A stretch of 5,975 nt of DNA from Anaerolineae bacterium. GTDB lineage: Bacteria; Chloroflexota; Anaerolineae; B4-G1; SLSP01. Shown here piece by piece: positions 1 through 5,975 of the stretch. Made by a program: the position numbers and the translations under genes. The notes under the pieces were generated by a model, which saw only the letters and a program-made list of their open reading frames with translations, searched no databases and had not been told where the DNA came from. The stretch is from assembly GCA_016934645.1 (NCBI GenBank), contig JAFGSL010000101.1, positions 1 to 5,975 of the forward strand, in the 5' to 3' direction. Within the stretch, counting starts at the first letter, position 1, and every line of letters starts with the position of its first letter.

Positions 1-21
1 ATCCCCGCGTCTGGCGCATAG

Positions 22-50
22 TCGGGGATCTGGCGATCCCCTCTGAGCAT
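22..50. repeat. Dispersed GATC hairpin repeat, copy 1
   Basis: Positions 24-30 (GGGGATC) and 35-41 (GATCCCC) form a perfect 7-bp stem around the tetraloop TGGC, followed by the tail TCTGAGCAT. The same 29-nt unit recurs at 3542-3570 with only two differences, both in the stem, and pairing is kept there through a G-T wobble. The first bases of the window (ATCCCC, 1-6) could be the end of another copy or could pair with 24-29. The repeat lies just downstream of the recombinase stop codon. There is no T-run, so a terminator role is unlikely. Function unknown. Confidence 0.6.
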
Positions 51-83
51 CATTATCTAGAAAGGAACTTGCGCCTTGCGGTA

Positions 84-1010
84 CTAGAGCTCTTCATCCG
101 GTGCGTTCGAATCAGCCGCGCGGGGATGCGCACGTAGGTAGATTTCCCGGGCACGCTTTTGGGTCACGTTGGCGTAAATCTGCGTCGTCGCCAGGTTTTC
201 GTGACCGAGCAACTCCTGGACCACCCGCAGGTCGGCCCCGCCATCAAGCATGTGTGTGGCAAAGGTATGCCGCAATAGATGCGGCGTTACCGTCTGGTTG
301 ATGCCGGCAACGACGCCAGCCCGCCGCACAATCTCATCCACCGAGCGCACGGATAGCCGCCGTCCAAAACGGTTGAGAAACAAGGCGCTCGTTGGATGAC
401 GCTCCCCTAACTGGGCCGGACGCCCCACATCAATGTATGTCTGTAACGCTCCCACTGCCGGGCGACCGAGCAAGACCAACCGCTCCTTGTTTCCCTTGCC
501 GATGACGCGCATCTCCCCGCTATGTACATCTATGTCGCGCAGATCCAAAGCGGCTAGCTCTGCAACTCGCACGCCGGAAGCGTACAGGGTTTCGAGGATA
601 GCACGGTCGCGCATCCCCTGTGGCTCTGTGCTGTCGGGGACAGCCAACAACTGCTGCACTTCTTCGATGGTGAGATAACGAGGCAAACGGCGCGGAACGC
701 GCGGCGCGTAGATGCGCCGGAAGAGGTTCTGTTCCCAGGCTTTATGGTGCACCAGATAGTCGCCAAAGGCGCGCAACTCAAAGACACGCCGCGCGATGCT
801 AGCCCGCGCGTACTCGGCTTCGGCTAACTCCTGCAGATAATCGCGCACCAGATCACGGTGCAGCCCACCTAGGGTATTGATCCCTTGCTCGGCGCTGTAG
901 TCGAGGAACTGTCCAATGTCAGTACGGTAGTTTTTAACGGTGTAGGGCGAGGCATTGTCGCGCTCCAACGCCTTGAGGTAACGCTCCAAGCACGCGCGTA
1001 AGGTGTCCAT
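84..1010 (-). CDS. xerC: Tyrosine site-specific recombinase, XerC/XerD family
   Basis: This 308-residue protein has the length and layout of Xer recombinases, which resolve chromosome dimers at dif sites by cutting and rejoining DNA through a phosphotyrosine bond. Residues 1-90 form the SAM-like core-binding domain and about 110-290 the catalytic domain. All six active-site residues are visible: R148 (in ASGVRVAEL), K172 (GKGNKER), H244 and R247 (HLLRHTFATHML), H270 (LLGHENL) and nucleophile Y279 (TQIYANV). The MDTLRACLERYLKALERD start matches usual Xer N-termini, although no Shine-Dalgarno sequence precedes it (upstream reads TGATTCTTTAA). It follows the hydrolase gene on the same strand after 91 nt without a strong terminator, so co-transcription is possible. 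XerC versus XerD cannot be settled from sequence alone. A mobile-element integrase is less likely, because the size is standard and no att sites or element genes are seen. Confidence 0.93.
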   Translation of the reverse strand: MDTLRACLERYLKALERDNASPYTVKNYRTDIGQFLDYSAEQGINTLGGLHRDLVRDYLQELAEAEYARASIARRVFELRAFGDYLVHHKAWEQNLFRRIYAPRVPRRLPRYLTIEEVQQLLAVPDSTEPQGMRDRAILETLYASGVRVAELAALDLRDIDVHSGEMRVIGKGNKERLVLLGRPAVGALQTYIDVGRPAQLGERHPTSALFLNRFGRRLSVRSVDEIVRRAGVVAGINQTVTPHLLRHTFATHMLDGGADLRVVQELLGHENLATTQIYANVTQKRAREIYLRAHPRAADSNAPDEEL

Positions 1011-1015
1011 TTAAA

Positions 1016-1100
1016 GAATCAGCAAATGGGCAAATGGGCAAATCAACGAATTATTGTTAGCCCATTCTCTGATTCGCTGATTCATTGATTCGCTCATTTC
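1016..1100. repeat. Short tandem repeats and imperfect inverted repeat between hydrolase and xer genes
   Basis: The gap holds three near-tandem GCAAATGG units (1022-1039) and three octamers of the form GATTCNYT (1071-1094: GATTCGCT, GATTCATT, GATTCGCT). Positions 1016-1031 are complementary to 1060-1075 at 14 of 16 positions, so transcripts of either strand could fold into a stem with a roughly 28-nt loop. On the minus strand the stem is followed only by TTT, so at best it is a weak terminator or mRNA stabiliser ahead of xer. Confidence 0.6.
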
Positions 1101-1101
1101 C

Positions 1102-1938
1102 CTACCGCTCGACCTTGAGTTTATCGTAGATGCTCAAGATGTTGGCGATGTGCAAGCGGTGGCTGGCGATGCCTAGCGGCACCCGCTCCAGGCCACAGTC
1201 CTCCAAGGGGATGTTCCAAATCTCTTTGCGGTCGCGTCCCTGTCGCAGGGCAGTCTGCGCTTTTTTGTAGACACACTCCAGATAACGGATGTAACGATCT
1301 ATCACAACCTTAATCTCGCCGCGCAGGATGACTTCACCATGGCCCTGCACGATCGTCTCCGGGGCCAGCTCTTTGATGTACTGCAATGTTTCAATCTCGC
1401 GCGCCCAGTCGCCATCCGCGATGATGGGAATCGCCATGACCGCATCCCCGGTAATGAGGATTTCTTCCTCTTCCATCAAGATACCGATATTATCGTCCGT
1501 GTGGCCTGGCAATGAGAACAGCCGGAAACGCTTGTTACCCGCGCGCAATAGCAGTTCACCAGTGTCAAAAGTGATGTTCGGAATGCGCAAGGTGACCTCG
1601 GCAAACGTCGAATCGCTCTGCCGTGCCTCATCGAGTGATGATTGACCAACTTCCAATAGCTTTATACGACACAATTCGTGCGCAACAACGTCAATGGTTT
1701 GCGGAAAAGCAAACAGCCCATAGACGTGATCCATGTGATGGTGGGTTAAAATCGCGGAGTGAAATTTCGGTCCGACCCGCACTTCAAGAAAACGTGCGAT
1801 TTGTTTGGCTTCGTCCGGGAAGGGAAGCCCATCCACAAGGATGATCCCTTCTCGTGTCACCACCGCCACAGAGTTGACTAAAGCGTAACGATCACTGGTG
1901 AAGAGATAGATCTCCTCAGAGACTCGTTCCCAATACAT
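1102..1938 (-). CDS. Metallo-beta-lactamase-fold hydrolase
   Basis: This 278-residue protein is a complete metallo-beta-lactamase-fold enzyme, probably binuclear zinc and cytosolic (no signal peptide in the chosen form). Visible metal ligands are the HxHxDH motif at 66-71 (HHHMDH), H146 in PGHTDD, D165 in ITGDAV and H200 in QGHGEV. The C-terminal helical part (about 205-278) resembles the tail of the large generic MBL hydrolase group. The substrate is not predictable, and it need not be a beta-lactamase. The reading frame stays open up to 2064, but I place the start at 1938. GAGG (1947-1944) sits 5 nt upstream of this ATG, the fold begins there (MYWERVSEEIYLF), and the longer start lies upstream of the predicted transcription start. 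It has its own promoter at 2055-2083 and a leader of about 110 nt. Confidence 0.87.
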   Translation of the reverse strand: MYWERVSEEIYLFTSDRYALVNSVAVVTREGIILVDGLPFPDEAKQIARFLEVRVGPKFHSAILTHHHMDHVYGLFAFPQTIDVVAHELCRIKLLEVGQSSLDEARQSDSTFAEVTLRIPNITFDTGELLLRAGNKRFRLFSLPGHTDDNIGILMEEEEILITGDAVMAIPIIADGDWAREIETLQYIKELAPETIVQGHGEVILRGEIKVVIDRYIRYLECVYKKAQTALRQGRDRKEIWNIPLEDCGLERVPLGIASHRLHIANILSIYDKLKVER

Positions 1939-1943
1939 ACAGT

Positions 1944-1947
1944 CCTC
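1944..1947 (-). promoter_or_regulatory. Ribosome binding site deciding the MBL hydrolase start
   Basis: On the minus strand GAGG is followed by a 5-nt spacer (ACTGT) and the ATG at 1938. The in-frame ATG at 2064 lacks such a site and would lie upstream of the transcript start. Confidence 0.7.
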
Positions 1948-1963
1948 AATCCCAAAATAGTGA

Positions 1964-1981
1964 GCGGTGAAACAACACCGC
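1964..1981 (-). other. Small hairpin in the leader of the MBL hydrolase mRNA
   Basis: GCGGTG (1964-1969) and CACCGC (1976-1981) form a perfect 6-bp stem with a 6-nt loop, within the roughly 110-nt untranslated leader and about 25 nt upstream of the start codon. Role unknown; it could be a chance stem. Confidence 0.35.
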
Positions 1982-2054
1982 ACGAAATTCTTAACCCACA
2001 ACGCCGTGGGGAAGAGAAATGATTGCGCCAATTGATTGACAAAACTCTTTGCGA

Positions 2055-2083
2055 AGCATAACACAAGCGAGATGGAAAGTCAA
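2055..2083 (-). promoter_or_regulatory. Sigma-70-type promoter of the MBL hydrolase
   Basis: On the minus strand TTGACT (2083-2078) is separated by exactly 17 nt from TATGCT (2060-2055). The -10 is preceded directly by TGT, an extended -10 motif. Transcription would begin near 2048, giving a leader of about 110 nt before the ATG at 1938. Confidence 0.7.
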
Positions 2084-2116
2084 GGTTACTTTACATAACA
2101 ATAACAAAACACCGAC

Positions 2117-2156
2117 AACAAAAAACCACGCTTATGAACAAGCGCGGTTTTTTGTT
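2117..2156 (-). terminator. Strong intrinsic terminator of the 6S-like RNA, symmetric on both strands
   Basis: AACAAAAAACC (2117-2127) is perfectly complementary to GGTTTTTTGTT (2146-2156). After one A-C mismatch, CGCTT (2129-2133) pairs with AAGCG (2140-2144) around a 6-nt loop. Read on the minus strand, the GC-rich upper stem is followed by TTTTTT, a textbook intrinsic terminator. It separates the non-coding RNA from the hydrolase promoter. Symmetry lets it stop plus-strand transcripts too. Confidence 0.85.
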
Positions 2157-2164
2157 AAAAATAA

Positions 2165-2341
2165 GTTCAGCCCCGCCGTGCCGTGGACCGCTGGTTTTGA
2201 CCCTGCTTACGCAGGTGGGGTCCTGCCGAACAACTCAGCCTTGCCCGAAGGCTACCGCGTTGTCGCTCTTGGACAACAGACCCCTCTTTATCAAAATGTT
2301 GGCTCAAAACCCCGTGTCGGTTTCACGTACACGGCAGGTGT
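2165..2341 (-). ncRNA. ssrS: Rod-shaped non-coding RNA, probable 6S RNA
   Basis: 6S RNA binds the sigma-70 RNA polymerase holoenzyme by imitating an open promoter. Seen here on the minus strand: a strong promoter (2348-2375), an RNA of about 175 nt from near 2341, and an intrinsic terminator (2117-2156). It contains no believable protein. The fold I can draw by eye has a closing stem 2338-2330 with 2180-2172 (9 bp), then 2327-2324 with 2185-2182, 2321-2318 with 2190-2187, and 2311-2304 with 2200-2193 (8 bp). An open central bubble follows (2303-2285 on the 5' side, 2216-2201 on the 3' side), whose 3' side holds a small hairpin (CCUGC, GUAA loop, GCAGG). An apical arm starts with 2284-2279 paired to 2222-2217 and ends in the hairpin AGCCUU-CGGGC-AAGGCU (2253-2237). 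Length, bubble and 3'-side bubble hairpin are those of 6S RNA. The identification rests on shape, not on a sequence match. Exact ends are estimates. Confidence 0.68.
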
Positions 2342-2347
2342 AGCGGT

Positions 2348-2375
2348 ATAATACCACAATTCAAGAAGATGACAA
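2348..2375 (-). promoter_or_regulatory. Promoter of the 6S-like RNA
   Basis: On the minus strand TTGTCA (2375-2370) lies 16 nt from TATTAT (2353-2348), which is preceded by TGG, an extended -10. The start would be near 2341, right at the foot of the closing stem. The -35 begins three bases after the dipeptidase stop codon. Confidence 0.75.
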
Positions 2376-2377
2376 CC

Positions 2378-3445
2378 CTAAAAGCCGCCGGACAGCACAC
2401 GCCGGAGTATGCGCAACCAGTTCCCACTTAAAATCGCGTTGATGTCCGCATCCGCGTAGCCGCGCTCGACCAACAGTGCACCAAGCTTTCCCAAATCTGC
2501 ACTGGATTCCACACCCTCTGGGACCGCTTCCTGCCCAAATCCGCCATCGAAGTCCGAACCAATGCCAACAAAACGTGCGTCACCTGTAATCTGGCAGATG
2601 TGGTCGATAACCTCGACAAGGCGCGTGAGGGGCAAGCGCGCGGCGCCGGGACGCCAATCTTCATCCAGCATACGATTGAAGGGGATAACCCCTATCACAC
2701 CGTCGCAGTCGGCTATCCGGCGGATCAACGTATCGGGTAGCATGCGCAGGCGATCCACAAAAGCGCGTGGGTTGGCATGCGTTGCGACTACTGGGCCTGG
2801 ATAACGATCCAGAGCTTCGTAAGCCGCTTCCTCCCACAGATGGCTGAGGTCAAGCAGCAGGTTGTAATCCGCCATAGTCACAAGCAACTGCCGCCCGTCA
2901 TCGGTCAGAGGACCAGGCGCCGCGTTGCCGCCAGCATAGCGCGTCCCCATCGACCAAGTCAACCCAACGCCGCGCAGACCGCGTTCCACCCACCATCCTA
3001 CCTCTCCAGGCTCACGGATTGGCTCTGCGCCTTCCATCACGACAAAAATACCCAGTTGCGGCTGCTCCGTATCCCAGGAAGCCAACACCGCCTCCATATC
3101 AACAACTGTGTTTAGGAGAACTACCTGCTCGTTTTCGTCGGCCAGACGGCGATAGTAGTCGAGTTGTAGCACAGCGTAACGGTGAGCCTCTTGCGTGGTA
3201 TGGTAAGCTTGCGGTTCCCGTAAGCCTTTGAAATCCGGCGCGACGAAGAGGCTGCCACCCACAATCGCTACACGCCCTTCAAGGAGCGCCGGCACTGTAG
3301 TCATGCACATACCAGCCGGACTACCGGGCGGCGGTGTTGCAGCTTCAAGATGGCGAATCTCATTCACAGAGCGCAATAAATCACGCCCCAGAACCACGGC
3401 GTTGTAGGCCAGATCAAGATGCGCATCGACAAGAATAGGTTTCAT
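2378..3445 (-). CDS. Membrane dipeptidase family (M19) zinc peptidase
   Basis: This 355-residue protein belongs to peptidase family M19 (renal or membrane dipeptidase), whose members cleave dipeptides, including D-residue-containing ones, with a binuclear zinc site in an amidohydrolase-like barrel. Visible ligands and catalytic residues are H9 and D11 (VDAHLDLAYN), bridging E138 (VVMEGAEP), H202 (LDLSHLWEEA), H223 (VATHANPR) and D298 (GIGSDFDGGFG). Length is normal for the family. No signal peptide is visible, so it probably acts in the cytoplasm. The frame is open to 3538, but I choose the ATG at 3445: a GGAGG ends 4 nt before it, and MKPILVDAHLD is the usual family start. The extra N-terminus would be coded by a hairpin-rich intergenic stretch. 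The gene runs divergently from the FHA gene. No terminator separates its stop from the 6S-like RNA promoter. Confidence 0.9.
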   Translation of the reverse strand: MKPILVDAHLDLAYNAVVLGRDLLRSVNEIRHLEAATPPPGSPAGMCMTTVPALLEGRVAIVGGSLFVAPDFKGLREPQAYHTTQEAHRYAVLQLDYYRRLADENEQVVLLNTVVDMEAVLASWDTEQPQLGIFVVMEGAEPIREPGEVGWWVERGLRGVGLTWSMGTRYAGGNAAPGPLTDDGRQLLVTMADYNLLLDLSHLWEEAAYEALDRYPGPVVATHANPRAFVDRLRMLPDTLIRRIADCDGVIGVIPFNRMLDEDWRPGAARLPLTRLVEVIDHICQITGDARFVGIGSDFDGGFGQEAVPEGVESSADLGKLGALLVERGYADADINAILSGNWLRILRRVLSGGF

Positions 3446-3448
3446 AGA

Positions 3449-3454
3449 CCCTCC
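3449..3454 (-). promoter_or_regulatory. Ribosome binding site deciding the dipeptidase start
   Basis: The minus strand reads GGAGGG here, directly upstream of the ATG at 3445 (4 nt between GGAGG and ATG). It supports the shorter 355-residue protein over the 386-residue reading. Confidence 0.75.
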
Positions 3455-3504
3455 AGAAAATCGTCTAGTACCGTGCGGAGCAAATAGCTTCCCGGTTTGT
3501 GCTT

Positions 3505-3527
3505 GCCAGGGATCATCAGATCCCGGC
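3505..3527. repeat. GATC-centred hairpin in the dipeptidase-FHA gap
   Basis: GGGATC (3509-3514) pairs with GATCCC (3519-3524) around ATCA. The stem is extended by GCC (3505-3507) with GGC (3525-3527) past a bulged A. It has the same GGGATC-N4-GATCCC plan as the repeats at 22-50 and 3542-3570 but different flanks and loop, so it is a related or merely similar element. It lies in the untranslated region upstream of the dipeptidase. Confidence 0.5.
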
Positions 3528-3541
3528 GTTGTGTGCAAGAA

Positions 3542-3570
3542 TCGTGGATCTGGCGATCCGCTCTGAGCAT
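3542..3570. repeat. Dispersed GATC hairpin repeat, copy 2
   Basis: This is the same 29-nt unit as at 22-50, with two substitutions. GTGGATC (3544-3550) pairs with GATCCGC (3555-3561) around TGGC, followed by the identical tail TCTGAGCAT. The changed bases lie opposite each other and still pair as T-G, which suggests the folded form matters or that the copies spread as hairpins. It sits in the divergent gap upstream of the dipeptidase. Confidence 0.6.
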
Positions 3571-3609
3571 AGCTAACCAGTTCAGGATTTCTACCGCGAT
3601 GTACTAACA

Positions 3610-3630
3610 GTCGTTGAGTTCACCAACGAC
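3610..3630. repeat. Perfect 7-bp inverted repeat upstream of the FHA promoter
   Basis: GTCGTTG (3610-3616) and CAACGAC (3624-3630) are perfectly complementary with a 7-nt spacer. The element abuts the predicted -35 (3631-3636) of the FHA gene, so it could be a regulator site. It has no T-run to act as a terminator for either strand. Confidence 0.5.
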
Positions 3631-3658
3631 TTGCCTGTATTCTCTACAGGAGTATACT
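3631..3658 (+). promoter_or_regulatory. Predicted promoter of the FHA gene with embedded dyad
   Basis: TTGCCT (3631-3636) and TATACT (3653-3658) are spaced by 16 nt. Almost the whole spacer is occupied by the perfect dyad CCTGTA-N5-TACAGG (3634-3650), and the -10 sits inside the palindrome GAGTATACTC (3650-3659). A dyad between -35 and -10 is a common place for a repressor or a MerR-like activator. Transcription would start near 3665, about 23 nt before the start codon. Confidence 0.55.
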
Positions 3659-3674
3659 CGTTTTCAGCAAAAGT

Positions 3675-3679
3675 GGAGG
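3675..3679 (+). promoter_or_regulatory. Ribosome binding site deciding the FHA protein start
   Basis: GGAGG is followed by an 8-nt spacer and the ATG at 3688. The upstream in-frame ATG at 3631 falls on the promoter and is not credible. Confidence 0.75.
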
Positions 3680-3687
3680 TTGAAGCT

Positions 3688-4419
3688 ATGGAGAATACTA
3701 TCCGGCGATTTCTAGTTGTGATCGAAGGGCCAAATGCGGGTCAAGCTTACCCGTTACAGGACATGGTCTGCACGATAGGTCGCACAGCCGATAACACGAT
3801 CGTCATCGACAGCACGCGCATATCGCGCCACCACACCCAAATTCGGCTAGCAGAAGGAACAACAGGGACCACTGCGATTGTCGAAGATATGGGTAGCACG
3901 AACGGCACATGGGTTAACCATCGCCAACTCACTGGCCCACACCGATTGATGCCGGGTGATGTCGTTACCCTGGCAGATTACATCACCTTCCAATATGAGG
4001 TTGAGGACGCATTATCCACAGCAAAACTTATACCAACGATGCCAGACAGCGCTACGCAGATGATGAACGACAGCACGCCTTATCCCCCTCCTCCTCCCCC
4101 ACCTGACTACGAAGAACCGTACCGTACGTACTCAGAGAGCCCCATCATACCACCACAACAACCCCTTATCCAATTTGATTCTGCGTCACAGACGGCGTCC
4201 GCATCACAACCCACGCCAGCACCGCAGCAAGCGTGGACAGCACCACCACCCCCACCGCCTGCAGCACCTCCAGCCAGACGCTCAAAATGGATCTATGTCA
4301 TCGTCGCCATTCTGCTTGTTTTGATTTGTATTTGCCTGGGCATAGCCATATACTTATGGTTTGCCCCAGTAACATTTTGGGAGAGCGTCTTCGATTTGTT
4401 CAATATACCCCTCCCCTAA
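3688..4419 (+). CDS. FHA-domain protein with proline-rich linker and C-terminal membrane anchor
   Basis: This 243-residue protein carries one forkhead-associated domain (about 7-105), a module that binds phosphothreonine peptides made by Ser/Thr kinases. The conserved FHA residues are present: G31-R32 (IGRTADN), S46-R47-H48 (SRHH) and N72-G73 (GSTNGTWVN). After the domain comes a low-complexity linker rich in Pro, Gln, Ser and Ala (about 112-198), with runs of seven and six prolines. One hydrophobic helix follows (about 201-226, WIYVIVAILLVLICICLGIAIYLWF) with a short tail. The pattern predicts a tail-anchored protein with the FHA domain in the cytoplasm, preceded by the positive patch ARRSK. 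No kinase or phosphatase gene is in the window, so the partner is unknown. The gene appears monocistronic, with its own promoter and a terminator at 4433-4470. FHA assignment is secure; role is open. Confidence 0.9.
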   Translation: MENTIRRFLVVIEGPNAGQAYPLQDMVCTIGRTADNTIVIDSTRISRHHTQIRLAEGTTGTTAIVEDMGSTNGTWVNHRQLTGPHRLMPGDVVTLADYITFQYEVEDALSTAKLIPTMPDSATQMMNDSTPYPPPPPPPDYEEPYRTYSESPIIPPQQPLIQFDSASQTASASQPTPAPQQAWTAPPPPPPAAPPARRSKWIYVIVAILLVLICICLGIAIYLWFAPVTFWESVFDLFNIPLP

Positions 4420-4432
4420 GATCAAAAACACA

Positions 4433-4470
4433 CAGCGCTCCGCGCGACATCGCGTCGGGCGCTGGTCTTT
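4433..4470. terminator. Terminator hairpin between the convergent FHA and peroxiredoxin genes
   Basis: CAGCGC (4433-4438) pairs with GCGCTG (4459-4464), and an inner CGCG/CGCG helix gives a long GC-rich stem. On the plus strand it is followed by GTCTTT, a modest T-run 14 nt after the FHA stop. On the minus strand, complement of the A-run at 4424-4428 gives TTTTT a few bases after the stem. It probably works for both convergent genes. Confidence 0.6.
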
Positions 4471-4474
4471 GTAG

Positions 4475-4494
4475 AAAATAGTGTTTTCCACTAT
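4475..4494 (-). terminator. Intrinsic terminator of the peroxiredoxin gene
   Basis: Read on the minus strand, ATAGTG (4494-4489) and CACTAT (4483-4478) form a 6-bp stem with a GAAAA loop, followed by TTTT (4478-4475). It lies 11 bases after the peroxiredoxin stop codon. It is AT-rich and probably only partly efficient, with the GC-rich hairpin just beyond as backup. Confidence 0.6.
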
Positions 4495-4505
4495 AGCGAG
4501 AGGGT

Positions 4506-4964
4506 TTATAGCTTAACCAGTTTTAGCGCCAGGTCCGCCGTGGTCAGCGGCTTAACTTTGTGCACGACCTCCGCCAAACGCCCATCTTCGCCAACACCAA
4601 AGTGACTGCGGATAATGCCTTCGTACACTTTGCCGTACATCTTCTTTTCACCCCACGCACCATATGCCTCGGCGACCTTGTGATCTGGGTCCGAGAGAAG
4701 AGCAAAAGGCAACGCGTACTTCTCACGGAACTTTACCAGGGCCTCCGGTTTGTCAGGGCTGATACCGATAACGATGGCATTCTCGGCTTCGATGTTTGGA
4801 TAAACATCGCGTAGCGCACAGGCTTGCTTCGTGCAACCCGGTGTATCCGCTTTGGGATAAAAGTAGAGCACGACCTTGCGCCCGCGATAATCGGACAAAG
4901 AAACCATTTCCCCGGTATCGGACTGCAATGAAAAGTCTGGAGCCATTTCACCTATTGCGACCAT
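4506..4964 (-). CDS. bcp: Thioredoxin-dependent peroxiredoxin, Bcp/PrxQ type
   Basis: This 152-residue protein is a full-length PrxQ/Bcp peroxiredoxin, which reduces hydrogen peroxide and organic hydroperoxides in the cytoplasm with electrons from thioredoxin. It has a thioredoxin fold with the active-site motif YPKADTPGCT (36-45). C44 is the peroxidatic cysteine, T41 and P37 belong to the PxxxTxxC motif, and C49 five residues later is the resolving cysteine typical of the atypical 2-Cys Bcp group. R119 (IIRSHFGVGEDG) is the conserved arginine of the active site. The start is supported by AGGAGG (4977-4972) with a 7-nt spacer. Transcription is divergent from the small membrane-protein gene, from a promoter at 5018-5046. 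Half of a perfect inverted repeat abuts its -10, hinting at shared regulation. Confidence 0.95.
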   Translation of the reverse strand: MVAIGEMAPDFSLQSDTGEMVSLSDYRGRKVVLYFYPKADTPGCTKQACALRDVYPNIEAENAIVIGISPDKPEALVKFREKYALPFALLSDPDHKVAEAYGAWGEKKMYGKVYEGIIRSHFGVGEDGRLAEVVHKVKPLTTADLALKLVKL

Positions 4965-4971
4965 AGTTCGA

Positions 4972-4977
4972 CCTCCT
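4972..4977 (-). promoter_or_regulatory. Ribosome binding site of bcp
   Basis: AGGAGG on the minus strand, 7 nt from the ATG at 4964. It is a near-ideal match to the anti-Shine-Dalgarno sequence. Confidence 0.8.
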
Positions 4978-5017
4978 AATGCCGTTATGATTTAACTCAT
5001 AAAAACCAACTTTATAT

Positions 5018-5046
5018 ATTTTACTACAAAAGCCTTTCAGAATCAA
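5018..5046 (-). promoter_or_regulatory. Promoter of bcp
   Basis: On the minus strand TTGATT (5046-5041) and TAAAAT (5023-5018) are spaced by 17 nt. The start would be near 5011, leaving an AT-rich leader of about 47 nt. The spacer carries the left arm of the 5023-5070 inverted repeat, right against the -10. Confidence 0.6.
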
Positions 5047-5070
5047 GATGACGGCTAAACCTTTTGTAGT
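5023..5070. repeat. Perfect 10-bp inverted repeat across the bcp / small-protein divergent promoters
   Basis: ACTACAAAAG (5023-5032) and CTTTTGTAGT (5061-5070) are exact reverse complements, 28 nt apart. The left arm abuts and overlaps by one base the bcp -10. The right arm covers the predicted -35 (5064-5069) of the plus-strand promoter. The arm centres are 38 bp apart, roughly 3.6 helical turns. The placement suggests paired operator half-sites rather than an RNA hairpin, but no regulator is encoded nearby. Confidence 0.6.
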
Positions 5071-5091
5071 CTGTGGCCATTGTGATACAAT
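5064..5091 (+). promoter_or_regulatory. Promoter of the 69-residue membrane protein gene
   Basis: TTGTAG (5064-5069) and TACAAT (5086-5091) are spaced by 16 nt. TGA directly before the -10 makes it an extended -10. The start would be near 5098, giving a leader of about 120 nt. A second -10-like GATAAT at 5095-5100 lacks a good -35. Confidence 0.55.
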
Positions 5092-5109
5092 CGTGATAAT
5101 GATTCAACT

Positions 5110-5203
5110 ATCCTTGCGAAGGTTGCGCACAAACTGCGCGACACGATGATACCGTTTCCCGAGAGCGTTCATCTCGAAATCTACAAAAAACCTTCGCAAG
5201 GGT
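5110..5203 (+). other. Branched structured leader RNA, possible cis-regulatory element
   Basis: A perfect 13-bp inverted repeat (5112-5124 with 5189-5201) extends by T-G and A-T pairs to 15 bp (5110-5203). It encloses 64 nt with two further hairpins: GCGCA/TGCGC (5125-5129 with 5135-5139, loop CAAAC) and CGAGA/TCTCG (5160-5164 with 5172-5176, 7-nt loop). The result is a three-way junction of about 94 nt, with its closing stem ending 6 nt before the GGAGG. Each arm of the closing stem is also a near-palindrome (CCTT-GCG-AAGG and CCTT-CGC-AAGG) that could fold locally instead, so two exclusive states exist. I do not recognise it as a known riboswitch class. Confidence 0.6.
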
Positions 5204-5209
5204 TCCCAC

Positions 5210-5214
5210 GGAGG
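5210..5214 (+). promoter_or_regulatory. Ribosome binding site of the small membrane protein
   Basis: GGAGG with a short 4-nt spacer (ATAT) to the ATG at 5219. It sits immediately 3' of the structured leader, so folding of that leader could affect its access. Confidence 0.7.
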
Positions 5215-5218
5215 ATAT

Positions 5219-5428
5219 ATGAATGAACTGCTGAAAAAAGTCAGTGAGTTTCTGGCCCACAACAAAGGGCTTCCGGTGCTCATCGGCATCAGTATGGTGT
5301 TGTTGAACCTGGTCTTCAATCTGCTCCCACAATGGGCCATCATCGCTTGGCTGGCGGATACAGAGCTTTTCCTACATCTGGGTGTCATTCTCGGATTGTT
5401 CGGCATCCTACTCGGCGATGCACTTTAA
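5219..5428 (+). CDS. Small two-helix membrane protein of unknown function
   Basis: This 69-residue protein is not one I recognise. Residues 1-16 form a charged, probably amphipathic helix (MNELLKKVSEFLAHNK). Two hydrophobic stretches follow, about 17-37 (GLPVLIGISMVLLNLVFNLLP) and about 49-66 (TELFLHLGVILGLFGILLG), joined by QWAIIAWLAD. It ends GDAL. This predicts a hairpin in the cytoplasmic membrane with no cysteine or cofactor motif. Evidence that it is real: a good GGAGG, a promoter, a long structured leader and a sensible hydrophobicity pattern. It is divergent from bcp and lies 104 nt upstream of tmRNA, with no obvious terminator between, so readthrough into tmRNA is possible. Confidence 0.75.
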   Translation: MNELLKKVSEFLAHNKGLPVLIGISMVLLNLVFNLLPQWAIIAWLADTELFLHLGVILGLFGILLGDAL

Positions 5429-5494
5429 GACGTACGCATACTAGGCATCCCTGGTCAAGCACGGGCGCTCGTTCAATACAACAACCATCAAGTT

Positions 5495-5522
5495 TTGGCG
5501 CTGAATGGACTTATGGTATAAT
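5495..5522 (+). promoter_or_regulatory. Promoter of tmRNA
   Basis: TTGGCG (5495-5500), a 16-nt spacer and a consensus TATAAT (5517-5522), with TGG directly upstream as an extended -10. The mature 5' end (5533) lies 11 nt beyond the -10, so the primary transcript probably has a few extra 5' bases for RNase P to remove. Confidence 0.8.
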
Positions 5523-5532
5523 AATGAATAGC

Positions 5533-5956
5533 GGGGATGACAAGGTTTCGACGGGGAAGGCTGGTGGTGGGCTGCGAGTCGGGGAGGCTCCGTCTCCGTA
5601 AACCCAGGAGCAAACCTAAAATGCCAACACTAAGGCAAACAACTGGGTTCCCACGATGGCGAATACCTGGGCTACCGCCCCGGTCGCCGTCGCTGCGTAA
5701 GCAGAACGGACAACCCAAAACCTGATCGGGATATCCGGTCACGCCCCTCCAGCGTCTCGCAGGCACGTTGGAGTCCGGTGACATACCGTCTGCGCGCTAA
5801 CTTCCAGACGCCGATAAGGAAGTTCTAAGACTCCTCGGCTAGCCCGGATGCGGCGCGGTCGGCAGCGGCCCTCCGGGTAAAGCAAAATCGCCGACTACGC
5901 TCGTAGAAGCTCATCGTCGAATTCTTCGGACGCGGGTTCGATTCCCGCCATCTCCA
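5533..5956 (+). ncRNA. ssrA: tmRNA (one-piece ssrA)
   Basis: tmRNA with SmpB enters stalled ribosomes as an alanyl-tRNA mimic, then as an mRNA that tags the product for proteolysis. The acceptor stem GGGGATG (5533-5539) pairs with CATCTCC (5949-5955) and has G-U as third pair (5535-5953), the alanine identity element. The T arm is 5932-5948 with loop TTCGATT. Both conserved end blocks are present (GACAAGGTTTCGACGGGG; GACTACGCTCGTAGA with TTCGGACGCGGGTTCG). Pseudoknot 1 is clear: 5581-5585 with 5593-5597, and 5587-5591 with 5607-5611. The resume codon is most likely GCC at 5623, 11 nt after pseudoknot 1. The frame runs 25 codons to TAA at 5698, inside the loop of a hairpin (CTGC/GCAG), as in other tmRNAs. 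The tag begins ANTKANNW and ends ATAPVAVAA. CCA is not encoded: A is followed by CAC. Confidence 0.97.
5623..5700 (+). other. tmRNA tag-peptide reading frame
   Basis: Codons from GCC (5623) to the stop TAA (5698-5700) give a 25-residue tag with the hydrophobic C-terminus AVAA, of the kind read by ClpXP-type proteases. Two later in-frame alanine codons followed by Asn (GCA at 5635, GCG at 5659) would give 21 or 13 residues. The first is preferred because of the 11-nt distance to pseudoknot 1 and the ANT opening shared with tags such as that of Thermus. Confidence 0.7.
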
Positions 5957-5975
5957 CACAGGGCCGGCGGATTCC

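Follow-up and report, generated by a model that had tools for sequence, protein, structure and literature searches.

The DNA analysed here, called the window below, is a stretch of 5,975 nucleotides. An M19 dipeptidase gene lies on its minus strand at 2378-3445, and a gene for a metallo-beta-lactamase-fold hydrolase is found further downstream on the same strand, with 1102-2064 as its longest open reading frame and a probable start at 1938. A sequence-only reading of the window had placed an RNA gene between a dipeptidase and a hydrolase gene, and the protein family assignments confirm both neighbours. The gene between them (2166-2343, minus strand) is proposed to encode 6S RNA, the small RNA by which bacteria restrain their main RNA polymerase.

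Several other features of the window lie outside this gene. A tmRNA gene lies at 5533-5957 on the plus strand, and its Rfam match (5533-5959, 144.8 bits) is the only other one in the window at gathering score. The gene encodes the tag ANTKANNWVPTMANTWATAPVAVAA, and the 25-residue tags of the tmRNAs in two related loci (L002 and L005) are very similar. A long hairpin on the plus strand at 5110-5205 (CCTTGCGAAGGTT / AACCTTCGCAAGG) stands ahead of a hydrophobic 69-aa open reading frame at 5219-5428 on that strand. The fold of 5095-5215 has a z of -3.90 and no Rfam match at gathering score, and the corresponding leaders adopt other folds in L002 (z -2.12) and L005 (z -1.07). The 69-aa frame itself is kept in L002 (88% identical) and L005 (87%) and matched nothing in Pfam or PHROG. 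A 29-nt repeat with a small palindrome occurs on the plus strand at 22-50 and 3542-3570, the two copies being 93% alike. Further copies lie between the M19 and 6S genes of L002 (7118-7145) and ahead of the M19 gene of L004 (1687-1714). Short degenerate repeats fill 1015-1100, between a XerC-like gene and the hydrolase gene, and L002 has a longer repeat array (8466-8728) at the matching place.

Identity and distribution of the RNA

The Rfam 6S model (RF00013) scores 58.0 bits on the minus strand at 2343-2166 (E 6e-10), above its gathering score of 46.4. The score is moderate, and the alignment is full length, covering model positions 1-187 of 187 over a span of 178 nt. Running this covariance model was a check that the sequence-only reading had itself proposed, and its 6S assignment proves right because the match is full length and over gathering. 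That reading had also expected automated annotation to miss the gene. On this point it was mistaken, since a match over the gathering score would be found by standard annotation. The scan covered both strands of the window and no other Rfam family reached gathering on this stretch, so the better match to another RNA family that had been named as evidence against 6S did not appear. We found no features that place the RNA outside the 6S family, and a phage collection gave no blastn match to the RNA region. The stretch is very probably ssrS, the gene for 6S RNA, of a Thermoflexus relative within the Chloroflexota.

The Ms1 RNA of actinobacteria has the sigma-free core enzyme as its target. A comparable role for the window RNA, whose 6S-like rod would then bind a different form of the polymerase, could appeal to the description of Ms1 as structurally related to 6S RNA (excerpts of PMC9130861). 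It is very unlikely in view of the full-length 6S match over gathering and the lack of any other family at gathering. A passage of PMC7726162 credits Wehner et al. 2014 with finding 6S genes in Chloroflexi, the phylum of the window. PMC7726162 also gives 153-237 nt as the length range of 6S RNAs, and both the Rfam span and the length of about 176-222 nt implied by promoter and terminator fall within it. The 6S assignment is well supported, and the gene is an ordinary one. The analysis establishes a 6S gene with promoter, terminator and covariation for an uncultured Chloroflexota lineage, and the gene had been recognised from raw sequence; it adds little to existing knowledge, because Chloroflexi 6S is already in print.

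Kin of the window were sought with the M19 protein and not with the RNA, which gave 12 loci. The closest five (76-83% identity) come from Chloroflexota MAGs, one of them a Thermoflexus sp. Thermoflexus is a hot-spring bacterium, and the genus belongs to the Thermoflexia of the Chloroflexota. Judged by this neighbouring protein, the window appears to lie near the Thermoflexus MAG within Chloroflexota. Rfam was run on 11 of the 12 loci (L011 was left out), and four of them (L002-L005) carry a 6S match over gathering just downstream of M19, at 58.1-65.3 bits. The 11 loci represent 10 genomes, nine of which have a 6S match over the cut-off. Further scans were centred on G002, the genome of L002. 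Among genomes many of which may be incomplete, 6S exceeded the cut-off in 24/24 of its family (one match each) and 46/48 of its order, and in only 151/199 drawn from its class and 55/301 drawn from its phylum; the larger of these scans applied stricter filters, which lose weak matches.

Among the class genomes listed, six (G043, G076, G103, G123, G126 and G142) have two 6S matches at E <= 0.001, and the second matches are possibly second 6S copies. A related observation concerns the MAG G001 (UR.bin85), which holds the contigs of both L001 and L003, each with an M19 gene. At the contig end of L001, positions 3795-3851 match, at 89% over 57 nt, the promoter and 5' end of the 6S gene and are cut by the end. 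This may be either a second 6S copy or a strain mixture in G001, where Rfam counts one match.

Promoter, terminator and gene neighbourhood

A promoter-like site occupies 2375-2348 on the minus strand and consists of TTGTCA, a 16-nt spacer and TATTAT, with TG ahead of the second hexamer. The -35 hexamer (2370-2375) directly follows the M19 stop codon, and the extended -10 element TGG-TATTAT spans 2348-2356. A terminator-like hairpin at 2157-2116 on the same strand (-23.1 kcal/mol, z -8.19) is the probable intrinsic terminator of the 6S gene. Between 1950 and 2500 there are three promoter-like sites, compared with 0.4 +/- 0.7 in shuffled sequence, and four terminator-like sites, compared with 1.2 +/- 1.1. 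The extended -10 promoter and the strong terminator that the sequence-only reading had assigned to the gene are therefore both recovered. From the position of the -10, the transcript is predicted to start near 2341, the very end coordinate proposed earlier. With an end near 2120 it would measure about 222 nt; trimming to the 3' end of the Rfam match would leave about 176 nt. Both lengths agree with the 170-230 nt that had been anticipated.

These signals are kept within the family. In the 30 nt before the Rfam start, TGGTAnnAT is found 3-6 nt ahead of that start in all 25 family loci (window and duplicate L099 counted). A -35 with at least four of six consensus matches at a distance of 16-18 nt is present in 23 of the 24 family loci with enough flank. 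Terminator-like hairpins were counted, without a shuffle control, in 24/25 family loci (the exception is L093). Outside the family, TGGTAnnAT occurs in 11/82 loci and the looser TGnTAnnnT in 51/82, the latter being present in 4.4% of shuffled 30-mers. The -35 is found there in 24/82 loci and the terminator in 36/81, again as a count without a shuffle control. Taken by its sequence signals, the 6S gene stands alone and has a promoter and a terminator of its own, both conserved.

The neighbouring genes were surveyed in fetched flanks of at most 1.5 kb. A relative of the M19 gene lies upstream in 17 of the 24 family loci, and 20 of the 24 have a relative of the hydrolase gene downstream, on the same strand. 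The latter arrangement is what would be expected if the stretch, instead of being a separate RNA, formed the 5' region or a structured leader of the hydrolase gene. We rejected this highly improbable reading because a strong terminator, at 2157-2116 in the window and with terminator-like counterparts in 24/25 family loci, stands between the RNA and the hydrolase gene. The full 6S match also speaks against a leader, as do 22 further loci of the order, each chosen because it carries the RNA: within the fetched flanks a hydrolase relative (39-44% identity) accompanies it in nine. An M19 relative was seen in none of these 22.

The nine order loci with a metallo-beta-lactamase-fold relative near the 6S gene are L039, L102, L104, L105, L107, L110, L114, L116 and L117. 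Such a relative was also seen in 8/21 further loci (L022, L023, L024, L025, L028, L032, L037 and L040), of which L022 and L023 have identical 6S sequences, as do L025 and L028. All of these relatives outside the family are 39-46% identical to the window hydrolase.

Predicted fold and covariation

The minus strand from 2343 to 2164 is predicted to fold with a minimum free energy (MFE) of -76.4 kcal/mol (z -3.39), and 0/200 shuffles did as well. The MFE fold and the covariation described below give a rod of the 6S type, built of a closing stem, a central bubble and an apical arm. All coordinates that follow are on the minus strand. In the MFE fold, the closing stem pairs RNA positions 6-26 (2318-2338) with 154-172 (2172-2190). 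Above it P2, the helix below the bubble, is formed by a 5' strand at RNA 33-40 (2304-2311) and a 3' strand at RNA 144-151 (2193-2200). The 5' strand of the central bubble is 19 nt long (RNA 41-59, 2285-2303) and, by analogy with the family, is the presumed template for product RNA. The apical arm, with several compensatory pairs, takes up RNA 60-127 (2217-2284). On the 3' side of the bubble the sequence CCUGC-GUAA-GCAGG (RNA 129-142, 2202-2215) is predicted to form a hairpin of 5 bp. The 19-nt bubble strand and the GUAA-capped hairpin had both been described from the sequence by eye, and the computed fold reproduces them. The long rod with an asymmetric bubble, drawn in the same way, also stands as to rod, bubble and hairpin; the MFE departs from the drawing in adding a small hairpin within the 5' bubble, in which 43-45 pair with 50-52 (3 bp). 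The pairs of this additional hairpin are canonical in just 16, 33 and 63 of 104 sequences, and we dropped it because it is not conserved in the relatives.

Covariation was examined in 107 copies of the RNA, one from the window and 106 from other loci. The family contributed all of its 24 loci, and beyond it only the best-scoring loci of the scans were taken. Three identical copies (L023, L028 and L099) were dropped, and the remaining 104 distinct sequences were aligned with MAFFT without structure. The 57 pairs of the window MFE served as the structure under test, and column pairs were scored by background-corrected mutual information. Among 15,225 column pairs, MFE pairs make up 6 of the top 10, 10 of the top 20, 14 of the top 30 and 20 of the top 100, with about 0.1 expected by chance in the top 30. 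The strongest covarying pair (85/107) and 16 of the top 30 lie outside the fold. The test is not tree-based, and most of the relatives were picked by the 6S model, which favours paired stems. Individual pairs illustrate the exchange of bases: 93/100 is C-G in 66 sequences and G-C in 20, 80/112 is G-C in 55 and A-U in 28, and 79/113 is U-A in 21, A-U in 21, C-G in 20 and G-C in 10. The five pairs of the CCUGC-GUAA-GCAGG hairpin are canonical in 104, 104, 102, 101 and 98 of 104 sequences. Several pairs of the fold are formed in only between one and two thirds of the relatives, namely 70/119 (35/103), 33/151 (48/104), 63/124 (53/104) and 64/123 (66/104). Three stretches, GUUUUGAGCCAACA, CCCACCUG and CACGGCA, keep each of their bases in at least 90% of the 104 sequences, and RNA positions 34-40 of the P2 5' strand fall within the block GUUUUGAGCCAACA. 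The covariation of the stems sought as a check on the 6S assignment is therefore present, and it joins the Rfam score in supporting that assignment.

The claim that the stretch holds no credible protein also stands, since Pfam matched no family to the two open reading frames across the RNA (46 aa on the minus strand and 100 aa on the plus strand); each of the 25 family copies does have a stop-free stretch of 42-59 codons in one frame or another, and a coding or non-functional stretch that merely looks structured is nevertheless extremely improbable and was rejected, given these two frames, the E of 6e-10 for 6S, the covariation and the conserved promoter.

Release from the polymerase and comparison with known 6S RNAs

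6S RNA mimics an open promoter and takes up the holoenzyme that carries the primary sigma factor. Release comes about as the enzyme transcribes product RNA from the 5' bubble strand and P2 is unwound (both in excerpts of PMC8876501). By its family membership, the window RNA would likewise act as an open-promoter mimic that occupies and blocks the polymerase bearing the primary sigma factor. Once nucleotides are available again, the enzyme would transcribe a short product RNA from the 5' bubble strand; the presumed template GUUUUGAGCCAACA would yield a product of roughly 5'-(A)UGUUGGCUCAAAAC. This product would open the helix below the bubble, and the RNA would be freed. We infer transcription, polymerase binding and product RNA of the window gene in the same way. 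The freed 3' strand of P2 might then pair with the second UUUUGA in the bubble to form a collapse helix, which would help release.

A central bubble collapse helix has been reported for B. subtilis 6S-1 and A. aeolicus 6S, where it is inferred to form on release (excerpts of PMC8876501). In the window, the computed fold gives a possible helix of 7 bp when the template strand is held unpaired, with UUUUGAU (RNA 48-54, 2290-2296) and GUCAAAA (RNA 143-149, 2195-2201) as its strands on the minus strand. It is conceivable, if somewhat doubtful, that this pairing would aid release in the window species. Seven of the 24 distinct family rows have the predicted helix; shuffling each bubble 20 times gives an expectation of 0.2. 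These rows are the window and 6 of 23 relatives (L014, L015, L016, L018, L086 and L101). They are not independent, since five of the seven are close kin, and those of the five other than the window are 88-93% identical to it. In L088, L094 and L097 UUUUGA is present and the helix is not predicted. Outside the family it is predicted in 3/80 rows compared with 1.7 expected, and as modelled the collapse helix is not general. We regard it as unlikely that 6S RNAs with a near-invariant core and template differ, within this one family, in their ability to form the collapse helix, the release step having changed recently. If they did, they would offer a natural comparison of two ways of letting RNA polymerase go, with the inhibitory core fixed. 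This possible within-family difference in release is the sole part that a 6S specialist might pursue.

The window RNA shares with RF00013 the closing stem, the large 5' bubble strand and the apical arm, and the GAGCC at the edge of its bubble is present in the Rfam 6S consensus too. The canonical 6S RNAs of lactic acid bacteria carry a hairpin opposite the 5' bulge, as does B. subtilis 6S-1 (part of PMC8414754), and the window fold has the layout described there. Its architecture also agrees with the one given in PMC8876501. In B. subtilis 6S-1 the small hairpin of the 3' bubble is formed already in the free RNA (excerpts of PMC8876501). The window RNA resembles it in that a 3'-bubble hairpin of the free RNA (5 bp) and a collapse helix are both predicted, and differs in that the collapse helix is predicted in only 7/24 distinct family rows and 3/80 others. 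With E. coli 6S the window RNA shares the overall architecture and, presumably, promoter mimicry. In free E. coli 6S the 3' side of the bubble has essentially no structure, and a hairpin of 9 bp arises there on release (excerpts of PMC8876501), whereas the window RNA is predicted to carry its 5-bp hairpin on that side when free.
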